Shown here: positions 1 to 64,000 of the stretch, one piece after another
Position numbering within the stretch: position 1 is the first letter of the stretch
Layout of the letters: each line of letters begins with the position of its first letter
Origin: Ruminococcaceae bacterium YAD3003
Lineage (GTDB): Bacteria > Bacillota > Clostridia > Saccharofermentanales > Saccharofermentanaceae
Reading direction: 5' to 3'
DNA: 64,000 bases
Assembly: GCA_900107185.1 (NCBI GenBank)
Contig: FNPA01000007.1
Coordinates: 1 to 64,000 of the forward strand
Translations under genes and position numbers: made by a program
The notes under the pieces: model-generated
Seen by the model: the letters and a program-made list of their open reading frames with translations, nothing else
What the model was told of the DNA's origin: nothing
Database searches by the model: none

Positions 1-205
1 TATTGTTTCGAAGACATCCTCTGAAATGCGCACAATCGTTATCGGTAGTTTGATAGCGGTTCGCAAAGCACCGGTGCTTTTTAACTTCTTTGGATATGCA
101 AACCGAAGAACGTCCTAATTGCCTTGCAATGTAAGCAAAAGTATAGTCCTGAGCTAACAATTTCTCGATTATTGCCCTATCTGAAAGAGATAGATGTTTT
201 CCCAT
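1..205 (-). CDS. IS30-family transposase, N-terminal part (runs off the left edge)
   Basis: Reading the minus strand from an ATG at 205 gives 68 open codons to the window edge. The first ~45 residues form a helix-turn-helix of the IS30 transposase type: a start like MGKHLSLSDRAIIEKLL, then IARQLGRSS and ISKEVKKHR. A Cys-containing stretch (NDCAHFRGC) follows, as in clostridial IS30 relatives. A strong ribosome site (GGAAAGGAG) sits 6 nt before the ATG and supports this start. The catalytic DDE domain would lie left of the window, so whether the element is intact cannot be judged. The family call rests on motif recognition only. Confidence 0.75.
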   Translation of the reverse strand, partial: MGKHLSLSDRAIIEKLLAQDYTFAYIARQLGRSSVCISKEVKKHRCFANRYQTTDNDCAHFRGCLRNN

Positions 206-536
206 TATCTGCTCCTTTCCGGTCAGACAGCAACAATATTATGAAGAGAAATAGCGGTTTGTAAAAGTAAAAGTGTAGTTTGCAGAAGTAAAGTTAAGAA
301 AAAACTAACTTTAATTCTGCAATTAAGCGACCACAAAACACATGATGAGTCCCAATAATAGCTATATCTATCTGCTATTATATAGACATTAAAGGAACCG
401 GGTTAGGATGATAGATATAATCCCTTAATTAGTTCCAGTTTTGTAACTAGTTGTGGTTATACAGATTCTTTGGTTTGCTTTATGGAAACAAGTGAATAAA
501 TATGATAGAACGCTATCTTGCGTTAGAAGGAGTATT
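206..536. other. Intergenic stretch beside the IS30 gene, probable element end
   Basis: About 330 bases without a convincing gene. It holds two near-identical 15-nt direct repeats, GTTTGTAAAAGTAAA at 257-271 and GTTTGCAGAAGTAAA at 278-292 (13 of 15 match, 21-bp period). A short dyad follows: AAAGTTA at 290-296 and TAACTTT at 306-312. Such signals are common near insertion-sequence ends, but I could not identify the terminal inverted repeat or a target duplication. The right part (about 340-536) shows nothing clear beyond the TIR gene's ribosome site. Confidence 0.35.
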
Positions 537-956
537 ATGATTTCCAAAGAGTATGATGTTTTTGTCTCTCACGCCTCAAAAGATAAGAAAAAGTATGTAG
601 ATGGATTAGTAGATGCATTAAAAAAAGAAGGCTTATCTGTATTTTATGATACTGAATGCATTAGTTGGGGTGAACACTCATCAGCGATAATCGAAGAAGG
701 ACTCCAAAACTGTAAAAGAGCAATTGTTGTCATTTCAAAAAACTTCTTTGGAAGATCATGGACTGAACATGAATTGAGAACACTACTTCATAGACAAAAC
801 AAAGAAGGAAAGAAGATTATATTACCAATTCTTTATAATATAACAAAGAAAGAACTAATCCAACACTATCCAGAATTATCAGACATACAATACAAGCACA
901 GTAAAAGCTGTAAATGCGAGGTAATGGCTAGAATAATCGCTTCTGAACTCAAGTAA
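537..956 (+). CDS. Stand-alone TIR-domain protein
   Basis: This 139-residue protein is almost entirely one TIR domain. It shows the first-strand motif YDVFVSHASKD (residues 6-16) and the later W-x-x-x-E motif (W75, E79) in which the Glu is the catalytic residue of NAD-cleaving bacterial TIR domains. No other domain or membrane segment is visible. The open frame extends upstream to 453, but the ATG at 537 has a good ribosome site (GAAGGAG) and begins right at the domain, so I prefer it. TIR domains in bacteria act as NADases or protein-interaction modules, often in antiphage defence or host interaction. No partner gene is visible here; the neighbour is an IS30 element, so a relocated or truncated gene is possible. 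Confidence 0.8.
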   Translation: MISKEYDVFVSHASKDKKKYVDGLVDALKKEGLSVFYDTECISWGEHSSAIIEEGLQNCKRAIVVISKNFFGRSWTEHELRTLLHRQNKEGKKIILPILYNITKKELIQHYPELSDIQYKHSKSCKCEVMARIIASELK

Positions 957-1087
957 AATACATATTCGTTTTGGGACTTTTTGCTTTTCTTTGTATTCTT
1001 TTAAATACCCTTTACAGCTATTTTTCTAGGATTTTCGACGCTCTTAAATCACGCTTAGATCGTTTTATTCATGATTTGGTGATGGTG

Positions 1088-2206
1088 TCAGCCTCTAAAA
1101 GCTTTTGGCTTCAGCATCTTTACGCCGAATTCCTTTGAGACGTAATTAACAAACTCGGCGGTCTCATCAGTGGTTGAATTATATGTGACATCCGGCTCTT
1201 CGAGGCTTATCGAAAAGCGTTTGTAGTTCATTATCGCAGCGAATTCATCTGAATCAACATTTAACAGATCCCAGTCGAAAGTGTGCCTTATGAAATTGCA
1301 CTTGTAGGAATACGACTTGGTGCCGCATGCATTGACGGCATCGGTTATCTCCTGAATTGATTGGAATGTCTTTCCGGCAAGTGTCTCGTAGTCAGCCATT
1401 GAGATCTCGATGGTGATATAGCCGGACACACCGTCAATCGATAGATTTGCTTCATCGATTTTATAAGTCATCGTGCCGAGAACTGCATCACGGAAGGCTT
1501 TCTCTTCGTCGGAAGGGTTGCCGTCCCTGTCGAAAAACGATGCGATACAAGAACTCTGTTCCGTTGTGATATTGGGACCTATGAGGTAAACAACTGTGTC
1601 GGAATCGTCTTCGATGATCGCCTTGGCGAGCTTTTCGGCAGTCTGGATAAGAGTACCTCTGCCAATCACGGGCATGTCATAAAAGAACGAATAAAGTTCC
1701 CGGAACTTGGGGTCATCAAAGTTTGTGACGTACCATTCCTTATTAATCTTCTCTAATTCGACATCGATCGTTATGGTCTTTCTATCGCAATTATCGACAG
1801 CAGAAGTAAGTTCCTGAATTTCCTGGTAATCGCGCTGCTTGAGCTTTTCGAGGTCAGCTACGAAGAAGTTAATGGTGCATTCGGCTTTGTCCTTATTGAC
1901 CGTGGTTGGCCTGCTGACGAACTCATATTCCAAAGAATCGATCATGGCGGAAATGAAGAGTTCCTGTTCGTAAGTATAGTTATCATCATTGAAAAGATCT
2001 TTAAAACTGTTCTTGTAATCACGGCTGAGGCCATCGGTGTAGTCCAGTACATCAGGGGTCGGGTTACAAACTTTTGTTGCGAATCTGCCGGCGGTTCTCC
2101 CGACCTGTCTTTTAGCTGAAAATGAACATGAACACATGACGGGAAGAATGACCGCAAGTGCAAATAAGACAACTGTTATTTTCGAAAATTTTTTATTCAT
2201 AACCAT
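1088..2206 (-). CDS. Lipoprotein with two NTF2-like-type repeats, function unknown
   Basis: The 372-residue product starts with a basic, hydrophobic signal sequence and a Cys cluster near residue 25 (VMCSCS) that fits a lipobox, so it is probably an outer-face lipoprotein. The rest looks like a tandem repeat: two ~130-residue units each contain a helix, an E-I-T/S-x-A-V-x-x-C motif (QELTSAVDNCD and QEITDAVNACG) and a closing W-containing strand. This alternation of helix and long strands resembles NTF2-like folds, which is an inference. A paralogous first domain occurs in the lipoprotein at 48235-49278. No catalytic residues are recognisable. AAGGA sits 5 nt before the chosen ATG; a second ATG two codons on is also possible. 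Confidence 0.7.
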   Translation of the reverse strand: MVMNKKFSKITVVLFALAVILPVMCSCSFSAKRQVGRTAGRFATKVCNPTPDVLDYTDGLSRDYKNSFKDLFNDDNYTYEQELFISAMIDSLEYEFVSRPTTVNKDKAECTINFFVADLEKLKQRDYQEIQELTSAVDNCDRKTITIDVELEKINKEWYVTNFDDPKFRELYSFFYDMPVIGRGTLIQTAEKLAKAIIEDDSDTVVYLIGPNITTEQSSCIASFFDRDGNPSDEEKAFRDAVLGTMTYKIDEANLSIDGVSGYITIEISMADYETLAGKTFQSIQEITDAVNACGTKSYSYKCNFIRHTFDWDLLNVDSDEFAAIMNYKRFSISLEEPDVTYNSTTDETAEFVNYVSKEFGVKMLKPKAFRG

Positions 2207-2254
2207 ATCTATCCTTATCTCTGTCAGCTTCGTTCCGAATTATTCAATAACAGC

Positions 2255-3397
2255 CTACGAATAATAAACCTCATAACGGTCGTAATCCACTATAGGAGTA
2301 AAGTAGCGGATTCCTATTTGTTTTGTTCTGGAAACGAAATCAAATTCGTCGAAACCGAATCCGACGATCTCATCGTCTTTATAAAAGATTATGCTTACAT
2401 TGAACTCTTCGCGCATAACATCACCCGGCTGGCGGTCATTGCCGTAAGTGCACATCGTCTCAACCTGGAAATTTTTTACGTACCCGTTATCATCCAGGGT
2501 TACCTTTCCGGGACCAAAAACTTCATATGTGTTCTCCTGTCCCGGGAATCTTATGAGATAGATGTTGTAATTGATCTCACATTTTACGGAATCCCGGAAA
2601 ATATCGCTGCCGCTTCCATGACTCTCGTCGTAAAATTTCAGGACAACAATACTTGTCGACTCTGCTTCGATGAACCTTTCCACCCTCGCAGTCTCCAGAG
2701 GATTCAGCTTATCACTTCTGTAGAATAACAATTCCGGCATATAAACACGGAACGGATTAGGATTGGTAATCTTTGCAACAAAATATATATCGTCTCTTCC
2801 AAACTTTGCTTCCGGCAGATATTTTATCTCTTCAAGTTCCAATGGCTTGGCTGTCTTAGCCGCTTCAACACAACGCTTGCGGTCTTCAAGAAGTTTCTCA
2901 CACAAAGGATGTTCCCTTTCGCTTCGTTTGTATGTTCCTTTGCTGGAATTAGGATACCTGTTGATGATCGAATTGTTAGAGTATTCGAACTTATCATAAT
3001 GATCATTCAGTATTTCAGACAAAGCCCATTGCCAAGCAGGGCCCTGCTCGGTCCTGTCATAATCTTTAAGCGCATTTATAATGACCCTGGATTTATTAAC
3101 TTCTATATCGCATATCTTGTAAGAGTACCCGATATTCCTTTCCGAGGCGCTCATCGTCTCTTCATTCTCATTATCTTTTTTGAAAAAGAAAACATCAATA
3201 TAATCATCCTGAACACTCATAACGTAGTGTCCTTCATCTATTTTCAATTCATACCATCCATAGATATCATCTTCAGAAGGCTTTTTTCCGCCTAATCTGA
3301 AACAGGAAGTAACAAGGCAGCATAATATCGCAGTCATGACAATTGTAATAACTGCAATCTTTATCCTCACTTTATTTCTTTCACTTATAACTATCAT
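2255..3397 (-). CDS. Lipoprotein of unknown function
   Basis: A 380-residue protein with an N-terminal hydrophobic segment followed by LVTSC (Cys near residue 32), a lipobox. The mature part is soluble, charged and rich in Asp/Tyr with no repeats or recognised motifs. An early segment (YGWYELKIDEGHYVMSVQDD) is of the kind seen in small beta-barrel lipoproteins, but I cannot assign a family. It is followed 48 nt later on the same strand by the lipoprotein at 1088-2206, so the two may be co-transcribed. An AAGGG ribosome site precedes the ATG. Confidence 0.7.
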   Translation of the reverse strand: MIVISERNKVRIKIAVITIVMTAILCCLVTSCFRLGGKKPSEDDIYGWYELKIDEGHYVMSVQDDYIDVFFFKKDNENEETMSASERNIGYSYKICDIEVNKSRVIINALKDYDRTEQGPAWQWALSEILNDHYDKFEYSNNSIINRYPNSSKGTYKRSEREHPLCEKLLEDRKRCVEAAKTAKPLELEEIKYLPEAKFGRDDIYFVAKITNPNPFRVYMPELLFYRSDKLNPLETARVERFIEAESTSIVVLKFYDESHGSGSDIFRDSVKCEINYNIYLIRFPGQENTYEVFGPGKVTLDDNGYVKNFQVETMCTYGNDRQPGDVMREEFNVSIIFYKDDEIVGFGFDEFDFVSRTKQIGIRYFTPIVDYDRYEVYYS

Positions 3398-3490
3398 TTA
3401 TAATGCCCTTTTACTGATGATTTTCTGTACAAAGGAATCACACTCTCAGACAAGGTAATTATATCATCCAAGCAAAGAACTCATGGCATA

Positions 3491-3520
3491 AAAAAACTCC
3501 TGGATGATCAGGAGCTTTTA
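3491..3520 (-). terminator. Rho-independent terminator after the 3569-4081 gene
   Basis: CTCCTG (3497-3502) pairs with CAGGAG (3509-3514) around a six-base loop. Read on the minus strand the hairpin is followed by a run of T (3496 down to 3491). A short T/A run on the other side could let it work both ways. Confidence 0.75.
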
Positions 3521-3568
3521 AAGTTTAAATCTCAATCAAGAGAGTAATAGTCATTAAGGCATGAACCG

Positions 3569-4081
3569 TCAGATGTAATCCCTGTAGCTTGTGAGACGGA
3601 ATGTCGAGTCAACAGGGGCTGATGCTGTCTCTTTATTGATGCTGCAGAGGACGTATATCCACTGACCCTCGCTTATTTCATTCGAACCTTCGTTGACTGC
3701 CAGCGGCTTTGTTTTGGCTAATTCTTTGATCTCGTCTTCCGAGAGTTCCTTATCGGAAAGATATACGCTCCACTCAATGTCAGAGCCGGAGTTATTTGTC
3801 GTTGACCAGTAGAAGTATGCGCCTGAGTATGAATCGTATTGAACGGCGTAATAGCCTTTTTCGAAGATATCCTCATTAGAAATGTCGAATCCCATTCCCT
3901 CAGGAGGTTCCTGATCCATACCATCCGGAAAATCAGGAGCTTTATAGTTCGAAGATCTTGTTGAAGTTGCAGATGTGGAAACCTGGGTATCAGTTTTATC
4001 AGTCACTTTTGAGCAAGCAGGCAGAGTGAAGATAAAGCCTGCCATAAGGACACATATCAAGATGTGTTTTTTATTAATCAT
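3569..4081 (-). CDS. Small lipoprotein of unknown function
   Basis: 170 residues. The signal sequence ends in the lipobox LPAC (Cys about residue 23), followed by a Ser/Thr-rich linker. The mature domain has several aromatic strands (FEKGYYAVQYDSYSG and AYFYWSTTNNSG) and ends in a beta-rich segment (STFRLTSYRDYI), suggesting a small beta-sandwich. No enzyme motif is visible. It is bounded downstream by the terminator at 3491-3520. Confidence 0.7.
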   Translation of the reverse strand: MINKKHILICVLMAGFIFTLPACSKVTDKTDTQVSTSATSTRSSNYKAPDFPDGMDQEPPEGMGFDISNEDIFEKGYYAVQYDSYSGAYFYWSTTNNSGSDIEWSVYLSDKELSEDEIKELAKTKPLAVNEGSNEISEGQWIYVLCSINKETASAPVDSTFRLTSYRDYI

Positions 4082-4155
4082 TTTAAAACCTCCCTGTATG
4101 TATATATCTTAAATACAGTCGAGAAGAGCCATTTGTTGCATTCATCCCACTATGC

Positions 4156-4632
4156 TTATGATTCATTAACCAGTTTTCCGGTCATGTGTTCAGGTGTAAG
4201 TTCCAGAAACAAAGCCCTTGGCAATGCGTTTTCGAGCTCCCTTTGGAGATAGGCTTCATCATCAGTAAACTTACGGCAAAGGTTGGTTCCGATCTCTATC
4301 CTCTTTTCTTCATCAGTAACGATTTTCATGCGTCCGAAAACAATTACACTACGGATATTAAGAGCCCAATCATTCTCTTTGCGGAATCCCTTATCCATGA
4401 CGCAGTAACTGACCTTATCGCATGCCATTATGGCATCAATCTTATGTCCTTCTTTTGCACCGTGAAAGTACAGTTTTCCATCAGCTTCAGAATACCAGTG
4501 ATCCATAGGCATACCATAAGGATATCCATCATCACCCAATACTGACAAAACACCTCTCGGTTCGCTTTTCACTATTTCTATGCATTCCTCATTGGTAATC
4601 TGCTGTTTAAAACGTCTCATTTTTCTAAACAT
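4156..4632 (-). CDS. NimA-like pyridoxamine 5'-phosphate oxidase-family flavoprotein
   Basis: 158 residues from the ATG at 4632, where the family pattern MFRKMRRFKQQ begins; the upstream frame (to 4677) adds 15 unlikely residues. The core shows the split-barrel FMN-binding fold features: GVLSVLGDDGYPYGMPMDHW, then LYFHGAKEGHKID, and a C-terminal LFLELTPEHMTGK. These match the NimA/PPOX-like group, often linked to nitroreduction or described as 5-nitroimidazole resistance-related. The substrate is not known, and resistance should not be assumed. Confidence 0.8.
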   Translation of the reverse strand: MFRKMRRFKQQITNEECIEIVKSEPRGVLSVLGDDGYPYGMPMDHWYSEADGKLYFHGAKEGHKIDAIMACDKVSYCVMDKGFRKENDWALNIRSVIVFGRMKIVTDEEKRIEIGTNLCRKFTDDEAYLQRELENALPRALFLELTPEHMTGKLVNES

Positions 4633-4741
4633 ATCCGCACCTGCCTTTTCCTGATCAGAACTCCGCTGCCGGAACAAAACCCGGCTCCGCCAATTATTCT
4701 TCTGATTATTGTTCTCATATTATCCCTATTAACTGTTTAGT

Positions 4742-5278
4742 TTACTCTCTATTCATTACCATTCTGACTATCGTAACCGGTCCGCCGAGATTCCATTCCT
4801 TTTTCCGCCCGTCAAATTCAAAACCGTATTTGTGATAAAAGTTAATAGCTCTCTCATTTTTCTCAAGCACCCACACAAATATTGTCTTATATTCGCTCAG
4901 CCTGGAAATCGCTTCATTCATCAATCTGTATCCGATTTTCCGGCCATAATATTCAGACAGGACATAGATCGCATCAACCTCTCCCGCATCCGGAAGATCT
5001 TCATCTCTCGATTTACTATATACTGCAAATCCTACAACTTTGTCTTTGTCCTTAGCTACAAGTGTATTATCCGGGAAATTCCGCGCACGAGCCGTAGTAG
5101 CCTCTACAGTCATCGTATCGAGATATCTGTCATTTACAATGCCTCTATAGGCTTCCTGCCATGCGGTACAATGCACATATCCCCTGCCGCACAACTCTTC
5201 ATCTGTTTCAGCCGGTTTTATGCAAATTGAATCAGTTTTATCTTCCATATATTGTTGTATCAATTCTTCCGATGACAT
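4742..5278 (-). CDS. GNAT-family N-acetyltransferase
   Basis: 178 residues from ATG 5278, which has GGGGTG nine nt upstream; an earlier ATG at 5320 lacks a ribosome site. The acetyl-CoA fold is visible in VDAIYVLSEYYGRKIGYRLMNEA (the Q/RxxGxG/A-type loop as YYGRKIG) and the closing FYHKYGFEFDGRK strand. An internal CTAWQEAYRGIVND segment is typical of the RimI-like subgroup. The substrate is unknown. Confidence 0.85.
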   Translation of the reverse strand: MSSEELIQQYMEDKTDSICIKPAETDEELCGRGYVHCTAWQEAYRGIVNDRYLDTMTVEATTARARNFPDNTLVAKDKDKVVGFAVYSKSRDEDLPDAGEVDAIYVLSEYYGRKIGYRLMNEAISRLSEYKTIFVWVLEKNERAINFYHKYGFEFDGRKKEWNLGGPVTIVRMVMNRE

Positions 5279-5336
5279 CTTAAACACCCCATAATTATCC
5301 TCTCCGGTTATATAGACCACAAATGCTTACAAATAA

Positions 5337-6650
5337 TTATACAATACGGTCCGATATCAGAGTGAAATCTTCCTTAAATCTTGCGATGATCACTCTGTCA
5401 CCTTCTTTGGGTTCGGTATCAGGCTGAAATTCTTTAATATAACCAAAATGGTAAATATTCACACCTTTAACCGTATATCCCATTTTGTATTTACAGACGA
5501 ACTCGCCCGAGTAAAATTCAATATCATCTTTGTTTATCGTAATCAGAGTTGATATGAGATTATAAACTGCATAGACCGGAAATAATAAACCGGTTATCAG
5601 AGGTGAAATGATCCTGGCATTATGCACCCGTCCCAAAAACAGATCCAAAAAAAAGAAAGCTCCTCCGCCAACAACAAATGCAACCGGCATTATAATGAGA
5701 GCCGTTTTGAGATAGTGCCAGATGAATTTCTTTTTTAAATCTTCAGATACCGTTATGCTTGTCAGGAACTGTTCACTGACTGCTCTATCTACAGCTTGCC
5801 TTACACCTTTCCCCGATACCACCTTCGATGACTCATCCTCTGCCATGGAGCTCTTTTTCGCATCAAGAAGCCGGATATTCGGATTGTGTTTCAGACAGTG
5901 CTCGTATACTTCTTTTACGGCATAGCATGCATCTATCTTGCTTAGTGATACAGCGACTCTCTTACCCTTGTTCGTCGTGACAACTATCTTATATGTGTAA
6001 TACTCTCTGTAGCGGCCGCTGTACCTCGATCCGATACGTTCGGTATGCCATCGCTGTCTCGCCTGTAGAGTTTTTATATCTTCATATGCGACAGCGGTTA
6101 CTCCGGCGGATACTCCGATCAGCATATCCGGTGCAAGAATAATGTCTCCGTAGTCCAAATGTATCGCATCCAGAGAATTTGCCTGTTCATCCACCTGCGC
6201 TCTGGTAAATCTCTTATCTCCGCATTGAGGAAAAAAGCTCTTGATCACATCAATGTCTCTGTCGTAATGAGCCCACACTAATGCCAGCACGAGAATCGGA
6301 GTACCAAACGCCAGATGCGGCACATAAGCAAGCTCATCGCTGCCTCTTATCATGTTGATGATCCCGATCGTCAGTAAAAGCGCCGACACCAGCAGAGCAA
6401 CAGTATCAAAGATCAACGTTACGCCGTTATCGTTAACGTAACAGTTGAGGACCAGATTGGAATACCAGTTACGCTTAGGGGGTATCTTAACTCCGTTAAA
6501 GTAAGCTTCAATTACCTTATGAAGCTTTTTCTCAGTACCCTGATAATTAAGTCCGCGTTTCTTACAGATCTCTACAAGTTCAAAATGGAGCCACTTATAT
6601 TTCTTAAATTCTGCGTATGTCTTTATGTTTTCAAATTCCGGTCTCATCAT
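5337..6650 (-). CDS. Membrane protein with SAP-like N-terminus and PH-like middle, unknown function
   Basis: 437 residues. Residues ~10-52 (FKKYKWLHFELVEICKKRGL, then TEKKLHKVIEAY) resemble a SAP-type helical hook. A transmembrane pair lies near 80-130. A strand-rich middle part (about 165-255) carries YEDIKTLQARQRW and YYTYKIVVTTNKGKRVAVSL, which look like a bacterial PH-like domain. Two more membrane segments occur at ~310-365 (IIMPVAFVVGGGAFFFLDLF and ISPLITGLLFPVYAVYNLI). The domain assignments are inference from residue patterns. It lies 53 nt downstream of the TIR-propeller gene on the same strand, so co-transcription is possible. Confidence 0.65.
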   Translation of the reverse strand: MMRPEFENIKTYAEFKKYKWLHFELVEICKKRGLNYQGTEKKLHKVIEAYFNGVKIPPKRNWYSNLVLNCYVNDNGVTLIFDTVALLVSALLLTIGIINMIRGSDELAYVPHLAFGTPILVLALVWAHYDRDIDVIKSFFPQCGDKRFTRAQVDEQANSLDAIHLDYGDIILAPDMLIGVSAGVTAVAYEDIKTLQARQRWHTERIGSRYSGRYREYYTYKIVVTTNKGKRVAVSLSKIDACYAVKEVYEHCLKHNPNIRLLDAKKSSMAEDESSKVVSGKGVRQAVDRAVSEQFLTSITVSEDLKKKFIWHYLKTALIIMPVAFVVGGGAFFFLDLFLGRVHNARIISPLITGLLFPVYAVYNLISTLITINKDDIEFYSGEFVCKYKMGYTVKGVNIYHFGYIKEFQPDTEPKEGDRVIIARFKEDFTLISDRIV

Positions 6651-6703
6651 TGCCTGGTGATACTATGGTTTGATGAATAATCATAGACCACTGTTCAATC
6701 CTT

Positions 6704-9136
6704 TCAGCCTAAGCTGTATTTCTCCTTTACCCGCGCATCAGGTTCATATCCTGACAGGTAATCATCGGTCATGGAGATAAGCTGATCGTAAGTTACGGGA
6801 TAAACGGTGTAGTGACCTGTGTAATTATTCGGATCACTGAATCTAATATCCATTACGACAAGCGCACCGCTCTGTTTTTCAATGCCTGACAGAATACAAT
6901 TGCGGATACTGTAGATATTCTTGAAATTACTGTCATATACATCCACGTTGGTTGAGCTGATGTAGTAGTATCCGCTCTGCTTGTCATAATAGAACGTGTT
7001 CACGTAGCCTTCCATTGAATAGATCGTCTTGATCTGTTCGCCCGTGGATGCATCAAAAATATACACTGTGCCTTCATATAACTGGATAAGTCCGAGTTCG
7101 GCATTATGGCACATAACAACTCTTTTTATCCTGTTCTTTTCGAACCCGGGCTCATTCTGCATTACCAGATCCACAAAAGAGGAAATCTTAGGATCCTCAC
7201 ATGCCAAATCGAGGTCATAGTTATATATCGGCAGTTCTTCATAATCACCTGAGAAAACCGTCATATAATCTGACTGCCTGAATGTGTATGTATAGATGTG
7301 GTTATCACCTGTTTGAGCTGCATAGAGTTTCCCGTCTCTGTATTCCTGCATCCATGATAAAAATTCATTACTAAGGCCTGTATCATAGCATGTATATCTG
7401 CCGTCCCTGATCTTATACATAGAGTCAAAATCATCCAGCAATATAACTTCATCAGAGAAAACAAACACCCTGATATAGCCGCTGGCTTCAAATTGATCTA
7501 CATCATTAAGATCTTTATCCAGTATTGATACAGATCCGTCGGTTACAGTGACAACGTAATCATTCATGACAACTAATCTATAACTGTCATTGACGTACCT
7601 GCTTTTTACCGTTCCGCTATTAATATCCATGATCCAGAGAGAATAATCAAAATCCTCGATTTCCTTCCAGACAATGTTCTTTCCATCTGTTGCAATATCA
7701 AAGCATACGGTATTGGCAATAAAAAGCTTGCTGGAACTGCCGTTCAACATATCAATCACAAATGCATTGGTTACACGGTTATCATAATCAGTAATAAAGA
7801 CCCAGCATTCGTCAGATCCGGGAATAAAATTCACCGCAATCTCAAGCCTGGATTCGTCAGAGATCCCCTCGGAAGAATAGTTGAAATTCCATACCTGCTT
7901 ATTTCCCTTATACAGCACGAAAGACTCACCGGTTCTCGCGGCATATCCTTCTCCGTTAATGTTTGAATATAAAAATGCCTTGCTCACTCCGAGATCTGTC
8001 TCGGTTCCTGATTCAAAATCGAAATAAAAATAATTATCGTCCGCTCTTTTGAAAACAAAACCTTTTTCCCCGTCAAAAGTGAAGTAGGAAAAGTCATCTT
8101 CTTCAAAACTGAATACAGTTGCACCGGTATTCATGTCAACAACATATCTGACATAGTCAGTATCCTTGACTGAAGCATATCCTCCGTTTGGAGATATGAT
8201 CATTTCATCAAGTACCGAACACGGAAGCAGGACATCGTTATCACAACCGAACGTGTTCGGAAGGTCATAGATACCGAGCGCGTTGACAAGAGCCTTTGTG
8301 GCAAGCTCACTGTAGTTACCGGTGTCTTCATCCGGGAGTGCAAGTCTGGCTGCATATACTGCATCTTTTCTTTTACCGTCGCGGAGAAGATTATCCGATG
8401 TTGCGGCGAGCGAATCTGCGTACTTGAGGCTTATTATTTCGTTTTGTTCCATTATCTCGCGGTTCTGCCCGGCGATCCTGAACAGGAACCCTATACAGAC
8501 TGCAAGAAAAGCTACCAGAACACCAAAAACAATAATCACGCGATTTCTAGTGCGCTTATACTGCTCCTGCCTGTGCCTTTGCTGCAGGTCGTCAAACCTT
8601 ATTCCTAAGATCGCTGCAGCAAGACGGATTACGGCTTTGTCTATCTTGGGATTTCTTTCTTTAGAATTCTCACCTCTGCAGTCTGCAGCAAGCGGCTCCC
8701 TCTGCACTTTCGTCCAGAATGGTCTTCCATCTGGTCCGATCTTATAAAGATCTTCATAAATTACCTCAGGAGGGAATGTTTCCATGGGTTCGCCATCTGC
8801 GAGCACGAGCAGGACATGTTTCCTGTCATGGAACCTCAGGAAAGTATCAATCTCTTTACGGCACCACGGGGATTTAAGATACTCGGGAGAACAGATTGCA
8901 ATAAGATAATCTGAATTTACGATTGCTTCTTCTATAGCCTTGGTCAGATCATCAGCTACGGCAAACTCCGTCTCATCGCGGAAGATGCGGGAAAACCTGT
9001 TCCTGCCCACCTTTTTAGCTATATCTTTAGAAAAGCGGAAGCTCTCGAGTTTCTTCTGTATTTTTGATGCTATCTCGTTGTCAGGCTCACAATGCCTGTA
9101 GCTTATAAAAGCATCGTATTTTTCTGTTTTTGCCAT
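6704..9136 (-). CDS. Membrane-anchored TIR protein with extracytoplasmic beta-propeller
   Basis: 810 residues from ATG 9136, where the TIR domain starts; an upstream ATG at 9181 has no ribosome site. Residues 7-15 (YDAFISYRH) and 90-95 (PWCRKE, catalytic-type Glu95) define a TIR_2 domain. One transmembrane helix spans about 199-221. A linker then runs through SLAATSDNLLRDGKRKDAVYAARLALP, a pattern common before WD40-type propellers in clostridial TIR proteins. The remaining ~500 residues are repeated short strands (for example SPNGGYASVKD and VVDMNTGATVFSFEEDD) consistent with a beta-propeller. The topology predicts a cytosolic TIR enzyme with an outer sensor. Its neighbours are membrane proteins of unknown role. 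Confidence 0.85.
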   Translation of the reverse strand: MAKTEKYDAFISYRHCEPDNEIASKIQKKLESFRFSKDIAKKVGRNRFSRIFRDETEFAVADDLTKAIEEAIVNSDYLIAICSPEYLKSPWCRKEIDTFLRFHDRKHVLLVLADGEPMETFPPEVIYEDLYKIGPDGRPFWTKVQREPLAADCRGENSKERNPKIDKAVIRLAAAILGIRFDDLQQRHRQEQYKRTRNRVIIVFGVLVAFLAVCIGFLFRIAGQNREIMEQNEIISLKYADSLAATSDNLLRDGKRKDAVYAARLALPDEDTGNYSELATKALVNALGIYDLPNTFGCDNDVLLPCSVLDEMIISPNGGYASVKDTDYVRYVVDMNTGATVFSFEEDDFSYFTFDGEKGFVFKRADDNYFYFDFESGTETDLGVSKAFLYSNINGEGYAARTGESFVLYKGNKQVWNFNYSSEGISDESRLEIAVNFIPGSDECWVFITDYDNRVTNAFVIDMLNGSSSKLFIANTVCFDIATDGKNIVWKEIEDFDYSLWIMDINSGTVKSRYVNDSYRLVVMNDYVVTVTDGSVSILDKDLNDVDQFEASGYIRVFVFSDEVILLDDFDSMYKIRDGRYTCYDTGLSNEFLSWMQEYRDGKLYAAQTGDNHIYTYTFRQSDYMTVFSGDYEELPIYNYDLDLACEDPKISSFVDLVMQNEPGFEKNRIKRVVMCHNAELGLIQLYEGTVYIFDASTGEQIKTIYSMEGYVNTFYYDKQSGYYYISSTNVDVYDSNFKNIYSIRNCILSGIEKQSGALVVMDIRFSDPNNYTGHYTVYPVTYDQLISMTDDYLSGYEPDARVKEKYSLG

Positions 9137-9254
9137 ACCCTTACCCACAAAAGCAAAATCAACCATTGGCGTAAATGCCATTCACACATGGTTATTATAT
9201 CATTTTCTCCGGTGAGCATTCTGGTGCAGCCTGTTTTGCAGCTGCGATGTCTCT

Positions 9255-10319
9255 TTATACCATCTCTTCTGCAATCTTCTCCGCATATTTTGTGAGAAGG
9301 ATCACTGCGGCCGCTTCCGAATCGATCTGGGGTCCGATCCAGTATCTGTTTGACTTCGAAGAGTCGCTTAAAGACAAAAACAAGCCCGATTCAAATTTGG
9401 TCTTAGGTTCCTCAAACTTGAATGAGCCCTGAGAATTCTGATTAGAATAACCAATGTAGATTAATTCGGCTTTAAGTTCAGCCAGGTTATAAGATTCACC
9501 ATTGGCAGTGAATGTTTTATCGGTCAGTTTTAGTTCTGTAACAATACTGTCGATGTTGGATCTGGTCTTCATGATGATGCTTATCCAATAAGCAGCCAGA
9601 AAACCCGCACCGGCAGTTAGGATCACCGCAAGCGGAATATTACTGATGCTTACCACTGCACCGGCTAGGAGAATAACAATAATTACGCCGAAAATAATTG
9701 AAAACCGGATCGCATCTTTTTTGAACTTGTTCTTATTGATCTTGACAGTGATAGGGCGTGAACCAACAGTCTCTCTGACTACATTAAAACGTCTTTCATT
9801 GATAACCTTAATTCCTTCGTTCAGAAATACATTAAGATCCCGTCTTAGTTCTTTGGCATGGCTGTCCGAAACAGGTCCTGTCCAGAAAATTCTTCTTATC
9901 TGCTTTCCGGAATCATCAGATGAAATAATGATAAGATCCTGACCCATAGACGGTACCAGCAATTGCGCGATACCGGTCGAGAAGTTAAATCCGGTTCCTC
10001 TCAGATTGTCGTGATCAATACCTGATCCGTATTCAAAATCATTGACCTTCATTCCTTTTTCAGAAACCGAAACGGAACGGATGCACCTTCTAAAACTCGT
10101 GATCGTACAGGTGATCGACAGCAGAAGATGTCCCATCAGGATACCGGAGATAGCGAGCAGCAGATTATCAAGATTCTGGAGCTGAGAGTATATATCAGCG
10201 CAGTAAAACCACACCGATACAGGAACACAGATAGCCGCAAAAACAATTTCCGCAATGAGACCAGAAACAACTCTTTTCTTGATGCCTGAATAATCAGGCT
10301 CGAAAGTGCGATTCTCCAT
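9255..10319 (-). CDS. Membrane protein with two helix pairs and PH-like segments, unknown function
   Basis: 354 residues. Hydrophobic pairs lie near 20-75 (LIAEIVFAAICVPVSVWFY and LLLAISGILMGHLLLSI) and 205-250 (FSIIFGVIIVILLAGAVV and LAVILTAGAGFLAAYWISI). Between and after them are strand-rich soluble parts with a shared motif, RIFWTGPVSDSHAKELRRDL and NRYWIGPQIDSEAAAVILL, suggesting a duplicated PH-like or similar domain. The function is not recognised. It lies 118 nt upstream of the TIR-propeller gene on the same strand, so the two could be linked. Confidence 0.65.
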   Translation of the reverse strand: MENRTFEPDYSGIKKRVVSGLIAEIVFAAICVPVSVWFYCADIYSQLQNLDNLLLAISGILMGHLLLSITCTITSFRRCIRSVSVSEKGMKVNDFEYGSGIDHDNLRGTGFNFSTGIAQLLVPSMGQDLIIISSDDSGKQIRRIFWTGPVSDSHAKELRRDLNVFLNEGIKVINERRFNVVRETVGSRPITVKINKNKFKKDAIRFSIIFGVIIVILLAGAVVSISNIPLAVILTAGAGFLAAYWISIIMKTRSNIDSIVTELKLTDKTFTANGESYNLAELKAELIYIGYSNQNSQGSFKFEEPKTKFESGLFLSLSDSSKSNRYWIGPQIDSEAAAVILLTKYAEKIAEEMV

Positions 10320-10407
10320 ATCTGTTTTCTACTCCGATTACTTTATTCCGCTATATGCAGTCAATAGTATATCATTAACGCAGAGATCAATGGATAATTA
10401 CTGGTAT

Positions 10408-10524
10408 TCAGCGGTGTTCGCCAACTATCTTTTCCATCCATATCATGTTATACCAGCGGCCGAATTTATAACCGCATTTGTGGAACTCACCGACTTTGGT
10501 AAACCCGAGATGTTCATGGACATG
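10408..10524 (-). pseudogene. Remnant of a phosphinothricin-acetyltransferase-like GNAT gene (C-terminal end)
   Basis: Minus-strand translation ending at a TGA (10408-10410) gives a tail HEHLGFTKVGEFHKCGYKF followed by GRWYNMIWMEKIVGEH. This matches the conserved C-terminal block of Pat/Bar-type GNAT acetyltransferases (H-E-K-L-G-F, then G-R-W-Y-D-M-I-W-M). An in-frame stop at 10525-10527 precedes it, and no N-terminal acetyl-CoA fold is found upstream, where the zinc-ribbon gene ends at 10560. I read it as a decayed fragment. It is too short to be a working enzyme. Confidence 0.7.
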
Positions 10525-10559
10525 TCAATAGGTTAATGGCTTTCGCGAAGTATTTTCTG

Positions 10560-11657
10560 TTATTCGGATAAGAATCTGAAAATCCAAAAGACCGGTGAAT
10601 CCGGGAAGAAATCCATAAAAAGAATAGAAGCGGCCAAAGTCAAAAGAGCTCCAATAACAGCAACCGTTATCATCTGCGCGAAGTATCTGGGCACACTGAA
10701 TAAAGTCTTACCGGTCTGGCCGTTTATGGCTACCTGATAGGTTTTCTTACGGTACGTATACGAACCAAAATACATAGGTGCCAGAAGGCATCTGAATTTA
10801 ACGTTGTAATAATATGTATTGATCCTGTCAACTGTCTGACGCTTGTCAGCTAAATGAATATCTTTTTTCAGTTTCCTGGTTATCTGTTGTTTCGAGTGTT
10901 CCCAGCAATAATTCAGTCCGAGTGTATATCGCTCGGCAGGAATACCTGCAAGATATTCAGGAGAATACGGAACGGCTTTTGTAATGTCGTAGTTCTGAAG
11001 CTTGGGAATGTACGGATTGCGTACTTTAGCAGAAGCACATTCCACGATATCATCAACATTTTCATACCATTCCAACTCGATCATCTCGAGTTCGGCATTC
11101 GGATGTTTTCTAAAGAACGCAGAGTAACGTGAAGCTGTTAGAGCATCAAATGTCCAGAACGGGAGATAGACACCCGTAAGGTTATCGAGTTTGCAGTCAA
11201 AGACTTTTTTCGGAACGGCCATGCTCTTCTTAATGTAATCCATAAAGATCTTATGAGCCATTTCTTTTGTAACCGTAAACGGGATGACTGCATTAGGCGC
11301 CATTATTTGTTCATTCTCTGCTGCAGGTGCTACGCTAGTTGAACCGCAAAAAGGACAGGCACCTGTAATCTGCTCAGCATCGTAAAGACTCTGACCACCG
11401 CAGTTCGAACACTCAATCAGTTTTTTGATCTTTCCCCAGTTTACATTGGCACGTTGATAAGCTGAATTAAAATCAAGCTCAGCAGTAACCACACCATCTT
11501 GCGGTGTCGGAAGTCTCGAACTCAGGCCACAGAAAGGGCATTCCAATGTTCCTGTTGCAGGATTAAACTTCACGCCAATAGAGGTACCGCATCCGGGACA
11601 CTTTACCTCTGTACTTGTAACATTAACTCCATCAATTACCTGAAAATTCTGTGACAA
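10560..11657 (-). CDS. Double zinc-ribbon protein with C-terminal membrane anchor (TTG start)
   Basis: 365 residues. Two zinc-ribbon units are visible at the N-terminus: CPGCGTSIGVKF with CPFCG, and ECSNCGGQSLYD with CPFCGSTS (Cys pairs at about 20/23, 38/41, 84/87, 103/106). A long conserved-looking middle domain (YLPFWTFDALTASRYSAFF) is followed by one hydrophobic helix at ~330-352 (MITVAVIGALLTLAASILF). The start is TTG at 11657 with AAAGGAG nine nt upstream; no ATG fits. Related proteins in Clostridia are annotated only as TFIIB-type zinc-ribbon proteins. The function is unknown. Confidence 0.75.
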   Translation of the reverse strand: MSQNFQVIDGVNVTSTEVKCPGCGTSIGVKFNPATGTLECPFCGLSSRLPTPQDGVVTAELDFNSAYQRANVNWGKIKKLIECSNCGGQSLYDAEQITGACPFCGSTSVAPAAENEQIMAPNAVIPFTVTKEMAHKIFMDYIKKSMAVPKKVFDCKLDNLTGVYLPFWTFDALTASRYSAFFRKHPNAELEMIELEWYENVDDIVECASAKVRNPYIPKLQNYDITKAVPYSPEYLAGIPAERYTLGLNYCWEHSKQQITRKLKKDIHLADKRQTVDRINTYYYNVKFRCLLAPMYFGSYTYRKKTYQVAINGQTGKTLFSVPRYFAQMITVAVIGALLTLAASILFMDFFPDSPVFWIFRFLSE

Positions 11658-11776
11658 CTCTTAGGTCTCCTTTCTAATCTTATGTCTCCCTTATACACAA
11701 AAACTGAATCAGATTAAAATTTTACCGTTCAAAGATTGCCCTCAGATATAATCATTATACCAAGATTTCGCAATTC

Positions 11777-12709
11777 TCATATGACACTGAGGAGCTGGTC
11801 CCTAGACCAGTAGTACTGTCCCTTATCTTCAAATTCTCTGTAGAAGACCTCTACCATCATCGTCATATACAGTATGATATCGTACCAGCGGAGTCTCTTT
11901 AATTCAGTCTCTGTGAAATTCACTTTTCCGAAGCCTTCCAGAAAATCCTTATTCCTGTTGTGTTTGCGGAAACGGTCATCCATGAATGCCTCTCCCCACA
12001 TCGCTCTCTCCCAATCAATAATGCCGGAAACATGCTCTCCATCTACAAACACATTTCCTTCCCACATATCCCAATGGACCAGAGTAGCAAAACGGGCTTC
12101 GTCAAATATATGCTTTTCTTCTTCAAAACCTTTCAGGAGCAGTTCAACATCACATCCCCAATCCACGTCTTTCTTTTGTCCGTCAGATATCAGATTAGTA
12201 AGCATTCTGCGCACAAAGTCTGATAAGGAATCGTATCTTTCCGTGTCTCCCAGGAAACCGAATTGCGGGTTGGTAATCTTACATAATTGTCCGGATATCA
12301 TTCCAATTTCTCTGGCAATATTTCGGTTTGTTTCCTCTGACAACTTATCTTTGATGAAACTGTAATTAACCCCCGGCAGTTTTTCCATGAAAAAGTAATC
12401 GCCGTCGCATATTGTTCCAGAGGTGTCGTAAGCAAAAACATCTGCTACCTTGAAGGAACATTTTTCGCGAACTAACTGCATCGCTGTAACTTCCGCATCC
12501 ATTAAACGGATCTCATTCGAAGTATTGCCAGTCCTGTCTTTTGCAGCAATCTTCAGGATGCGTTCATCACCATCGCTGAACGTGATGTTATACGTAACAT
12601 TGCACATTCCCTCTGTCAGTTCCTTAATGTTTGCTGCAGTTTTCGACGGGAATGCCTTTCTTATCATTTCGTTTATGACTGATTCTGGCTGCCGGTTCTT
12701 TGTAATCAT
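11777..12709 (-). CDS. Aminoglycoside phosphotransferase-fold kinase
   Basis: 310 residues with an APH kinase fold. The catalytic loop LVHWDMWEGNVFV gives the H-x-D-x(4)-N signature, and GIIDWERAMWGE provides the metal-binding Asp. The N-lobe has a nucleotide-type loop (LTEGMCNVTYNITF) and the Lys-containing strand RILKIAAK. APH-fold proteins phosphorylate antibiotics, choline, homoserine, sugars or other small molecules; the substrate here cannot be read. The start overlaps the stop of the small upstream gene by four bases (ATGA), so translation may be coupled. Confidence 0.85.
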   Translation of the reverse strand: MITKNRQPESVINEMIRKAFPSKTAANIKELTEGMCNVTYNITFSDGDERILKIAAKDRTGNTSNEIRLMDAEVTAMQLVREKCSFKVADVFAYDTSGTICDGDYFFMEKLPGVNYSFIKDKLSEETNRNIAREIGMISGQLCKITNPQFGFLGDTERYDSLSDFVRRMLTNLISDGQKKDVDWGCDVELLLKGFEEEKHIFDEARFATLVHWDMWEGNVFVDGEHVSGIIDWERAMWGEAFMDDRFRKHNRNKDFLEGFGKVNFTETELKRLRWYDIILYMTMMVEVFYREFEDKGQYYWSRDQLLSVI

Positions 12710-12876
12710 ATCAGGACCCTCATGATCATCGATTGTCCTCTTTGTTTCTTCAACAGAGCGACCTTATCTCCTATAACAGGTTTCACATTCAATTCTTCTG
12801 AAAGTTTTGTGGGAATATACGTGTTTTCCTGTTCACAAAAGACTATATATGCTTTGCTGTGCTCTGTATTTTCCAT
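12706..12876 (-). CDS. Small hypothetical protein coupled to the APH kinase
   Basis: 56 residues from ATG 12876 (a GTG at 12891 is also open). The sequence begins MENTEHSKAYIVFCEQEN and ends in a basic KKQRGQSMIMRVLI. Composition and codon use look protein-like, and the four-base stop/start overlap with the kinase at 12709 suggests a real two-gene unit. No family is recognised and the ribosome site is weak, so this is a moderate call. Confidence 0.45.
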   Translation of the reverse strand: MENTEHSKAYIVFCEQENTYIPTKLSEELNVKPVIGDKVALLKKQRGQSMIMRVLI

Positions 12877-12933
12877 GCTTCTTCGAGTCACTTTTCCGGA
12901 TGTCTAATTTCTAATCCCTCGATGGTAATATAA

Positions 12934-13359
12934 TTAATCTTCCAATGTCAGCCACTGATCCATTCCGGCACCTGCATCCTCATTCGGACGGATCTGAAAA
13001 CCGAATTTCTCATAAAACGGTTCTTTGCCTTTGGCAGAATTAAGATTCAATTTTACCTTGTAACCGGGTTTCATATCATCTTTTATTCTTTTTATTACTG
13101 CCTCAACAAGAGTTCTGCCAATTCCCTGTCCCTGATACTCAGGAACCACTATTACATCAGACAGAAATGCAACATATCCACCATCCCAAAGGAGTCTCAC
13201 CACTCCGATTGCTTTATCATTTTCATCTCTAGCACAAAGAACCATATACGCGTTTTCAACGCAGTTTCTGGCTTCTTCAAGAGGAAATTCCATCCAACCG
13301 ACTTTTTTCCTCAACGCCATGTATTCTTCAGGTGTAATGTAATCAACGTATTTAATCAT
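12934..13359 (-). CDS. GNAT-family N-acetyltransferase
   Basis: 141 residues from ATG 13359, with GGAG eight nt before it; the longer frame to 13380 would overlap the upstream epimerase. The fold shows YVAFLSDVIVVPEYQGQGIG (classic Q-x-x-G-x-G acetyl-CoA loop) and EPFYEKFGFQIRP at the end. A W-M-E-F-P segment near the start is typical of a small clostridial GNAT subgroup. It lies 11 nt after the epimerase stop, so both are likely on one message. The substrate is unknown. Confidence 0.85.
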   Translation of the reverse strand: MIKYVDYITPEEYMALRKKVGWMEFPLEEARNCVENAYMVLCARDENDKAIGVVRLLWDGGYVAFLSDVIVVPEYQGQGIGRTLVEAVIKRIKDDMKPGYKVKLNLNSAKGKEPFYEKFGFQIRPNEDAGAGMDQWLTLED

Positions 13360-13370
13360 GTTTTCTCCAA

Positions 13371-14270
13371 TTATTCCCAATTATCATATAATCCCAACAT
13401 GCCTTCGTGGGCCACATCGATATAATAATCGAGCAAGGGATAGAGCCATTCTTTCAGGTCAGAGAAATTGAAGCCGAGTGATTCTGCTTTCTCCGTATTA
13501 ATACTGTATTCGGTTTCACCGTTGTAAGGAGCCGGATCACCATCGTCACTGATAACCGCTCTCATTCCGGTTTCGCTTTCGAGATAATCCAAAATCTCTC
13601 TTATCGAGACCGTTCCTTTTGAACTACCGTTTACAGCTCCTCTGAAATCTTTATCAACCAGGAATGACATGAACTTACCTGCTTCATCTGATCTGATAAA
13701 TGACATCTGCGAATCAGGATTATCAATATTCATCGGCATCTGTTTCAGAACATGTTCGACATAAAAATACAGCCTTTTTGTGTAATCATCTTTGCCGGTT
13801 ACGAACGGGTATCTAACTGCTATCCAATTCTTTTCAGGATACTTTTGCCAAAGGGCACGTTCGGCCTGTCTCTTTATCACATCATAAGGATAGTCTTTCC
13901 TGTCACACCAGATAAGTTCACCATCCTTACCTCTAAAATCATCTTCAAAGGTATTGATATGTTTGGGATCATAAACTGCAGTACTCGACATGTAAATATA
14001 CTTATCACAATCAGCTGATTCCATGATCTTCCGGATATCATTCGAACAATATGCGATCTTATCTATGATCACATCGTAATGTGTACCGGCAATCACAGCC
14101 CTGATACTGTCCTCATCCGTTCTCTCAAAACGGATCCTGGAAACAGAATCACCGAAATCATCGGGAGTAGTCCCTCTCGTAGCTATAGTGACATCATGAC
14201 CTTTCTCAATAAGATCATTGACCATATGAATTCCAAAAAATCTCGTTCCACCCAAAACCAATATTTTCAT
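13371..14270 (-). CDS. NAD-dependent epimerase/dehydratase-like protein
   Basis: 299 residues starting at ATG 14270. The N-terminal Rossmann motif ILVLGGTRFFG (a GxxxFxG variant) binds NAD(P). The SDR active-site region reads YMSSTAVYDPK with a downstream YPYDVIKRQAERAL (Y-x-x-x-K: YDVIK). A C-terminal substrate-binding part contains FIRSDEAGKFMSFL. It belongs to extended SDRs of the sugar epimerase type; the exact substrate is unknown. Confidence 0.8.
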   Translation of the reverse strand: MKILVLGGTRFFGIHMVNDLIEKGHDVTIATRGTTPDDFGDSVSRIRFERTDEDSIRAVIAGTHYDVIIDKIAYCSNDIRKIMESADCDKYIYMSSTAVYDPKHINTFEDDFRGKDGELIWCDRKDYPYDVIKRQAERALWQKYPEKNWIAVRYPFVTGKDDYTKRLYFYVEHVLKQMPMNIDNPDSQMSFIRSDEAGKFMSFLVDKDFRGAVNGSSKGTVSIREILDYLESETGMRAVISDDGDPAPYNGETEYSINTEKAESLGFNFSDLKEWLYPLLDYYIDVAHEGMLGLYDNWE

Positions 14271-14352
14271 GTGCTTTCTACCCATTCACCGTAAATAAAT
14301 TCAATAAAGATATTATATCAGCATTACCGTTAATCCATATGTAATTGTCACA

Positions 14353-14378
14353 TAAAAATACCCCGGATCAACCGGGGC
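14353..14378 (-). terminator. Rho-independent terminator after the AraC-type regulator
   Basis: CCCCGG (14361-14366) pairs with CCGGGG (14372-14377). On the minus strand the stem is followed by TATTTTTATG, a suitable T-rich tail, directly below the regulator's stop at 14390. Confidence 0.8.
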
Positions 14379-14389
14379 AGCTGGAGCAT

Positions 14390-15280
14390 TCAGGCCTTCT
14401 TAATTGGAATCCAGAGCTCACAGAATAAGTTCTCGGGACCGTTCTCATAATAGATTTCATAATCAGCTTCATCGCCTGCTTCATATCCCATCTGGGGCAG
14501 GAACTCCTTGAAGAATTTGGACCACATTTCACCAATGCAGTCAGCATCCGTACCGATGCAGTCAAATACCACATAGGTCGCGGGATTAACCGTCCACAGT
14601 TTGAATCCCTTCTGTTCAAGTTCAGCGAGATCAAACTCCTCAGTATCTTCATCAACTAAAATACCAATACCATACTCAAATGTATCAGAGTCATTTCTGG
14701 TCTGTGAGCACAATCCGTAAAGATCGCGCTTACCATCTTCCCTTAACATCCAGATTGGTGCAAGCATATTATTGCTGTTGCACTCGCCCCAAAAATCAGG
14801 GATCTCGTGATTGTCATCGTCGTTGATTATTTCGTTGCTGAAACTTCTTGTCAGAGCGATAAACTTCTTCTGCTCTGTCTGTACAATTTTGTAATCCATA
14901 CTTTTACCTCCATCAACAGTGATCTTGATTGAGAAAGGATTAAAAAGAGTGAGTTTTGCAGCTTCTTCTCTGGCTGTTTTCGGGCTGACACCATGAAACC
15001 TCGTGAATGCTTTTGTAAAGCTCTCGGGAGTTTCATAACCATACTTCAGTGCAATATCCGTTATTCTTTGATCCGTCTCGATGATCTCTTTGCCTGCCAA
15101 AGAGAGTCTGCGGTTGCGGATATATGCATTGGCCGTCAAGCCGGTCAGACAACTGAACGTTCTATGAAATTCATAGCTAGAGGTGTGCACATGCCTCGCC
15201 ACGTCTTCATAGTTGATTTCTTCCAGAAGGTGATCCTCCATATAGGTGATCGCTTCCTGCATAGCTGCTATCCACTCCAT
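14390..15280 (-). CDS. AraC-family regulator with GyrI-like effector-binding domain
   Basis: 296 residues. Residues ~8-105 hold the two AraC helix-turn-helix units (YEDVARHVHTSSYEFHRTF and ITDIALKYGYETPESFTKAF, then FHGVSPKTAR). Residues ~130-296 form a GyrI/SOUL-type small-molecule domain (WGECNSNN, GIGILVDEDTEEF, WTVNPATYVVFDC, FCELWIPIKK). This Rob/BmrR-like layout usually senses hydrophobic or toxic compounds. No adjacent transporter points to its targets. The chosen ATG has a GAGG-type site in the expected place. Confidence 0.9.
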   Translation of the reverse strand: MEWIAAMQEAITYMEDHLLEEINYEDVARHVHTSSYEFHRTFSCLTGLTANAYIRNRRLSLAGKEIIETDQRITDIALKYGYETPESFTKAFTRFHGVSPKTAREEAAKLTLFNPFSIKITVDGGKSMDYKIVQTEQKKFIALTRSFSNEIINDDDNHEIPDFWGECNSNNMLAPIWMLREDGKRDLYGLCSQTRNDSDTFEYGIGILVDEDTEEFDLAELEQKGFKLWTVNPATYVVFDCIGTDADCIGEMWSKFFKEFLPQMGYEAGDEADYEIYYENGPENLFCELWIPIKKA

Positions 15281-15380
15281 ACTTACCTCCTCTCATTGAC
15301 CACATTGTATGAGAAAAAAAGCATAGCGACATTTCCGAGTTTGCGGAGTTTTGTCAGATAATTGATCCTATACCTGAGGT

Positions 15381-15884
15381 TTACAGTTTCTTGAGCTCTT
15401 CGTAAAAACTGATGACATCACAAGATGTATCACCCTGAAGTCTTCTGCCGATCCTGTTGTAGACAAAAGCATTCGTTCCGTTAATATTAACGCCGTAACC
15501 GATATTGGAACTGATAAATCCGCCTCCGATATTCTTCCAGATGACAACGCTCAGATATCCTGATGCTTTCTTCATGATGTCGCTTCCGGCTTCCGGCGGG
15601 ATCTTCTTTGTGAGGATTGCCTGACTGAGTGCAGCGATTATCTGGTCTAATGTAGGGATATAGGATTCTTCAAAATCGAGATCCATGTTGAAGATCTTTT
15701 TTACCATTGCAAGAAAATCAAGCGCATATCCGAGCTGCATAAATTCACCATTAGCGAGCTCCGGCTGTCCACCTGCAATTTTCCGGGCGAGATCATCATA
15801 ATATGCGGTGAGCTCGTCAACAGACTTTGTGTAATCGATCTTACAAGATTCTGCCGGACTTACTTTTAACTCAAAATCAGCCAT
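15381..15884 (-). CDS. Conserved-looking hypothetical protein
   Basis: 167 residues, cytoplasmic, no membrane segment or signal. The second of two adjacent ATGs is chosen because it lies seven nt after GGAG. A helical first half (YTKSVDELTAYYDDLARKI) precedes a glycine-rich strand region (GGGFISSNIGYGVNINGTNA). I do not recognise the family. It stands alone between the AraC regulator and the DUF896 gene on the same strand. Confidence 0.6.
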   Translation of the reverse strand: MADFELKVSPAESCKIDYTKSVDELTAYYDDLARKIAGGQPELANGEFMQLGYALDFLAMVKKIFNMDLDFEESYIPTLDQIIAALSQAILTKKIPPEAGSDIMKKASGYLSVVIWKNIGGGFISSNIGYGVNINGTNAFVYNRIGRRLQGDTSCDVISFYEELKKL

Positions 15885-16015
15885 CATTATTCTCCTCTCA
15901 AATTACCTGAAGTCAATTATATATCAACACCAATCTGTGAACCGTATTTTAAAGTGATCATTCAGATTTCTGTAAGCGATATATATCCATAATCTCTCCC
16001 CTTCCCGAGTGCAGA

Positions 16016-16222
16016 TTATTCTTTCTTTTTCAATTCCGTAACTGATCCGTCAGGCTGCTTGATTTTAATACCGTCAAGCTGTGATGAGAGGTTGCCGACA
16101 ACCAGAGCTCTGTATTCATTACGAAGCTTTGTCTGTTCTTCTTTCTCTTCAGGTGTGAGGCCTTCCGCTTTGGATTTCCTGCTTAATTCATTTATCCTCT
16201 TTATCAGTTGGTCAAATTCCAT
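16016..16222 (-). CDS. DUF896 (UPF0291, YnzC-like) small protein
   Basis: 68 residues with the DUF896 pattern: helical hairpin IKRINELSRKSKAEGLTPEE, then EQTKLRNEYRALVVGN, and a tail GIKIKQPDGSVTELKKK. Family members are ~65-80 residues in Bacillota; B. subtilis YnzC is linked to the SOS regulon, and a molecular role is not established. It is a monocistronic-looking gene on the minus strand. Confidence 0.85.
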   Translation of the reverse strand: MEFDQLIKRINELSRKSKAEGLTPEEKEEQTKLRNEYRALVVGNLSSQLDGIKIKQPDGSVTELKKKE

Positions 16223-16272
16223 ACTTGCTCCGCCTTTTGTGACTGAAAATATTATCAGCCCATTATATCAAC

Positions 16273-16308
16273 AAATAAAAAACAACGCTCACCGGTTAAC
16301 AGTGAGCG
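16273..16308 (-). terminator. Rho-independent terminator after the 16337-16714 lipoprotein gene
   Basis: CGCTCAC (16286-16292) pairs with GTGAGCG (16302-16308). Read on the minus strand a T-rich tail (TTGTTTTTTATTT) follows. Confidence 0.8.
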
Positions 16309-16336
16309 CAGTACAAAACTTAATAACTGCTATGTC

Positions 16337-16714
16337 TTATTCGACAACAACAAGATCACTCTCGTTATACGAATACTCTAACGGCATAGTAAAAGTAATA
16401 GCCGCAATAGCAACTTTTCCATCTTTTGTCTCACCATAGCGGTAAATCATGGAAGGCAATTCGCCGTTCAGTGTGATCATGCCGTTCTCCATTTTCTCTT
16501 CAAGGAAATCCTGCTCGACACCTTCATCACCGAAATCCAAAGTGATCTCTATTCTCTTATCCTTATTGCCGACGTTTACGCTGGTATACTTTGTCGTAAA
16601 CTGATGGCCATCCCAGTTATGACGCGTAACTTTACCACCGCATCCTGCGAAAGAAAACAAAACGGAAATAAGAAGTGTAACTGCTACAATTCTCTTCATT
16701 GTTTTACCAGACAT
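16337..16714 (-). CDS. Small lipoprotein of unknown function
   Basis: 125 residues. The signal ends at FAGC (lipobox, Cys about residue 25), followed by GGK and a beta-rich mature part (KRIEITLDFGD and MITLNGELPSMIYRYGE). The ATG at 16714 has AAGGAG nine nt upstream; a later ATG (16699) is the alternative. No family recognised. A terminator lies 30 nt below the stop. Confidence 0.7.
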   Translation of the reverse strand: MSGKTMKRIVAVTLLISVLFSFAGCGGKVTRHNWDGHQFTTKYTSVNVGNKDKRIEITLDFGDEGVEQDFLEEKMENGMITLNGELPSMIYRYGETKDGKVAIAAITFTMPLEYSYNESDLVVVE

Positions 16715-16774
16715 ATTCCAATATCTCCTTATTTAAATGTTGTGAGGTTCATTATACCATTTTCACCGGCAAAA

Positions 16775-18202
16775 TCAGACTTTCACCTTTTGATGTTGAT
16801 AGATATACGACTCAATATCGAACCCTGGTGCAACTCCATTCTTATAGGAAACCCCGAGTTCAGTTACAACAAAGCGGAATTCCTTATCGTTCATTATTCC
16901 CAAACAGGATTCAGTGAGCTGGTCGTTCTTATCGGGCTCTGCATAGAAAGGCAGATTATTCGCCCAGGCGCCAACCCTGTCTATTGCATTGTTTCCGTTT
17001 CCGGGAAATGTGTTATTCGGCTTTGCATATGCAAAAACACTATACGTTAATTCACTCATCCAGATAAGAATATTCATGTACTCTGCGAAAGTGAACTCAT
17101 CCGGACAAACGGGATTTGCGGAGAGTTCGATATAGTGCCAGTTATTGCCCAGGTCACCTTCAGATGTAATACAGCTTTTATCAGGATCAGTATAGATCTC
17201 ATTGTATTCTTTAAAAGATTTGCGCATATATTCGCTGTCGACTATCTGTGCATAGATCCTGCAGGTAAAGTATTTAAGGTCCGGAAACGTAAAGTAATTG
17301 CCAAACAGATCAGATGCTATTCTAAGTCCTTCGCCTGATGCTCTCTGGCACTCTCTCATTGCCTCAGCCTTTTTACCCTGCTGAACTAACTTGATTATCT
17401 GTTCTCTCTTCTCTACAGGAATCTTCTTCAAAACAGTTTCAAGATAATCCCTGTATTTGGCCTGGTCGTCGATCTTGGCGCCTGCATTAATCGGATTGGT
17501 ATATGCGAGTTTCTCGTTTATCTTTTGAGTTTCTTCCGGTGTTCTGACAGGGATTGATACAGATTTTACAGGAGCTGCCTGATTTGAATTATCTTTTGGC
17601 GGTTCTATGTATCCATGATCACGAAGGGTATTCAGGTCTTTACCGACTGCAATTGCATCGTTTGCTGATAAGAACGGGAGATAGACATACTCGTCTTTAC
17701 CATCATCACCTTCGTAAGAGAGACGGAAAGCCTGCTTTTTGGTCTCGCAGATATACCCCTTATATCCATGAACACTGATAGTTTTCTTCTCGCCGTCCTG
17801 GTATTCAATGGTGAGGCCTCTCGAATCAACAGTCGCAGAGACTTCCTTGTGACACATAGGAGACATAGCAATTCCTACCGTTCCACATAATCCCAAAACA
17901 AAAGCTACAGCAACCGGAATAAGCGGATCGCGTTCAAATCCCATACAGAATCCATAAACAATGGCCGGAATAATAACGAGAAGATAGCCACCGATAACGA
18001 TAACTGCCAACACTTTAAATGACTTGGGATACCTGACAGAAGCATACTTATGCATGTCAGGACGCAAAATTCTGCCCCTGCTCCTGGCAGAACGCAGGAT
18101 TGCCCAGCGGATAAGTAAAACGATCGTGCAGGCAAAATGTGCGGTTCCCAGAGCATAGGGAATCAATTCCAATAAAATATAGAGTGTATGTTCTGAATTC
18201 AT
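16775..18202 (-). CDS. Four-helix membrane protein with large cytosolic part, unknown function
   Basis: 475 residues. Hydrophobic segments lie near 8-35, 62-84 and 92-112. After them a strand-rich segment (VSATVDSRGLTIEYQDGEKK and LSYEGDDGKDEYVYLPF) looks PH-like. The C-terminal ~250 residues are soluble and mixed, with KKIPVEKREQIIKLVQQGKK helices and a conserved-looking GNNWHYIELSANPVCPDEF stretch. The helix-pair plus PH-like arrangement recalls the proteins at 5337 and 9255. No function is assigned. Confidence 0.65.
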   Translation of the reverse strand: MNSEHTLYILLELIPYALGTAHFACTIVLLIRWAILRSARSRGRILRPDMHKYASVRYPKSFKVLAVIVIGGYLLVIIPAIVYGFCMGFERDPLIPVAVAFVLGLCGTVGIAMSPMCHKEVSATVDSRGLTIEYQDGEKKTISVHGYKGYICETKKQAFRLSYEGDDGKDEYVYLPFLSANDAIAVGKDLNTLRDHGYIEPPKDNSNQAAPVKSVSIPVRTPEETQKINEKLAYTNPINAGAKIDDQAKYRDYLETVLKKIPVEKREQIIKLVQQGKKAEAMRECQRASGEGLRIASDLFGNYFTFPDLKYFTCRIYAQIVDSEYMRKSFKEYNEIYTDPDKSCITSEGDLGNNWHYIELSANPVCPDEFTFAEYMNILIWMSELTYSVFAYAKPNNTFPGNGNNAIDRVGAWANNLPFYAEPDKNDQLTESCLGIMNDKEFRFVVTELGVSYKNGVAPGFDIESYIYQHQKVKV

Positions 18203-18246
18203 AAAAAATATTATATCCTAATGAACAAAAGAATAAACAAACTCTT

Positions 18247-18255
18247 TGTTATAAT
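18247..18255 (+). promoter_or_regulatory. Extended -10 promoter for the methyltransferase gene
   Basis: TGTTATAAT is a perfect extended -10 (TGnTATAAT) 37 nt before the ATG at 18292. No good -35 is visible, which is usual for extended -10 promoters. Confidence 0.55.
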
Positions 18256-18291
18256 GATTAAACTCTAAGGAAAAGATTTGAGGGTGATCAG

Positions 18292-18909
18292 ATGAGCAAC
18301 ATAAGAACTAACTATGAGAAATGGTACGAATGCGAGGGCTACTATTGGGGAACAGAGCCCGCCGGATTCTGTGATGAACTGATTGCTCTCTGTCCTCCTT
18401 CCAAGGATAAAAAAGTTTTGGACATTGGCTGTGGTGAAGGTAAAGATGCAGTTTACATGGCTTCCAAAGGATACAGCGTTACTGCTTTCGATGTGACTGA
18501 GAACGGAATAAAAAAGACTATCCGCATGGCAAAAGAAAACAACGTTGAGATCAACGCTTATGTTGACGATATCAACACTTTCGAGACGAATGAGAAATTC
18601 GACATTGTTTACTCTACAGGCACGATACAATACCTGTTCGATGAGAATAAGAAACCTTTCTTCGATAAGATCGAACACATTACAAAAAAGAACGGTTTTG
18701 TATTCTTCAACGTGTTCGTTGATAAGCCGTTTTTAGAGCTCCCGCCTGACTGGGATATCGAAGAGAAAATGTGGAAATCAGGCGAGCTGTTCTCCTTTTT
18801 TCCCAACTGGAAGTTCCACAAAATCGACGAGACAATTTTCGAAGATAACAGCAATGGTATCCCGCATTTTCATTGCATGGATACGATCATTTGCGAGAAG
18901 GTTATTTAA
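18292..18909 (+). CDS. Class I SAM-dependent methyltransferase (TehB-like)
   Basis: 205 residues. The SAM-binding glycine motif is VLDIGCGEGKDAVYMA (residues 42-57), followed by the acidic strand YSVTAFDVTENGI and the later FDIVYSTGTIQYL. An N-terminal YYWGTEPAGFCDEL pattern fits TehB/Tellurite-type small-molecule methyltransferases. The substrate is unknown. It is the only plus-strand gene in this part and converges on the flavodiiron gene with an eight-base gap. Confidence 0.85.
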   Translation: MSNIRTNYEKWYECEGYYWGTEPAGFCDELIALCPPSKDKKVLDIGCGEGKDAVYMASKGYSVTAFDVTENGIKKTIRMAKENNVEINAYVDDINTFETNEKFDIVYSTGTIQYLFDENKKPFFDKIEHITKKNGFVFFNVFVDKPFLELPPDWDIEEKMWKSGELFSFFPNWKFHKIDETIFEDNSNGIPHFHCMDTIICEKVI

Positions 18910-18917
18910 TTATCAGC

Positions 18918-20705
18918 TCAGATAGGCTCGAAATCCGCAGCGCCGTGTTTGCAGAGCGGGCAGACAAAGTCTTCGGGCAGTTCATCACCTTCATAAACAT
19001 ATCCGCAAACTTTGCAGACATAACCCTTCTTTCCTTCTGTCTCCGGCTTCGGTTTAACGTTATCCTGATAGTATGTATATGTCATTGTTTCAACGTTAGT
19101 AATCACACGTGATTCAACAACGGAACAGATGAACATTCCGTGAGTATCGAGATCAACATAATCTTCAACCTTAAGTGAGAAGAACGCATTGATATACTGA
19201 GGCAGGAATCTTAAACCGTTATCAGATCTGATCTCCTCGATACCTGCAAACTTATCAGCTGTTCTTCCTGACTGGAATCCGAAGTTCTCGAACAGAGAGA
19301 ATGGAGCGTCTGTGGACAGACAGTTAACGTTCATCTTTCCTGTCTGTTCGATAACGTGATGGGAATAATTCTCCTTGTTGATCGTAACGGCAATTCTGTT
19401 AGGCGTATTGGTTACCTGGGTAACAGTATTTACGATAAGTCCGTTGTCCTTCTTACCGTCATTGGAAGTTACGACATAGAGACCATATCCGATGTTAAAC
19501 AGAGCTCTCATATCATTTTTATCTGCAGTATCAGAACGTCTTGCCTTATACTCACCGCAGAACTCTTCTGCCAATGCTTCGAGTTGTGCATTACTCTCTT
19601 CGTTTAATGCAGATTTGATATGAACTGTATTCTCAGCGAAAGTACAATTCTTGCAGCCTTCGAGCATTCCCTTCATTATCTTTGCAGCCATCGGCGCCCA
19701 TGAACCGTTCTCAATCAAACCGATCTTGTGGTTAGCGAAATTACGCTCAGTGAGGTGGTGAATGAATTCACGCATGAACGGGAAGATCTCAGCATTATAT
19801 GTTGTTGTAGCGAGAATGATCTTGCCGTAACGGAATGCATCCTCAACAGCTTCTGCCATATCGCAGCGTGCGAGATCGTTTACAACAACCTTCGGGCATC
19901 CCTTGTTCTGGAGCATCTCGGCGAGTTTCTCAACAGCAAACTTCGTGTTGCCGTATACTGATGTATAAGCGATTACGATACCTTCAGTCTCCTGCTGGTA
20001 TGTTGACCATGTCTGGTAGAGTCCGATGTAATAACCGAGATTCTCAGAGAGAACAGGACCATGCAGAGGGCAAATGATCTGTATATCCAGATTTGCAGCC
20101 TTTTTCAGAACAGCCTGCACCTGTGCGCCGTACTTTCCGACGATACCGATGTAATATCTTCTTGCTTCGCATGCCCAGTCCTCTTCAACGTCGAGTGCAC
20201 CGAACTTACCGAAACCGTCAGCAGAGAATAAAACCTTGTCAGTTGAATCGTATGTCATGAGGACTTCCGGCCAATGAACCATCGGTGCTGCAACAAAATT
20301 CAGTGTGTGCTTACCGAGCTCGAGAACAGAACCTTCACCTACAACTACCTGACGTTCCTCAAAAGCAGTACCGAAGAAATTCTGCATCATGGTAAAAGCC
20401 TTAGATGAAGAAACGATCTTTGCATCAGGATAAGACTTTACAAAGTTGACGATGTTAGCAGAGTGGTCAGGCTCCATATGCTGGACAACGAGATAATCAG
20501 GTTTCCTGCCGTCTAATGCCTTCTCGAGATTATCGAGCCACTCGTGTGTAAAATTCTTATCAACCGTATCCATGACGGCGATCTTGTCATCAAAGATCAC
20601 ATATGAGTTATATGCCATACCGTTCGGTACGATATACTGACCCTCAAACAGGTCTATCTTATGGTCATTAACGCCTACATAGACTATATCTTTAGTTACC
20701 TGCAT
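18918..20705 (-). CDS. Flavodiiron protein fused to flavin reductase and rubredoxin domains
   Basis: 595 residues from ATG 20705 (AAGGAG six nt upstream; a longer frame is unsupported). Residues ~30-250 form the diiron beta-lactamase fold with ligands HMEPDH, MVHWPE, a SADGFG Asp and PLHGPV. A flavodoxin domain follows (about 250-385; YTSVYGNTKFAVEKLA and NGSWAPMAAK). Next is a flavin-reductase split barrel (about 395-530; VVTSNDGKKDNGLIVNTVTQV). A C-terminal rubredoxin ends the protein (CKVCGYVYEG with CPLC). Such enzymes reduce O2 to water or NO to N2O; this fusion may supply its own electrons from NAD(P)H via flavin and rubredoxin. It lies 57 nt below fructokinase. Confidence 0.92.
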   Translation of the reverse strand: MQVTKDIVYVGVNDHKIDLFEGQYIVPNGMAYNSYVIFDDKIAVMDTVDKNFTHEWLDNLEKALDGRKPDYLVVQHMEPDHSANIVNFVKSYPDAKIVSSSKAFTMMQNFFGTAFEERQVVVGEGSVLELGKHTLNFVAAPMVHWPEVLMTYDSTDKVLFSADGFGKFGALDVEEDWACEARRYYIGIVGKYGAQVQAVLKKAANLDIQIICPLHGPVLSENLGYYIGLYQTWSTYQQETEGIVIAYTSVYGNTKFAVEKLAEMLQNKGCPKVVVNDLARCDMAEAVEDAFRYGKIILATTTYNAEIFPFMREFIHHLTERNFANHKIGLIENGSWAPMAAKIMKGMLEGCKNCTFAENTVHIKSALNEESNAQLEALAEEFCGEYKARRSDTADKNDMRALFNIGYGLYVVTSNDGKKDNGLIVNTVTQVTNTPNRIAVTINKENYSHHVIEQTGKMNVNCLSTDAPFSLFENFGFQSGRTADKFAGIEEIRSDNGLRFLPQYINAFFSLKVEDYVDLDTHGMFICSVVESRVITNVETMTYTYYQDNVKPKPETEGKKGYVCKVCGYVYEGDELPEDFVCPLCKHGAADFEPI

Positions 20706-20762
20706 AAGTATTCTCCTTATCGAAAACAATTACTATTATTGTTACGTTAATAATGCAAAAGT

Positions 20763-21743
20763 TCAATCCTCTTTATTAATTAGTTCTTCAACCTCGCCAA
20801 GAGACGGATACGAAGGAATAGCACCCTTTTTCCTGACACTGATGGAACAAAATGTCTCAGCGAACTCTAACGCTTCAGTCAGTTTATCTTCAGTAATATC
20901 TTCCAAACTGTTAAGAGTAATTCCAAAATCATTAAGTTTCCACAGAAATGAACCGACAGAAGCATCACCTGCACCGGTTGTATCGACAGCTGTTACTTCA
21001 GGTGATTTTGCATGTGCTCTGGCGTTCTTTGTAAACGCAGACATACCATCCTTACCGCATGTAAAGAGCACGAGTTTAATTCCTGAATCAAATAAAACAG
21101 GCAAAGCCTTTTCTATATCACTTTCCCCTGTGATGAATTCCAATTCGTCATCAGAAATCTTCAATACATCAGCCTTTGGAATGAACTCCAGAACAGCTTT
21201 CTTAAGCGCATCTTTGTCACTCCACAACATAAATCTCAGGTTTGGATCGAAGCTAATGACCGCGTTGTTTTTTCTTGCATATTCAATTGCTTTGTTGTGT
21301 GCCTCTTTCATGGGGAAATCGCCAAGAGATACGCTGCAGAAATGAAGAGCGTAAATGTTCTCAAAAGCATCTTCCGGCACCTGCTCAGCGGTATAGAGCA
21401 TGTCTGCTGACGGCTTTCTGTAAAAAGAAAATGTTCTGTTACCATCTGCTGCAAGGCTCACAAAAGCGAGAGCCGTATTCGCCTCATCAGTAAATGAAAT
21501 GCGTGATATATCAATACCTTCTTTCCCGAGTGCACGGGCAATCTTGTGACCGAACGGATCGTCACCTAACTTCGTCAGGAATAAAGACTTTCCTCCGAGC
21601 TTTGAATATGCAGCACACACATTTGCAGGTGCCCCTCCGACCGCAGGAAAGAATGACTCAACATCATCAAAATCGCATCCCTGTTGTGAGGGAATAAAAT
21701 CAATCAGAGCCTCTCCGATTGCAACCAGTTTCTTATCAGTCAA
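20763..21743 (-). CDS. scrK: PfkB-family fructokinase
   Basis: 326 residues. PfkB signatures are present: the N-terminal AVGGAPANVCAAYSKLGG and the catalytic VDTTGAGDASVGSFL, whose Asp is the base. The position directly after a GH32 sucrose-phosphate hydrolase with an eight-base overlap argues for phosphorylation of fructose released from sucrose, so fructokinase is the best call. A related sugar kinase specificity cannot be excluded. The gene symbol is inferred from context. Confidence 0.85.
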   Translation of the reverse strand: MTDKKLVAIGEALIDFIPSQQGCDFDDVESFFPAVGGAPANVCAAYSKLGGKSLFLTKLGDDPFGHKIARALGKEGIDISRISFTDEANTALAFVSLAADGNRTFSFYRKPSADMLYTAEQVPEDAFENIYALHFCSVSLGDFPMKEAHNKAIEYARKNNAVISFDPNLRFMLWSDKDALKKAVLEFIPKADVLKISDDELEFITGESDIEKALPVLFDSGIKLVLFTCGKDGMSAFTKNARAHAKSPEVTAVDTTGAGDASVGSFLWKLNDFGITLNSLEDITEDKLTEALEFAETFCSISVRKKGAIPSYPSLGEVEELINKED

Positions 21744-23073
21744 ACCCTCTTACCTCCATCTTTCCTATTGTTCTTAAGGTATATCCAGCACCTTCACTGA
21801 CAACACTGATGCTTTGCCCTGCAGGATAGAATCTTGTGCTCATGACATATCTACCATCACCTGCAAAGATTTCGATGCTGGAGTTGTCGGCAATTATCCG
21901 GATATCGTTTATCCTGCCTGCTCTCACTTTTCGTATCTTACGGCCGTATCCTGATTTACCATTACTGAGATCTAACATCAGAACATCGCCGTAGTAACTG
22001 ATCACCGCATCGCCGATGCTGATCTTAAAGGGTGATTTGATTTTTGCGGATAGTTCACTTGGAAGATTAATTACTTTCGATGTGCCTTCATATATTTCTT
22101 CGCACTCTCCATATAGGTCAGGATTAATCACCGGTGTCTGTCTGATATATCCGTCAGATCCCACAGTAAGTTTGCGGGGAACAGTGAGACAATGCTGCCA
22201 GCCAAATTCAGTTGTCGGGTTGGTATAAGAGCTGTCTCCTATTCCCATCCAGCCTATCAGGATCCTGTCACCGTTCTTATCAATGAACGTCTGCGGAGCA
22301 TAGAAATCGAATCCGTAATCGAACTCTTCAAAATCAAGGAGCCTGTCTCCGTCCACCTTAAAATATCCGGAATTAAACAGATTCTGATATCGGAATTCTT
22401 CACTCGGAACGCCCTGCGGAGACAAACCCAGGAACCAATCGCCGCCAATATTAAACATGTCGGGACACTCCCACATATAACCGAAGTCCTCGATCTTAAG
22501 CACCTTAACAAAATGCCAGTCATCAGGATCTTCAGCCTCGTAGAAGAGAACGCATCCTTTGTCTTCGAGCGTTCTCGCGCCCAGCACCATTTTCCACATG
22601 CCATTCTCGATCCAAACCTTCGGATCTCTGACATGACATGAACAGTAATCAGGATAGTCGCTGTTCCTTAAGATTACCTTCTTAGGGCTTACAGAACGTC
22701 CGTCTGTTGTCGTTACATGTATCTGGTTGGCTTCCCTGCCGGAGGTGACATAATCGTAGTTGCCCGGATGCTCAACGTTTCCTGTGTAGAAGAGATGGAT
22801 TATGCCGTCTTTTACAACTGCACTTCCTGAGAAAACACCTGTCATGTCTTCCGGCAGATCAGGCTCCATTACTACGCCTGTATAATCCCATGATTTACCG
22901 TCATCACTACTCTCGAAATGACCCCATCGCCTTAAACTCGAGCCGTCAGATGTACCGGGCGAATACTGGAAATACACATGATATTTCCCACCGGCAAAGC
23001 ATAATCCGTTCGGATCGTTGATCCAACCGTCCGGAGCTTCCAAATGAATATTTTGCCGCCAGGTGTTTGTCAT
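21736..23073 (-). CDS. scrB: GH32 sucrose-6-phosphate hydrolase (invertase)
   Basis: 445 residues. The GH32 nucleophile motif WINDPNG (Asp about residue 21), the transition-state motif RDP (HVRDPKVW) and the acid/base ECP motif (MWECPDMF) are all present. FSGSAVVKDG and the C-terminal beta-sandwich (DISIEIFAGDGRYVMSTRFYP-like) fit the family. There is no signal peptide, so it is cytoplasmic. It overlaps the fructokinase by eight bases, which makes a sucrose catabolism pair. Fructan-derived sucrose or free sucrose as substrate is possible; no PTS or permease is in the window. Confidence 0.9.
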   Translation of the reverse strand: MTNTWRQNIHLEAPDGWINDPNGLCFAGGKYHVYFQYSPGTSDGSSLRRWGHFESSDDGKSWDYTGVVMEPDLPEDMTGVFSGSAVVKDGIIHLFYTGNVEHPGNYDYVTSGREANQIHVTTTDGRSVSPKKVILRNSDYPDYCSCHVRDPKVWIENGMWKMVLGARTLEDKGCVLFYEAEDPDDWHFVKVLKIEDFGYMWECPDMFNIGGDWFLGLSPQGVPSEEFRYQNLFNSGYFKVDGDRLLDFEEFDYGFDFYAPQTFIDKNGDRILIGWMGIGDSSYTNPTTEFGWQHCLTVPRKLTVGSDGYIRQTPVINPDLYGECEEIYEGTSKVINLPSELSAKIKSPFKISIGDAVISYYGDVLMLDLSNGKSGYGRKIRKVRAGRINDIRIIADNSSIEIFAGDGRYVMSTRFYPAGQSISVVSEGAGYTLRTIGKMEVRGFD

Positions 23074-23107
23074 AAGATAACCTCTGTATTTTAATCAGTA
23101 ACATTAT

Positions 23108-23138
23108 AACCCCTGACAGATTAAATCCGTCAGGGGTT
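23108..23138 (-). terminator. Rho-independent terminator between hydrolase and sucrose genes
   Basis: A ten-base perfect stem AACCCCTGAC (23108-23117) with GTCAGGGGTT (23129-23138). The minus-strand tail TATAATG is only moderately T-rich. Confidence 0.7.
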
Positions 23139-23169
23139 ATTAATTGGGGTGATATGAGTTTACTCTATG

Positions 23170-23952
23170 TCAGGCTGCTAATACGGGTGTGTTGTAATCA
23201 TCTAAGAAGTCGAGCATCAGGTTGTTGAACTGAGCGTGCTTCTCGATGCTGCAGACGTGTCCGCACTTTTCGATGTAGCACAGAGATGCTTCGTCGAGCT
23301 TCTTATATGTCTTCATTACGCTGTTAACAAAGAAGTAGTCCTCTTTACCGGAAATAAGGAATATCGGCAAACGGTTTTCCTTAATAACCTTCAGATACTT
23401 CTTGAGCTTGAACTGTGTCTTAAAGAGTTCTGTGAGCCACATTCTGAATGCTGCTGACTTCATCTTTACAGATTCTCTGATAAAGAAATCTCTGGACTTC
23501 TTGTGGTTCTTCTTAGGCATCATGATGTTTGCAAACATAGGATAGAAGACTTTCTTAGGGATTATGTACTTGAAACCTTCAACCAGTGCGAGAAGAGCCT
23601 TGTAGCCGATTCCGAGATTCAATACGAAACCTGCAAGAATAATGGACTTTACTTTCTCTTTGTAAGAATATGCGAATTCCATTGCAACCAGTGTTCCCAA
23701 TGACAAAGAGATAATGTTTACTTCCTCAATGTTCTCGTATTTCAAGATCTCATTGATCTCATCTGCTGTTCTGGATAACAGATGTCTGTGCTTAATTAAA
23801 TCAGAACCACCGTGGCCTTCCAGATCAACTGCCAAAATGTTGTATCCCTTCAGATCTTCAATCTGATATTTCCATGTATTAATGCTTCCGCCCAAGCCGT
23901 GGATCAGTAAAACCCATTCCGGCGAATTATTGTTATATATCTTGTAATTCAT
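23170..23952 (-). CDS. Alpha/beta-hydrolase
   Basis: 260 residues from ATG 23952, with GGAGG seven nt upstream; the open frame to 24003 is longer but unsupported. Oxyanion HGLGGS, then the nucleophile elbow SLSLGT (a variant G-x-S-x-G with Ser for the first Gly), Asp in FLISGKEDYFF and His in IEKCGHVCSIEKH complete a hydrolase triad. No signal peptide. The substrate is unknown; esterase, lipase or C-C hydrolase activities are all possible. Confidence 0.85.
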   Translation of the reverse strand: MNYKIYNNNSPEWVLLIHGLGGSINTWKYQIEDLKGYNILAVDLEGHGGSDLIKHRHLLSRTADEINEILKYENIEEVNIISLSLGTLVAMEFAYSYKEKVKSIILAGFVLNLGIGYKALLALVEGFKYIIPKKVFYPMFANIMMPKKNHKKSRDFFIRESVKMKSAAFRMWLTELFKTQFKLKKYLKVIKENRLPIFLISGKEDYFFVNSVMKTYKKLDEASLCYIEKCGHVCSIEKHAQFNNLMLDFLDDYNTPVLAA

Positions 23953-24089
23953 CTTTTTTACCTCCTGCTTCTTATGAAACAGTCCAAATACTTTGACTAT
24001 CAAAGTATCTATCTGCCATCATAATACATTTGGTAAATCAGCTTTACAATATTTCGGGTGCGAGTGCCTTTAATTTGCCCCAAATAGAC

Positions 24090-25154
24090 TTAAACGGATA
24101 AAACTCTCTTTTCCTCTTCAATTATCAGTTTGAGCACTTCGCCTTTTCTGGCGGTCTGCTCTTCAGAGGTCTTGGGAATGTCACTAATCTTATAACCTTC
24201 CAAATTGGAGGTTCTCTGTTTTTCAGGAGGTTTTTCAGACTCAGAAGAACCTGTATTTCTATAAGGATTAGTCCCGTAATCGTATTCTGATAACGGCCTG
24301 CGGTTTACCCTGCTGTCACTGTCGTTGTAAGTATATTCGAAACGATCCAAAAAAATGAACATATCCAATAAAAGATGACCACTTGCACCCAGAACATCAG
24401 CAGCAGTTAAATCCGGATGATCGAAAGTGCTCTTGAATTTAACTCTTATATCATCCAGTTCTTCAATAGGATCAAATTCATATGGTTCTTTCTTTTCCCT
24501 TTGGAAATTATAGACATCTTCCTTATCCATTTTAGAGAAAGGAGACTCCGGCTTAGAATTTACCTTTACTTCCTCAGGTTTCAAACCTGTCACGATATCT
24601 GCAATTGAGTTTCCGGAAATCAATAATTCCAGCCAGCAGTATTCCATCATATGGCTGACCAGTTCGTTTTCCTGAATCCAAAGTAACCCTGCCAGCCTGT
24701 CCAGATCAGCCCTTCTTAAAAAACTCTTAACTGTAGGTATATCAGTTGTAACCTTAGCTAACAGTTCTTCTGTATTTTTCACCTGATAGCTGCATAATAG
24801 CGTAAGAAGAATAATTGCAGGCTTGCTGTTGTCAGTCTTCCCTTCTTTGATGAGGAGCTTTAATGCTTCCTGATAATTACCATCGTGAATAAGTTTTTCC
24901 GCTTTGCTGACAGCATCAGATTTAATCACGGATTCGGGAACAGATTCTTCCTGGGGAACATCCTGATTTTTCAAATAATCAGATTTACTGCCGTCCCAAT
25001 AACACAGCACGCATCTTCCGTTTTCAAATACATGGCTGCAATTAGGATAGCCGTACAGGGCATGAGCACACTCAGGACAGAGATTCTTCATTAATGAAGA
25101 ACCGGCGTAATACTCACTTCCACATTCACAGCATTTCGAAATGTCTTTTTCCAT
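24090..25154 (-). CDS. Zinc-ribbon protein of unknown function
   Basis: 354 residues from ATG 25154 (GGGGA eight nt upstream). The N-terminus has CCECGSEYYAG with CPEC and then a second Cys set CSHVFENGRCVLC, consistent with two zinc ribbons. A helical middle (HDGNYQEALKLLIKEGK and so on) recalls TPR-like repeats. The C-terminal third is charged and low in order. It may be a regulator or assembly factor, but no family is recognised. It lies 50 nt below the deacetylase stop. Confidence 0.6.
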   Translation of the reverse strand: MEKDISKCCECGSEYYAGSSLMKNLCPECAHALYGYPNCSHVFENGRCVLCYWDGSKSDYLKNQDVPQEESVPESVIKSDAVSKAEKLIHDGNYQEALKLLIKEGKTDNSKPAIILLTLLCSYQVKNTEELLAKVTTDIPTVKSFLRRADLDRLAGLLWIQENELVSHMMEYCWLELLISGNSIADIVTGLKPEEVKVNSKPESPFSKMDKEDVYNFQREKKEPYEFDPIEELDDIRVKFKSTFDHPDLTAADVLGASGHLLLDMFIFLDRFEYTYNDSDSRVNRRPLSEYDYGTNPYRNTGSSESEKPPEKQRTSNLEGYKISDIPKTSEEQTARKGEVLKLIIEEEKRVLSV

Positions 25155-25204
25155 TTGAAAATCCCCGATATTATAATGCCGCCATATGTAACCCTGCAAA
25201 TCAA

Positions 25205-26344
25205 TTAATCGTACGTAATTACCTGGTGACCATAGGTTGTTTTGAGCCAGTCACCGCTCTTATTATCAGAAGACGGAAACACGATCGTGTTTGGATCGCC
25301 GTCGGAGATATAACGTCTTCCGTCGTTGAGTTCTTTGAAATTCATCTCGATATCGCACTCAGTTCCGTTGTGATCGTAACCACGGATCCTTCTTATAGCG
25401 TTAGCGTTATATTCCCTTACAAAAGGTGAATAGGATCTGGTCCATGCACATAACAAAGATGCTTTCGTTGTGTAAGAGAAACCGTCATAAGTTCCCGTGA
25501 AGATCGTGCTGTACTGCGGGTTATCGGAACTGACATTCTCGGGAGAGCCAAAAGGCAGAGCAACAATATTTACATACTGTCCGGGAATTATCTCTTCTAA
25601 TTTCTGATACATTTTTCCGACCTGCTTCTCGATCTCATCTGCACTGCAGTCACCGAGCTTTACATGGTCCCATGTGTGATTGCCGATATCATAACCGTTA
25701 TCAACCATCCACTTCAAAACCTTGCGGTCGTTCTCTTCACCGTTACCGAAGAGTCCTGAATTCAGGAAGAACGTTGCTGTTACATTGTAATCAGGATATT
25801 CAGCCTTGATCTTTTCGAGGATTCCGATCGCACATGTGGGATCGAAGATCGGAGAACCGTCAGCATTCCATCCCTCCAATACGACATCTCTGATACCGTC
25901 ATCGAATGTGAGGATAACCGGGCTGTAGCCGAACGGAACATCAATGTATCCGTCTACATAATCAGTAAGTCTCATCATTCGGTAGCCCATCTCGTAATAA
26001 CTGCGAAGATCTGCTTCGAACGCTTCTGATGTTCTGTTGTAACCGTCTTTGTCAACGTTTCCGCCAGTGTACTCTGTTTCTGAGTTCTTCATGCCATAAA
26101 CTCTGTGATACATGAGGATCGGAACAGAATTCAGTTCGTTAACACCGGCGTCTCTATATTCAGCAGCAGTATATGTAACAAATGTGCTGGTTTCAGGAGT
26201 TGTTTCCGTAGTCTCCGGCACAGTAGTCGTGACAGTAGGTTCGAGAGAAGTTTCAGTTGTCTCCTCTTCTTTTTTACATCCGGTAAATGCCGCCAAAGAC
26301 ATGGATGCGACCAGCGTATATACAGCAATTTTTCTTATATTCAT
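25205..26344 (-). CDS. Polysaccharide deacetylase (CE4) lipoprotein
   Basis: 379 residues. The signal ends in FTGC (Cys about residue 23) with a long Thr/Glu/Pro linker, giving a membrane-anchored outer-face enzyme. The NodB-type catalytic motifs are ILTFDDG (metal Asp) and IGNHTWDH (H-x-x-x-H metal ligands), followed by FGSPENV. A VPILMYHRV start is typical of these proteins. Substrates could be peptidoglycan GlcNAc, chitin or acetylated xylan; the nearby hemicellulase genes are suggestive but a terminator separates them. Confidence 0.9.
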   Translation of the reverse strand: MNIRKIAVYTLVASMSLAAFTGCKKEEETTETSLEPTVTTTVPETTETTPETSTFVTYTAAEYRDAGVNELNSVPILMYHRVYGMKNSETEYTGGNVDKDGYNRTSEAFEADLRSYYEMGYRMMRLTDYVDGYIDVPFGYSPVILTFDDGIRDVVLEGWNADGSPIFDPTCAIGILEKIKAEYPDYNVTATFFLNSGLFGNGEENDRKVLKWMVDNGYDIGNHTWDHVKLGDCSADEIEKQVGKMYQKLEEIIPGQYVNIVALPFGSPENVSSDNPQYSTIFTGTYDGFSYTTKASLLCAWTRSYSPFVREYNANAIRRIRGYDHNGTECDIEMNFKELNDGRRYISDGDPNTIVFPSSDNKSGDWLKTTYGHQVITYD

Positions 26345-26365
26345 ATATGTAATTCTTTTCTAATA

Positions 26366-26404
26366 ACAAAAATCTCTGCCCCGGAAGCGAGCTCCGGAAC
26401 AGAG
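26366..26404 (-). terminator. Rho-independent terminator after the GH115 gene
   Basis: TCTCTG (26372-26377) pairs with CAGAGA (26399-26404) and an inner CCGGAAGCGAGCTCCGG dyad extends the stem. On the minus strand a run TTTTTGTT follows. Confidence 0.8.
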
Positions 26405-26437
26405 ACATTATACCATGAGTAAAAACCGGCGTAGATA

Positions 26438-29338
26438 TTACGACCTGTAAGTAGGCTTAGGTCCCAAATAAGAGTCCGGAACCTTAGATCCCTCTTCGCA
26501 GATAACGATCTTCTCCAAAACAAGATTAGGATCTATTGCGTGAATGTTCAGTTCATTTACACCTTCCTTAAGCTCAACCGTTACAACAGTCTTTCGAACG
26601 TTATCAAGAACGCCCTGGGACCAATAAGGGTTGCCATCACCTACTGCAAAGCCTTCAGGAATCATGTTGACCTTTTTAACCTTGCCGCCGTTGACGCTGA
26701 TACCGACGAGAATAGAAGGTTCGCGGCTGAACGGATTGCTCGGATTCGTAAATAACGTAACATCGTATTTGCCTGACTTAGGAACTGCGATCTTATACTC
26801 CAGATAAGGCGCATTCTTAACACCAAATACCTTTTCCTGCGGATAGGCCTTGATGGCATCCATTCCGCGGCTGTAATCGGGAATGATCCTAAATGAAGCA
26901 AAATCAGATGATGCAAAACACCTGCTGTAACCGTTTGCAGGAATTGAGATGTAATTCATTCCGAAAGCATTCTCTCTGACAGTCCTGTAATGAATATTGG
27001 CCTTGATGATATCTTCGCCAAAATCCTTACGGTCGACCCAGTGATAAATCTTATCACCCTTAAATGCGGAAGCCTTATTAAACGGAACCTTAACTACTGT
27101 GTAACTGTCACTCGAATGGATACAGAATTCAGCAGCATCTCCACGCCTGATCGCAGTACGGTCTATCTTAACCTTGAGTTCCATAAGTGTATAAGGTTTA
27201 ACCTCGCCCTGCTCTGCTGAAAAGCTGAGACCCTTGCAAGGATTTTCAACACTGAACTTTACCTTCTTACCGCATCCGGTACTAAGGAACAAAGATGCCT
27301 CGTCGCATGAAGGATCCAGGAATGCATCCATAAGGAGAACACGGCCTGTCCAATATTTTCCTTCGGTGCACTGAGTTGAACCTTTGACGCTGACAATGAG
27401 TCTTTCCTTGTTGCCGGGCTTAAATGTGCCGACAACAGGGTATTTACATTCCTCTTCACACCAGTTGTTGAAACCGATATGTTCTGACAATCCCATTCCA
27501 TACCACTTACCGCCGTGGATCTTGTGGAGTTCATCCACGATCTTTTCATCGAGATCAATACATTCGTTGATCTGTTTAGCGAGTGCCATTGCATATGTGC
27601 TGCCCATATCACAGAATGCGTGATTAAGAGTAGTGAGCAGCCACATTTTCTGAACGTTAAGATTAGCTGTCAGAGGGAGGTGAACGAGTTCATAGAAAGA
27701 GAACTTCGTATTGCCTTCGAGCTTATCGTAGAGCCTGTTGCACTTCTTTGTCAGGCGCTCGATTTCATCTAACAGATCGAATGTCTCATTGTAGTTAAAC
27801 GCATTGTAAATGCGGTCATTCATTGCCTCAGTTCTGCGTGCGGAAGTGATCCTTGTATAACCTCTTAAGAGCTCACAGATCGTGCGTTTATCAGAAGATG
27901 AAACCATCGGACCAAATACACTGTCAACAATGAGTTTCGTATACTCTGTAGCCGCATCCGGATTTGTTGTTCCCCAACGGTCGAAATCGTATGCGAGATC
28001 AAGGAAAAATGCGAGCGGATATTCGTTGCTGAAGATATCACCGACATTAACTATCCAAAGGTCCTGAATTCCGAAGTCGTATGCGGTAGTCATCTGCTCC
28101 CATGTTTTCGCGAGGTGGGATGTATTGAACCACTCGAAAGAAATCGGCAGTCCGTGGTAATCAAAATGATAGTACATTCCATAACCGCCCTTATGCTTAC
28201 GCATTGCAGGTGTCGGAACAGTACGAAGATTTCCGAAATTATCGTCGCAGAGCATCAGAGTTACACCATCAAGTTCAGGATCGCCCATGAGTCCGGGTGT
28301 CTTCTCATCGCCATAGAAATAAGGCTCAACTTCCTTATACAACGCGAGCATTCTCGGAACCGAATCGATATCCTCATTTACGTATTTGCGGATAAGTTTA
28401 TTCTGCGTTTTCAGCACCTTTCTGAGCAGGTCGATGTTATCTTTAAGCGTCGCTTCCTTGCCCATGATCGCGGTATCTGCTTCGCCGCGCATACCGACGG
28501 TAATTACATTCTCGAACTTACCGCTGCGCTTCAGACCGTCTTCCCAGAATCTTGTGATTCCCTTCTCGTTCGACAGGAAGTTCCATGCGTCACCATATAT
28601 GGATTTGGGGCCTCTCAAATGCTTATATTCTTCACCCTGTCTCAGGCACGGCTCGTGATGGCTCATTCCCATTACGACGCCTAATTCATCAGCGAGTTCT
28701 GCATTGGCAAGGCCCGGACCGTCATCAGGGAAGATCTCTGCCCACATTGCAGGCCAAAGATAGTTACCCTTTAGTCTTAATAACAGCTCGAAAACATGTT
28801 CATACATCTTCGCGTTAAAACCGCCGAAATTATGCATGCAGAAGTTACCGAATGCAGGCCACTCATCGTTAATGAAAAAGCCTCTGTACTTAACAGAAGG
28901 TTCCTTAGAGACCATGCAGTAATCAGATGGAATCTTGAACTCCTTCATTTTTGGAGGTTTAACATCGAGCCAGTCGATAAAAGGTGATACACCGAGCATC
29001 TCTGACAGTTTGAAAAGGCCGTAGATAGCGCCTCTCTTATCACTTCCGGTAATTACGAGACAGTTATCGATAACCTCGATTTTATATACTTCTCGCTTAC
29101 CTTTTATTTCTTCAATATCTACGCCAAGTTTTCCGATTAACTTGTCACCAGCTAAGCCGACAACTATGGGTGATTTGCATTTAATGGAAGAAGTAACTGA
29201 GGGTTCGTATCCGAATACAGCTTTTATGTCACCGGCAACTTTACAAGCGATCTTACGCACACCGCTTAATGTGTCCTTGCCACAAACCAGCTCAATATCT
29301 TTGTTCTTTAACTTGGCAGAAGAGATTATAAAATCCAT
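26438..29338 (-). CDS. GH115-family alpha-glucuronidase-like protein
   Basis: 966 residues from ATG 29338 (AAGGGG eight nt upstream; a TTG two codons earlier is less likely). The GH115 core is clear: VKYRGFFINDEWPAF, MWAEIFPDDGPGLANAEL, VVMGMSHHEPCLRQGEE, YHFDYHGLPISFEWFNTSHLAK (not all contiguous), and a C-terminal beta-rich domain. GH115 enzymes remove glucuronic or 4-O-methylglucuronic acid from xylan side chains. There is no signal peptide, so it should act inside the cell on imported xylo-oligosaccharides. The gene is 58 nt below the TrmH-type gene in a same-strand run with a sugar-binding GGDEF protein. Confidence 0.88.
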   Translation of the reverse strand: MDFIISSAKLKNKDIELVCGKDTLSGVRKIACKVAGDIKAVFGYEPSVTSSIKCKSPIVVGLAGDKLIGKLGVDIEEIKGKREVYKIEVIDNCLVITGSDKRGAIYGLFKLSEMLGVSPFIDWLDVKPPKMKEFKIPSDYCMVSKEPSVKYRGFFINDEWPAFGNFCMHNFGGFNAKMYEHVFELLLRLKGNYLWPAMWAEIFPDDGPGLANAELADELGVVMGMSHHEPCLRQGEEYKHLRGPKSIYGDAWNFLSNEKGITRFWEDGLKRSGKFENVITVGMRGEADTAIMGKEATLKDNIDLLRKVLKTQNKLIRKYVNEDIDSVPRMLALYKEVEPYFYGDEKTPGLMGDPELDGVTLMLCDDNFGNLRTVPTPAMRKHKGGYGMYYHFDYHGLPISFEWFNTSHLAKTWEQMTTAYDFGIQDLWIVNVGDIFSNEYPLAFFLDLAYDFDRWGTTNPDAATEYTKLIVDSVFGPMVSSSDKRTICELLRGYTRITSARRTEAMNDRIYNAFNYNETFDLLDEIERLTKKCNRLYDKLEGNTKFSFYELVHLPLTANLNVQKMWLLTTLNHAFCDMGSTYAMALAKQINECIDLDEKIVDELHKIHGGKWYGMGLSEHIGFNNWCEEECKYPVVGTFKPGNKERLIVSVKGSTQCTEGKYWTGRVLLMDAFLDPSCDEASLFLSTGCGKKVKFSVENPCKGLSFSAEQGEVKPYTLMELKVKIDRTAIRRGDAAEFCIHSSDSYTVVKVPFNKASAFKGDKIYHWVDRKDFGEDIIKANIHYRTVRENAFGMNYISIPANGYSRCFASSDFASFRIIPDYSRGMDAIKAYPQEKVFGVKNAPYLEYKIAVPKSGKYDVTLFTNPSNPFSREPSILVGISVNGGKVKKVNMIPEGFAVGDGNPYWSQGVLDNVRKTVVTVELKEGVNELNIHAIDPNLVLEKIVICEEGSKVPDSYLGPKPTYRS

Positions 29339-29396
29339 AAGCAAATCCCCTTATATGCAACTTCCATACAAGCATACAACACTTTGCTTAAAAATG

Positions 29397-30242
29397 CTAT
29401 TTCATTAATTCCCAAAAACTGATAGCGCTGGCAGCAGCGACATTTAATGAGTCAACGCCGTGGTACATAGGGATCATTACACGGTAATCGCAGGCAGCGA
29501 TCACTTCCTTTGGTAATCCCGTGCCTTCCGTTCCCATGATGACAGCGAGCTTCTCATTTGCTCTGATCTCATCATTATCAACACTCGTCGAATCTTCTGT
29601 TAAAGCCATTGCGACAGTCTTAAATCCGTTCTTCTGAAGTGTCTTAATTAAATTTAAACTTTCTGATTCTTCCCTGGTCGCTTTCGCCCATGGCATCTGG
29701 AAAACCGTTCCCATGCTCACTCTTGCTGAACGTCTGGTAAACGGATCTACGGATGCTGCCGTAAGGAGCGCGCCATCCATACCGAGCGCAGCTGCACAAC
29801 GGATTATCGCACCGACATTGGTGGGATTAACTACATCAAATAAAACGGTTATGCGTCTTTTGTCCTGACAAAAATCTTCCACCGTGACATCCGGTCTTCT
29901 TCTGAGGATCATCCAGAGTCCTCTGACCAACGCATAACCCGTTAGATTGATAACAACTTCTTTTTTCGCTGTATAGACTGGAATCGAATCAAGTTTTTCT
30001 TTGCCCCATAGCTTTTCTATGCATTCAAAAACAGGACCCGCCTCAACCTCTATTCTGCTCGTTTCTACCAGCATCGAGATGGGCTCATATCCTGCCTCCA
30101 GCGCGCGGAGAATTACATTTCCGCTCTCTGCCAGAAATATTCCGGGTTCGGGTTTATAGTAGTTATACAGTGCAGAGTCTGATACTCTGGCAAACACATC
30201 CAGTTCGGGTGCATTTATATCAGTGATTTCAATCAGGTTCAT
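29397..30242 (-). CDS. TrmH/SpoU-family RNA 2'-O-methyltransferase
   Basis: 281 residues. An N-terminal helical domain (about 1-110) is followed by the SPOUT knot with motifs NPTNVGAIIRCAAALGM, IMGTEGTGLP and IPMYHGVDSLNVAAA, which carry the catalytic Asn/Arg and SAM-binding loops. The target, rRNA or tRNA, is not readable. It lies nine nt below the GGDEF gene and so probably shares its message, although a functional link is unclear. Confidence 0.88.
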   Translation of the reverse strand: MNLIEITDINAPELDVFARVSDSALYNYYKPEPGIFLAESGNVILRALEAGYEPISMLVETSRIEVEAGPVFECIEKLWGKEKLDSIPVYTAKKEVVINLTGYALVRGLWMILRRRPDVTVEDFCQDKRRITVLFDVVNPTNVGAIIRCAAALGMDGALLTAASVDPFTRRSARVSMGTVFQMPWAKATREESESLNLIKTLQKNGFKTVAMALTEDSTSVDNDEIRANEKLAVIMGTEGTGLPKEVIAACDYRVMIPMYHGVDSLNVAAASAISFWELMK

Positions 30243-30251
30243 TTATTCCTA

Positions 30252-32150
30252 TTATTTTCCTTTTTTCGCTGCCTTGTCTCTGTACATCTCATCATCAGCT
30301 CGCTTGTTTACATCCGTAACAGAAGCATCTGTCTCAGGATTGAAGACAGACATTCCGCAAGCAACTGACACATAATCAGCAGGCAAAGGCATAGTATCTG
30401 AATAAGGACTCAGCTGTTCATTGAATTTAGCTAACAGTTCATCACGCATATCATAATCCTCACCGCTCAGAACAGCAACAAATTCATCTCCGCCCATTCT
30501 AAATACAGGACTGTGTTTGAATACATTGCAAATGAGATGACATGATCTGATCAGATACTCATCACCGGCTTCGTGACCCTCAGTATCGTTTATCAGCTTC
30601 AGATTATTTACATCGAACATAACAACAGCAAATTTCAAATCCTCATCGGAATTGATAAGTGATTGCAGATGCTTTTCTTTATCTTCGAAAGCCATACGGT
30701 TACTTACTTTGGTAAGTGGATCGCGTCTCATAATATCCAACAGTCTCTTATTCATGAGATCCAATGTAACTGCATGACTGAATTTATCGATTACAAGACT
30801 CATTCGGTTCTCATAAATATGAAGGAAACGGTTCGGGATACTCTCGAGGCAATCTCTGAATACGATATATCCGTATGCGGCATCCGCTTCGTGAAGAGGC
30901 AGGAATGCATACATATGATTCTCGCCGTCATCCTTATAACCCGGAATCAGTTCGCGTGAATCAATCGATTCACCATCGAAATGTACACCGTTCTCAGTAG
31001 AATAGAGCACTTCAACTTTTCTGCTGTATTTATCAGTATTTAGCTTTACGCTCGAATCATATATCGACAAACCGAAATTAGGTTCCAACAACACATGGAA
31101 AGAGTCGCCTTCGTATGTGTGATTCTCAGTCAGAAGATTATTCAGTTTATCTTTGAAATCCTGATATGAACCGCAGGCCAAAACCGTAGAATCTATCATG
31201 TCGAGCTTACGGTTGAAATACGTTGTTTTAGCACGGTTAGCAACCGCCTCTCGTCCTAACCGTCTTCTTAATTTGTCACTGTTTCTGAACTCATAACAGC
31301 CGCAGCTCTCGCCGGGAATAAACTTACAGTTAATTATCTTACTGCTTCCCTTGTCTGCTCCTTCTGCCAGTTCTTTCAAAAGTTCCACACAAGCTTCGCC
31401 CATCTCGGAAAAGCACTGGTCAACTGAAGCTATTGAAGGATCAAAAGCCTTGCTCTCATCCAGATAATCATATCCGGTTACGAGAACATCGCCCGGCACT
31501 TCAACACCGACATTGGTAAGTGATAAACAGGTTTCCATGGCAAGGCCGTCATTCGCACAAATAAACGCATCCGGAAGAGGTCTGCCCTCATCAGACATCT
31601 CATTTATATGCTTCGTAACAACGGCGTTTTCCCAATTCGTATAATAGACTTCAACCAGGTCTTCTTCGCAATTATTCTCTCTTAAATAGTCCTGAACGGC
31701 CTTGAGTCTCTGATTGGAATCGTGAGAGTCTTTAGTTCCGGCAAAGAATACGATCCTCCTTACACCATGTTCTTTGCGCAAATGCTCACAAAGAGTAATG
31801 GTAGCCTGATAGCCGTCAGAACCGACAAAACCGACATTCTCATGTCTGCCTCCCTGCATTACCAACGGAATACCTGCTTCGTTACATCTGTCGATCAGCT
31901 GTTGTTTCCTGTCCGGGAAATCAAGACCGCTGCCAAAAATCACGGCACCGTCAAAATCGTGAAGATCAGGGAGATTAAATATATTCATTTCACCCTGCTT
32001 AACAGCATCGGAATCAAGATAAGTCGGATAGCAAATAAACAGGAAAATATCTGCGTTCTCATCATTAAGAGCTCCCATCATGCCTGATAGGAACTGAGAT
32101 AATATCTCACCGCACCACCCTGTCGTAAATACTGCTATCTTTTTCTTCAT
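30252..32150 (-). CDS. Cytosolic LacI-type sugar-binding protein fused to a diguanylate cyclase (GGDEF)
   Basis: 632 residues with no membrane segment. Residues ~1-285 resemble the sugar-binding core of LacI-family regulators (FDGAVIFGSG, DAFICANDGLAMETCLSL, GDVLVTGYDYLDES) but lack a helix-turn-helix. A middle ~340-450 region is GAF-like by position and pattern. Residues ~455-632 form the GGDEF domain: DPLTKVSNRMAFEDKEKHL, then the intact GGDEF at 553-557. The RxxD inhibitory motif expected just before it is absent (KHSP), suggesting no product inhibition. It probably makes cyclic-di-GMP in response to a sugar. The location next to GH115 and GH31 fits carbohydrate sensing. Confidence 0.88.
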   Translation of the reverse strand: MKKKIAVFTTGWCGEILSQFLSGMMGALNDENADIFLFICYPTYLDSDAVKQGEMNIFNLPDLHDFDGAVIFGSGLDFPDRKQQLIDRCNEAGIPLVMQGGRHENVGFVGSDGYQATITLCEHLRKEHGVRRIVFFAGTKDSHDSNQRLKAVQDYLRENNCEEDLVEVYYTNWENAVVTKHINEMSDEGRPLPDAFICANDGLAMETCLSLTNVGVEVPGDVLVTGYDYLDESKAFDPSIASVDQCFSEMGEACVELLKELAEGADKGSSKIINCKFIPGESCGCYEFRNSDKLRRRLGREAVANRAKTTYFNRKLDMIDSTVLACGSYQDFKDKLNNLLTENHTYEGDSFHVLLEPNFGLSIYDSSVKLNTDKYSRKVEVLYSTENGVHFDGESIDSRELIPGYKDDGENHMYAFLPLHEADAAYGYIVFRDCLESIPNRFLHIYENRMSLVIDKFSHAVTLDLMNKRLLDIMRRDPLTKVSNRMAFEDKEKHLQSLINSDEDLKFAVVMFDVNNLKLINDTEGHEAGDEYLIRSCHLICNVFKHSPVFRMGGDEFVAVLSGEDYDMRDELLAKFNEQLSPYSDTMPLPADYVSVACGMSVFNPETDASVTDVNKRADDEMYRDKAAKKGK

Positions 32151-32265
32151 AATAAACTCCGGCCGAAGTTGTATTTATATATTGAATTATAGCGTTGTAA
32201 TATAATCCTTTCTTGTCTCTAAATGAAAACAATTCATCAACAATAAGGATAACTCTGCCTGAGAA

Positions 32266-34275
32266 TTACCGTTCAGATCTCTCCCTGATATAAACAGGCA
32301 TTTCCATGTACCCGCGCTTTTCTCTGAAGAAACGTCCATGTTCCAGAACTCTTCTGTCAGTTCCGTCTACAGATTCCCAAACTCCTTCTGGCAGATAGAA
32401 TTCAACCATTCCATCCGTAGAAAAAACAGGTGCAACAAGTATATCTGACCCGAGCATATATTGCTTATCCAAAAATGCACAGACAGGATCATCCTGGAAT
32501 TCCAGAACCATCGGGCGCATTACTGGTATTCCCATTTTTTCTGCCTGCGCTCTGGCTGAATCGATATACGGCATCAGAGATTTCTTGAGTTCAGTATAGT
32601 ATCTCAGCACATCAACAGATTCCTCATCATAATTCCACGGCACGCGGTAAGATGAGCTGCCGTGAAGTCTGCTGTGGGAACTCAAGAGTCCAAAAGCCGC
32701 CCAACGCTTATAAACATCCGGTGTGGACTTATCTTCGAATCCTCCGATATCGTGACTCCAATAAGAGAACCCTGAGAGCATGAGAGACAATCCGCCTCTT
32801 ATAGTCTGTTCCATCGAGGGATAATCAGAATGGCAGTCACCGCCCCAATGGACAGGGAACTTTTGGCCGCCAGCAGTTGCGCTCCTGGCAAACAGAACAG
32901 CCTCGCCCGCACCCTTTTCTCTCTCGAGCAGCTCGAAAACGATCTTGTTGTAAATATACGAATAGAAATTATGCATTCTCAAAGGGTCAGAACCGTCAGC
33001 CCAGACGATATCTTCCACAGGTATCCTCTCGCCGAAATCGGTCTTGAAACAATCGACACCCATATCAAGCAAAGCCTTAAGCTTTCCGCAATACCAGTTG
33101 GCAGCTTCTGCTGAAGTGAAATCCACTATACCCATTCCGGCCTGCCAGAGATCTGTTTGCCAGATGCTGCCGTCAGTCCTCCTGATGAGATATCCGTTCT
33201 TTGCTGCCTCATCGAACAATTCGGATTCCTGTGCAATATAAGGATTGATCCATACGCACACATGAAGACCTCTGTCGTGAAGCTTACTGATAAGTCCCTT
33301 AGGATCAGGGAAGCTGTCACTGTCCCATAAGAAGTTGCACCAATGACTGTCCTTCATCCAGAAACAGTCAAAATGGAATACTGATAACTCTATTCCTCTT
33401 TCTTTCATTCCATCAACAAAAGACAGAACGGTTTTCTCATCGTAATCGGTGGTAAATGAAGTAGACAACCAGAGTCCGAATGACCAGTCAGGGAGCTTCG
33501 GAACACGACCTGTGATGCCCGTGTACAAAGAGACAACATCCTTCATCGATTCTCCTGCAAACAGGAAGTAATCGAGGCACTGGCCTCTTACAGAGAACTG
33601 TACTTTTGATACATTCTCAGATGCCACTTCAAAATTGATCTCTTCAGTATGATTTACGAATACACCAAGGTTCTTATCCGTGATGTAGAACGGAATATTC
33701 TTATACGACTGCTCAGTAAATGTTCCGCCATCTTTGTTGATGATGTCGATGCTCTGGCCGTTCTTTATAAAGTTTCCAAAGCGCTCGCCAAGACCATATA
33801 CGTGTTCACCTACCTGAAGGCTTAACTGTTCTCTCATAAATGAGCCGTGGGCACCGTCTATATACGCCAGTGCGCCCTCACATGAAGCAGTAATTACTTT
33901 TCCGTTTCTCGTGAGAACATAACCGTAGTTATCCTTATTGATCGTAAGAACACTATCGCCACTTTTTATAACAACACTCTTATCGTCTTCTGATGTATCC
34001 AGAGCAATATTACTTTCGAAAAGATCGAAATAAGAAGGAGCCAGAGAATTGTCGCCTTTGAAATGATATGTCTTGATCCTGAATACATTTGGTGCCGGTG
34101 AAGTTATCTCAACAGTTACGTACGGGCCTGAAAGAGTCTGTCCCTTTACAGAAATATGAAACGTGGGATTTGTAAGTGTTACCCTGTCCTTATCTTTTCT
34201 TACGAACCTGACTTCACAGGCAGGATGAATATCAAAGCCTTCCGCTATTTTCCACGCTCCATCTGTAAATATCAT
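32266..34275 (-). CDS. GH31 alpha-xylosidase (YicI-like)
   Basis: 669 residues. The GH31 nucleophile motif reads CFKTDFGERIP (Asp in KTDFGE, as in YicI-type alpha-xylosidases), and the acid/base region is HWGGDCHSDY. Upstream LWDSDSFPDPKGLISKLHDRG matches the barrel's substrate region, and the C-terminal SDILVAPVFS fits the family. No signal peptide is present, so it likely acts on imported isoprimeverose-type xyloglucan pieces. An alpha-glucosidase activity is the main alternative, but the KTDFGERIP form favours xylose. Confidence 0.88.
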   Translation of the reverse strand: MIFTDGAWKIAEGFDIHPACEVRFVRKDKDRVTLTNPTFHISVKGQTLSGPYVTVEITSPAPNVFRIKTYHFKGDNSLAPSYFDLFESNIALDTSEDDKSVVIKSGDSVLTINKDNYGYVLTRNGKVITASCEGALAYIDGAHGSFMREQLSLQVGEHVYGLGERFGNFIKNGQSIDIINKDGGTFTEQSYKNIPFYITDKNLGVFVNHTEEINFEVASENVSKVQFSVRGQCLDYFLFAGESMKDVVSLYTGITGRVPKLPDWSFGLWLSTSFTTDYDEKTVLSFVDGMKERGIELSVFHFDCFWMKDSHWCNFLWDSDSFPDPKGLISKLHDRGLHVCVWINPYIAQESELFDEAAKNGYLIRRTDGSIWQTDLWQAGMGIVDFTSAEAANWYCGKLKALLDMGVDCFKTDFGERIPVEDIVWADGSDPLRMHNFYSYIYNKIVFELLEREKGAGEAVLFARSATAGGQKFPVHWGGDCHSDYPSMEQTIRGGLSLMLSGFSYWSHDIGGFEDKSTPDVYKRWAAFGLLSSHSRLHGSSSYRVPWNYDEESVDVLRYYTELKKSLMPYIDSARAQAEKMGIPVMRPMVLEFQDDPVCAFLDKQYMLGSDILVAPVFSTDGMVEFYLPEGVWESVDGTDRRVLEHGRFFREKRGYMEMPVYIRERSER

Positions 34276-34344
34276 AAGGTTTCCTCCGACAGGATCATTA
34301 ATAACCGAACACCAAATAACAGTTACATATTAGCACAAACAGGG

Positions 34345-35232
34345 TTATGCGTTGACCTTTCTGCTCCTGTCTGTGATGAGAATAACGACCGCAACAACGA
34401 TTACAGGAATAACCGGTATGAGCGTAAATGCCGCAGGTCCCAAAAGAGAATCCTGGACGTTTGATAAAAGCATAACAGGCATAGCAGCTGCATTCATAGC
34501 CGCATGAGCAATGGAAGGAACAATGATTGAACCGGTCTTCTCATAGAGCCAGTCAATGAGAACGCCATATGCCATAAGAGCAACGCAGATCATTACAGGT
34601 CCTAAGAAGGGGAATCCGGGATATCCGTTACCGTAGAAATAGTTGCCGATAAGGATCAAAGGCCAGTGCCATACACCCCAAAGGATTCCTCCGATAATTC
34701 TTCCCAAAGTCTTACCGAGGCGCTCCTTAAGGAACGGATACAAAACGCCTCTCCATCCTGCCTCCTCACCGAAGCTCGGAAGTATCTGTGAGATCGGAAT
34801 TACCGTAAGTGACATTACAGCCATTGCGATAGTAAATGCCATAGGGTCAATGGAAGAATAATCAATTATTGAGGATAACTCTGAAGGGAGCTGGGATAAG
34901 TAAGCATCGAACCCGGGCCTGAACGCATCAGGGAAGAACATGAAATAGATTGCCGTTCCGATCCATGTGAGGATCTGAGGTATAACGAGAGCCACCGGAA
35001 TAAGACCGATCTTATGAGGCTTGAAACCGAGCTTTTTAAATCCCGATCCGGAAACGATTACAGCAACCGCGGGAATACAGACAGCTACCACCCTGAACAA
35101 AAGCATAAATGCCAGAGTGTTACCTTTATTAAGCATTACTCCGGCGAGGCAGAGCGGAATCATGGCAGCGCCAAAAGCTACAGCCATGAATATGATGAAT
35201 TTCTTTGTTGAAATGTTTTTAGGGTCAATCAT
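34345..35232 (-). CDS. CPBP-family intramembrane metalloprotease
   Basis: 295 residues from ATG 35232 (GGAGG eight nt upstream). Several transmembrane helices are visible. The CPBP/Abi signature is EEAGWRGVLYPFL (E-E-x-x-x-R) and the later GILWGVWHWPLIL and SIVPSIAHAAMNA motifs with conserved His. These are membrane proteases related to CAAX endopeptidases, sometimes tied to bacteriocin self-immunity. No bacteriocin gene is seen nearby. Confidence 0.88.
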   Translation of the reverse strand: MIDPKNISTKKFIIFMAVAFGAAMIPLCLAGVMLNKGNTLAFMLLFRVVAVCIPAVAVIVSGSGFKKLGFKPHKIGLIPVALVIPQILTWIGTAIYFMFFPDAFRPGFDAYLSQLPSELSSIIDYSSIDPMAFTIAMAVMSLTVIPISQILPSFGEEAGWRGVLYPFLKERLGKTLGRIIGGILWGVWHWPLILIGNYFYGNGYPGFPFLGPVMICVALMAYGVLIDWLYEKTGSIIVPSIAHAAMNAAAMPVMLLSNVQDSLLGPAAFTLIPVIPVIVVAVVILITDRSRKVNA

Positions 35233-35371
35233 GTGAAATGCCTCCATTGTTTTGATGACCAGAGATTAGCGTTTCCGGAACATCAAAAGAAGGACACAAA
35301 CAGACCAAATGCCCGAATTCAGGGATGGGACACAGTGTGTCCCACCGTAAAACGGGCTGTAAATCGCACTC

Positions 35372-36598
35372 TCAGCTTACATGAGCGTCCATCTCGATTT
35401 GTTTTACCTGACCGTCAGAAATAATAACCGAATACACTATGGCATCTGATTTATAGGTAGTACGCAGCATTGATGGAATTGTTATCCAGCGGCCATCATA
35501 CGGATAAGAAAATTTTTCCTTTCTATGCTGGACAAAGAACTGGGTATGCGTCATCGGATCACCATTCTCATCCCAGTTAGGATCATATTCTTTTCCGTAC
35601 TTACGGTATTCGCTGTAATTAAACACTTTGCAGTCTTCAGCTAAAGGCAATTCGATGATCACATAATCTTCTACCCAAAACTGAAAATCATAGATTACGT
35701 GAACTATATCTGTATCACCTCTGACTGTTCGATATCTTCTCAATGCAATTTCCTGATCAAATTTATAGGTAGGCGAAGTAATCACAATACCGTAAGTCTG
35801 GTCTTCATACTCAACCTTATCTACTGTTTTAATAAAATCTTTAAAACCGATAGGTTCGTTAGGTCCCACCTGGTTAATTACATAATCGTAATCAAGGATT
35901 ACGGGCTTACCAATCTTAAGTAAAACTCTGGTCCCGTCGTCAGTTAAACCGATTATCTCGCCGAAATACTCACCATCTTCTATTGAATCAACATAAGGTG
36001 TATAGGGATTATCAGTAACACCGTCTTCTGTAAATTCTTTATGCATCAGATATGTAGTGTCTACCAGGCAGGGCAATCGTTTGATTTCTTCATAGGGAAG
36101 GGCACCGCTTGTACTTACCTTAAGATCACCCGGATTGCTGTCTAATACAACCAGTTCACCATTTGAGACCGCATAACAGGTTGTAAAGACTCCCTTAACA
36201 GTCATGAGCACAAAATAGTAAGTCTCTGTATTACGGTCTTTCGCTGCGCCAATAGCATATTTATATGCACCCGGTTCAGTCTCTTCGACTTCGTCGATCT
36301 TTTTCATGAACAAATCATATTGTTCTGTATTCAGTCCATATTGATTGCTGACAGCTCCATTAACAGAGGTCAAACCAAAATCTGTCTCAACAGTTGTTTC
36401 CGTACTGTTGTCAGTATCATCATCCCAGTAATCTTCGCATACAGTAGTATCGCCCATATACTCGACAGTATGATCTTCAGAATCGTCATTAGTTACACGA
36501 TTCAAGTCACATCCGCCGATCAGAGTCGTCGCAGCAAGCAAAGCCGCGCCTACAGCATATTTAGGGATTTTTGTTCCGTGTTTACTCTCTACCTTCAT
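35372..36598 (-). CDS. Acidic lipoprotein of unknown function
   Basis: 408 residues from ATG 36598 (GGGGGAT eight nt upstream; the open frame to 36634 is not used). The lipobox is LIGGC, followed by an acidic DDSEDHTVEYMGDTTVCEDYWDDD linker. The mature part is mixed alpha/beta without known motifs, with a beta-rich C-terminus (YSVIISDGQVKQIEMDAHVS). Function unknown. The promoter region is shared with the divergent MFS gene. Confidence 0.65.
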   Translation of the reverse strand: MKVESKHGTKIPKYAVGAALLAATTLIGGCDLNRVTNDDSEDHTVEYMGDTTVCEDYWDDDTDNSTETTVETDFGLTSVNGAVSNQYGLNTEQYDLFMKKIDEVEETEPGAYKYAIGAAKDRNTETYYFVLMTVKGVFTTCYAVSNGELVVLDSNPGDLKVSTSGALPYEEIKRLPCLVDTTYLMHKEFTEDGVTDNPYTPYVDSIEDGEYFGEIIGLTDDGTRVLLKIGKPVILDYDYVINQVGPNEPIGFKDFIKTVDKVEYEDQTYGIVITSPTYKFDQEIALRRYRTVRGDTDIVHVIYDFQFWVEDYVIIELPLAEDCKVFNYSEYRKYGKEYDPNWDENGDPMTHTQFFVQHRKEKFSYPYDGRWITIPSMLRTTYKSDAIVYSVIISDGQVKQIEMDAHVS

Positions 36599-36765
36599 AA
36601 TCCTATCCCCCTTTAAGTAATTATAAGGCCACATAGCGAAAAATCAAAATTTCCTGTCATACGGCGATTTAAGGAAGATTTAAGAATTACATAAGTAAAA
36701 TCTCAAGTATGATCCGCACAAAGGTACTAAAGTATTAGGTATCAAAGATAAGAGGATGCGTAAAA
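36599..36765. promoter_or_regulatory. Divergent promoter region with 11-bp-spaced direct repeats
   Basis: Two perfect copies of GATTTAAG, at 36666-36673 and 36677-36684, are 11 bp apart start to start. One-turn spacing of such repeats is typical of OmpR/PhoB-type response regulator sites. They lie between the lipoprotein (minus) and the MFS exporter (plus), so either could be controlled. No response regulator gene is in the window. Confidence 0.4.
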
Positions 36766-38040
36766 ATGACTAAGAATAACAACTACGGCAAGTTCCTCCT
36801 GTTATGGGCAGGCGAATTCATATCATCAATCGGCGGCGGACTGACAAGCTTCGGTCTTGGTCTTTATATATTCCAGAAAACCGGCAGTGCAACTGACATG
36901 GCCCTCCTCACCCTCCTGGGATTTTTGCCCAGCCTGGTACTCAGAGTGCCTGCCGGCGTTCTGGCTGACCGCTATGACAGACGACTTCTCATGATGATCG
37001 GTGACGGTTTATCCGGTCTAGGCGTACTGTTCATTCTCATTTGTATGTTGACAGGCGAAGCATCCCTCTGGCAGATCTATCTCGGAACCACGATCAGCTC
37101 AATATTCTCAGCTCTGCTGGAACCTTCATATACAGCAACAATCACCGACCTTCTTACCAAAGAGCAGTTCTCAAAGGCAAACGGTCTCGTATCACTTGCA
37201 GGTTCATCAAGATTTCTCTTATCGCCAATCATTGCGGGATTCCTGCTCTCAGTAAGCGATATTAAACTCATACTCATCATCGACGTCTGCACATTCTTCC
37301 TTACAGTAATCGTTGCAGCAGTCGTAAGACGCGGAATCAAGACCAGCGCGCCCAAGGAACCCGAACCTTTTATGAAGAGCATGAAGGAAGGTTGGCAGGC
37401 AGTATCAGGCAAGCGCGGTCTTCTCATGCTGGTCGTAGTATCATCACTCATCTGCCTCTTCATGGGTATGTTCCAGGTTCTCGGAGAGCCCTTCGTACTC
37501 TCATTTGCTGATTCAAAGACACTCGGTATTGTCGAGACAATCGCAGCAACCGGCATGCTCGTAACAAGCATCGTTCTTGGCATCAAGGGTATAAAAAAGA
37601 ATTTCGTCAGAGTACTCTGGATCGGACTCGCAGTTTCAGGTATCGGAATGTCTTTGTTCGCTATCTGCGAGAACATCTATGTTATCTGCTTCTTCGGATT
37701 TGTATTCTTTGCTGCTCTCCCGTTTGCAAATAACAGCCTCGATTATCTCGTCAGAACCAACATTCCTGCTGAAATGCAAGGAAGAGCATGGGGCTTCATC
37801 GGATTCATATCTCAATTAGGTTATGTGATCGCATATGGCATCAGCGGTATCACAGCAGACTTTATCGGCAAAGTAACAAATAAGGGAGTCGGCGGAGGTT
37901 CTGCCATAACGGTTATCGCATCCGGAATCTGCCTTTTTATAGTCGCTCTCGCAATGTCCGGAATTAAGAGAATAAGAGAACTCGAGAACACTGAAACACC
38001 TGTTAATGAAATAGCAGAAATAAAGACTCAGGAGGGTTAA
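36766..38040 (+). CDS. MFS transporter (probable drug/macrolide-type exporter)
   Basis: 424 residues with about twelve hydrophobic segments. The MFS inter-loop motif GVLADRYDRRLLMMIGD (residues ~65-81) is well kept, as is RLLLSPIIAGFLLS-like later. The start MTKNNNYGKFLLLWAGEFISSIGGG and the overall pattern match the MFS_3/EntS-like exporters. The substrate cannot be told from sequence. Its stop codon overlaps the stop of the HNH gene on the other strand by four bases. Confidence 0.85.
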   Translation: MTKNNNYGKFLLLWAGEFISSIGGGLTSFGLGLYIFQKTGSATDMALLTLLGFLPSLVLRVPAGVLADRYDRRLLMMIGDGLSGLGVLFILICMLTGEASLWQIYLGTTISSIFSALLEPSYTATITDLLTKEQFSKANGLVSLAGSSRFLLSPIIAGFLLSVSDIKLILIIDVCTFFLTVIVAAVVRRGIKTSAPKEPEPFMKSMKEGWQAVSGKRGLLMLVVVSSLICLFMGMFQVLGEPFVLSFADSKTLGIVETIAATGMLVTSIVLGIKGIKKNFVRVLWIGLAVSGIGMSLFAICENIYVICFFGFVFFAALPFANNSLDYLVRTNIPAEMQGRAWGFIGFISQLGYVIAYGISGITADFIGKVTNKGVGGGSAITVIASGICLFIVALAMSGIKRIRELENTETPVNEIAEIKTQEG

Positions 38041-38507
38041 TTCCACTCTCCCGAGTCGAGTTTCTCAATTCCGTAATCGATCATTCTCTTAACTTCTTCG
38101 TTGGTCTTCTTACCACCCTTTTTACGGTTACAGCGCCAGCACAAACACTGGAGATTATCGATATCTTTTCCGGTACCGCCCTGTGATACAGACTGGATAT
38201 GGTCAGCCTCCAACAGCAGGTAATCACCAAGACCGGAACATAAGCTGTCTAAGAAATCTCTGGAGATTCCGCATATCTGACAGGTATAGTTATCGCGTTC
38301 AAAGACTTCTTCCTTATCAGATAATCGGATCCGTCTTCTGTAAGCAACTTCTCTTTGCATCATTTCCTGACGTCTGATGTTCCTGAGATGCAATCTGAAA
38401 CGTAATGTAACTACTATCAGCACAAAAAGAACAATGACCAGAATAATAATCAATGCCGGAACAAGATAGTTACCGTATCGGGTCGTTATATCTTCGAAAG
38501 TAAACAT
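38037..38507 (-). CDS. Membrane-anchored HNH endonuclease-like protein
   Basis: 156 residues. One clear transmembrane helix spans residues 14-36 (LVPALIIILVIVLFVLIVV), followed by a basic, Arg-rich linker (37-62). An HNH nuclease domain follows: C76-x-x-C79, L-L-L-E-A-D102-H103, D-I-D-N118-L-Q and C123/C126-N127-R, with the zinc Cys pairs and catalytic His present. GGAG nine nt before the ATG supports this start. A nuclease tethered to the membrane is unusual; competence, phage entry or DNA uptake roles are possible but unproven. Confidence 0.85.
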   Translation of the reverse strand: MFTFEDITTRYGNYLVPALIIILVIVLFVLIVVTLRFRLHLRNIRRQEMMQREVAYRRRIRLSDKEEVFERDNYTCQICGISRDFLDSLCSGLGDYLLLEADHIQSVSQGGTGKDIDNLQCLCWRCNRKKGGKKTNEEVKRMIDYGIEKLDSGEWN

Positions 38508-38540
38508 CTGTTATCTCCATATCATGTTTTGTATGAATCA

Positions 38541-38566
38541 GAGAAGACCGCACAGACGGTCTCCTC
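38541..38566 (-). terminator. Possible terminator after the tautomerase gene
   Basis: GAGAAGACCG (38541-38550) pairs with CGGTCTCCTC (38557-38566) with one mismatch. There is no strong T-run on the minus-strand side, so termination is uncertain. Confidence 0.4.
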
Positions 38567-38604
38567 ATAGTAATAATATAAAATCTGTAATGACAATAAT
38601 GGTA

Positions 38605-38967
38605 CTAAACCTGTCTCTGTTTTCCGGCCATGCCCCAATTCTCATCAGAAGGTTCATTGATAACAATGAACACATCCTCAGGTCTTATGGATAAACTGCT
38701 TGTGAGCTTTTTTGTTACCGTTTCGATCAGAGTTTTTTTCTGTTCTTTGGTTCTGCCTGGAAACATTGTGATCTCAATGATCATAAAGTCATCTGTCTTT
38801 TCAGGAGAAGTCTCAAAATCTTCACGGTCGATCTCAATGATCCTTTGAAATCTGTCCCAATCAGGTATTCCTATCGATTCTTCCAATCCTTCGTGAACTG
38901 AATCCAGCAGCGTCTTTTTATATTCACTGCTCTTTCCCTTTATCATTTCAATTCTTATAAGCGGCAT
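38605..38967 (-). CDS. 4-oxalocrotonate tautomerase-family protein
   Basis: 120 residues from ATG 38967 (GGGGAT seven nt upstream). This start puts Pro right after the initiator Met (MPLIRIEMIKG), and the N-terminal Pro is the catalytic base in this superfamily. The longer frame to 38997 would bury it. The length and two beta-alpha-beta-like halves (IEMIKGKSS and IEITMFPGRTKEQKK) fit the malonate-semialdehyde-decarboxylase/MSAD-like branch. The substrate is unknown. Confidence 0.85.
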   Translation of the reverse strand: MPLIRIEMIKGKSSEYKKTLLDSVHEGLEESIGIPDWDRFQRIIEIDREDFETSPEKTDDFMIIEITMFPGRTKEQKKTLIETVTKKLTSSLSIRPEDVFIVINEPSDENWGMAGKQRQV

Positions 38968-39000
38968 TTTATCATCCCCAATCTTTACTATTCTCAAAGA

Positions 39001-39990
39001 TTATAACAAAGCAGGCAACACATATTTCTCTATGAATTCAACGCGGTCAAATATCCTCGGCTTAAACGTGCCTGTTATGCCCACAGAAACATTCTCGTTC
39101 TTGTTGATGTAAATAATGTTTCCGCAGTCTCCTATTGCAGCATAAACATTCTTATCAGGATAAGGTTTATACCACAGATAGCCGTATTCCATGTTTCCGA
39201 ACCGCTCTCCTAGTTTGAGTTTTGGAGAGAGCATATCGTCTATCCATTCTTTCGATAAGATCTGAACGCCCTCATAAATTCCGTCATTTAAAACCATCGC
39301 ACCAATCTTTGCCAGATCACGGCCGGCCATGCACAATCCCCATCCTGCAGTTACTGTATCTTGCGGATCTGAATACCATTCATTCTTTCTCGGACCTTTG
39401 TTCATGAAGAAATTAAACTGGTCTTCTTTGCTGCTGTCACCATGAATTATGTGTTCTGGAATCCCGAGCGGAATAAATAGATTACTGTTGGCTAAATCAA
39501 TACACTTTATGCCTGAACTCCTCTCGATTATTCCTGCCAGTATCTGTATTCCCAGAGTCGCATATCTGAATTCACCTGTGATCCCATTACGGCCGCCAAG
39601 AAAATCCAATGCTGCCTTGGTCCAGTCATCTGATGTGCATACCTTTTTCCACGGTTCGGACTTTCCTTTATAAGGTGCAGTCATAGTAAGAAGATGCCTT
39701 ATCGTTACATCGTAAATCGTCTTCTCTCCACGCTTAACCTGGTAGTCAGGAAAGAAATCCATTACCTTCTCATCCAGGCTCTTGATATAGCCCTTATCAA
39801 CTGCAATTCCGGCTAATAATGCCATTACACCTTTGGTCACTGAATTAACGTTGACAGGATCATCTGTCTTAAATCCGCGCCAGCAGTCATCATATACTGT
39901 CACACTGTTTTTAATAGCATGTATCTGACAGATATTACTCTCGTTTCCGGTGCTCTCAGCTATATACTTGTGCAGTTCTTTCCGGTTCAT
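39001..39990 (-). CDS. Beta-lactamase-related serine hydrolase
   Basis: 329 residues, no signal peptide. The class-C type S-x-x-K motif is SVTKG (residues ~50-54), and the fold is supported by LDEKVMDFFPDYQ, IRHLLTMTAP and GEFRYATLGIQILAGIIE. A W/Y-x-N element is degenerate. These hydrolases include esterases and D-amino peptidases; resistance to beta-lactams is not implied. It is 33 nt above the tautomerase start on the same strand. Confidence 0.85.
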   Translation of the reverse strand: MNRKELHKYIAESTGNESNICQIHAIKNSVTVYDDCWRGFKTDDPVNVNSVTKGVMALLAGIAVDKGYIKSLDEKVMDFFPDYQVKRGEKTIYDVTIRHLLTMTAPYKGKSEPWKKVCTSDDWTKAALDFLGGRNGITGEFRYATLGIQILAGIIERSSGIKCIDLANSNLFIPLGIPEHIIHGDSSKEDQFNFFMNKGPRKNEWYSDPQDTVTAGWGLCMAGRDLAKIGAMVLNDGIYEGVQILSKEWIDDMLSPKLKLGERFGNMEYGYLWYKPYPDKNVYAAIGDCGNIIYINKNENVSVGITGTFKPRIFDRVEFIEKYVLPALL

Positions 39991-40049
39991 ATTTGTGTCT
40001 CCTCTAAACTAGATTAGGACGTCCAAAAAGTAGACTAAGGCAATTAAAA

Positions 40050-40086
40050 ATTGATTTCAAGTACTATTTTTGTACTTGAAATCAAT
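40050..40086. repeat. 15-bp perfect hairpin, possible mobile-element remnant
   Basis: ATTGATTTCAAGTAC (40050-40064) is followed by seven bases and its exact reverse complement (40072-40086). The surrounding sequence includes a GTCCAAAAAGTAGAC near-dyad at 40021-40035. The AT-rich loop and long perfect stem suggest a relic inverted-repeat element or a weak bidirectional terminator. No transposase lies nearby. Confidence 0.35.
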
Positions 40087-40114
40087 CTGAAAGTTATTGA
40101 TTTTTAGGGAAGAA

Positions 40115-40345
40115 TCAGCCCTTGTGTCCGCAATCGGATTTAACAGGACCGTCCAGTCCTGATTCATAGTGGGCACGGAATTCCATATTTATCTCACGGA
40201 TTTCTTTTTTACCGTCAATGTAGTCCTGATACATCTCGACAAGGCCTGACATACAGCCGTCGCATGAACCGCTGATATTACCGATTGATTCGGCAACAAT
40301 CTTCTCTCGTTCTTCTCTTGTAGTGTCCTTAATTAAAATGCTCAT
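40115..40345 (-). CDS. Small conserved hypothetical protein
   Basis: 76 residues. It contains EEREKIVAESIGNISGSCDGCMSGL and MYQDYIDGKKEIREINMEF, a pattern I recall from short uncharacterised clostridial proteins, with a Cys-x-x-Cys that could bind metal. The AT-rich region around it and its good length argue for a true gene. Function unknown. Confidence 0.6.
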   Translation of the reverse strand: MSILIKDTTREEREKIVAESIGNISGSCDGCMSGLVEMYQDYIDGKKEIREINMEFRAHYESGLDGPVKSDCGHKG

Positions 40346-40504
40346 GCGCTTATTATAGTTGTTCTCTTAGACCAGTCAACAATCATAATATTCAATTTTG
40401 AGATAGAGGAAAAATCATTAATGCCGATAAGATTATTGTAATTAACTGTTTCATACTTTTATGGCCGTTTTCTTTGTACCTCTATTTTAGGTAAACGAAT
40501 ACAA

Positions 40505-41239
40505 TTATTGTCTCGCGAAAACATTGTCCCCGTTTTCTTCTATCGAAGGAAAATATTCTTTAGCAACGTCCCAGAAATCATAATTCACAACATATACGTA
40601 TTCACTGTCTTTTCTGTAATCGTAAGAAAAATCATCATCCATTCGGCTTTTTTCATACAATTCCAGTCTTGTTCCATCGTATGACATATATGTTCCATCT
40701 TCCAATTCCATCTCGATTCCAAAGCTATTGCCCCAGTAATAATCCATCATGCCGCCTGTTTCGATATCCATGGAATAAAGATCATCAACAAAATCATCCA
40801 ATTGGTCTTCATCTAATTCCTCAAACCTGTAACCATCTGCTTCATGGTAATAATAAACAACAGAAACTATCTCGCTGTTGGAATAGAAAGTCGGTATATT
40901 TTTCTTTGTATCGTGCCTGCTAAATGTGTTAATTATCAAACCGAGGATCAGGACGACTACCAGTACCACGGCTGCATAAACACTCGTAAGGATGATTCCT
41001 GCTATGCCAAATCCCTTACCCTTTTTATTTCCTCTCCGTGCACCGACGAGTCCCGCAATTGACAGAACTAATCCCGCCAACGGGGATAATATTGCGATTA
41101 CAAACAAACACCAGTAGACTATTTCGACTTCCCATAATGAATTAAATGCATTAATAAAAATCAGCAATACCGGAGATATGACCGAAAGAATAAATCCTGT
41201 CAGGCATAACTTGCTTATTGTTCTCTTCTGTTCAGCCAT
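40505..41239 (-). CDS. Membrane protein with DUF4190-like N-terminal domain
   Basis: 244 residues from ATG 41239 (GGAGAG ~10 nt upstream). Three to four transmembrane segments occupy residues 10-115, including SVISPVLLIFINAF, LVLSIAGLVGARRGNKKGKGFGIAGIILT, which has the DUF4190-type glycine loop. The C-terminal ~120 residues are extracellular-looking, acidic and Tyr-rich (YYYHEADGYRFEELDED). The function is unknown; such proteins are often secreted-sensor-like. Confidence 0.65.
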   Translation of the reverse strand: MAEQKRTISKLCLTGFILSVISPVLLIFINAFNSLWEVEIVYWCLFVIAILSPLAGLVLSIAGLVGARRGNKKGKGFGIAGIILTSVYAAVVLVVVLILGLIINTFSRHDTKKNIPTFYSNSEIVSVVYYYHEADGYRFEELDEDQLDDFVDDLYSMDIETGGMMDYYWGNSFGIEMELEDGTYMSYDGTRLELYEKSRMDDDFSYDYRKDSEYVYVVNYDFWDVAKEYFPSIEENGDNVFARQ

Positions 41240-41350
41240 ATTACGCACTCTCCTATGTCCTATATCACTTTCCTGCTTAGCAGCAATCATTTTATAAACA
41301 ACTAACTGGATTTAATTGTTGCACAAATTGATTAAAACTCAAACATTACA

Positions 41351-41380
41351 TAAAAAAGGCTGCCTCATATGAGACAGCCC
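41351..41380 (-). terminator. Rho-independent terminator after the clostripain-like gene
   Basis: GGCTG (41358-41362) through CAGCC (41375-41379), with a nested CTCATATGAG, forms a long hairpin. On the minus strand a T-run (41357 to 41352) follows. Confidence 0.85.
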
Positions 41381-41403
41381 TCAAAATCATTACCGGTTAG
41401 AAA

Positions 41404-43815
41404 TTACTCTTCAACGTAGAAGTAAACATCACCGTTCTCATCGACACCGAATACTGTAAGATCAGTTAACATGTAGTCACGATATACATCTTCGATAACG
41501 AATGCATACATGAAGTCACCCTCGTACATAAGAGCATAATCAAGTTCGAGATCACCACTTACAACAAATTCTTCACCTTCATAGAGGCCCTCTGTGAAGT
41601 CATCGTCAAGCATGTAGCTTGTGTAGAGAGGAACGATCTTATCGCCGTCCTTGAGCTTTGTGAAATCTCTTGAAGCAGCACCGTTTCCGTCAATACCGTC
41701 CCATGTACCGATGACAGTGATAGAACCGTCTTCGAGTGACTGGTGGATACGGAGGTTTGTCTCCTCACCGTTAAGAAGGATAGGTGATGTATAGATAACG
41801 AAATCCTCGTTCTTATCTACGATAGTCATTGAGAGGTTCTGACCGTCAGGAAGTGAGATCCAGTAACCGTCGAACATATCAGCAAACTTACCGTTCTTCC
41901 AATCGCACTCTACATCGTAAGTGTCACCGAGCAGGAGAACTTCGTCATCACTCAATACCATGTAAACCATAGCGTATACATCAGCACAGTGATCAAGAGA
42001 ATACTTTGTAAGTGTGAATCTGAAGATACCCTCATCATCCAAAGAAGGTTCTCTCAAGAACTTAATGTGCTTACTCTCACCTGTAGGCTCGACGTTGTCT
42101 GCATAGCTGTACTGGTTTGTCTGGTTAGGAATACTGCGGTAGCAGCCTGAAGACTGGTCATAATCGTAATCACAGTTCCAGTTCCAGCATCCTTCATCAT
42201 CATAATAAGAATCATCAGAGTAACCTGAGCATGTTTGATCAGATGAGCAATACTCATACTGGTCAGCATCGAGGTTGGAATCACTTACTTCTTCCCACTC
42301 TTCTGTATTTGCGTTGTAGTGATAGTAAGTTTCTGAAGACTGATCGTAGCAGTAATTCTCACCGTCCTCAACAAAGTAAGAAACTCCTGAAGAAGCATCC
42401 TGGTAGTAATTTGATTCCTGATCAGCAGTCTGGCTGCCTTCGTCACTGTAGTAGATAGAAGCGCTGAAATCACGACGCTCAATGAATGACATATAGAAAG
42501 GGCTCACACAGATATCGTTGAAGATCTGGAGTTCCTGAGAACCGCCGAGCTTGATCGGGAAATAAACAGAAAGACCGCAAGCATCGGGGTGATCAGAACC
42601 GTGAATCTTATAAACGATAGCGCTCTCAACTGCGCTTCTGACTGCATCAGCATTAGAAGAATAGCTGCCGCAGCTCTCAGCAAGAGCAACAAGATCAACC
42701 ATGTTTGTATAACCTTCGTTATCGTTGTTGGAACCGAAGTTCTCAGCTGATTCGATATTACGGATCATTGTTGACAGACTGTCAGCATCGCCGCCTGCAT
42801 CGTAAATATCTTTCGCGAAGGAATTGAAACTCTGCATTACCTGATCGATCTTTGACAGATCAGTTACTGCGAGTGTGCAGCAATCGTAATCGCCTGCATC
42901 AATACATCCCTGATAGAAAGAATCACAAACTACCTGTCCGAGTTCTGCACCTGATGCAGAAGGGTTGCCGGCAAGGAAGTTTCCGATCTCTGTATAGTTC
43001 CAGCCTGCACCGGGCTCTACCTCTTCTGAACCGTACATGTACTTAGCATAGTTAGCGAGGATGTTAGCAGCTTCAACGCTACCCATAAGGCATGCATCGA
43101 ATCCTACGAATTCCCACTTCTCTGTCATGTACTGCTGAGCTGTCAAAAGTGCGCTGTCAACTTCACGGAGTGACAAAGAATCACTGTCATTCTTCTCATC
43201 GAAGCATACACCTGTGATTGATCCGCCGCCGTGATTCCAGAGGATGAGTCCCATGTTATCAGCAGCATAATTCTGAACACCCCAAGTGAGGAATTCAGCC
43301 AATGTATTAGGATCACCCATGTTGGCATCTGAACCTTCATATACATTGGTAATATTGCCGTTTTCTACAACGAAACGCTGTGTCATGTTTGGATTGATCT
43401 CATCGTAGCTCCACTGTGAAGCACCGCCTGTCTGAACGACAAACTTAACACTATCACTGTACTTTGCTGAACACATTTCCTCGATATCAGCAAAACCTGC
43501 ACCACCGTCTGACTCGAGATCAGATCCGCAGAGATAAACAAAGATCGTCCATGTGCCTTCAGCACCCATAGCTTCACCCGAGAGCTGGGGACGTGAGATT
43601 GACATCTCGCCTGTATCTTTGTTAACAGACATCTGCATTGCGTTTACGTTTGCTGCTCTTACAGCACCGGTATCGTCAGTTGACGTTTCAGTCGGTTCGT
43701 CCTCCCAACCTTCATCGTCCCAGTCTTCTTCATCGCACGCGCAAAGACTGAGCGCCATGACTCCGGCTAAAGCTGTGGCAAGCAACTTCTTACCATACAC
43801 TTTCAATTCTTTCAT
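41404..43815 (-). CDS. Clostripain (peptidase C11)-family lipoprotein with Tyr/Asp-rich insertion
   Basis: 803 residues from ATG 43815, with GGAGG six nt upstream; the longer frame to 43902 is not used. A signal ends near LSLCAC, so it is probably a lipoprotein. The C11 catalytic His is in LILWNHGGGS (~196) and the Cys in GFDACLMGS (~238). YVYLCGSDLESDGGAG fits the family. Residues ~450-572 are an unusual low-complexity stretch dense in Tyr, Asp, Ser, Gln and Cys, lying between the catalytic core and a C-terminal beta-rich domain. Clostripains cleave after Arg and need calcium; the substrate here is unknown. Confidence 0.88.
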   Translation of the reverse strand: MKELKVYGKKLLATALAGVMALSLCACDEEDWDDEGWEDEPTETSTDDTGAVRAANVNAMQMSVNKDTGEMSISRPQLSGEAMGAEGTWTIFVYLCGSDLESDGGAGFADIEEMCSAKYSDSVKFVVQTGGASQWSYDEINPNMTQRFVVENGNITNVYEGSDANMGDPNTLAEFLTWGVQNYAADNMGLILWNHGGGSITGVCFDEKNDSDSLSLREVDSALLTAQQYMTEKWEFVGFDACLMGSVEAANILANYAKYMYGSEEVEPGAGWNYTEIGNFLAGNPSASGAELGQVVCDSFYQGCIDAGDYDCCTLAVTDLSKIDQVMQSFNSFAKDIYDAGGDADSLSTMIRNIESAENFGSNNDNEGYTNMVDLVALAESCGSYSSNADAVRSAVESAIVYKIHGSDHPDACGLSVYFPIKLGGSQELQIFNDICVSPFYMSFIERRDFSASIYYSDEGSQTADQESNYYQDASSGVSYFVEDGENYCYDQSSETYYHYNANTEEWEEVSDSNLDADQYEYCSSDQTCSGYSDDSYYDDEGCWNWNCDYDYDQSSGCYRSIPNQTNQYSYADNVEPTGESKHIKFLREPSLDDEGIFRFTLTKYSLDHCADVYAMVYMVLSDDEVLLLGDTYDVECDWKNGKFADMFDGYWISLPDGQNLSMTIVDKNEDFVIYTSPILLNGEETNLRIHQSLEDGSITVIGTWDGIDGNGAASRDFTKLKDGDKIVPLYTSYMLDDDFTEGLYEGEEFVVSGDLELDYALMYEGDFMYAFVIEDVYRDYMLTDLTVFGVDENGDVYFYVEE

Positions 43816-43851
43816 AAAAACCTCCAAGGCGGTTCTGACCGCTAACTGACA

Positions 43852-43880
43852 ATTATAACATTGAGGGCAAAAAAAGTCAG
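43852..43880 (-). promoter_or_regulatory. Probable promoter of the clostripain-like gene
   Basis: On the minus strand CTGACT (plus 43875-43880) lies 17 bp before TATAAT (plus 43852-43857), some 30 nt above the ATG. The -10 is perfect and the -35 is partial. Confidence 0.45.
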
Positions 43881-43929
43881 AGAAAATTGTGAAAGGTTCC
43901 AATTCGGTATCGGTCAGATACGATTTTTA

Positions 43930-43958
43930 TTGAAAGTTAAATAGCCAATTGATAATAT
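43930..43958 (+). promoter_or_regulatory. Promoter of the zinc-ribbon membrane protein gene
   Basis: TTGAAA (43930-43935), a 17-bp spacer and TAATAT (43953-43958) lie about 50 nt before the ATG at 44010. Confidence 0.5.
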
Positions 43959-44009
43959 TGTCATAAATATTTTTGAGGGAATATTTATTAAAGGAATAAG
44001 GTGGTTAAA

Positions 44010-45032
44010 ATGTCAGTAGTTAAGAGTAATGTATGCAAGATGTGCGGTGGTCTTCTCGACATCGATCTCGATCGTCAGGTCTACATTTGCCCTTTCTGCG
44101 GTGTAACTTTTGATTACGAGTATTTCAGAGAAGACAACGTATTAGGACTTGCTAAAAAAGCAATGCGCAGAAAAGAATTCGGCGCAGCAAGAGATGCATA
44201 TGAATATATGCTTAAGAAGGATCCGCATAATTTCGAAGCACTGCGCGGTCTGTTCCTGATCGATTGTAATTGGAACACTATGTCTCCGCTTCTGGCAGCC
44301 AATAATGTTCATCTTACTGAGAAAAATCCCGCTCTCACATATGCAATCGATATGTGCCTTCCCGAGCATAAGGAATATTTTGGCAAGATTCGTGAAGCTT
44401 TGTCAGTCCTTAAGGACATCAGACGAAGCAGTGTTGATCTGACCAATCTTGAACAGGAGCGTGGCAGAAATCAGACCCGACTGCGTCAGATCAGAATGGC
44501 ACAGGCAGAGAATAGTGAGCGCTTCTCAAATGGTGTGAGATCATTCGTCGATACTCTTATGATGGACGATGAGATGGGTAAGCTTGCCGCTTTGCCGGTC
44601 TACTTCGGATTCCTGATTTTACTGGGTATCGGAGCTGCAATCTTCTATTATGAAGCATACTGGCTCCTGCTCGTTATTTTCGGCATTATCGTTGCTATCA
44701 TCGCTATTTACAACATCAGAAAAATAGTAATCGACAACAGCCTTGAAGGTGAAGCAATTCCGGTAAAGGAAAAGATTGCACAGCTCGAAAAAAATATTGA
44801 CGATAAGCGTAAGGAAATTAACGATTTCAGATTCAAGTACAACCAGCTCGCAAAAGAGGTTGTAACAACATATCCGATAACTGATATGGAAGCAACGGAA
44901 GAAAATGAAGAGGAAGATACGACTGACGCAGACAAGAGAAAAGGAGTTAATCCTATGAAGCTCAGAAGACCTAACAGAAAGAACCGCAGGAATCAGTCAG
45001 GTGACTTCCCTTCCTTAAGAAAGATGTCATAA
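44010..45032 (+). CDS. Zinc-ribbon membrane protein of unknown function
   Basis: 340 residues from ATG 44010, seven nt after TAAGGTGG (a GTG at 44001 is less likely). An N-terminal zinc ribbon has Cys pairs CKMCGG and CPFCG. A helical segment with TPR-like GAARDAYEYMLKKDPHNFEALRG follows (about 55-85). Two transmembrane helices sit near 200-245 (YFGFLILLGIGAAIFYYEAY and LLLVIFGIIVAIIAIYNI), then a coiled coil (AQLEKNIDDKRKEINDFRFK). The C-terminus is acidic then basic. The function is unknown. A terminator lies eight bases below. Confidence 0.7.
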   Translation: MSVVKSNVCKMCGGLLDIDLDRQVYICPFCGVTFDYEYFREDNVLGLAKKAMRRKEFGAARDAYEYMLKKDPHNFEALRGLFLIDCNWNTMSPLLAANNVHLTEKNPALTYAIDMCLPEHKEYFGKIREALSVLKDIRRSSVDLTNLEQERGRNQTRLRQIRMAQAENSERFSNGVRSFVDTLMMDDEMGKLAALPVYFGFLILLGIGAAIFYYEAYWLLLVIFGIIVAIIAIYNIRKIVIDNSLEGEAIPVKEKIAQLEKNIDDKRKEINDFRFKYNQLAKEVVTTYPITDMEATEENEEEDTTDADKRKGVNPMKLRRPNRKNRRNQSGDFPSLRKMS

Positions 45033-45039
45033 AACCACA

Positions 45040-45074
45040 GGGGTTATCACATTACGGGATAACCCCTTTTTATT
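45040..45074 (+). terminator. Rho-independent terminator after the zinc-ribbon membrane gene
   Basis: GGGGTTATC (45040-45048) pairs with GATAACCCC (45058-45066), followed by TTTTTATTT. Confidence 0.85.
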
Positions 45075-45085
45075 TGGTTCCTGCC

Positions 45086-45121
45086 GTTGAGTTGTACTCA
45101 ACTATGCGTTGTTTGTATAAT
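45086..45121 (+). promoter_or_regulatory. Promoter of the XRE regulator with overlapping dyad
   Basis: TTGTAC (45092-45097) and TATAAT (45116-45121) with an 18-bp spacer form a plausible promoter. A dyad GTTGAG-TTGTA-CTCAAC (45086-45102) covers the -35, as expected for a repressor site. Control by the XRE protein itself is inference. Confidence 0.5.
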
Positions 45122-45235
45122 CACGAAAATAAAACTATCATTAAACCAAGTTCAGCAGCCGCAAAATCAATGGGCATGCACAGGGGATAATCAGGGCGCC
45201 TGGACCAAATAAATCTACAGGAGGCATTTCGTAAT

Positions 45236-46288
45236 ATGAGTACGATGCTTGGCAAAAATATAAAGACATTCCGTAAGAACAAGGGGCTTACTCAAGAAGA
45301 GCTCGCTGAGCTCCTAAACATCACTCCTCAGGCAGTCAGCAAGTGGGAATCAGAATCAGGCCTTCCCGACGTTTCCATGATCATTCCACTCGCAAAAGTT
45401 CTGGGAGTAACCACAGATGCACTCCTCGGCTATGACAATTTATCCGAGAATGATGAAATAATCCTAAGAGCCAAAGAAACTATGGCGGCTCTCAACAACA
45501 GCGAAGACAGAAGAGAAATGAAGGCTCTTCGCGTATGTGAATATCTCTCAACTGAGACGTCACTTAATCCCGGTTGCTTTGAGATCATTAAGGATTTCGT
45601 TGAGCAGACTGCAAACCTCAGCATGTATGCTGATCCGGTTCTCGAAGGATGCTTTCCTGACGATATGGAGCGCATAGAAAAACTCTATAAGGACGCTGTC
45701 AGAAAAGGTGCTTATCTGATCAGCCACAGTAATGATCAGACTCTTATTGAGAAAACACATTTCGCGATGGCATGGATCTACATTCACGACAAAGATTTCG
45801 ATAATGCCAGAGAGCATATCAATGTCCTGCCAAACATTTCATCTAACCGGATCAGAGAAAAGATCAGCATGGAACTCACCTTCTTTGAGAGTGGTTTTGA
45901 AAAGATGAAAGGTGACATTGCCGGCAACTCAGTCGTACTGTTTAACATGGTTGCCAGCATGCTCGATACCTATGCCCAAAACTACGGATGGTGGAACAAC
46001 GATAAAGATGAAGCATTGGAAATCTGCAACTGGTGCGAAGGAATAATCAAAGCATTCGCCGCAAGAAAAGAAGCTGTTGATATGCACCACTATTTGAGAG
46101 CCAGAAGAAGCATTGTTTTCTTCAAACTGGTTGCACTCAAGAGATTCGGTGATGACAAAGGAGCCGAGGCATTATATGGGGAATTCCAAAAAGAAATACA
46201 GGCCGAAGATCTGACTGACGAACAGAAGGAAGAAATAATTCAGCTGCTTAATAACGATATCGCACACTACGGAAAATACACACCTTAA
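45236..46288 (+). CDS. XRE-family regulator with helical C-terminal domain
   Basis: 350 residues; AGGAGG lies 11 nt before the ATG. Residues 5-65 form the XRE helix-turn-helix (IKTFRKNKGLTQEELAELLN and TPQAVSKWESESGLPDVS). The ~280-residue C-terminal part is all-helical, with acidic and aromatic residues, resembling TPR-like sensor regions of larger XRE proteins. The YwaF-like gene starts 11 nt after it. No ligand is known. Confidence 0.85.
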   Translation: MSTMLGKNIKTFRKNKGLTQEELAELLNITPQAVSKWESESGLPDVSMIIPLAKVLGVTTDALLGYDNLSENDEIILRAKETMAALNNSEDRREMKALRVCEYLSTETSLNPGCFEIIKDFVEQTANLSMYADPVLEGCFPDDMERIEKLYKDAVRKGAYLISHSNDQTLIEKTHFAMAWIYIHDKDFDNAREHINVLPNISSNRIREKISMELTFFESGFEKMKGDIAGNSVVLFNMVASMLDTYAQNYGWWNNDKDEALEICNWCEGIIKAFAARKEAVDMHHYLRARRSIVFFKLVALKRFGDDKGAEALYGEFQKEIQAEDLTDEQKEEIIQLLNNDIAHYGKYTP

Positions 46289-46299
46289 ATTAAAAACTG

Positions 46300-47010
46300 A
46301 TGGACTCATTTGAACGTTTCAGTCCGGAGCACATAGGAACGCTCCTGGTAATCGCAATAGCAATTACAATCGGACTTCTTCTTATACGGAAGGGGTCCGA
46401 TAAGTCTGTTCAAACGTTATCAAGGATACTCCCGGTTATGGTTTTACTAGGTGAGATCATACAGGATATCCTTCTTATCAGAGACGGCGGAAATCTTATA
46501 GAGTTTCTTCCTCTTCACTTATGTAATCTCGGCATATTCGTAAATCTTGCCGCAGCATTTTCGAAAGGAAAAATACAGTCTTTCTTCGCAGAAATATCTG
46601 TCGTTCTGATAATGCCCGGTACTGCCGGTGCACTGATATTCCCTGACTGGACCTACAGACCGTTCTGGTCTTACCTGCCGCTTCTGTGTTTCTTTACCCA
46701 CTCACTACTGCTCTTCATCCCACTGATGTTTCTTGTGATGAAAAAGGCACAGGTTTCATTCAGACACTTCTGGTATTCATATCTGTTCCTGCTCGTGGTA
46801 ACACCACCGATATATCTGTTGGATAAACGAACAGGAGTAAATTACATGTTCCTTCTCTATCCAATAGAATCCACTCCGCTCGAATGGATCAACAACCTGT
46901 TTGGCGGGAACTATTACATACTGGGACTCGGATTACTTGTTACAGTGATCCTTGCTATTGAATATACGATTTACTCAAGTTTCAGGGCAATCAGAACTTC
47001 TTCAAAATGA
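46300..47010 (+). CDS. YwaF/TIGR02206-like membrane protein
   Basis: 236 residues, about six transmembrane segments. The family marks are an N-terminal FSPEHIGTLLVIAI, a conserved EFLPLHLCNLGIF and the later IPDWTYRPFWSYLPLL-like region with PIESTPLEW. These match the YwaF (TIGR02206) family of uncharacterised integral membrane proteins. It is 11 nt below the XRE regulator on one probable message. Its last 20 bases overlap the end of the SLC13-type gene on the other strand. Confidence 0.8.
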   Translation: MDSFERFSPEHIGTLLVIAIAITIGLLLIRKGSDKSVQTLSRILPVMVLLGEIIQDILLIRDGGNLIEFLPLHLCNLGIFVNLAAAFSKGKIQSFFAEISVVLIMPGTAGALIFPDWTYRPFWSYLPLLCFFTHSLLLFIPLMFLVMKKAQVSFRHFWYSYLFLLVVTPPIYLLDKRTGVNYMFLLYPIESTPLEWINNLFGGNYYILGLGLLVTVILAIEYTIYSSFRAIRTSSK

Positions 47011-48103
47011 AGTAGAGACCGAGCAAAACAGCCAGGAAGATGATATTTACGACACTGAAAGCACCGATGTAATTAACAGACTTTTCCTTGGGCTTAGGAA
47101 GAGCTGCATGGAACTTATAAGTAATCAGGCTCGCCATGCTGGCAATAAGCGTGCCGAGGCCGCCCAGATTCGTACCGATAACGAGCGCCTCTCCATTTTC
47201 TGTAAATGCCGATAACAGCAGTGCAGCAGGAACGTTGCTTATTACCTGGGATGAAGCAATTGCCGTGAGCACAGGTGACTTCTCAACAATTGAAGAAACC
47301 GCGTTATATACAACTTCGATTCTGCCCATATTCCCTACGAAAACAAAGAAGAAACAGAATGTAATAAGGAGTGTGTAATCAACACCCTTAAATGATTTCC
47401 TGTCCATAATGAGCATGGCTACGATCATGACAGCGAGAACATAGTAATATTTGACTACTCTTAAAACTACCAAAAGGCTGGCAACAAAGAGCAAGATACA
47501 GATGGCGAGTTTAACGCCTGATATCTTCTTTTCTGTCTCCTGCTTATGCTCGATCTTCATATCCTTGCACAAAACAAATACAGCTATAGTGACAAGAAGC
47601 AGTGAGCACAATGAATAAGGGAGCATCAGCTTAAGGAAGTAACCGATTCCCATCTGATAGTGTGTATAAAGATATATGTTCTGAGGATTGCCTATAGGTG
47701 TCTGCATACTGCCCAGATTGGTAGCAACAGTCATGAGAATCAATGTAAAGGTCAGTGTCCTTCTGTCATCAAATGACTTCATCAGCGCAATTGCGAAAGG
47801 CACCAGTGTAACGAGCGTTACGTCATTGGTAAGGATCATTCCCATAAAGAAAGACAGCCAGACTAATATCAAAGAAACCATTCTGGAGGAATGAACCTTA
47901 GACAGGAGCTTGTTCGTAAGCTTCTCAAAGACTCCGAGCAAAACGAGTTCGCTTACAACGATCATCATGCAGAACAATATGGAAAGGACCCTGAAATCAA
48001 TATAGCCCAGATACTTCATATCCGGGTGGACAAAGAAACAGGATACTATCGCGAGTATCCCGGAAATGAAAAATACAGGGTCTTTTTTGATTCGTTCCAA
48101 CAT
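46991..48103 (-). CDS. SLC13/ArsB-type anion permease
   Basis: 370 residues, about ten to eleven transmembrane helices. The sodium/anion-transporter signatures are FMGMILTNDVTLVTLVPFA and LGSMQTPIGNPQNIY with the GNPQN motif, and a second half repeat VISNVPAALLL. These are typical of citrate-type, arsenite-type and dicarboxylate permeases; the substrate cannot be told. A clear ribosome site is not visible before the ATG, so the start is tentative. Confidence 0.8.
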   Translation of the reverse strand: MLERIKKDPVFFISGILAIVSCFFVHPDMKYLGYIDFRVLSILFCMMIVVSELVLLGVFEKLTNKLLSKVHSSRMVSLILVWLSFFMGMILTNDVTLVTLVPFAIALMKSFDDRRTLTFTLILMTVATNLGSMQTPIGNPQNIYLYTHYQMGIGYFLKLMLPYSLCSLLLVTIAVFVLCKDMKIEHKQETEKKISGVKLAICILLFVASLLVVLRVVKYYYVLAVMIVAMLIMDRKSFKGVDYTLLITFCFFFVFVGNMGRIEVVYNAVSSIVEKSPVLTAIASSQVISNVPAALLLSAFTENGEALVIGTNLGGLGTLIASMASLITYKFHAALPKPKEKSVNYIGAFSVVNIIFLAVLLGLYFILKKF

Positions 48104-48175
48104 AGCGAACAGATTTTACACCCAAAAGAACAAGGGAGAAGATTAAATATCTGCACAAAAATATCTAATTCTTTT

Positions 48176-48204
48176 TTGACCAAATCGAATAATATAAATA
48201 TAAT
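48176..48204 (+). promoter_or_regulatory. Sigma-A promoter of the 48235 lipoprotein
   Basis: TTGACC (48176-48181), exactly 17 bp, then TATAAT (48199-48204). The ATG is 31 nt further with GAAAGGGAT as ribosome site. Confidence 0.75.
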
Positions 48205-48234
48205 GATTAGCAGTTCTTCAGAAAGGGATAGATT

Positions 48235-49278
48235 ATGAAGAAGATTATTGCAACAGTTCTAGTGTTAGCCAATGTAATGACTATGGCCGCATGCACACCT
48301 TTTGATTTTATTACGTCAAATACCACAGAAGAAACCGAAGAAGACGATGATGGCGATAACGACGATGATACTTCTGATACGGAGGCCGCTGTTTTCGAGA
48401 CGGTAGACGACATTGCCACCGCCCTGGCCAAGTGCAATTATGATTCTTTCCAAAGATACTGTGACGGCGATATAGACAAAGTAGCAGAACTCATGCCCGT
48501 TGATGATACAGATTACGATGATGAAAATGCCGAGATGGACAAGGATCTGGTCGTAAGAAACATGATCGCCTCCACCATCACTTATGAGATCGATGAAAAG
48601 AGCTTCAATAAAGGATTCATGGGTTCCACCTGTTCTGTTGATGTAACCTTCTCATATAAAGACTATTACAAGGTTTTGGAGCAGAAGGAATCATTCATCA
48701 ATCCGGGTGATTTCAACGCTATGCTCGAAGAGGTTACAGATACTATCGATACAAAGATTACTCTCGAGTTTAAAAAGCACTACAACGAATACCTCCTCAC
48801 AAACGGTAACGACCTGGCAGTCCTGTACGAATACGAAGATACTGAGCTGAATTATATGCGCAGTCTTTTTGACATGGTCGACAGGATCTACATGACCGGA
48901 CCCGGATGGGATGATGCTACCGACAGTTATTACGACACCAATACTTTCGAGATTGTTCTCGAGTTAAATGAGCAGGCCAGCGAATACATTTGGCAGTATG
49001 TTTACAGAGTCTCTCTCGAGGGTTATCCCAGCTGGACCCACCTTTATACTTCTGATACTGTTACCGACCGTTATCCTACAGAGATCAGGATCACATACAC
49101 TCAGGATGAACTCTTTGCAGATGGTTTCTACTGCATTCTTTTCTATAACTATTATGACGATACGATCATCGGTTATGAATTCGATGTCTACAACACTCAG
49201 GATGGCACACCCGGAACCGATCCTACGGAAACAACAATTAATTATGTTGAACATGATGGTTCAAACGAGGTTACTTAA
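48235..49278 (+). CDS. Lipoprotein with NTF2-like-type domain, paralogue of 1088-2206
   Basis: 347 residues. The lipobox is MAAC (Cys about residue 20), then a strongly acidic linker (EETEEDDDGDNDDDTSD). The first domain (~55-190) matches the repeats of the lipoprotein at 1088-2206: MIASTITYEIDEKS, STCSVDVTFSYKDYYKVLEQ, ITLEFKKHYNEYLL. The last ~150 residues are beta-rich with no known motif. It is driven by a strong promoter at 48176. Function unknown. Confidence 0.7.
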   Translation: MKKIIATVLVLANVMTMAACTPFDFITSNTTEETEEDDDGDNDDDTSDTEAAVFETVDDIATALAKCNYDSFQRYCDGDIDKVAELMPVDDTDYDDENAEMDKDLVVRNMIASTITYEIDEKSFNKGFMGSTCSVDVTFSYKDYYKVLEQKESFINPGDFNAMLEEVTDTIDTKITLEFKKHYNEYLLTNGNDLAVLYEYEDTELNYMRSLFDMVDRIYMTGPGWDDATDSYYDTNTFEIVLELNEQASEYIWQYVYRVSLEGYPSWTHLYTSDTVTDRYPTEIRITYTQDELFADGFYCILFYNYYDDTIIGYEFDVYNTQDGTPGTDPTETTINYVEHDGSNEVT

Positions 49279-49282
49279 TCCG

Positions 49283-49735
49283 ATGCTCGAATACCGAATT
49301 GCAACAAAAGAAGACATTGAGCTCTTAATGAGCACGCGTCTTTTTATGCTCAGAGAAGTTAACAATCTGGACGAAGACTATCAGTATTCAGATGAATTAA
49401 TTGATTCGAGCCGCAAATATTTCCTCGAAGGCGACCAGACTACTGTTCTCGCGTTAGACGATGGTAAACCCGTTGGTTGTGCGAGCATGAGTTATTTCAC
49501 GGTAATGCCTACGTTCTCACATGTCAGCGGTAAGCGTGCTCATCTTATGAACGTATTCACGGATAAGAATTACAGAAGAATGGGCATAGGTAAAACTATG
49601 GTCAACATGCTCATCAAAGATGCATGGAATAAAGGGGCTACGGAAATAAGCCTTGATGCGACTGAATCAGGGCGCCCTCTTTATAAAGCCCTCGGATTTA
49701 ATGAGAACGGTGCATGCATGAACATGACACGCTGA
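49283..49735 (+). CDS. GNAT-family N-acetyltransferase
   Basis: 150 residues from ATG 49283, four nt after the lipoprotein stop, so they may be co-transcribed; the frame is open much further upstream but within the lipoprotein gene. Motifs are LMNVFTDKNYRRMGIGKTMV (R-x-x-G-x-G loop) and RPLYKALGFNENG. An N-terminal YRIATKEDIELLMSTRL is typical of RimI-like enzymes. The substrate is unknown. Confidence 0.85.
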   Translation: MLEYRIATKEDIELLMSTRLFMLREVNNLDEDYQYSDELIDSSRKYFLEGDQTTVLALDDGKPVGCASMSYFTVMPTFSHVSGKRAHLMNVFTDKNYRRMGIGKTMVNMLIKDAWNKGATEISLDATESGRPLYKALGFNENGACMNMTR

Positions 49736-49790
49736 TCAGTAAACACGGCACTTCAGTAACGTTTTTTGCATTTCACCTGTCAATTTTAGC

Positions 49791-49823
49791 CACTTACGTC
49801 ACTTGTCGGGACAACGGCAAGTG
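49791..49823 (+). promoter_or_regulatory. Probable LytTR operator before the plus-strand LytTR gene
   Basis: CACTTACGTCACTT (49791-49804) carries two CACTT half-sites nine bp apart. It overlaps nested dyads TTGTC-GG-GACAA (49803-49814) and CACTTG...CAAGTG (49800-49823). The location 43-75 nt before the LytTR start suggests autoregulation. Confidence 0.4.
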
Positions 49824-49865
49824 CGTGTTGTAAGATTTGCTCATCAAACAGAAAGGAGTTGTGGC

Positions 49866-50303
49866 ATGAAAATCAGTGTTGATATCTCGGCAGAATACAA
49901 AGAGCCATATGCCGTAATCTATACCGATAAAATGACTGAAGACGTCCAGCGCATGATCGATATTTTCAGCACGAATGAAACTCCCATCACTGCTCTGCAA
50001 AACGAAGAGGACATAGTTGTTCTTCAACCTAAAGATATTTACATGGTAAGGGTCGAAGACGGCGAAACAATAGTCTACGGAGCAAGACAACAGTACCGTT
50101 CCAGAAAGAGACTCTACGAGCTCGCAACGCAGTTGGGAAAACAATTCATGCAGATATCCAAATCCACACTTATTAACCTGTCTTATATGGATTGCATAGA
50201 ACCGGGTTTCTCCGGAACCCTTCTGCTCAAAATGAAGAACGGCAGTAAGGATTATGTGTCGAGGAAATATCTGCCTGAATTCAAAAGATACCTTGGATTA
50301 TAA
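49866..50303 (+). CDS. LytTR-domain DNA-binding regulator
   Basis: 145 residues from ATG 49866 (AAAGGAG seven nt upstream). An N-terminal ~45-residue strand-rich part is followed by the LytTR fold: IVVLQPKDIYMVRVEDGETIVYG, FMQISKSTLINLSYMD and GSKDYVSRKYLPEFKR. Without a receiver domain it belongs to the LytTR-plus-membrane-partner type (LRS), in which the DUF3021 protein restrains the regulator. The DUF3021 gene starts 13 nt downstream. Confidence 0.88.
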   Translation: MKISVDISAEYKEPYAVIYTDKMTEDVQRMIDIFSTNETPITALQNEEDIVVLQPKDIYMVRVEDGETIVYGARQQYRSRKRLYELATQLGKQFMQISKSTLINLSYMDCIEPGFSGTLLLKMKNGSKDYVSRKYLPEFKRYLGL

Positions 50304-50316
50304 GGAGGATAGATTT

Positions 50317-50751
50317 ATGAGAAATACATTAAAAGATCTGTTTATGAGCATCTTGGCAAGCATCGGAATGGCAATGACGATCTTCTGCTTAGCAGGAATC
50401 GTTTTCGATATCGGATTTAAGGGAACCTTCACACTCGAGAACTACCAGTTTACAAAGATGGTTATCGGCTGTCTTCTCGTAGGATTAGGCTTCGGAGTAC
50501 CGACAATCGTATACAGGAAGGAAAACCTTCCAATGCCCATCAAGGTAATCATCCACATGGGAATCGGCTGCGCAATCTATACCGCTGTTGCATATGCAGT
50601 AGGCTGGTTTGGCGGATCTGCTACTCCCGTTCAGGGACTCATCATCGGAGCCATCCAGATTGCAGTAGCATTCATCATTTGGTTCTTTTTCATGCTTCAC
50701 TATCGTGCAGAGGCAAAGAGAATGAACGAGAAAATACAGTCTATGAAGTAA
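50317..50751 (+). CDS. DUF3021-family membrane protein, LytTR partner
   Basis: 144 residues from ATG 50317 (GGAGG seven nt upstream). About four transmembrane helices, with IFDIGFKGTF, YQFTKMVIGCLLVGLGFGVPTIVY and MGIGCAIYTAVAYAVGW. The DUF3021 family almost always pairs with LytTR proteins and is thought to hold them inactive until a signal such as membrane stress. A terminator lies 25 nt below the stop. Confidence 0.85.
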   Translation: MRNTLKDLFMSILASIGMAMTIFCLAGIVFDIGFKGTFTLENYQFTKMVIGCLLVGLGFGVPTIVYRKENLPMPIKVIIHMGIGCAIYTAVAYAVGWFGGSATPVQGLIIGAIQIAVAFIIWFFFMLHYRAEAKRMNEKIQSMK

Positions 50752-50775
50752 GGGATTGAGAACAGATTAACGGAT

Positions 50776-50810
50776 GGGGCTGCCTCAGTAAAACGGGGCA
50801 GCCTTATTCT
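50776..50810 (+). terminator. Rho-independent terminator after the plus-strand LytTR pair
   Basis: GGCTGCC (50778-50784) pairs with GGCAGCC (50797-50803), followed by TTATTCT. Confidence 0.75.
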
Positions 50811-50829
50811 ATGATCGGGCTCCCTTACA

Positions 50830-50851
50830 GCTGCGTAACAATGTTACATCC
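50830..50851. repeat. 22-nt palindrome-bearing motif, copy 1
   Basis: GCTGCGTAACAATGTTACATCC. The core GTAACAATGTTAC is a perfect dyad. It matches 61971-61992 in 21 of 22 positions. Its role is unknown; an operator is a simple idea, but this copy lies between converging genes. Confidence 0.5.
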
Positions 50852-50991
50852 GCTCAACCGCTTTGGGTTTCGGTGCACCAGAGATGACGGGGATTTTCAT
50901 TCCTTGCAGACAATCATCGTACGATTTTCTTACTCAAAATGCATTGATTCATGTTCTGAAAAAGCACGTCCCAAACACGAGTGCATTTTTT

Positions 50992-51092
50992 CTGGCGTTT
51001 TTGAACGGTTTTCCGCCAGGTTTTACGCCATTTTGCTTAAATTGGCGTTTTTCCTGGCGTTTTCTTTCGCGATGACGCCCGAAAAAACGCCA
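50992..51092. repeat. Tandem array of three GGCG-type hairpins
   Basis: Three successive stems: CTGGCG/CGCCAG (50992-50997, 51014-51019), ACGCCA/TGGCGT (51025-51030, 51043-51048) and TGGCGTTTT/AAAACGCCA (51055-51063, 51084-51092). All are built from TGGCGTTTT-like units in both orientations. The element sits between two convergent terminators. It could be a REP-like repeat or a small structured RNA; no promoter was seen. Confidence 0.5.
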
Positions 51093-51140
51093 TTTCCGTG
51101 AGTGTATAAGCCGGGAGTATTCGAAATGAGTTAATAACAG

Positions 51141-51186
51141 GAATAAAAATGCCTGCCAAAAAGCGGTTTAGCAATTTGACAGGCAT
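51141..51186 (-). terminator. Rho-independent terminator after the ABC exporter
   Basis: ATGCCTGCCAAA (51149-51160) pairs with TTTGACAGGCAT (51175-51186) with one internal mismatch; the minus-strand tail is TTTTTATT. Confidence 0.8.
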
Positions 51187-51204
51187 CGTTTTAAATTAAA
51201 CCAA

Positions 51205-52899
51205 TTACTTTCTTCTCAGGAACAGCGGTAACAGGAGTGATACCAGGAAACCAATCGCTGCGTTTATCACACAACCGATAAACAGAGTAAGCGTTAACTG
51301 GTGAAATATCATACCAAGAATTACTGCTACTGCAGAAGGGCCGAGACCCATGTACAGGAAGATCATCTGAATGATGGTCTTAAGTGTTTTCGCTGATTCA
51401 CCGGGAATCGAGAGAGCAATAAATGTTCCGACTGTTGTTGCAAAGAAGCTGATCGATAAGATGAACAGGAACCATGCAATGATCGTAACAGGGTTTGTTC
51501 CCAGGATAACTCCGGAGAGGACCATAGGTAAGAGCAGATCGATTGCTGTTACCGTAAGACAGCCCAGGAGCGAATAAATGATCTTCGAATAATCCTTTGC
51601 CGGAATAAGGGCGAAGAATTCACGTGAAGTATCTTCTCTGATCGGGTCACCCAACGTGCGGTAGAAAACCATTATGCCGAGTGCAGCCGCAGGGACAATG
51701 AAACCGTCACCGGTTGTAAGATATACACGCGAAAGATATGCTGCGATACCTGCAACCAGCGTATAGACGATCATGGTCGTAGAGAAAATCTTAAGCTTTG
51801 CAAATCTGAATCTGTTAAATACAGCCTTATAGAAGAATACATTCGCTCCGCTGCCGTAATGGAAACCTTCACGGTCAAGAGAACCCTTGCGCTCTTTGGA
51901 ACGGACAACGGTTGCACCATTTGTTGATCTCCTGGCATTCTCGATCTGCTCTGCCTTCTTCTCTGCAGCAAACATAGCATCCTCATAGAAATCAGCCTTC
52001 ACCTTCCAAATGAAGATGATGATAAGAATGCAGGCAACAACGAAGAGTCCGAGATAGAGCAGTGAGAGTTTGATGTCACCAGTAACTGCATAGTAAGAGA
52101 TTCCTCTGAGCCATCCCCAGAAAGGTACCCAGTGTGTTTTAGGATTTGCAAAATAACCGACTAATCCGGGTATGAGCTCCTTCTTACCGATAGTTACATA
52201 TGCAACGAAACCAAGTCCGATAAGACCGTATGCACCTATAAGAACCTTGTTGATATTTTCTGTTCCGTTCTTAACCTTTGAAGCAATAGTATAGAAAGCA
52301 ACCTGGATCAATGTGCTGATAACAAGAGAGAGCATATAAACGATTACGCAGGATACTGCTCCCCACAATCCGAGCTTCGCGTTATACATCAGATTAGGTA
52401 TCTGATAGAGCATAAACAAAGAGAAGAACAGGGATGTTCCGAGAGAAGATAGCAATCTGAACATCAGTACAGTCTGTGGTCTCATCGGTGATGCAAAAAG
52501 CATAGGAACATCAGCAGGCATAAATATTTTGCCTGAGCTCTTTGAGTTATAAACATTGGTTGCGAGGATTAAAAGGAATAATGCTGAAATAGCAAAATCA
52601 ACAATGACTTCTTTGCTGATATTATATTTCTTGAAGAATTCCTTAAAAGTTCCCCGGTCCACCTCAAATTCAGCGACAACATCGCCATTCTCATCAGATA
52701 CGACTACATCTCCATCGTCAACTTCGGTAACAGAAGTATCCTGCTCTTTGCCAGACTGGATATTGTCGACCACAGCGGTAATACCGCCGATCAGACCGAA
52801 GCAGATTATCATAACTACGATAATCGCTACCCATGTCTTCATCAGCTTCTTAATCGTGTTAAGAAGAGAATGCGTAGCGTAATATAAAAAGGCTCTCAT
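51205..52899 (-). CDS. ABC-type exporter permease
   Basis: 564 residues with about ten to twelve transmembrane helices, an extracytoplasmic loop (res 55-90) rich in Asp/Val and a charged internal loop (KAEQIENARRSTNGATVV). LFASPMRPQTVLMFRLL and GDPIREDTSREFFALIPAKDY are typical of the putative ABC_export family (Pfam ABC_export). It overlaps the ATPase by four bases. The cargo is unknown; such exporters in LytTR operons often move peptides or lipid-acting compounds. Confidence 0.8.
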   Translation of the reverse strand: MRAFLYYATHSLLNTIKKLMKTWVAIIVVMIICFGLIGGITAVVDNIQSGKEQDTSVTEVDDGDVVVSDENGDVVAEFEVDRGTFKEFFKKYNISKEVIVDFAISALFLLILATNVYNSKSSGKIFMPADVPMLFASPMRPQTVLMFRLLSSLGTSLFFSLFMLYQIPNLMYNAKLGLWGAVSCVIVYMLSLVISTLIQVAFYTIASKVKNGTENINKVLIGAYGLIGLGFVAYVTIGKKELIPGLVGYFANPKTHWVPFWGWLRGISYYAVTGDIKLSLLYLGLFVVACILIIIFIWKVKADFYEDAMFAAEKKAEQIENARRSTNGATVVRSKERKGSLDREGFHYGSGANVFFYKAVFNRFRFAKLKIFSTTMIVYTLVAGIAAYLSRVYLTTGDGFIVPAAALGIMVFYRTLGDPIREDTSREFFALIPAKDYSKIIYSLLGCLTVTAIDLLLPMVLSGVILGTNPVTIIAWFLFILSISFFATTVGTFIALSIPGESAKTLKTIIQMIFLYMGLGPSAVAVILGMIFHQLTLTLFIGCVINAAIGFLVSLLLPLFLRRK

Positions 52900-53645
52900 T
52901 TTTCTACCTCGCCTGCATCCTCTTTAACTTCACTGACAGATTCTTTCTCAATACCTTCAGTAACTTCGAAGAATACATCTTCCAAAGTCTTACCGCTGGC
53001 ATCTACTTCAGATCTCGTTACGTTTGCACAGATCTTACCACCCTGCATGATGATCGTTCTGTCCCAGAGCATATCTACACTGTCGATGATGTGTGTACTG
53101 ATGAATAAAGTTTTACCGGCCTTACGCATCTCTTCGATATAATTCTTCAATTCCTTGATTGCATGAGGATCAAGACCCAACATAGGCTCATCGAGAAGGA
53201 TGATATCAGGATCCGGCAAAAGGCCTAAACAGAGATTAAGTTTCTGCTGCATACCCTTTGAGAGTTCATCACCAAACTTCTTACGCTTGTCATTAAGTTC
53301 GAAACGCTCGAGAAGCATATCGATGCGCTCCTTGTAATCAGTGAGCTTATAAGCTCTGGCAATAAACTCCATGTGCTCTATAACAGTGAGCGTTGAATAG
53401 AGCGAAGGCATCTCAGGAATATATCCCAGGAGCTTACGAGCCTCAGGAGTCTTGTTATTGATTCCGTTAACTGTGATGGAACCTTCGTACTTCAGAAAAC
53501 CGATGATCGATTTGATGATCGTACTCTTACCTGCACCGTTAGGTCCCAAAAGGACTGTTAATGAGCCGGGTTCGAGTGTGAAAGAAACATCATTGCATGC
53601 AAGGTTCTTACCGTAACGCTTCGTTACGTTTTTGACTTCTAACAT
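52896..53645 (-). CDS. ABC transporter ATP-binding protein
   Basis: 249 residues. Walker A is LGPNGAGKST, the signature is LSKGM (a variant of LSGGQ), and Walker B is DIILLDEPMLGLDP, with His in ISTHI as switch. The fold is of the two-gene ABC-2-type exporter group. It is coupled by four bases to the permease at 52899 and lies 100 nt below the LytTR membrane partner at 53746. Confidence 0.9.
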   Translation of the reverse strand: MLEVKNVTKRYGKNLACNDVSFTLEPGSLTVLLGPNGAGKSTIIKSIIGFLKYEGSITVNGINNKTPEARKLLGYIPEMPSLYSTLTVIEHMEFIARAYKLTDYKERIDMLLERFELNDKRKKFGDELSKGMQQKLNLCLGLLPDPDIILLDEPMLGLDPHAIKELKNYIEEMRKAGKTLFISTHIIDSVDMLWDRTIIMQGGKICANVTRSEVDASGKTLEDVFFEVTEGIEKESVSEVKEDAGEVEK

Positions 53646-53745
53646 ATTTAATTACCCCCAAATCCTGGTGATTAATTCACCGATACATATTTTGCCATTC
53701 AGACAGTCATTTATCAATATAAATCGTATTGGCGGCAAGCACTAA

Positions 53746-54189
53746 TCAATTCGTATTCCTGGAGTTGTACTCCATTAATTTTGCCGTATAAGTTTTCGCG
53801 CGTTTGCGCATAACGAGAAGATCGATAAGTATTGAGATCACATAGAAAGCGACGATTATTATGCCAAGTATTGACCACAAACGAATCGTTCCCGCGCCTG
53901 AGAAGATATTCATCCAATAAAACATCAGGATCTCAACAGGCACAAACAACAGGAAGAATATTGTGAGGCTGAAAATGAATCCTCTCTTCTTCATTATTTT
54001 CGTGAAGAACGCGAAAACAAAACATGCCGAACCCCAAGCGCAGAGCGCCAAAACCTTCAAAAGGAATTCAAATGTCACACCCGTATTTGAGAACAGATAT
54101 CCGGTCAGTGCACAACTGAAGACCAGCCACGCATATGAGAATGCCAATGCGTTTCTGAAATACACCAATAACTTCTTAATGTCTTCCAT
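53746..54189 (-). CDS. DUF3021-like membrane protein, LytTR partner
   Basis: 147 residues, about four transmembrane helices (YAWLVFSCALTGYLFSNTG, VLALCAWGSACFVFAFF, IFSLTIFFLLFVPVEILMFYW, LGIIIVAFYVISILIDLL). It starts one base after the LytTR stop and ends in a short basic tail. Position and topology match DUF3021-type partners even though sequence similarity to the 50317 protein is low. Confidence 0.75.
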   Translation of the reverse strand: MEDIKKLLVYFRNALAFSYAWLVFSCALTGYLFSNTGVTFEFLLKVLALCAWGSACFVFAFFTKIMKKRGFIFSLTIFFLLFVPVEILMFYWMNIFSGAGTIRLWSILGIIIVAFYVISILIDLLVMRKRAKTYTAKLMEYNSRNTN

Positions 54190-54190
54190 A

Positions 54191-54631
54191 TTATCCCTCC
54201 AAACCGATCAGCTTCTTAAGCTGGACCGCATACCTTCTGGAGATTACGATTACTTCACCGTTTACAAGAGTTGCACGGATGTTGCGCGTTACTTCAGGTC
54301 TTAAACTCTTAATCTTATCGAGGTTAACAATTACTGATTTTGAGCAACGGAAAAATGTCTTTTCATCGAGCATTTCTTCCAACTCGTAGAGTCTCTTTTC
54401 TGCTGAATAAACGTGGCCGGAAGTATAGACAAAAGTCTTCTTGTCGACTGACTCAATATAGAGTATCTCATTTACATTAATGTTGTATGATTCACCTTCA
54501 GATGAACCCTTAATACGCTCATCGAAACGATCGATATAACGCTTAAGTCTCTCGGTCTCACCTGTTATCTCTTTGCAGTGGATCTCAACTAATGTACCCG
54601 ACTCAATATCAGTCTTAACCTTTACTTCCAT
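54191..54631 (-). CDS. LytTR-domain DNA-binding regulator
   Basis: 146 residues; AAGAGG lies before the ATG. The LytTR fold is seen in NVNEILYIESVDKKTFVYT, FFRCSKSVIVNLDKIKSL and GEVIVISRRYAVQLKKLIG. It has no receiver domain. It is the second such regulator in the window, on the opposite strand to 49866, and it shares a message with its membrane partner and probably the membrane protein at 54662. Confidence 0.88.
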   Translation of the reverse strand: MEVKVKTDIESGTLVEIHCKEITGETERLKRYIDRFDERIKGSSEGESYNINVNEILYIESVDKKTFVYTSGHVYSAEKRLYELEEMLDEKTFFRCSKSVIVNLDKIKSLRPEVTRNIRATLVNGEVIVISRRYAVQLKKLIGLEG

Positions 54632-54661
54632 TATGACCTCTTAGCCCAAATCTTTTCCCTA

Positions 54662-55237
54662 TTATAATTCAACAGTCTGGATTTTCGAGTCAAACTTACG
54701 GCACTCAACGAGTAATAGAACCGATGTAATAATCTGGCAGAAGATCATGAATGCACTCATAACAACGCCGCCAAAAACGCATGCTGTGATAAGTGAACCT
54801 ATTGTAGCAACAACAGACATAACCAGATATGTTCTGCTCTCATATATCCATGAGAAAGGAAGCAGATGTGCACCAAAGACCATTGCATAGATCATGAGCA
54901 TTGATTCAGGATTCATAGAGAATGCCCACATCGCGATCAGTATATAAAGCATCTGATTTGCTGTGCAAAGAATTCCTAATTTGTTTACCGGGTTATCTGT
55001 CTTTTTGAAGATGTCTGCACCGATAATCTTAGAGAATAACAGTGCGAGCGGGATCAGAAGAACCGAGCAGCAAAATGTCAGAAGATTCATTCTGTATAAA
55101 CTTACCGGCAACAGTCTGATTATCGTAATCATTATCCAGATAATTACTGATGCCATCATGAACGGTGCACCCTTCTTCTGAATAACCGAAGCCTCATGTC
55201 TTAATTCGTTTATGCTCTTTTCATTTGTGTTTTTCAT
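54662..55237 (-). CDS. Membrane protein leading the minus-strand LytTR operon
   Basis: 191 residues, about six transmembrane helices. The start is INELRHEASVIQKKGAPFM, which recalls an uncharacterised Bacillota family (DUF7010-like; from memory, not certain). AAGGAGGAAACG precedes the ATG. It is the first gene after the LytTR-type promoter at 55265-55335 and runs into the LytTR gene 30 nt later, so it may be part of the sensing complex. Confidence 0.65.
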   Translation of the reverse strand: MKNTNEKSINELRHEASVIQKKGAPFMMASVIIWIMITIIRLLPVSLYRMNLLTFCCSVLLIPLALLFSKIIGADIFKKTDNPVNKLGILCTANQMLYILIAMWAFSMNPESMLMIYAMVFGAHLLPFSWIYESRTYLVMSVVATIGSLITACVFGGVVMSAFMIFCQIITSVLLLVECRKFDSKIQTVEL

Positions 55238-55264
55238 AGTCGTTTCCTCCTTGGTTTTGAGGTC

Positions 55265-55335
55265 ATTATATCGGCCATAAAAAACCGCTCAATAGCTATG
55301 CTACTAAGCGGTACATGATGAATAACCAAGCGGTA
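55265..55335 (-). promoter_or_regulatory. LytTR-controlled promoter with 22-bp-spaced direct repeats
   Basis: On the minus strand the -10 is TATAAT (plus 55265-55270) and the -35 TTGAGC (plus 55287-55292), with a 16-bp spacer. Just upstream lie two AAGCGGTA direct repeats (plus 55306-55313 and 55328-55335), exactly 22 bp apart. This is the expected distance and layout of LytTR binding sites. A hairpin (ACCGCT/AGCGGT, 55284-55312) overlaps and could also end transcription of the 55435 gene. Confidence 0.65.
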
Positions 55336-55434
55336 AATTATGCTTCCGAAGTGATCTTTTTATACTCTCTGTGGATAAATATCACTGCCGTGAATTATCT
55401 TTACCCGTTCTCCCATATCATTATTCTCTAACTG

Positions 55435-56292
55435 TTAGCAATCTACATCAATCCACTGAGCATCTAACAGCTCGTTATTCTTTGAATAAGCTAATTCCAG
55501 ATCTTTTTCATACTTGTCCTTAGCTTCCTGATCGAAACAGAGTGCTCTGCTGTCACCATACGCAGGGGAAGCGGAATATGCATCATGTACATCAGTAAAA
55601 TAAGAATACTGTGCCTCAGTTCTTTCTGCATTACCGACATATTCTGTTACCAGTGCTCCGACAGTAGTTAATTCTTTATTCTCGCCATCGTAGACACTGA
55701 CTTCATCGTAGTGAAGTGCTGCTCCGCCTGAACCGGAATTAACAAAATATCCCTCGCCGACATATTCAAGAGATGATCTCGACCAGCCTGCAGCAACGAT
55801 TTTATAACCATCACCATCAAGCGCAACCACACCTGTGAGATATACGAATTTTACATTGTTGCTATTGGTATAAACGCCTCCGATAATGAGCTCATCAACG
55901 CCATCCTTATCAATATCAAAAAGAGTATAAGAAAAACCATTTTGAATCTCTACAACTATCAGGCCCTGACCGAGATTCATGTAGTCTGAGGTGTCCACAC
56001 CGGGACCATAGTACCAGGTATCCGTAGGATTAGCGATTGCCTCTTTATATCCCTGAATGAACTCTTCGTAAGGATTTATTTTATCTTCTTCAGTAGTCTG
56101 TTCAGTTGTTTCTGTAGTCTCTTCAGAAGATGTTTCTTCAGAACTCTCGATAGATTTTTTTATTTCGGTCTCAATAGTCTCTTCTTCAGTAGTATCCCTG
56201 GTTTCTTCTGTCTTCGCACATGCTGCCATTGAAACGCTGACAGCCACACAAAGTCCTGCTGATAAAACCTTAACAACAATTCCTTTTTTCAT
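55435..56292 (-). CDS. Lipoprotein with EF-hand-like motif, unknown function
   Basis: 285 residues. The lipobox is MAAC (Cys about residue 25), then a long Glu/Thr/Ser linker (~30-75). The mature domain has DIDKDGVDELI, an EF-hand-like calcium loop, and beta-rich segments (FVYLTGVVALDGDGYKI). Function unknown; similar lipoproteins are often surface sensors. GGAG lies six nt before the ATG. Confidence 0.7.
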   Translation of the reverse strand: MKKGIVVKVLSAGLCVAVSVSMAACAKTEETRDTTEEETIETEIKKSIESSEETSSEETTETTEQTTEEDKINPYEEFIQGYKEAIANPTDTWYYGPGVDTSDYMNLGQGLIVVEIQNGFSYTLFDIDKDGVDELIIGGVYTNSNNVKFVYLTGVVALDGDGYKIVAAGWSRSSLEYVGEGYFVNSGSGGAALHYDEVSVYDGENKELTTVGALVTEYVGNAERTEAQYSYFTDVHDAYSASPAYGDSRALCFDQEAKDKYEKDLELAYSKNNELLDAQWIDVDC

Positions 56293-56344
56293 TATTTCTC
56301 TCCTGTTATCCGGGCAATCCGACTACCTCACGGTCACCGGAATA

Positions 56345-56431
56345 TTACCAGTATTCTGCAATGAAATTAATGCCCGGTGTTCCATTAGTGGGAGTTACTA
56401 TGTAAACAAATGTACCTTCCTGGTATTTATC
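56345..56431 (-). pseudogene. Possible decayed coding tail after the PEBP gene
   Basis: Directly after the PEBP stop, a different frame reads DKYQEGTFVYIVTPTNGTP then GINFIAEYW and stops. The composition is strongly protein-like, with aromatics at regular places, but no start or upstream domain exists. It may be the end of a lost gene or a chance frame. Confidence 0.3.
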
Positions 56432-57071
56432 AGCCTGTAAATGATCCGGATAACTTACCGTAAGCAAGAATATTTCCTGTATTGCCTTCACTGTCAGTAT
56501 CAAGGCCCTGGATGAATTCAACAAACTTCGGATTTGAACCGTTGAGACCGCCCTTAAGTCTGTCAACTGGTGTCTTGAGAGCTATAACATAAACATCATA
56601 AATGTGTGTATCTCCGGGAGCCGGCCAGGGACCGATGAAATCGCTGGAAGGAGCCCAGCCGGAAGGGATCTCTGTATCAGTGATGCCGATTGATTTCCAG
56701 TGAATGAAACCGTTTGTATTCATATCAACCATGTAGATAACATATTCAGCAGCACCGTCAACTGCTTCCCACTTAAGCTCAGGTGAAGCATTAGTACCTC
56801 TGTTTGTGTTGGAGATTGCATCTGCCCATACACCGTCTACCAAATCAGTAGATGTCAGCTCAATCTTTGTAAAGCCTTCGAGATAATCAACATCTGAATC
56901 TGCATTTGCAGGAGCAGCTGTCTCTTCTGAAGATGCTTCAGTAGCTTCTGATACTGCATCTGTCTGTGATTCTGCAGGTGCAGAAGTATCAACTGTACCA
57001 TTGGAGCATCCTGCAAATCCAGCGAGCATTGATGCGCATAAAACTGCTGCGATAATCTTTGTCCTCTTCAT
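56430..57071 (-). CDS. PEBP (YbhB/YbcL-like) lipoprotein
   Basis: 213 residues. The signal ends at FAGC (Cys about residue 22), then an Ala/Ser/Glu linker. The PEBP domain (~70-213) has ELKWEAVDGAAEYVIYMVDMN, HIYDVYVIALKTPVDRLKG and GNTGNILAYGKLSGSF, matching YbhB/YbcL Raf-kinase-inhibitor-like proteins. Ligand-binding residues look present but no activity is known for bacterial members. It is 16 nt below the paralogue at 57088. Confidence 0.85.
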   Translation of the reverse strand: MKRTKIIAAVLCASMLAGFAGCSNGTVDTSAPAESQTDAVSEATEASSEETAAPANADSDVDYLEGFTKIELTSTDLVDGVWADAISNTNRGTNASPELKWEAVDGAAEYVIYMVDMNTNGFIHWKSIGITDTEIPSGWAPSSDFIGPWPAPGDTHIYDVYVIALKTPVDRLKGGLNGSNPKFVEFIQGLDTDSEGNTGNILAYGKLSGSFTG

Positions 57072-57087
57072 ATCCTATATCCTCCAT

Positions 57088-58188
57088 TTACATTGTGTAC
57101 GGACCACTGGGTTCAACACCATTTCTGAATCTCGCATCCGTAAATGTGCCTGATATTTTACCATAAGCGATAATATTACCTGTATTGCCGTATATATCCG
57201 TATCAACTTCCTCCATAAATGAATCAAGCTGAGGGTTGACCCAGTTCATTGCGCCCTTAAGTCTGTTGGCGGGTTGTCTTAATGCAATGACATAAACATC
57301 GAAATTATGAGTATATCCGTGTCCTACATGAGGGCCGTTATATTCTGTCAGCTTTGGCGCCCATCCTGTCGGAAGATCAGTCTCAGTTATACCTGCCGAT
57401 TTCCAGTGAAGGAAACCGTTGGAATTACTGTCAACCATGTAGATTACATATTCAGTTGCACCTTCAACAGGCTCCCATGAAAGTTGCGGTGACATATTCT
57501 CACCGATATGTGTATTGGAAATAACATCAGACCAGACACCATCGACCAGGTCAGTTGAAGTCACTTCGAAAGTATCGTGCTCCAATAGATATGCACGATA
57601 AACATACGCTTCAGTCTCATATGTGGCTTCAGTTTCTTCTACTGCTGTTGTTTCAGCCGTTTCTATATAACCGGTCTTTTCCATTACAAGGTATCCGCCG
57701 TCGCCATAGTAATCATAGTAGAAAACATTGTCTTCGCCGGGTATTACATATATGAAATAGAGATCTCTCTTCTCTCCGTCAATTGTTACATAGGCTCCCT
57801 TATCTCTCACATCAACAGGGCTCAAATTTCCTGCCTGATAGTATGCTTCACCATTCCAGGCATACTGTTCATCACCAATTGCCGCTGTAACTGTCTTGTT
57901 CTCGTAGCTCTCAAGATGTCTCATTCTCGAAGCATTGGCAACACAAACCAGATAAGCAAATCCGGCAGCTATTGCGTAGACAACAACCATACCTATGCCA
58001 AGAAGGAAAGCCTTTTTCTTTTTTCTCAGCAGGATAAGAACTATGATGAAAACAATTCCTAATAAAGCAAAACCATAATACGGAATATAAGATGTTGAAT
58101 GACTGACTGCTTTAGCCGTTCCCTGAATACTCAGAAGAACCCCCAGCGCCAGAATAATGCATTCGATTATTGTTAGTTTTTTCCCCAT
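57088..58188 (-). CDS. Membrane-anchored PEBP-domain protein
   Basis: 366 residues from ATG 58188 (AGGTGG 11 nt upstream; GTG 58194 is a rival). Three transmembrane helices lie within the first ~95 residues (IIECIILALGVLLSIQGT, YYGFALLGIVFIIVLILLR, LLGIGMVVVYAIAAGFAYLV). A strand-rich segment and a Thr/Glu linker follow. The last ~170 residues are a PEBP domain almost parallel to the neighbour's (SPQLSWEPVEGATEYVIYM, FDVYVIALRQPANRLKG). The two genes look like a duplication, one as a lipoprotein and one as an integral protein. Confidence 0.82.
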   Translation of the reverse strand: MGKKLTIIECIILALGVLLSIQGTAKAVSHSTSYIPYYGFALLGIVFIIVLILLRKKKKAFLLGIGMVVVYAIAAGFAYLVCVANASRMRHLESYENKTVTAAIGDEQYAWNGEAYYQAGNLSPVDVRDKGAYVTIDGEKRDLYFIYVIPGEDNVFYYDYYGDGGYLVMEKTGYIETAETTAVEETEATYETEAYVYRAYLLEHDTFEVTSTDLVDGVWSDVISNTHIGENMSPQLSWEPVEGATEYVIYMVDSNSNGFLHWKSAGITETDLPTGWAPKLTEYNGPHVGHGYTHNFDVYVIALRQPANRLKGAMNWVNPQLDSFMEEVDTDIYGNTGNIIAYGKISGTFTDARFRNGVEPSGPYTM

Positions 58189-58260
58189 TAACACTAATAC
58201 CACCTTTGGCTTTTTCGGACAACATTATAACCTATATTAATTCAGTTTGATATTTGAATT

Positions 58261-58282
58261 AAAAAAGGCTGCCGGAGCAGCC
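58261..58282 (-). terminator. Rho-independent terminator after the 58302-58853 gene
   Basis: GGCTGC (58267-58272) pairs with GCAGCC (58277-58282); TTTTTT follows on the minus strand. Confidence 0.85.
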
Positions 58283-58301
58283 TCATTGTTATATATGTTA
58301 T

Positions 58302-58853
58302 TTACTCCCAACCGGCCTTGTCCCAATTGGATTCCTCCCAACTGTGGAGCCTATCCAAAAGAAGCATCATGATCATCTCTCTCATCGGTTTAGGGAAAAC
58401 ATTAAGCTCGTTATTGAGCTGGTCTCTCATAACATCGAGATCGTCATGCAGAGCACGGATCACGGCTCCTTCCCTGTTTCTCGAATCGCTCATCTTGAAG
58501 TTGTTGATCGTCTTCTTAAGGAGCTTTGCCTCACCGCCTTCGATTGAAGTATTCTTGACTCCTTCATCGTCACAGGCGCATGCATCACCTATTTCCAGAG
58601 GTTCACTCAATTCGATTCCCCAATCAGCGAAAACCGAAGCGGCAACCATATTTATTACTCCATAACTCATGTCCTCCGAGACATCGAGTTTCTTAACAAC
58701 TATATCTTTCGCTTTGACACCATTCAGGAGCATCTCCACGAGGTCAGCCCTGATCTTGACACCCAACAGAAAAACCTTCTGATCGTCGATTCTGTTTCTG
58801 TCATCATCATAGACCAGCGGCTCATCAATATATTTATCCAGATCAAATATCAT
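58302..58853 (-). CDS. Hypothetical cytoplasmic protein
   Basis: 183 residues, no signal or membrane segment. It opens with MIFDLDKYIDEPLVYDDDR and has a central helical part (VKIRADLVEMLLNGVKAKDIVV) and a Trp-rich C-terminus (SWEESNWDKAGWE). I do not recognise the family. It is a single gene with its own terminator. Confidence 0.65.
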   Translation of the reverse strand: MIFDLDKYIDEPLVYDDDRNRIDDQKVFLLGVKIRADLVEMLLNGVKAKDIVVKKLDVSEDMSYGVINMVAASVFADWGIELSEPLEIGDACACDDEGVKNTSIEGGEAKLLKKTINNFKMSDSRNREGAVIRALHDDLDVMRDQLNNELNVFPKPMREMIMMLLLDRLHSWEESNWDKAGWE

Positions 58854-59030
58854 AATTACCTTCCTTTCCTCAAATTAACCACTTATTCACTACAAATAAA
58901 CAATAGAAGCATAACAATATGCTTTAATATTACGCTCCTCAAATTTCAACGATGTTTTCTCTCTGTGAATAATTCATAATCAGTTTTGAATAAACAGAAA
59001 ACTTGTGAACAGAGCGTCAACAATCAAGCA

Positions 59031-59062
59031 AAAAGGAGCCGGAATAATCCGGGCTCCTTTTA
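59031..59062 (-). terminator. Rho-independent terminator after alanine dehydrogenase
   Basis: GGAGCCGG (59035-59042) pairs with CCGGGCTCC (59049-59057) with one bulge; the minus-strand tail is TTTTT. Confidence 0.85.
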
Positions 59063-59085
59063 AAAGAATCAGTTGTTATTGGGGA

Positions 59086-60198
59086 TCAAATCAGTTCATT
59101 AAGTTCTGTACAATCATAACCTAATGCCAATGCTACATTCTTATTTGTGATCTTACCTGCGTAGCAGTTAACACCGGAAGCAATGACAGCGCTCTCCTTG
59201 CAGGCATCTTCAAGACCCTTTGCAGCAATCTGGAGACCATAACGGAGAGTTGCATTTGTAAGAGCAATAGTACTTGTTCTCGGAACTGCACCGGGCATAT
59301 TTCCTACACAGTAGTGAACGACGCCCTCTTCAACATAAACAGGATCATCATGTGTTGTTACATGTGAAGATTCACCGCATCCGCCCTGATCGATGGCTAC
59401 GTCTACAAAAACTGCACCGTTCTTCATCTCAGGCAGATACTTCTTCTTGAAAAGCTTAGGTGTAGAACCGCCGGGGATAAGAACTGAACCGATTACGAGG
59501 TCAGCATTCATTACTGCTCTTTCAACATTAGTATCATTAGATACCAGTGTCTGGATATGTGAACCGAATCTGTTATCGAGTTCTTCAAGTCTCTTAAGAT
59601 TTACATCGAGAATTGTGACATTGGCACCCATGCCTACAGCGATCTTACATGCGTTCATGCCGACTGTACCACCGCCGAGGATTACTACGTTTGCCTTAGG
59701 TGTACCGGGAACACCTGCAAGGAGTATTCCCTCACCACCGAACTTCTTTTCCAGATACTTTGCGCCTTCCTGAATTGAGAGTCGGCCTGCGATCTGGCTC
59801 ATAGGAGCAAGGCACGGCAGTGATCCGTCTTTTTCCTGAAGAGTCTCATAAGCAACTGCTTTTACTTTACCTGCCAATAATGCATCTGTCTGTTCCTTAT
59901 CAGCAGCAAGATGAAGATATGTATAGAGAATAAGTCCTTCTCTGAAGAGCGGATACTCTTCCGGCAACGGTTCTTTTACTTTAACCATCATATCAACGAG
60001 GGCCCAAATATCTGCCGCATTGTCAATAAGAGAAGCGCCTGCTTCCACATATTCGCTGTCTGTAAAGCCTGAGCCTACGCCTGCACCCTGTTCAATGTAA
60101 ACATGATGGCCCGCAGCAATGTAAGCTCTTACATTATCCGGTGTAAGGCCTACACGGAACTCGTTGTTCTTGATTTCTTTTACGCATCCGATCTTCAT
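59086..60198 (-). CDS. ald: Alanine dehydrogenase
   Basis: 370 residues from ATG 60198, the family start (MKIGCVKEIKNNEFRVGLTP); the longer frame to 60234 is not used. NAD-binding GGGTVG lies in NVVILGGGTVGMNACKIA, with the acidic DVN further on. The substrate-binding residues include Lys in MMVKVKEPLPEE and His in YTYLHLAAD. It interconverts alanine and pyruvate, making or using ammonia. A clear promoter lies 57 nt upstream. Confidence 0.93.
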   Translation of the reverse strand: MKIGCVKEIKNNEFRVGLTPDNVRAYIAAGHHVYIEQGAGVGSGFTDSEYVEAGASLIDNAADIWALVDMMVKVKEPLPEEYPLFREGLILYTYLHLAADKEQTDALLAGKVKAVAYETLQEKDGSLPCLAPMSQIAGRLSIQEGAKYLEKKFGGEGILLAGVPGTPKANVVILGGGTVGMNACKIAVGMGANVTILDVNLKRLEELDNRFGSHIQTLVSNDTNVERAVMNADLVIGSVLIPGGSTPKLFKKKYLPEMKNGAVFVDVAIDQGGCGESSHVTTHDDPVYVEEGVVHYCVGNMPGAVPRTSTIALTNATLRYGLQIAAKGLEDACKESAVIASGVNCYAGKITNKNVALALGYDCTELNELI

Positions 60199-60254
60199 AC
60201 TTCCAAATCCTTTCATATTTAATTTTCCGGGCATGCCCGAAAACCACCGTTACA

Positions 60255-60283
60255 ATTATATTTGATATATAAACGGTTCTCAA
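60255..60283 (-). promoter_or_regulatory. Sigma-A promoter of ald
   Basis: On the minus strand TTGAGA (plus 60278-60283), a 17-bp spacer and TATAAT (plus 60255-60260) form a near-consensus promoter 57 nt above the start. Confidence 0.7.
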
Positions 60284-60316
60284 TGACGGATTAATCGAAT
60301 TCGATTGTTTTTTAGC

Positions 60317-60748
60317 TTATAAGACCTTATGCATTTTTATGCATTCAAAGCTGCCGCATTTTTCTACGTGATCACCTGTAAGTACATAGCCGAGTTTAGT
60401 ATAAAAATCCTGCACTTCGATACGGCTGTCGATGATTATCTCTTTATACCCCAGTTCCCTTATCCACGTTTCCGCTTCAGCGATAGTCTTTTTCCCGAGT
60501 TTCTGATTACGATAATCCGGAAGTACAACTAATCTTCCTAAGACCACTGATTCCTTATCAGATTCATAGAACCTGCAAGTAGCAACAGGATAACCGTCAT
60601 CTAATAAGACAATGTATTTTGTTCCGTCGCAGTCATGTTCATCGAACTCATCTCTTAACGGAATATGATGCTGACGGTTCATGCCTTCAATACGCACCGA
60701 ATATGCGCCTGCACGCTGCCATTCTTCTGTTGCCCTTAATACTTCCAT
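60317..60748 (-). CDS. GNAT-family N-acetyltransferase (ElaA-like)
   Basis: 143 residues from ATG 60748 (GGGGAGG six nt upstream). The start EVLRATEEWQRAGAYSVR and the QHHIPLRDEFDEHD pattern are typical of a known clostridial GNAT subgroup. The acetyl-CoA region is LGRLVVLPDYRNQKLGKK, followed by VQDFYTKLGYVLTGD. The substrate is unknown. Confidence 0.85.
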   Translation of the reverse strand: MEVLRATEEWQRAGAYSVRIEGMNRQHHIPLRDEFDEHDCDGTKYIVLLDDGYPVATCRFYESDKESVVLGRLVVLPDYRNQKLGKKTIAEAETWIRELGYKEIIIDSRIEVQDFYTKLGYVLTGDHVEKCGSFECIKMHKVL

Positions 60749-60812
60749 GCGTGCCTCCCCCATATATATTCGCTGATAATTATACAGCATTTGGCAGAAC
60801 TGATTTCGAACA

Positions 60813-60848
60813 AAATAAAACGCCTCACATCATCCGATGCAAGGCGTT
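60813..60848 (-). terminator. Rho-independent terminator after GH43
   Basis: AACGCCT (60819-60825) pairs with AGGCGTT (60842-60848) and CATC/GATG extend it inside; the minus-strand tail is TTTTATTTTG. Confidence 0.75.
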
Positions 60849-60871
60849 GTGATTGATTAATCAGTAATCGA

Positions 60872-61852
60872 TTACTCGTGATCGTAAGGATGGATCGTCT
60901 CGATTGTTCCGTCTTCTGCAATGTTGAGCTTTGTGAACTTAACGGATCTCTTGTGTGAGCAGCCGCCTGATCTCTTAGCATCGTGATAGAAGAGATACCA
61001 TTCACCGTCAATCTGAACGATGGAGTGGTGTGTTGTCCAACCGATAACAGGCTCCATGATTCTTCCCTTGTATGTGAAAGGGCCTTCCGGTGAATCACCT
61101 ACTGCATAGCAGAGGTAGTGTGTTGTGCCTGTTGAGTATGAGAATACGTACTTGCCGTTGAACTTGTGCATCCAGGGATCTTCGAAATATCTTCTGTCTT
61201 CATCGCCTGCCTTGATGGGCTCACCGTTCTCGTCGAGAATTGTGATCATCTTAGGAGCAACCTTGTAAGCTGTCATGTCAGGTGTGAACTCCGCAACCAA
61301 GGGTCCCAAAGCCTTCTCATCGCCCTCAGGACGATGCTCGCCGGGATTAAATGAACCGGACTGCCACATCTCGAGCTGGCCGCCCCAAAGACCGCCGTTA
61401 TAGCACCAGATTCTGCCATCATCATCAAGGAGAACTGCAGGGTCGATGCTGTAGCTGCCCTGAATGTAGTTATCCTGAGGCTTAAAAGGTCCTACAGGTG
61501 AATCAGACTCAGCAACGCCGATTCTGAAAATGTCATCCTTGTCCTTTGCAGGGAAAACGAGGTAGTACTTTCCGTTTGTGTAGATTGCGTCCGGAGCCCA
61601 AAGCTGTCTGGAAACCCACGGAATGTCTGTCTCACTGATAGCTACGCCGTTATCAACGCAGTCACTGTCCAGCGAATCCATGGAAAGAATGTGATAATCC
61701 TTCATGACGTACTGCTCGCCGTCATCATCTTCAGGAATATCGAGATCCTCATCGTGTGAAGGGTAAATGTAGATCTTGCCGTTGAATACATGTGCAGAAG
61801 GGTCTGCTGTGTAGATGTTGGTTACAAGATCTTTGCGTTCGTTCTTTTTCAT
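60872..61852 (-). CDS. GH43-family glycosidase (xylosidase/arabinofuranosidase type)
   Basis: 326 residues from ATG 61852 (GAGGTGAG just upstream). The five-blade GH43 marks are the base Asp in YTADPSAHVFNGK, the pKa-tuning Asp in SIDPAVLLDDDG and the acid Glu in YFEDPWMHK. WAPDAIYTNGKYYLVFPAK and the HHSIVQIDGEWYLFYHD motifs follow. No signal peptide, so it likely trims imported arabino-xylo-oligosaccharides. The exact sugar, xylose or arabinose, is not determined. Confidence 0.88.
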   Translation of the reverse strand: MKKNERKDLVTNIYTADPSAHVFNGKIYIYPSHDEDLDIPEDDDGEQYVMKDYHILSMDSLDSDCVDNGVAISETDIPWVSRQLWAPDAIYTNGKYYLVFPAKDKDDIFRIGVAESDSPVGPFKPQDNYIQGSYSIDPAVLLDDDGRIWCYNGGLWGGQLEMWQSGSFNPGEHRPEGDEKALGPLVAEFTPDMTAYKVAPKMITILDENGEPIKAGDEDRRYFEDPWMHKFNGKYVFSYSTGTTHYLCYAVGDSPEGPFTYKGRIMEPVIGWTTHHSIVQIDGEWYLFYHDAKRSGGCSHKRSVKFTKLNIAEDGTIETIHPYDHE

Positions 61853-61934
61853 ACTCACCTCGAATAGCACTTATTTTTCACAATTAGATTGATGATAACA
61901 CACATATATGTTTTTTTCTGTAAATAAATATAAT

Positions 61935-61961
61935 CGGTCCGGATCAAAATGGTCCGGACCG
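61935..61961 (-). terminator. Hairpin after the serine acetyltransferase gene
   Basis: CGGTCCGGA (61935-61943) pairs with TCCGGACCG (61953-61961), nine perfect pairs. The minus-strand tail ATTATATTTA is A/T-rich rather than a pure T-run. Confidence 0.6.
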
Positions 61962-61970
61962 GTAAAAAAT

Positions 61971-61992
61971 GCTGTGTAACAATGTTACATCC
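61971..61992. repeat. 22-nt palindrome-bearing motif, copy 2
   Basis: GCTGTGTAACAATGTTACATCC, one base different from 50830-50851; the core TGTAACAATGTTACA (61975-61989) is a perfect 15-bp dyad. It lies between the serine acetyltransferase stop and the GH43 promoter side. Confidence 0.5.
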
Positions 61993-62010
61993 CTTTGTTT
62001 ATGGGCATTC

Positions 62011-62970
62011 TCAGATATTGTAGTACCAGACATCTCCCTGGTCTAATTCTTCCTTTTTCACCTTGTGATCGTTCGTCTGCTGCTCCATTTCGAGGTTCTT
62101 CATGCTGACTCTGGAGTTAGCATCGATCGAACGGGTGATGAATGCGTTACCTCCGATTACCGTGTTCTCACCGATAACCGTTTCGCCGCCGAGGATGGAA
62201 GCGTTGGCATAAATGGTGACATTATCACAGATAGTAGGATGACGCTTTTTACCGGAGAGCTTCTGTCCGCCTCTGGTAGAGAGCGCACCGATAGTAACAC
62301 CCTGGTAGATCTTTACGTTGTTTCCGATTATTGAAGTCTCACCGACAACGATACCTGTACCATGGTCAATGAAGAAATATTTTCCGATAGTAGCACCCGG
62401 GTGGATATCGATTCCCGTGTTGGAATGAGCGATCTCAGTCATGAGTCTCGGGAGGATCGGAACATTGAGCAGATAGAGCTCGTGAGCGATTCTGTATACC
62501 GTTATGGCATAGAGGCCCGGATAAGAGAGGATGATCTCATCGAAGTTACCTGCAGCAGGGTCGCCGTCAAGAGTAGATAAGAGATCTGTCTCAATATACT
62601 CTCTGATCTTTGGAATCCTTCCGAAGAACTCTTTGCAGATGCGGAAGCTCTCAGCATCACGCTCCTGATCATTAAGTTTATTCTCGGTCTGGGAATAGTC
62701 GAGCGCCCTGTAAATCTGCTTCTTGAGGTGATAGAAAACATCCTCAATAGTTACCGCAAAACTGTTTTTGGGATTATAGATCTTATATGAGAGATCACGG
62801 AAATAACCCGGATAAATGATTCTGAAGAAATGTTCAACGAGTTCTTTTACTTCTCCCTTATCAGGATTATTGAAGAGCTTGATCGCATCAATATTCTTAC
62901 CGCCGTCAAAATCAGCGATAATCATATTAACGATATCATTGATCTCGTTATCATTAATGTTAGCGCTCAT
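62011..62970 (-). CDS. cysE: Serine O-acetyltransferase
   Basis: 319 residues. The N-terminal ~150 residues are helical; the C-terminal left-handed beta helix has hexapeptide repeats with the catalytic HPGATIG, FIDHGTGIVVGETSIIG, IYQGVTIGALS and GGNAFITRSI. This enzyme makes O-acetylserine for cysteine synthesis. The long N-terminal helical domain is the variant found in anaerobes. AAGGAT lies eight nt before the ATG. Confidence 0.9.
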   Translation of the reverse strand: MSANINDNEINDIVNMIIADFDGGKNIDAIKLFNNPDKGEVKELVEHFFRIIYPGYFRDLSYKIYNPKNSFAVTIEDVFYHLKKQIYRALDYSQTENKLNDQERDAESFRICKEFFGRIPKIREYIETDLLSTLDGDPAAGNFDEIILSYPGLYAITVYRIAHELYLLNVPILPRLMTEIAHSNTGIDIHPGATIGKYFFIDHGTGIVVGETSIIGNNVKIYQGVTIGALSTRGGQKLSGKKRHPTICDNVTIYANASILGGETVIGENTVIGGNAFITRSIDANSRVSMKNLEMEQQTNDHKVKKEELDQGDVWYYNI

Positions 62971-63007
62971 AGAGAATATCCTTTCGATTCAATCCTTATA
63001 ACATAGT

Positions 63008-63035
63008 AGTATATCACGAAGAAAATATGGTTCAA
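63008..63035 (-). promoter_or_regulatory. Promoter of the serine acetyltransferase gene
   Basis: On the minus strand TTGAAC (plus 63030-63035), a 16-bp spacer and TATACT (plus 63008-63013) are followed by the gene about 38 nt later. Confidence 0.55.
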
Positions 63036-63070
63036 ATAAAAACCGAGCAAACCAATAGGTATGCCCGGTC
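63036..63070 (-). terminator. Rho-independent terminator after the ABC ATPase
   Basis: ACCGAGCA (63042-63049) pairs with TGCCCGGT (63062-63069) with one mismatch; an inner ACC/GGT extends it and TTTTTA follows on the minus strand. Confidence 0.7.
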
Positions 63071-63100
63071 TTTCCTTTATTTAATATGAACTAACTCTTA

Positions 63101-63856
63101 TTACCATCCCAAATCCATCAGCCAGTTGTTCAGTTTGCGCTCGCGGTCCTTATCCGGCATGGATGTGTCATTCTGATACTCACCCTTGATGTTACCGTCA
63201 ACAATAAAGAGAACGCGTGTGCATCTTGATGCGACCTTCGCATCGTGCGTTACCATCATAATGGTCGTACCCTCCTCATTGAGTTTAACGAGCTCATCCA
63301 TAACTTCATTGGATGATGTGCGGTTCAGGGCGCCTGTCGGCTCATCAGCGAAAAGGATCTTCGGTGAGTTGATCATCGAACGGCAGATACATGCTCTCTG
63401 GAGCTGACCGCCTGACACTTCGTTGATGTCGTTATCAGCAACTTCAATGATACCGAGCTTTCTCATCAGTTCTTCACCCTTTTGGATCTTGTCTTCACGG
63501 CTCCCGCCCTTTTTACTCTCGAAAGCAGGAAGCAGAATGTTGTCAAGGATAGTAAGGTTCTTCATCATGAACATCTGCTGGAAGATAAATCCCATCTTAT
63601 CGAGACGAGTCTCAGCGAGCTGTGTGCTGCTCATTTTCGCGAGGTCTTCGCCGTCAAAAAGGACTTTTCCGCTGGTGGCCTGATCCATTCCTGAGATTGA
63701 ATAGAGCAGTGTTGATTTGCCAGAACCAGAAGGTCCCATAATAGCGACCATCTCACCTTCATCAACCTTAAGATTTATATTCTTCAATACATTATTTTGT
63801 CTCTTATCAACAACATATGTCTTGCAAAGATCTTTTGTTTCAATAACTGTAGCCAT
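63101..63856 (-). CDS. ABC transporter ATP-binding protein (MacB/BceA-like)
   Basis: 251 residues. Walker A is MGPSGSGKST, the Q-loop is FIFQQMF, the signature is VSGGQLQRA and Walker B is ILFADEPTGALN, with His in MVTHD. This set is typical of MacB/LolD/BceA-type export ATPases that pair with FtsX-type permeases. The permease gene ends 15 nt upstream. Confidence 0.92.
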   Translation of the reverse strand: MATVIETKDLCKTYVVDKRQNNVLKNINLKVDEGEMVAIMGPSGSGKSTLLYSISGMDQATSGKVLFDGEDLAKMSSTQLAETRLDKMGFIFQQMFMMKNLTILDNILLPAFESKKGGSREDKIQKGEELMRKLGIIEVADNDINEVSGGQLQRACICRSMINSPKILFADEPTGALNRTSSNEVMDELVKLNEEGTTIMMVTHDAKVASRCTRVLFIVDGNIKGEYQNDTSMPDKDRERKLNNWLMDLGW

Positions 63857-63871
63857 TTTAACTTCCTCCGA

Positions 63872-64000
63872 TTATTCGATACTAGCCGTGTCGCGGCTTC
63901 TGATTTTTCTGGTATAAAGAGCCGTCAGGAATGCTGTAACAACTGTTACGATCAATATGGCTCCCGGATACATGACAAAGCTTCTAAAGATGTCATAGTT
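63872..64000 (-). CDS. FtsX-type ABC permease, C-terminal end (cut by right edge)
   Basis: 43 codons run from the window edge to a TAA at 63872-63874: a final transmembrane helix (YPGAILIVTVVTAFLTALY) and a basic tail ending in TASIE. This is the usual end of FtsX/MacB-type permeases, and it lies 15 nt above the ATPase, so they form one exporter. Confidence 0.75.
   Translation of the reverse strand, partial: NYDIFRSFVMYPGAILIVTVVTAFLTALYTRKIRSRDTASIE

Follow-up and report, generated by a model that had tools for sequence, protein, structure and literature searches.

Can a single soluble protein couple an intracellular sugar to the synthesis of cyclic-di-GMP (c-di-GMP), and if so, which sugar might it read? 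This question is raised by a gene, whose product is hereafter termed P0001, in the window analyzed here, i.e. the first 64,000 nucleotides of contig FNPA01000007.1 of Ruminococcaceae bacterium YAD3003. The original prediction had described P0001 as a cytosolic fusion of a LacI-type ligand domain, devoid of its DNA-binding part, and an intact GGDEF domain. Based on the features of its sequence, we consider it fairly probable that P0001 is a soluble diguanylate cyclase controlled by intracellular sugar.

The open reading frame has exactly the extent given in Table 1 and starts with ATG. In its N-terminal part, a LacI-type effector core was matched by Pfam PF13377 and PF00532 (Peripla_BP_3 at residues 126-283, 80.9 bits, cut-off 26.5), and a GGDEF domain was matched at residues 476-630 (89.4 bits, cut-off 23.8), with no Pfam match to an HTH family in P0001. 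The AlphaFold model of the protein reached a mean pLDDT of 88.6 from an alignment of 22 sequences. In structural comparisons, residues 1-285 were matched to 7ff4 with a Z-score of 22.4 (rmsd 2.6 over 268 residues), and LacI-family cores scored between 22.4 and 20.5, over about 253-270 residues each, in the best 50 rows. As the match to P0001 begins at residue 58-62 of the LacI, PurR and CcpA entries, the N-terminal HTH and the hinge are missing in P0001; in the model, the output module is joined to the end of the core opposite to that carrying the DNA-binding domain in LacI. Moreover, the frame opens at the first beta strand, and neither a signal peptide nor a membrane helix was read from the P0001 sequence and model, indicating that the protein is apparently cytosolic. 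Both the proposed fusion and its location were thus borne out by the Pfam assignments, the structural matches, the missing HTH and the reading of the N-terminus. Orthologues at 57-69% identity are encoded in other genomes, so the architecture is not a product of chance; their records partly carry rumen or gut sample names, and the source genus is found in animal guts.

Table 1. Features of the P0001 locus, in window coordinates.
Feature	Position	Strand	Basis and remarks
LacI core - GAF-like - GGDEF gene (P0001), 632 aa	30252..32150	-	ORF, translation, Pfam, orthologues
LacI/Peripla_BP_3 effector core, residues 1-285	31296..32150	-	Pfam, structural match, phmmer alignment, conservation
Candidate ligand residues in the P0001 core: R148, W173, N200, D201, D228, Q245			LacI alignment and conservation
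Long helix, GAF-like domain, long helix into GGDEF, residues 290-475	30726..31283	-	Separate AlphaFold model
GGDEF (diguanylate cyclase) domain, residues 476-630	30261..30725	-	Pfam and conserved active-site residues
GGDEF motif, residues 553-557	30480..30494	-	Translation and conservation
GGAG, probable ribosome-binding site	32157..32160	-	Sequence reading; six bases 5' of ATG
GH31 alpha-xylosidase (YicI type), upstream neighbour	32266..34275	-	115 bp before P0001 gene
SpoU-type RNA methyltransferase, downstream neighbour	29397..30242	-	Pfam; 9 bp after P0001 stop
GH115 (alpha-glucuronidase family)	26438..29344	-	Pfam
Terminator-like hairpin after GH115	26406-26372	-	Strongest of consensus scan

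The gene had also been placed among hemicellulose genes. The upstream neighbour is confidently assigned (NCBIfam NF007940 alpha-xylosidase, 1070 bits, cut-off 606; also Pfam GH31), and the GH115 gene lies downstream, so the setting holds for the window itself; as a guide to the ligand it is weak, the GH31 gene alone being supported by the comparisons described below. GH115 was discarded for this purpose: among 85 genus genomes it occurs near P0001 in this window only, the next nearest instance seen being on the same contig at about 20 kb in G007. The GH31, P0001 and SpoU-type genes all lie on the same strand, and the consensus scan listed no terminator-like site between GH31 and P0001 or between P0001 and the SpoU-type gene, which is probably cotranscribed with the P0001 gene. 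A weaker terminator-like site (30352-30326) falls inside the end of the P0001 gene; as consensus matches only, such sites numbered 17 in the window versus 9.1 expected in shuffles. Promoter-like sites were no more frequent than in shuffles (24 versus 30.0 expected in the consensus scan), and none is claimed. Elsewhere in the window, a GH32 hydrolase adjoins a PfkB sugar kinase (20763-23073, minus strand), likely a sucrose/fructan pair unrelated to hemicellulose.

P0001 served as query against 70 genomes (G000-G069), and the GH31 and GH115 proteins against 85 genus genomes; 15 of the latter (G118-G132) entered the GH31/GH115 searches only and were left out of the co-occurrence test. Orthologue status was assigned from the matches listed and from the best E-value of each genome, an approach by which fragments may be missed, and a 32-residue GH31 scrap (69%) in G002 was not counted. 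Among the matches listed, 16/70 genomes had an orthologue of P0001 at 57% identity or above, one of them as a 173-residue fragment lying at the end of a contig. A close GH31 (at least 66%, in some genomes in pieces) was present in 24/70, of which 11 also had the P0001 orthologue. The close alpha-xylosidase accordingly accompanied 11 of the 16 genomes with a P0001 orthologue, compared to 13 of the 54 without (Fisher P 0.002, relatedness ignored), and was not found, among the matches listed, in the other five of the 16.

The two genes are adjacent in 4 of the 11 genomes encoding both, and this in two gene orders, with the xylosidase first in the present genome (G000) and the diguanylate cyclase first in G027, G046 and G055. 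In G004 and G052, GH31 lies at a distance of about 3.0 kb and 6.3 kb, respectively, from the P0001 orthologue; in the remaining 5/11 genomes it is on another contig, and in one of these the cyclase is a contig-end fragment only. Since G027, G046, G055, G004 and G052 have other flanking genes in common, these linkages probably reduce to two independent adjacencies; in a genome of 2.6 Mb, random placement would bring the two genes to within 10 kb of each other in at least 2 of 11 cases with a probability of about 0.003. At the level of clustered orthologue loci, the GH31 cluster was seen at 6/27, some of the contigs being very short. The neighbours of P0001 orthologues differ widely between genomes, and none of 20 proteins chosen among those elsewhere was a glycoside hydrolase according to Pfam; they include an aminotransferase, a SUFU-like protein, a HAD hydrolase, a CAAX protease, a MATE exporter, an AraC-type regulator and an NAD-dependent epimerase.

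If control by a sugar is granted, the chances are about even that the sugar is a common one (a hexose or cellobiose) and that the position beside hemicellulose genes is incidental. The variable neighbours, the GH115 linkage confined to this window and the cellobiose- and ribose-bound regulators present among the structural matches of P0001 all fit such a reading, but the adjacency to alpha-xylosidase in two gene orders and the co-occurrence of the two genes speak against it. As GH31 is linked in 6/11 genomes and GH115 is unlinked elsewhere, an alpha-xyloside, be it isoprimeverose, which had been put forward originally, or a xyloglucan oligosaccharide, ranks ahead of the xylo-oligosaccharides and glucuronic acid proposed along with isoprimeverose; as the actual P0001 ligand, it is the leading candidate, albeit a weak one that is more likely wrong than right. 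In Ruminiclostridium cellulolyticum, the breakdown of imported xyloglucan oligosaccharides by an alpha-xylosidase in the cytoplasm has been described (PMC4780118), and a cytosolic sensor of such oligosaccharides would make sense beside this enzyme.

We next consider whether the core is built for a sugar at all. In a phmmer search, the P0001 core aligned with LacI and with an ancestral LacI. Counted along this alignment, LacI residues R197, W220, N246, D274 and Q291, which are inducer contacts, correspond to R148, W173, N200, D228 and Q245 in P0001; the position matched to LacI D149 (P0001 residue 101) is not an acid. Within an alignment of 19 orthologues with a mean column identity of 64%, R148, W173, N200, D201 and D228 are identical in all 17 covering the region, and Q245 is retained in the same rows. 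Extending the comparison to 24 cores (P0001 and 23 chosen relatives, including 12 of the 15 paralogue loci L047-L061, with L049, L050 and L053 left out), R, N and D201 were found in 24/24 and an aspartate at the D228 position in 22/24, compared to 14/24 for W and 10/24 for Q. Judged from these residues, the pattern suits a set of related pockets with differing ligands and does not by itself prove a sugar as ligand.

Pocket residues R, N and D occur in the LacI family at large, non-sugar members included, and a non-sugar ligand is thus possible for P0001. The core might accordingly take a purine, a nucleotide or another metabolite, as PurR does, or a protein partner, as CcpA does, and the structural scores of PurR (21.5) and CcpA (21.4) are tied with that of LacI 1jwl (21.7). 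We nevertheless regard this as unlikely, given that W173 and Q245, located at LacI inducer-contact positions, are kept in the orthologues. Separately, a C283-x-C285 pair at the junction of the LacI core and the GAF-like domain (window about 31296-31304) is the same in 17/17 orthologues and in 21/24 cores, possibly as a metal or redox site, or merely as a structural element.

Between the core and the GGDEF domain, at about residues 290-475, lies a GAF-like domain that had been missed originally. No Pfam family matched residues 286-475, and no GAF family was found at an E-value of 0.01 or better. When this segment was modelled alone with AlphaFold (pLDDT 83.7), VIA-align placed first a PDE6 chain that bears GAF domains (Z 10.7, rmsd 3.7, 177 residues), and GAF-bearing proteins make up most of the rows listed. 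With Foldseek, GAF and phytochrome GAF entries were leading, albeit with a best E-value of only 4.8e-3. According to these models, the middle part of P0001 is predicted to adopt a GAF fold, flanked on both sides by long helices (290-324 and 442-474), and it could relay the signal, gate it or bring in a second input. The directness of the route from sugar to c-di-GMP that had been proposed therefore has to be qualified, the GAF-like domain being placed between sensor and cyclase.

Could this domain be the real sensor, for example of a nucleotide or of redox state, with the LacI-type core serving mainly for dimerisation? Sensory GAF domains are known from other diguanylate cyclases, as in Lcd1 with cAMP, and the conserved cysteine pair at the junction would be in line with such a role. 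We hold it to be doubtful, since the LacI-like pocket is invariant in 17/17 orthologues whose columns are on average 64% identical, and the Pfam signature of GAF is absent.

Turning to the output, D513, N521, D530, the GGDEF motif with D555 and E556, and K626, whose roles are known from PleD-type structures, are identical in 18/18 covering orthologues, and the active-site residues of the P0001 GGDEF domain are, as read from the sequence, complete. A residue at the position of D530 separates c-di-GMP cyclases from Hypr-type cGAMP synthases, and the aspartate found here argues for c-di-GMP as the predicted product. At the position of the inhibitory site, P0001 has F544-K-H-S547; none of the 18 covering orthologues has RxxD (position 544 is F in 15 and Y in three, and 545-547 are KHS in all 18), in agreement with the original prediction that the usual site is lacking. 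Cyclases without an I-site are common, and its absence is unremarkable by itself. That the GGDEF domain is instead a regulatory module binding c-di-GMP or GTP, with no cyclase activity in the cell, as might be imagined in a genome whose 40 GGDEF matches may hold inactive copies, is very improbable in view of the catalytic positions identical in 18/18 orthologues and of the missing I-site, through which inactive GGDEF domains usually bind c-di-GMP.

Taken together, these observations suggest a model in which sugar binding, the identity of the ligand, cyclase activity, the direction of control and a dimer mechanism are all inferred. A dimer of LacI-type cores would bind an imported oligosaccharide, most likely one with an alpha-xyloside, like the substrates of the adjoining alpha-xylosidase, and closure of the core on its ligand would move the C-terminal end of the core. 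This movement may be passed through helix 290-324 to the GAF-like domain and from there through the 442-474 helix, and would set how the two GGDEF domains are aligned with each other. The ligand would be more likely to turn the cyclase on than off, and with no I-site present, the output would follow the ligand and not be capped by product at that site.

P0001 is one of a set of such proteins. The present genome (2.67 Mb) has 40 GGDEF matches, 39 of them over the cut-off, and 13 EAL matches. Nine of its 11 Peripla_BP_3 matches, P0001 among them, share a frame with GGDEF; one of these nine frames also carries EAL and one is preceded by a GH16-like domain, while the other two matches are found with a GntR HTH and in a lipoprotein-like binding protein, respectively. 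No LacI HTH was matched in this genome; it was matched in 28/85 genus genomes (27 over the cut-off) and in 9/14 controls. Among 14 genus genomes at least 95% complete, including this one, 101/128 Peripla_BP_3 matches belong to frames of at least 491 aa and 27/128 to frames of 326-370 aa, fused and standalone forms being called here by frame length, with the output domain checked only in G000 and at L059 of G013. The latter, a 1050-aa frame, has a core 32% identical to that of P0001 and HD_5 in place of GGDEF.

Outside the genus, the first 460 residues of P0001 were matched in 155/398 genomes of the phylum, and the matches listed are mostly on frames of ordinary LacI size. Eight longer frames were scanned and yielded GGDEF (L091), EAL (L092), HD_5 (L093, L095 and L096) and histidine kinase domains (L097 and L098); L094 (591 aa) gave nothing further, and an adjoining cut frame carries GGDEF. 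LacI cores are thus joined to domains for c-di-GMP synthesis as well as to domains presumed to degrade it.

Several further proteins and gaps in this repertoire deserve mention. A second LacI-GGDEF paralogue (27% identical) is encoded near the orthologue in three genomes (L107 6615-8534, L108 8118-10052 and L114 4969-6903), in one of them directly beside the alpha-xylosidase. In the present genome, contig C17 encodes a 1280-aa LacI core - GGDEF - EAL protein (L021, about 253369-256035), and judged by frame lengths only, other genus genomes likewise have Peripla_BP_3 frames in the range of 1200-1298 aa. A 1044-aa frame on contig C10 (L102, 1097-4231, plus strand) combines a GH16-like domain, CBM_4_9, a LacI core and GGDEF; its CBM_4_9 match is just under the cut-off, and a signal peptide is not evident. 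At the GH16 active-site motif it reads QIDLAE, the usual nucleophile Glu seeming to be Gln, as if the GH16-like domain were a dead hydrolase serving as a sugar-binding sensor. Judged again by length, frames of 1041-1051 aa with another of 766-791 aa nearby, the arrangement at L102, are also present in G005, G007, G020, G030 and G032. Against its 40 GGDEF and 13 EAL matches, the present genome gave no match to the receptor domain PilZ, which was matched in 5/14 controls; the c-di-GMP-I and -II riboswitch models matched neither here nor in any control genome.

With respect to known systems, P0001 has the effector core, the fold and the inducer-contact positions in common with LacI, CelR and Ccel_1438 of Clostridium cellulolyticum. 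In contrast to LacI/GalR factors, which carry an N-terminal HTH and hinge, it has neither and ends in a GAF-like and GGDEF output. The layout of sensor, helix and GGDEF domain with complete active-site residues is also that of Lcd1 (GAF) and WspR (REC), from which P0001 differs in having a cytosolic LacI-type core as first sensor and no I-site. Venus-flytrap domains on c-di-GMP enzymes are exemplified by RmcA (SBP_bac_3) and by 'Periplas_BP' in a 2022 review (PMC8846402); RmcA, however, senses arginine by a PBP family other than that of P0001, and the PBP-clan domains are described there as periplasmic, whereas no membrane segment was seen in P0001. The same review names a variety of solutes, sugars among them, as possible ligands of the LacI-like domain and notes its combination with c-di-GMP enzymes, so the idea is not new in outline. 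In the one passage of a 2005 census (PMC1183210) that mentions LacI, it is named only as a transcription regulator. AI-2 was considered as a ligand and set aside: as far as the accessible text of an AI-2 survey goes (PMC12268683), Peripla_BP_4 occurs in LsrB and LuxP, AI-2 receptors with GGDEF are of the CahR (dCache_1) and YeaJ (GAPES1) types, and nothing is offered for AI-2 on a cytosolic protein. Among the titles and abstract openings listed in the literature searches, we found no characterised LacI-core cyclase and no paper on Peripla_BP_3 with GGDEF or on a substrate-binding domain with GGDEF.

The input of nutrient sugars to c-di-GMP is poorly known. In Vibrio cholerae, EIIA-Glc and PdeS connect sugar status with c-di-GMP (PMC8846402), a connection that P0001 would make as well; there, however, the signal takes an indirect path to a phosphodiesterase, by way of the phosphotransferase system and a partner protein. 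A soluble one-protein switch from sugar to c-di-GMP, if true, would be open to purification and direct testing, and its natural relatives, which differ in their pocket residues and have either a cyclase or a presumed phosphodiesterase as output, offer a series for the analysis of specificity and coupling. Of greater interest than P0001 alone is the set of LacI-core c-di-GMP enzymes across the genus. As a speculative picture, less likely than P0001 being under sugar control at all, this Saccharofermentans-like genus may have moved its LacI repertoire largely to c-di-GMP, with cyclases and opposing LacI-core EAL and HD-GYP-type proteins reading imported oligosaccharides and P0001 representing the xyloglucan/alpha-xyloside channel. 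A set of such proteins may let the cell change its behaviour according to its intracellular sugars, and if the genus has indeed exchanged LacI transcription factors for c-di-GMP enzymes, its gut bacteria would rely on a second messenger, and not on repressors alone, to adjust behaviour to intracellular sugar.
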